From: Anaerolineae bacterium | GTDB lineage: Bacteria > Chloroflexota > Anaerolineae > JAAYZQ01 | Reading direction: 5' to 3' | Assembly (NCBI GenBank): GCA_016926595.1 | Contig: JAFGOG010000489.1 | Coordinates: 1 to 7,659, forward strand | DNA length: 7,659 nt | In this document: positions 1 to 7,659 of the stretch, one piece after another | Position numbering within the stretch: the first letter of the stretch is position 1 | Layout of the letters: each line of letters opens with the position of its first letter | Notes under the pieces: model-generated | What the model was told of the DNA's origin: nothing | Databases searched by the model: none | The model's input: only the letters and a program-made list of their open reading frames with translations | Program-made: the position numbers and the translations under genes

Positions 1-120
1 CCACGCCGGCATTCTGTGCTTGGCCGTCATGGTGATGACGGCCAGCTGTGTCTTGTCGCCAAGCTCGGCGATAAAGAGCAGGGCAAAGGTGCTGAGAAAA
101 ACCTTCAATCCTTCAGACAT
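1..120 (-). CDS. GDT1/UPF0016 (TMEM165-like) cation transporter, N-terminal fragment
   Basis: Only the first 40 codons are present; the rest lies beyond the window's left edge. The translation begins MSEGLKVFLSTFALLFIAEL and continues with GDKTQLAVITMTAKH. A hydrophobic first helix leading into E-L-G-D-K-T-Q is the signature E-x-G-D-[KR]-[ST] of the UPF0016/GDT1 family. Characterised members export Mn2+ or exchange Ca2+/Mn2+ for protons across the membrane (known for the family: yeast Gdt1, human TMEM165, bacterial MneA/Mnx). Two consecutive in-frame ATG codons occur at 123-121 and 120-118; an AGGGAG site (127-132 on the minus strand) lies 3 and 6 bases upstream respectively, so the second ATG is preferred. 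It is downstream of an MBL-fold hydrolase and a ZIP transporter on the same strand, which fits a metal-homeostasis cluster. Family assignment is good; the ion is an inference. Confidence 0.85.
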   Translation of the reverse strand, partial: MSEGLKVFLSTFALLFIAELGDKTQLAVITMTAKHRMPAW

Positions 121-199
121 CATTGTCTCCCTGTAGTGTGATTACCCTGTAGCAGAATAGTGACGGGCATGGAAGCCCGCCCTGCCATTTTGAGAGGCT
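121..199 (-). promoter_or_regulatory. Leader of the GDT1-like gene with an 8-bp direct repeat
   Basis: This 79-bp gap precedes the GDT1-like gene. The word ccctgtag (plus strand) occurs at 129-136 and again at 145-152, so the start-to-start distance is 16 bp; the first copy overlaps the ribosome binding site AGGGAG. A small inverted repeat (cgggc 164-168, gcccg 175-179, 6-base loop) follows the MBL gene's stop codon but has no T-tract after it on the minus strand. No convincing -35/-10 pair was found. The repeat could be an operator or chance. A Mn2+-sensing yybP-ykoY riboswitch is often found ahead of this family, but the gap seems too short and I do not see one. Confidence 0.3.
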
Positions 200-889
200 T
201 CAACGCACCCACCAGCGGAACTGATAGCGGGCCGGATAGACCTGGTCGAGCTTGTCACCGGGAAACGGATCGCCGTGGCCGACATAGATAGTGCGCGGTT
301 TGAGCCCCCGGACCCGCTCACAGCTCTGCCGCCACGCCTGACGGTCAGATAGGTAGATCGGCTGGCTGGGCACGGTATAGTTGACGAACAGATCCCCGAC
401 CAAGATGTCGCCGTCGCCGGTGACGACGGCTAGCGACCCTGGCGCATGGCCGGGCATGGCGACAAGCTGAGCATCCAGGCCGTAGGACGATAGGCTGGCG
501 CCCTCGTCGAGCAGGAGGTCGGCCTGCAAGGGCGCAAAACGGGCCAGCGGCGAGAAAAGCAGGTAGATCCAACGAACGATGCTGCCCTGCAGCGTTTGAG
601 CGGGGGGCAGCGCATTGCGTCGCTTCTGGCTAAAGCCAGGGGCGATGGGATGGGCCACCACCGGTGCGCCGCACCAGGCTTTGATGGCAGGCGCCCCGCC
701 ATAGTGGTCCAGGTGGCCGTGCGTGATCAGGATCAGCCGCACCTGCTCGGGTGGAATGCCGGCGCTGGTCATCTTGTCGATGATCACTGGCGCGCTGCCG
801 GGTGGACCGGGATCGATCAGCATCACACCAGCGGTTCCCTGCAGCAGGTAGCAGTTTGTCCCTCGAACTGGAATCCGCTCGATCCGCAT
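200..889 (-). CDS. MBL-fold metallohydrolase
   Basis: This is a 229-residue, probably cytosolic hydrolase of the metallo-beta-lactamase fold with a binuclear metal centre. The full ligand set is visible: H57-G-H59-L-D61-H62 (the HxHxDH motif), H148 in MPGHAPGS, D166 in VGDLFVN and H205 in YVGHGDPF. The early strand ending in LIDPG (24-28) is also typical. The length suits glyoxalase II-like and general MBL hydrolases; the substrate cannot be told from motifs, and no fused rhodanese, flavodoxin or RNA-processing domain is present. The ATG at 889-887 is supported by AGGAG about 9 bases upstream. The gene lies 32 bp after the ZIP transporter gene on the same strand, so the two are probably co-transcribed. 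Family is near certain, function open. Confidence 0.92.
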   Translation of the reverse strand: MRIERIPVRGTNCYLLQGTAGVMLIDPGPPGSAPVIIDKMTSAGIPPEQVRLILITHGHLDHYGGAPAIKAWCGAPVVAHPIAPGFSQKRRNALPPAQTLQGSIVRWIYLLFSPLARFAPLQADLLLDEGASLSSYGLDAQLVAMPGHAPGSLAVVTGDGDILVGDLFVNYTVPSQPIYLSDRQAWRQSCERVRGLKPRTIYVGHGDPFPGDKLDQVYPARYQFRWWVR

Positions 890-921
890 TGCAGATTGCT
901 CCTAACGCAGTGTGTCGAACG

Positions 922-1737
922 CTAACCGAGAGCGACATCCAAGGTCATCATGACAGCAAAGCCAAGCATGGCGCCCACTGTAGAGATGTCCGAGTTCTTG
1001 GATAGCTGCGATTCGGGGATTAGCTCCTCGATGACAACATAGATCATGGCCCCCGCGGCAAAGGCCAAGGCGTAGGGCAGGATCGGCCTCATAAGGAGGA
1101 CCGCCGCTGCACCCACTACACCGGCTACCGGCTCCACCAAGCCCGACAACTGCCCATACCAGAAGCTCTTCAGCCGGGAGAAACCTTCCCGGCGTAGGGG
1201 GATCGACACGGCCGCGCCCTCGGGAAAGTTCTGAAGGCCGATGCCCAGCGCCAGGGCTACAGCGCCCGCCAGCGAAGAGGCTGGCAGTTGAGCGCTCAAG
1301 GCACCAAAGGCCACGCCAACGGCCAGCCCTTCGGGGATGTTATGCATGGTGATGGCCAGCACCAGAAGAACGCTGCGCTGCCAACTGGTGTGGATGCCCT
1401 CGGCCTGTTCCATTGACAACCCGGCGTGCAGGTGCGGCAGGACCCTGTCCACCCCATATAGAAACGCCCCACCCAGTAAAAAACCAACCGTGGCTGGAAG
1501 CCAGACCGGCAGGTCCGATTCGGCTGCCATTTCGATGGCTGGAGCCAGTAGCGACCAGAAGCTGGCGGCGATCATCACCCCGGCGGCAAAGCCCAGCATG
1601 CTGTCCAGGACGCGGCGGTCGATGCTCCTGAAGACGAAAACGGACGCAGAGCCCAAAGCGGTCAGGAACCAAGTAAAGCAAGTAGCTAGCAGGGCCTGGA
1701 CCGTTGGATTCAGACTGGCGAAATCTGCAACAGGCAT
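922..1737 (-). CDS. ZIP-family divalent metal transporter (GufA/BbZIP-like)
   Basis: This 271-residue integral membrane protein should import Zn2+ or related divalent cations (Fe2+, Mn2+) into the cytoplasm. About eight hydrophobic segments are visible, roughly residues 10-36, 44-70, 79-100, 121-145, 153-178, 190-214, 218-239 and 252-270. The metal path is marked by H132-N133-I-P-E136-G in the fourth segment, Q169-N170-F-P-E173-G in the fifth and E202 in the sixth. This H-N/Q-N pattern is that of the GufA subfamily rather than ZupT, which has histidine in both. A short loop with HLH (residues 101-103) between segments three and four may be a metal-sensing linker. The ATG at 1737-1735 has GGGGAG 7 bases upstream, and a TATAAT box lies further up. 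It is the first gene of the leftward cluster. Confidence 0.92.
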
Positions 1738-1769
1738 GGCTGCTCTCCCCTCGGCGATTGTTGCCGGGT

Positions 1770-1798
1770 ATTATACATGAGACTTGACAGGCTCCAAA
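1770..1798 (-). promoter_or_regulatory. Putative sigma70-type promoter for the leftward ZIP-MBL genes
   Basis: On the minus strand a perfect TATAAT lies at 1775-1770, preceded directly by TG. A weak -35 candidate, TTTGGA (1798-1793), sits at a 17-bp spacing. A start near 1763 would give a leader of about 26 bases containing the GGGGAG ribosome binding site. The -10 match is exact but the -35 matches consensus at only 3 of 6 positions, so confidence is moderate. No clear Zur-, Fur- or MntR-like palindrome was recognised next to it. Confidence 0.5.
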
Positions 1799-1825
1799 AA
1801 CCCCCAGCCCGTTGTCACTCGGCTT

Positions 1826-1854
1826 TTGCCATATTCGAACCAGTGTGGTAAAGT
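1826..1854 (+). promoter_or_regulatory. Putative extended -10 promoter for the radical SAM gene, possibly leaderless
   Basis: TTGCCA (1826-1831; 5 of 6 to TTGACA) is separated by exactly 17 bp from TAAAGT (1849-1854; 4 of 6 to TATAAT), with an upstream TGG giving an extended -10. The expected start falls about 7 bases after the box, at or next to the ATG at 1861, so the mRNA would have almost no leader. This fits the absence of a clear Shine-Dalgarno sequence before that ATG. The same TTGCCA-17-(TGG)TA architecture recurs at 2962-2990. Confidence 0.45.
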
Positions 1855-1860
1855 CTGGCC

Positions 1861-2940
1861 ATGTTGGAGCTTTTGCCCAGGCTGCCTCTTTATGAGAGTT
1901 TTTACCATCTCGGCTGGCCGTACATGCTGCCGTTCAGCATTGTCGTCAGTGTCAGTTACCGCTGCAACAGCAGGTGCCAGACGTGCAACGTCTGGCAGCG
2001 CAGCAGTGAGGAGATGACAGCCGCCGAATGGCGCCAAGTCTTCGCCCACCTCGGCCGGGCGCCTTTTTACCTGACCTTCACCGGCGGCGAGCCTTTTCTG
2101 CGGGCCGATCTGCCTGAACTGGTCGCCGCCAGCGCCGAGCTGTGCCGGCCAAGCGTCATCACCATCCCCACAAATGGGCTGTTGACCGGGCGGATCGTCG
2201 ACTATACCGGGCAAATTTGCACTGCCGCGCCCTGGTCGCAGATCGGCCTCAACCTGTCGCTCGACGGGATTGGGCCGGAGCACGATGAGATCCGGGGCAT
2301 CCCCGGCAATTGGCGGCGGGCGATGGAGACGTGGCGGGGGCTCAAGGAACTGCAGGCCGCGCACAAGAACCTGGTGCTGAGCGTCCATACCGTTATCTCC
2401 CGCTTGAACGTGGGGCGCATACGCGACATTGTCGAAGGGTTGGCGTCCCTGGAGCCCGATTCCTACATCACCGAAGTGGCAGAAGAGCGGGTAGAGCTGG
2501 GGACGGTGGGCTGCCGGATCACACCCACCGCCGAGGAATATGCCCCCATCGCTGACTATCTCTCGACTCGGGCCGGGGCGGTGCCGGCAAAAGGGCTGGC
2601 CCGCTTTACCCAGGCCTTTCGCGCCCAGTACTACCAGCTTGCCAAGCGGATTCTGCAAGAGCACAGGCAGGTCATCCCCTGCCAGGCCGGCTGGGCCAGC
2701 GGTCACATCGCCCCAGACGGCGATGTGTGGACCTGCTGTGTCCGGGCCGAGCCCGTTGGCAATCTTCGCCAGGCCGGTTACGACCTGCGGCCCATCTGGT
2801 TCGAGCAGGCTGGCGACATCCGCCGGCTGCGGGCAAGCATTGCGGGCCGCGAGTGCGCCTGCCCTATGGCCAATGCCAGTTACGCCAACATGCTCCTCCA
2901 TCCACCTACCGTCGTGCGGGTCGCAGGGCAGATCTGGTGA
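1861..2940 (+). CDS. Radical SAM protein with C-terminal twitch/SPASM-like cysteine cluster
   Basis: This 359-residue enzyme belongs to the radical S-adenosylmethionine superfamily: a [4Fe-4S] cluster cleaves SAM to start radical chemistry. Cluster ligands are C35-x3-C39-x2-C42, followed by N-V-W as in PqqE/MoaA/NirJ-like enzymes; the SAM-contacting GGEP lies at 75-78, and IPTNG, NLSLDG and SVHTVIS segments mark later barrel strands. The C-terminal part has C274, then a Gx4PDG-type turn, C292-C293 and C332-x-C334, which suggests at least one auxiliary Fe-S cluster of the twitch/SPASM kind. The substrate is unknown; no small precursor peptide gene was seen beside it, which weakens a RiPP-maturase reading. 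The ATG at 1861 lacks a clear ribosome site, but a promoter just upstream would make a leaderless message. It stands divergent from the ZIP gene, and the next gene has its own promoter. Confidence 0.88.
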
Positions 2941-2961
2941 TTGCCCGTTCCTGTCAGGCAT

Positions 2962-2990
2962 TTGCCAAGCCCGCCAAACAATGGTATGAT
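2962..2990 (+). promoter_or_regulatory. Strong sigma70-type promoter ahead of the CrtC-like/BMC gene run
   Basis: TTGCCA (2962-2967; 5 of 6 to TTGACA) and TATGAT (2985-2990; 5 of 6 to TATAAT) are separated by exactly 17 bp, with TGG directly before the -10 box (extended -10). A start near 2997 gives a leader of about 23 bases holding the GGAG ribosome site at 3010-3013. Since the next five genes follow with gaps of 8 to 19 bases, this is the likely promoter of the whole run into the BMC genes. Confidence 0.7.
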
Positions 2991-3019
2991 ATCGTCAGAG
3001 GTGGGCAGCGGAGTAGTGT

Positions 3020-4138
3020 ATGGTCCGCAGACTGATCCTGGTATTCCTGACGCTGTTGCTGATACTGGCCGCCGGACTGATGACGGCCCTTTTCATTTTC
3101 CGCCATCCCACCCCGACTGAGTTCGAGCGGGCAACTGCCAGCCAGCCTGTCAGCTTGCCGCGCGACGAAGCGGCGCACTTTAACGTAACAACTGAATGGT
3201 GGTACTATACCGGCTTTATGACCGGTGCGGATGGCAAGTGCTACGGGTTCGAGCTCGTATTCTTCAAAGGGTTCGTGCCGCCGCAAGCCAAGATAGCGAA
3301 CGTCCTGCCGATCAACTGGGTCAGCAACCCGGTGTACGCGGCTCACTTTGCCATCAGCGATCTGGCAGCCGGCGACCATACCTTCTTTGAGCAGTCCAAC
3401 TTTCCGCAGTTCTGGAGCGCAAGCGCCAGGCAAGATCGGCACGCGGTGTGGAACGGCAAGTGGGGCACATGGGGTAGCGACGGGAAGCATTATCTGCAAG
3501 CGGCCGCCGGAAACTATGCCTTGTGGCTCAACCTGGATGCGGCCAAACCGGTCGTGCTGCATGGCCCGGGAGGCGCCGGCATTGTAGAGATGGGCCAGGC
3601 TGGCGCGTCATACTACTATTCCTACACCGACCTGCGAGGTGCGGGCCTGCTGACCATAGACGGGTTTCAGCAGACTGTAAATGCCACCGCCTGGATGGAC
3701 CATCAGTGGGGTAGCTGGGAGAACCATGAAGGCTTTGCCGGATGGGACTGGTTTAGCTTGCGGTTGGACGACGGCAGCCGGGCGATGTTGTTCAACTTCC
3801 GGGACCAGGACGGTCAGATTCAGCCCCAATCAAGTGGCACCTGGATCCACCCGGATGGGACAACCCACCACCTGCAAGCCGTCGATTTCGACGTACAGGT
3901 ACTCGCACAGTGGACCAGCGCCGAGACCGGTGCGACCTATCCGGTCAAATGGGCCGTGGCCGTGCCCGATTTCGGCCTGCGAGCAACCGTAGAGGCGACC
4001 TTTCCTGAACAGGAGATGGTCGTGCAGTTCACGCCCCTTTATTGGGAAGGAAGCGTGTCGGTGACTGGGACGACCAACGGCAGCGGGTTCGTCGAGATGA
4101 CCGGCTACGGGTCGGGACTCGGGCATTATAGCCGATAG
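3020..4138 (+). CDS. CrtC/AttH lipocalin-like domain protein, membrane-anchored
   Basis: This 372-residue protein resembles the carotenoid 1,2-hydratase (CrtC)/AttH family, a tandem lipocalin-like beta fold. Visible marks are E59-W-W-Y-Y-T-G, the GFELVFFK strand (around 76-83), W225-M-D-H-Q-W-G-S-W and G241-W-D-W-F-S-L-R-L-D-D-G. An N-terminal hydrophobic stretch (about 4-27) after two arginines is a signal anchor or uncleaved signal peptide; no lipobox cysteine is seen, so the bulk probably faces outside the cytoplasm. CrtC hydrates carotenoids such as neurosporene and lycopene, but many members of this wide family have unknown lipid-like substrates, and no carotenoid gene is nearby. The ATG has CGGAG 6 bases upstream. 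Its stop lies 8 bases before the PduS-like gene, so it appears to be in the same transcript as the BMC genes, an unexpected pairing. Confidence 0.82.
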   Translation: MVRRLILVFLTLLLILAAGLMTALFIFRHPTPTEFERATASQPVSLPRDEAAHFNVTTEWWYYTGFMTGADGKCYGFELVFFKGFVPPQAKIANVLPINWVSNPVYAAHFAISDLAAGDHTFFEQSNFPQFWSASARQDRHAVWNGKWGTWGSDGKHYLQAAAGNYALWLNLDAAKPVVLHGPGGAGIVEMGQAGASYYYSYTDLRGAGLLTIDGFQQTVNATAWMDHQWGSWENHEGFAGWDWFSLRLDDGSRAMLFNFRDQDGQIQPQSSGTWIHPDGTTHHLQAVDFDVQVLAQWTSAETGATYPVKWAVAVPDFGLRATVEATFPEQEMVVQFTPLYWEGSVSVTGTTNGSGFVEMTGYGSGLGHYSR

Positions 4139-4146
4139 GCCAGCGG

Positions 4147-5532
4147 ATGGGTCAAAATCTCATCGACGCAGTCAAGGCAGCCGGAGTGATCGGCGCAGGA
4201 GGGGCGGGTTTCCCCACCCACGTCAAGCTTGCCGCCCGGGTGGATACCGTCATCGCCAATGGCGCTGAATGCGATCCGCTGTTGCAGTGCGATCAGCGGT
4301 TGATGGAACGCCACGCCCTCAAGCTGGTGCGCGGACTGCAATTGGCCATGGCAGCCACCGGCGCGGAGCACGGCATCGTGGCCTTGAAAAAAGAATACAG
4401 TGAAGCCATAGCCGCTCTGCAGCGGGCCGTATCTTCGGCCCTCAAGGCCTCTGGCAGCCAGCCAGACTTGAGATTGCACCTGCTAGACAGCCGCTACCCT
4501 GCCGGCGATGAGTTTGTCTTGGTCTACGAGACGACGGGCCGGGTGGTGCCAGAAGCTGGGCTGCCGCTGCACGTCGGCTGTCTGGTTCAGAACGTGCAGA
4601 CGTTGTTCAACATCAATCGGGCCGCCGAAGGTCGCCCGGTGACCCACCGCCTGCTGACCGTGGCCGGAGCTGTGGCGCGGCCGGTCACGCTGTGGGTCCC
4701 CGTGGGCACGCCTATCCGCGATGTGCTGGCTTGGGCTGGTGGGATTCGGCCTGCCAATTGGTCACAGCGCACCGGGCAAGATTACGCCGTCGTAGCAGGC
4801 GGGCCGATGATGGGCCAGGTGCCTGAGGATCTTGACCAGCCCGTAACCAAGATGACCAGCGGGTTGTTGGTGTTGCCGCGCGACAACGCTGTCGTCCGCT
4901 ACCTGACCCGCTCGCGTAGATCGTGGGTCAGGCGAGGGATCTCGACCTGCGATCAGTGCCGGGACTGCACCGATCTGTGCCCTCGATACCTGCTGGGCCA
5001 TGACCTCAAGCCGCACGAGGTGATGCGGGCCATCAACTATGGGCTGGAACGACCGGCTGACAAGGTGACGGCAGCCATCCTGTGTTGCGAATGCCGGCTA
5101 TGTGAGGCCTATGCCTGCCCGCTGGAGCTGTCGCCGATGTCCTATTATGTCGCCATCAAAGAACAGCTCAGAGCGCAGGGTTGGAGGCCTGAAAGGCGGC
5201 AGGGTAATGACAACCCGGAACCCCATCCGATGCGTGATTGCCGGCTGGTGCCGACCCACCGGCTGATCGCCCGCTTGGGGTTGACGGAATGGGAAGATCA
5301 GGTTTGCCCATTGGATGAGACAGACTATTGCCCAGCGCGTGTGACGATACCGCTGCGCCACCCGCGTGGCATCGGCGTGCCCGCCGTGGCGGCTGTGGCT
5401 GTGGGCCAGAAGGTGGCAGTTGGCGCCCCGATCGCCCATGTCCCAGAGGGGAAACTGGGAGCGAACGTGCATGCCTCGATCGCCGGTCAGGTGTCACAGG
5501 TCGCTGAGGCGGCCATCGAGATAGTGTCTTGA
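4147..5532 (+). CDS. pduS: PduS-like BMC-associated flavin/iron-sulfur electron-transfer protein (RnfC/SLBB family)
   Basis: This 461-residue soluble protein is close to the usual PduS length. PduS moves electrons from NADH through flavin and two [4Fe-4S] clusters, in Salmonella and Citrobacter for cobalamin reduction. In order: a glycine-rich nucleotide/FMN motif GAGGAGFPTHVK (16-27) as in RnfC and NuoF; the Rossmann-like first domain with NGAECDP; an SLBB domain (about 165-215); the first cluster motif C268-x2-C271-x2-C274-x3-C278-P; a second, C313-x2-C316-x2-C319-x4-C324-P, with one extra residue in the last gap; and a C-terminal barrel-sandwich (biotinyl/lipoyl-like) segment (about 405-460). 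RnfC is an alternative, but no rnf membrane subunits follow and a PduT-like gene lies downstream. The start agrees with the family N-terminus although the ribosome site is weak. Whether cobalamin is the acceptor here is unknown. Confidence 0.88.
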   Translation: MGQNLIDAVKAAGVIGAGGAGFPTHVKLAARVDTVIANGAECDPLLQCDQRLMERHALKLVRGLQLAMAATGAEHGIVALKKEYSEAIAALQRAVSSALKASGSQPDLRLHLLDSRYPAGDEFVLVYETTGRVVPEAGLPLHVGCLVQNVQTLFNINRAAEGRPVTHRLLTVAGAVARPVTLWVPVGTPIRDVLAWAGGIRPANWSQRTGQDYAVVAGGPMMGQVPEDLDQPVTKMTSGLLVLPRDNAVVRYLTRSRRSWVRRGISTCDQCRDCTDLCPRYLLGHDLKPHEVMRAINYGLERPADKVTAAILCCECRLCEAYACPLELSPMSYYVAIKEQLRAQGWRPERRQGNDNPEPHPMRDCRLVPTHRLIARLGLTEWEDQVCPLDETDYCPARVTIPLRHPRGIGVPAVAAVAVGQKVAVGAPIAHVPEGKLGANVHASIAGQVSQVAEAAIEIVS

Positions 5533-5551
5533 ACAAGGCGGGGTAACTAAA

Positions 5552-6058
5552 ATGAGCAGCGTCCAATTTGGTCGAGTAGCCCAGGCCGATTTCTTTACCA
5601 CGACCCATCGGATATCGGGCCAGGTGCATACCGGCCCCAAGCCGCTCAGCGATATGCTCAACGATAGATCTCTGTCGTACATGATGGCGGTCAACGTCTA
5701 CGTGTCGCGGTTGATAGAACCAGGCGAGATCGTCGCCCATGTGCCGGTAGCCTATCTGTCGAAGGAGAACCTGAGCTTTGTCATCGTGGCAGCGCGAGAG
5801 GCGCGGCAAGCCGAACGGACTCGGTTTTCGGCCCAGGAATACAGGGCCCTCGTCACCCTGCCGGCGTTCGAGATCACAGGCAAGTTTCTGGGGCCGCTGC
5901 GGGTTGACATGCAGGTCTTTTCACCGGCCGGTCTCGATCCGTTCATAATCTTAACCGATGCCACAGCCCAGATCGTGACTCTGCCGGAAGTGACATTCTG
6001 TGGAGAGGTACTCCTGTTCAACGGGGCGCGGCTGGAGAGCTTTGGCCTGAGTGAGTAG
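5552..6058 (+). CDS. Uncharacterised 168-residue protein with two copies of a small beta-type domain
   Basis: I do not recognise a characterised family. The protein has no signal peptide, membrane helix or cysteine pair and reads as mostly beta strand. The first half (about 17-80) has T-H-R-I-S-G-Q-V-H-T-G, then L32-S-D-M-L-N-D38, and hydrophobic strands ending in an LSFVIVAA-type strand. The second half (about 105-166) restarts with F-E-I-T-G-K, then strands around PFIILTDATAQIV and a closing GEVLLFNGARLESF. The matching [RE]-I-[ST]-G-[QK] openings and strand order suggest an internal duplication. The style recalls small proteins of the type annotated DUF6812 (tentative, from memory). The ATG has AAGGCGGGG upstream. 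It lies 19 bases after the PduS-like gene and 9 before the REC-MinD-like gene, so it may be the partner or cargo adaptor of that protein. Confidence 0.8.
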   Translation: MSSVQFGRVAQADFFTTTHRISGQVHTGPKPLSDMLNDRSLSYMMAVNVYVSRLIEPGEIVAHVPVAYLSKENLSFVIVAAREARQAERTRFSAQEYRALVTLPAFEITGKFLGPLRVDMQVFSPAGLDPFIILTDATAQIVTLPEVTFCGEVLLFNGARLESFGLSE

Positions 6059-6067
6059 AGTAGAAAG

Positions 6068-7183
6068 ATGTCTAAAGCGTTAGTAATCGATGACGAAGCG
6101 CCATTGACAGCCTTGATTGGGCGCTTTCTGGAAAGCGCCGGTTTCAGCGTCGAGTCGGCGGCTTGTGGTGTGGAAGGGCTGCAAAAGGCAGCAGCGACTC
6201 GTCCTGATCTAGTCGTGCTGGACATCATGATGCCGGACATGGACGGCTATGAAGTGTGCCGGCGATTGCGCGCCGACCCGCGCACGGCGCGGGCTGCCAT
6301 CGTGGCCCTGACCGCGCGGACACAGCCGATCGACAAACAAATGGCACTCCGCGCCGGAGCTGACATGCACCTGGTCAAACCGTTTAGCGGCAAGGCTTTG
6401 GTAGAGACGGTTCAAGGACTACTGGCGGCCAGAGCTTTGAAGACACGTCCGCTGGGCTATCAGATCGCTGTGCTGCGTCTGAAACAGGGTGTAGGCGCCA
6501 CGATGCTCGCCGCCAACCTAGCTCTGGCGCTGACTGAAGAAAAGGGCCAGATGGTCACAGCCGTTGACCTGGCATTAAGTGGCGGCCAGATAGGCGGCAT
6601 GCTGGACTTGCAGGCCGAGCGGTCGTGGATCGAATCATGGCCGGGGGACGAAGGGGTAGACGGACTGGTGCCCCACTTGCTCCGGCACAGCAGCGGGCTG
6701 TTCGCCTTGCCGGCCCCCGCATTGCCGCCAGGCATGGCTCTCCCAGAGACGTGGAGAGTAGCCAGGCTGCTACAGATAGTGCGGGGTTGGTCCGATTACG
6801 CGGTCCTAGATACACCGGTTGCCCTGGGCAACCTGGCGCCCATTCTGCTCGAGTCTTCGTCGCTGGTCCTGTTGCTGTTAAGCCCGGACGAGTCGATGCG
6901 AGCGGTTCAGGCTACTCTGGCTGCCATCAAAAAGAGCGCGGCCGAGACGTTAAAAGTCTTGCCGGTCTTGAATGAAGCACCCGCTGAGCAAAAGCCGTCC
7001 CGCTTGACGGAAATCCAGACCAAAGAGCGGATAGAGCAGGTCTTGGGGCTCCCAGTGGCAGTTGTGCTCCCCTGGTCCCTGGGCCAGCAGCCGGTGATGG
7101 TGAGCCGGCCCGAGTCGTCGTTGGCAGTGGCCATCCGGGCCTTGGCACAGCAGGTAGCTGGCTTGGCTACCGGATCTGCGTAA
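6068..7183 (+). CDS. Response-regulator receiver domain fused to a degenerate MinD/ParA (CpaE-like) domain
   Basis: Residues 3-120 form a receiver (REC) domain with the full phosphorylation set: acidic D8-D9, phosphoacceptor D52 (LVVLD-I-MMPDMDG), T82 and K104-P-F. Residues about 130-367 form a MinD/ParA/CpaE-like P-loop domain. Its deviant Walker A is K139-Q-G-V-G-A144-T145: the signature lysine at the start is kept, but the P-loop lysine before threonine is alanine. Walker B-like Y-A-V-L-D248-T-P and the downstream LVLLLLSPDE strand are present. REC plus MinD is the architecture of CpaE/TadZ, which places Tad pili at the pole, and changes in the P-loop lysine also occur in CpaE proteins. 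No pilus genes are in view; it lies between the PduS- and PduT-like genes, suggesting BMC placement or regulation (inference). There is no DNA-binding output domain. The ribosome site (AGAAAG) is weak. Confidence 0.87.
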   Translation: MSKALVIDDEAPLTALIGRFLESAGFSVESAACGVEGLQKAAATRPDLVVLDIMMPDMDGYEVCRRLRADPRTARAAIVALTARTQPIDKQMALRAGADMHLVKPFSGKALVETVQGLLAARALKTRPLGYQIAVLRLKQGVGATMLAANLALALTEEKGQMVTAVDLALSGGQIGGMLDLQAERSWIESWPGDEGVDGLVPHLLRHSSGLFALPAPALPPGMALPETWRVARLLQIVRGWSDYAVLDTPVALGNLAPILLESSSLVLLLLSPDESMRAVQATLAAIKKSAAETLKVLPVLNEAPAEQKPSRLTEIQTKERIEQVLGLPVAVVLPWSLGQQPVMVSRPESSLAVAIRALAQQVAGLATGSA

Positions 7184-7198
7184 AAGATCGAGGAGAAG

Positions 7199-7659
7199 AT
7201 GCTCGAGCCCGCGCTGGCCCTGATCGAGACGAATAGCATCGCCGCCGGCATCCTGACCGGCGATGCGATGGTGAAAAAGGCGGTCGTGCAACTGCTAGAG
7301 GCCCGTCCTGTGTGTCCGGGCAAGTATATCGTGGTCATAGCCGGAGAGGTGGAGCCGGTGCGCGAGTCGTGGCAGGTTGGAACAGCCACCGCGGCCGATG
7401 CATTGGTGGACCAGTTGCTTCTGCCAAATATCCACCGGTCGGTGTTCCCGGCGCTGATGAGCGCGACGCCGCCACGCCACGACGAAGCCTTGGGCATCAT
7501 CGAGACAGTGACGGCGGCCATCTGCATCGTCGCCGCCGATGCGGCGGCAAAAGCGGCAGGCATCCAGCTGCTGGAGATCCGCCTGGCCAATGGCCTGGGC
7601 GGCAAAAGCTATGTGTTAATGGAAGGCACTGTAGCTGACGTCGAAGCTGCGGTAGCCGC
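7199..7659 (+). CDS. pduT: PduT-like BMC-T shell protein with Fe-S pore cysteine, 3' end cut by window
   Basis: The first 153 codons of a trimeric, two-BMC-domain shell protein are present. Domain one (about 4-90) opens with A-L-A-L-I-E-T-N-S-I and has GDAMVKKA; domain two (from about 96) opens with E-A-L-G-I-I-E-T and has AADAAAKAAG and GLGGKSYVLMEG. It reads along the whole visible length like PduT, which is about 184 residues, so roughly 30 residues are missing. C39 in V-C-P-G-K-Y corresponds to the cysteine (Cys38) through which three PduT subunits hold a [4Fe-4S] cluster in the central pore; this is known for the Citrobacter and Salmonella proteins. A partner role with the PduS-like protein, carrying electrons across the shell, follows from that pairing. 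The ATG at 7199 has AGGAG only 3 bases upstream and lies 15 bases after the REC-MinD gene. Confidence 0.93.
   Translation, partial: MLEPALALIETNSIAAGILTGDAMVKKAVVQLLEARPVCPGKYIVVIAGEVEPVRESWQVGTATAADALVDQLLLPNIHRSVFPALMSATPPRHDEALGIIETVTAAICIVAADAAAKAAGIQLLEIRLANGLGGKSYVLMEGTVADVEAAVA

Follow-up and report, generated by a model that had tools for sequence, protein, structure and literature searches.

What a protein that joins a two-component receiver domain to a MinD/ParA-fold domain may be doing among bacterial microcompartment (BMC) genes is the question raised by a 7,659-nucleotide stretch of Anaerolineae DNA (contig JAFGOG010000489.1 of assembly GCA_016926595.1), hereafter called the window, in which such a protein, REC-MinD, is encoded between PduS- and PduT-like genes. 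A sequence-only reading of this DNA had taken it for a signal-controlled factor that positions microcompartments. The receiver-MinD fusion between the two genes is real, and residues D8, D9, D52, T82 and K104, on which that reading relied, are all present. It was also correct in placing REC-MinD within the PduS-PduT space, but it did not mention a second occupant of that space, a 168-aa protein here called O168. The coordinates are given in Table 1.

Table 1. Features of the PduS-PduT region of the window (positions are those of the window)
Feature	Position	Strand	Match or remark
PduS/RnfC-like flavin and iron-sulfur oxidoreductase	4147..5532	+	Complex1_51K 3.5e-47, Fer4_17, SLBB, RnfC_N
O168, 168-aa partner protein	5552..6058	+	
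REC-MinD protein, 371 aa	6068..7183	+	
Receiver domain, residues 1-124	6068..6439	+	PF00072 1.6e-26
Phospho-acceptor D52 codon	6221-6223	+	
MinD/ParA-fold domain, residues 127-371	6446..7180	+	ends without the tail of tad CpaE
Degenerate Walker A KQGVGATM, residues 139-146	6482..6505	+	P-loop Lys replaced by Ala
GAGGAG ahead of PduT, ribosome-binding-like	7190..7195	+	inside the 15-nt gap after REC-MinD; by sequence reading
PduT-like double-BMC-domain shell protein	7199..7657	+	PF00936 2.4e-34, two stretches; gene cut by window end

PduS, O168, REC-MinD and PduT form a tight row, with intergenic gaps of 19, 9 and 15 nt. The first matches TIGR01945 (rnfC) at 248.5 bits against a cut-off of 245.95, and the last matches TIGR02526 with an E value of 9.1e-30, under the cut-off of that model. 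Upstream of PduS (1861-4138), the plus strand also carries a radical SAM/SPASM gene and a CrtC/lipocalin gene, the latter ending 8 nt before PduS, and a relative of the radical SAM gene likewise precedes PduS at another locus, L121; on the minus strand lie a metallo-beta-lactamase-fold gene and a ZIP transporter gene. Domain matches found no tad genes among the eight genes of the window, which also contains no kinase.

The order of the domains in REC-MinD, a receiver followed by a MinD/ParA fold, is that of CpaE/TadZ, and the receiver has the acidic pair, the acceptor Asp, the Thr/Ser and the Lys of its family. In a protein search, the 7994 candidates sharing most words were scored and the best 120 were listed; the window protein and 72 relatives with an identity of at least 45% make up P0001-P0073, and among the matches listed beneath P0073 the identity is at most 38%, save for the partial P0074 and P0080 and receiver-only matches. 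When 72 of the 73 close sequences, the window included, were aligned (the partial P0066 was omitted), D8, D9, D52 and K104 were found to be invariant in all 72. The P-loop Lys is absent from all 72 as well, and from 73 of 78 wider relatives, the other five having kept it. At the signature Lys position of KGG, the window and 42 of the 72 close sequences have Lys, and 69 of the 78 wider ones have Arg. A scan of genome contigs gave only distant relatives among the matches listed; as tblastn at E 1e-3 detected no other window gene at these 80 loci, the matches probably represent REC-MinD paralogues of another kind. For the MinD half, computed isoelectric points have a median of 5.8 in the window family and of 9.25 in the wider loci, where they were derived from stop-to-stop frames.

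Residues 7-90 of O168 are weakly Sm-like in a predicted model, the remainder being without an Sm-like match; the protein also matches DUF6812 weakly, under the cut-off of that family, of which our literature search found no mention, and an internal duplication has no sequence support (hhalign E 0.37). A protein search gave 67 relatives, and wherever the sources name a taxon for relatives of REC-MinD or O168, it is Anaerolineae or Chloroflexota. We sought O168 in 396 genomes of one class, the Anaerolineae, and obtained 139 matches in 135 of them; in a sample of the phylum it was detected in 29 of 400 genomes at E 1e-15, 27 of which were already in the class list. The loci of the best 100 of the 139 matches, one per genome, were then fetched, genes being called in them as greedy ORFs and cluster HMMs being built from the same loci. 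REC-MinD adjoins O168 in 78 of these 100 loci, adjacency being defined by a REC-MinD model score of at least 180, the same strand and a stop-to-stop frame gap of -700 to 1000 nt, while 22 have no adjacent REC-MinD at this score threshold. No fusion of the two proteins occurs in the 100 loci or the window. At L121, a BMC locus of genome G030, the order is PduS-O168-PduT with no REC-MinD between; because O168 is kept there beside PduT without its partner, it may serve a separate function in BMC operons of this sort. Searches of G030 and nine other genomes with the MinD half gave only matches of 27-38%. The family and the order of G030 gave two genomes each and the order of G092 gave two, and neither these nor the sample of the phylum reached the lineage of the window. 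O168-like genes without REC-MinD also occur at L135, L138 and L159, near an NAD-dependent DNA ligase and an ABC transporter, these neighbours being identified by domain scan in L135 and by cluster membership in L138 and L159.

The gene order of the window had been compared with that of the pdu operon. The BMC neighbourhood stands, but not the operon type, as the relatives carry DeoC, RpiB and aldehyde dehydrogenase (ALDH) and resemble sugar-phosphate (SPU) rather than pdu operons. DeoC (pfam01791) and RpiB (pfam02502) are described as enzymes common to SPU compartments, and SPU6 BMCs have been reported for the class Anaerolineae, in the available parts of PMC8217296; DeoC, RpiB, aldehyde dehydrogenase and shell proteins are features that the SPU6 BMC described there shares with the operon hosting the pair of O168 and REC-MinD. 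The main text of that paper does not contain the term 'response regulator', and its available parts make no mention of the pair. Judging from enzyme content, the local operon type appears to be SPU6-like; the window itself, which ends inside PduT, shows none of the three enzymes. The fullest order, from which individual loci vary, is LepB–RpiB–DeoC–YgiT-like–BMC-T-like–BMC-H–BMC-P–(NTase)–ALDH–O168–REC-MinD–PduT–BMC-P–BMC-P–class II aldolase, and in L125 and L129 PduS stands directly ahead of O168, as in the window. Altogether, the slot between ALDH or PduS and PduT holds the pair in 14 loci and the window. The labels LepB, RpiB, DeoC, NTase, ALDH, class II aldolase, BMC-H and BMC-P, as well as PdxS and methylpurine-DNA glycosylase below, were checked against Pfam in one or two members each, and the neighbour labelled YgiT-like has no Pfam match. 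The label BMC-T-like is uncertain, a BMC domain scoring under the cut-off in L134 and L125 and giving no match in L126 and L201, and none of the 21 loci with shell genes described below depends on that cluster alone.

SPU operons also exist without the pair, with ALDH running straight into PduT. We have inspected 60 BMC-centred loci, 40 from genomes without an O168 match and 20 from genomes with O168 elsewhere; O168 is absent from all 60 by two O168 models, an absence of the pair that holds by construction and shows only that the slot exists empty. The ALDH-PduT slot can be measured in 16 of the 60, of which 11 have a gap of at most 72 nt, L231 has PduS in it, and in four it spans 637-2434 nt and contains other ORFs; that of L279 is not measurable. 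Many shell-free loci retain the order LepB–(DeoC)–YgiT-like–(NTase)–O168–REC-MinD. Elsewhere the pair follows PdxS (SOR/SNZ), or it follows a LysM protein and is itself followed by a methylpurine-DNA glycosylase.

How closely the pair is tied to BMC genes can be judged from the 78 pair loci. Shell genes are present in the fetched stretch of 21 of them; for another 11 the genome has BMC genes at some other place, and for the remaining 46 it gives no PF00936 match. Of the 21, 16 include a BMC-H or PduT-like gene, while the other five (L141, L143, L144, L147 and L158) have BMC-P genes but neither of those two, the genome of L147 having no PF00936 match at all despite the BMC-P genes at the locus. 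The neighbourhood is therefore recurrent and not, as the sequence-only reading had allowed, the peculiarity of one genome, an explanation that we have discarded. Where the genome of a pair locus has a PF00936 match (31 loci), shell genes lie beside the pair in 20 cases, a proportion that random placement would hardly explain, with the reservation that relatedness makes the genomes non-independent. On the other hand, the enrichment that had been expected at the level of whole genomes is not found: PF00936 was found in 135 of the 396 genomes of the class, the same number as O168, and 46 have both, giving an odds ratio of 1.0, the chance value. A factor confined to BMCs is ruled out by this chance co-occurrence and by the 46 loci in PF00936-free genomes, 24 of which have more than 4 kb of flank on either side, although a lack of shell genes at a locus depends on how far its contig extends, and absence is weak evidence where, as here, many genomes are incomplete. 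The pair is thus hosted by BMC operons recurrently, not obligately, and is neither a tad-pilus gene nor strictly a BMC gene. In a tree of 93 rows, a quick SH-aLRT tree without bootstrap, the BMC-linked REC-MinD proteins are scattered, the BMC labels needing 13 changes against a shuffled mean of 19.3, and so the compartment genes around the pair have been gained or lost repeatedly.

The clade of the window itself was approached through contigs shared between the lists of relatives (73 for REC-MinD, 67 for O168 and 119 of the 120 listed for PduT), a shared contig being inferred from equal size of the longest contig of each cluster. REC-MinD and PduT gave 12 such coincidences (shift control: mean 0.7, maximum 4), REC-MinD and O168 gave 11 (mean 0.4, maximum 3), O168 and PduT gave seven (mean 1.2, maximum 4), and five contigs were common to all three lists. 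These coincidences suggest that in this clade the pair stays beside PduT, i.e. that it is BMC-linked; this is the sole context that can be inferred there, and it fits a BMC role and speaks against the BMC-independent reading favoured below. In G030 the SPU set is split, PduS-O168-PduT-BMC-P-BMC-P-aldolase lying at L121 on contig C14 and LepB-RpiB-DeoC-shell-ALDH at L241 on contig C4, and the window may be the second half of a set split in this way. It is conceivable, though we hold it to be doubtful, that the clade of the window has the pair as a fixed component of a split SPU6-type operon, and that compartment number or placement is set there on a kinase signal by a MinD-like dimer, receiver-gated and non-cycling, together with an Sm-like adaptor; if true, a pseudo-ATPase would be exerting two-component control over an organelle.

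As the architecture is that of CpaE/TadZ, we have also compared the pair with Tad-pilus loci. T2SSF genes were found in 34 of 36 pair genomes tested (36 of the 78 were searched), but never on the contig of the pair, except in G268 and G027, where they are more than 600 kb away; a confinement of the homologues to tad/cpa loci, which would have spoken against the sequence-only reading, thus did not come true in these 36 genomes. Of 20 T2SSF loci fetched from 19 pair genomes, 16 encode a CpaE-like protein of their own with a strong match to the MinD half, 15 of the 16 with a receiver match as well, the receiver being degenerate in L318. The tree comparison with CpaE which that reading had suggested shows the pair proteins as a clade apart: a branch with an SH-aLRT value of 100 splits the 16 tad-locus CpaE from 40 pair and window-family rows, in a quick search without bootstrap, rooted at the midpoint, for which 25 of the 78 pair loci and 14 relatives were hand-picked. 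Identity with the CpaE of a tad locus is accordingly rejected on the distance of T2SSF, the tad loci's own CpaE and the separate clade. The C-terminal tail is 0-11 aa long in the 40 rows, compared with 16-36 aa in the 16 tad CpaE, these being comparisons of length. The tad CpaE have intact receiver residues in 15 of 16 cases and likewise lack the P-loop Lys in 15 of 16; because they share both features, the intact receiver and the lost Lys of the pair protein reflect common ancestry with tad CpaE and are not evidence of a new activity. A Foldseek search with the predicted REC-MinD model placed 3fkq of E. rectale, whose entry title is NtrC-like two-domain protein and which we take to be the TadZ of that species, at rank 15 (E 1.4e-9); the entry is not among the 50 listed in the VIA structure comparison. 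According to PMC13170226, the receiver domain of E. rectale TadZ is atypical and the protein has a deviant Walker A with which it can bind ATP for dimerisation, while the C-terminal tail of C. crescentus CpaE is an amphipathic helix. The pair protein thus resembles CpaE/TadZ in its receiver and MinD/ParA fold, its variant Walker A and its sequence kinship, and differs in lying outside tad loci, in its separate clade, in lacking the tail and in having O168 as a partner.

Taken together, these results lead us to favour, as a fairly probable reading, that REC-MinD is a soluble receiver-gated paralogue of CpaE/TadZ working with O168 as a BMC-independent, two-gene output module of two-component systems in the Anaerolineae. 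A histidine kinase would phosphorylate D52, and this could alter the pairing of the receivers and hence that of the MinD-like halves. Because these halves keep the fold and the key acidic residues but not the P-loop Lys, they probably form a nucleotide-bound or pseudo-ATPase dimer and not a cycling motor, with low or no ATP turnover and presumably in the cytosol; the dimer might bind or release O168, which would relay the signal. As SPU6-like operons repeatedly carry the pair between ALDH or PduS and PduT, the pair of the window probably shares its expression with shell genes and may modulate the operon or the compartment, though the pair itself does not seem to need a compartment. An effect on the compartment would go further if, extending the sequence-only reading, phosphorylated REC-MinD positioned SPU compartments or controlled their copy number with O168 as shell adaptor. 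In favour of this, 21 of the 78 pair loci have shell genes, as do 20 of the 31 in PF00936 genomes, the slot recurs, and REC-MinD and PduT show the contig coincidences. Other bacteria with BMCs are reported to possess McdB-like proteins (PMC8262871), and putative McdAB systems are reported from several BMC operons (PMC12866334). McdA resembles the pair protein in its ParA/MinD fold and its encoding near BMC genes, but the pair protein has a receiver, lacks the P-loop Lys, and is found at 46 of 78 loci in genomes without a BMC match; the receiver and the missing Lys also set it apart from MinD, FleN/FlhG and Soj. Type 1 beta-McdA lacks the signature Lys, according to the same part of PMC8262871, which is a residue other than the P-loop Lys. 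Domain matches over the eight genes of the window did not reveal an McdB-like one. The PF00936-free loci, the SPU operons without the pair, the odds ratio, the lost P-loop Lys and the lack of a CpaE-like tail weigh against a dedicated positioning role, and in Salmonella parA and minD mutants the Pdu compartments are described as looking unchanged (PMC12866334, in part), so that a ParA-type positioner would be no general need. We therefore regard this role as unlikely.

A pilus role, with REC-MinD acting in Tad assembly though encoded off the tad locus, appears more remote still. It could draw on the common architecture, on the loss of the P-loop Lys in most tad CpaE and on automated names such as 'pilus assembly protein CpaE' carried by several relatives, but T2SSF lies away from the pair in 34 of 36 genomes, the tad loci mostly have their own CpaE in a clade of its own, and the tail is missing. 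Nor do we expect that the pair is a mere passenger, a housekeeping response module having promoters in common with its neighbours but no functional tie to them, an improbable account to which the varied contexts (PdxS, the LysM protein with methylpurine-DNA glycosylase, LepB) and the chance co-occurrence with BMC lend some weight; the same SPU slot is occupied in several separate clades of the tree, and the pair lies mostly at the BMC locus where a genome has both.

The data define a conserved REC-MinD and O168 pair apart from Tad pili, in which the phospho-switch is kept and the P-loop Lys and the CpaE tail are mostly lost. Should the pair be functional, it would represent a two-component output acting possibly via protein contacts and not via DNA binding or catalysis. 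Our literature search found nothing joining microcompartment, MinD-like and receiver domain. Kinases were counted in the scanned loci only: a GAF-PAS histidine kinase gene immediately precedes O168 in L130 and L132, one is found between BMC-P and ALDH in L134, and in L164 two HisKA/HATPase proteins are encoded upstream of O168. Furthermore, a receiver–class III (adenylate/guanylate) cyclase is encoded between BMC-P and ALDH in the SPU operons of L125 (1965-3011), L243 (7695-8774) and L270 (11181-12323), the genome of L270 having no O168 match. The repeated lodging of the pair in SPU6-like operons, some of them with histidine kinases or receiver-cyclases, makes signal control of a metabolosome testable, with BMC-free genomes that carry the pair as a natural control.

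The shell loci and the shell-free loci were also compared for DeoC. At shell loci (L193, L201, L126 and others) it has a median length of 295 aa (n=46, range 141-527 by first Met), and 11 of 12 printed starts have a helix-like N-terminal extension that resembles an encapsulation peptide. In 17 shell-free loci (L180, L181, L163, L161 and others), ten DeoC are 217-252 aa long without the extension, five are 312-320 aa long and of another type, and two are outliers. A ClpB-like AAA protein is encoded upstream of PduS in L125 (5280-7538), and a gene of the same cluster stands upstream of PduS in L129.
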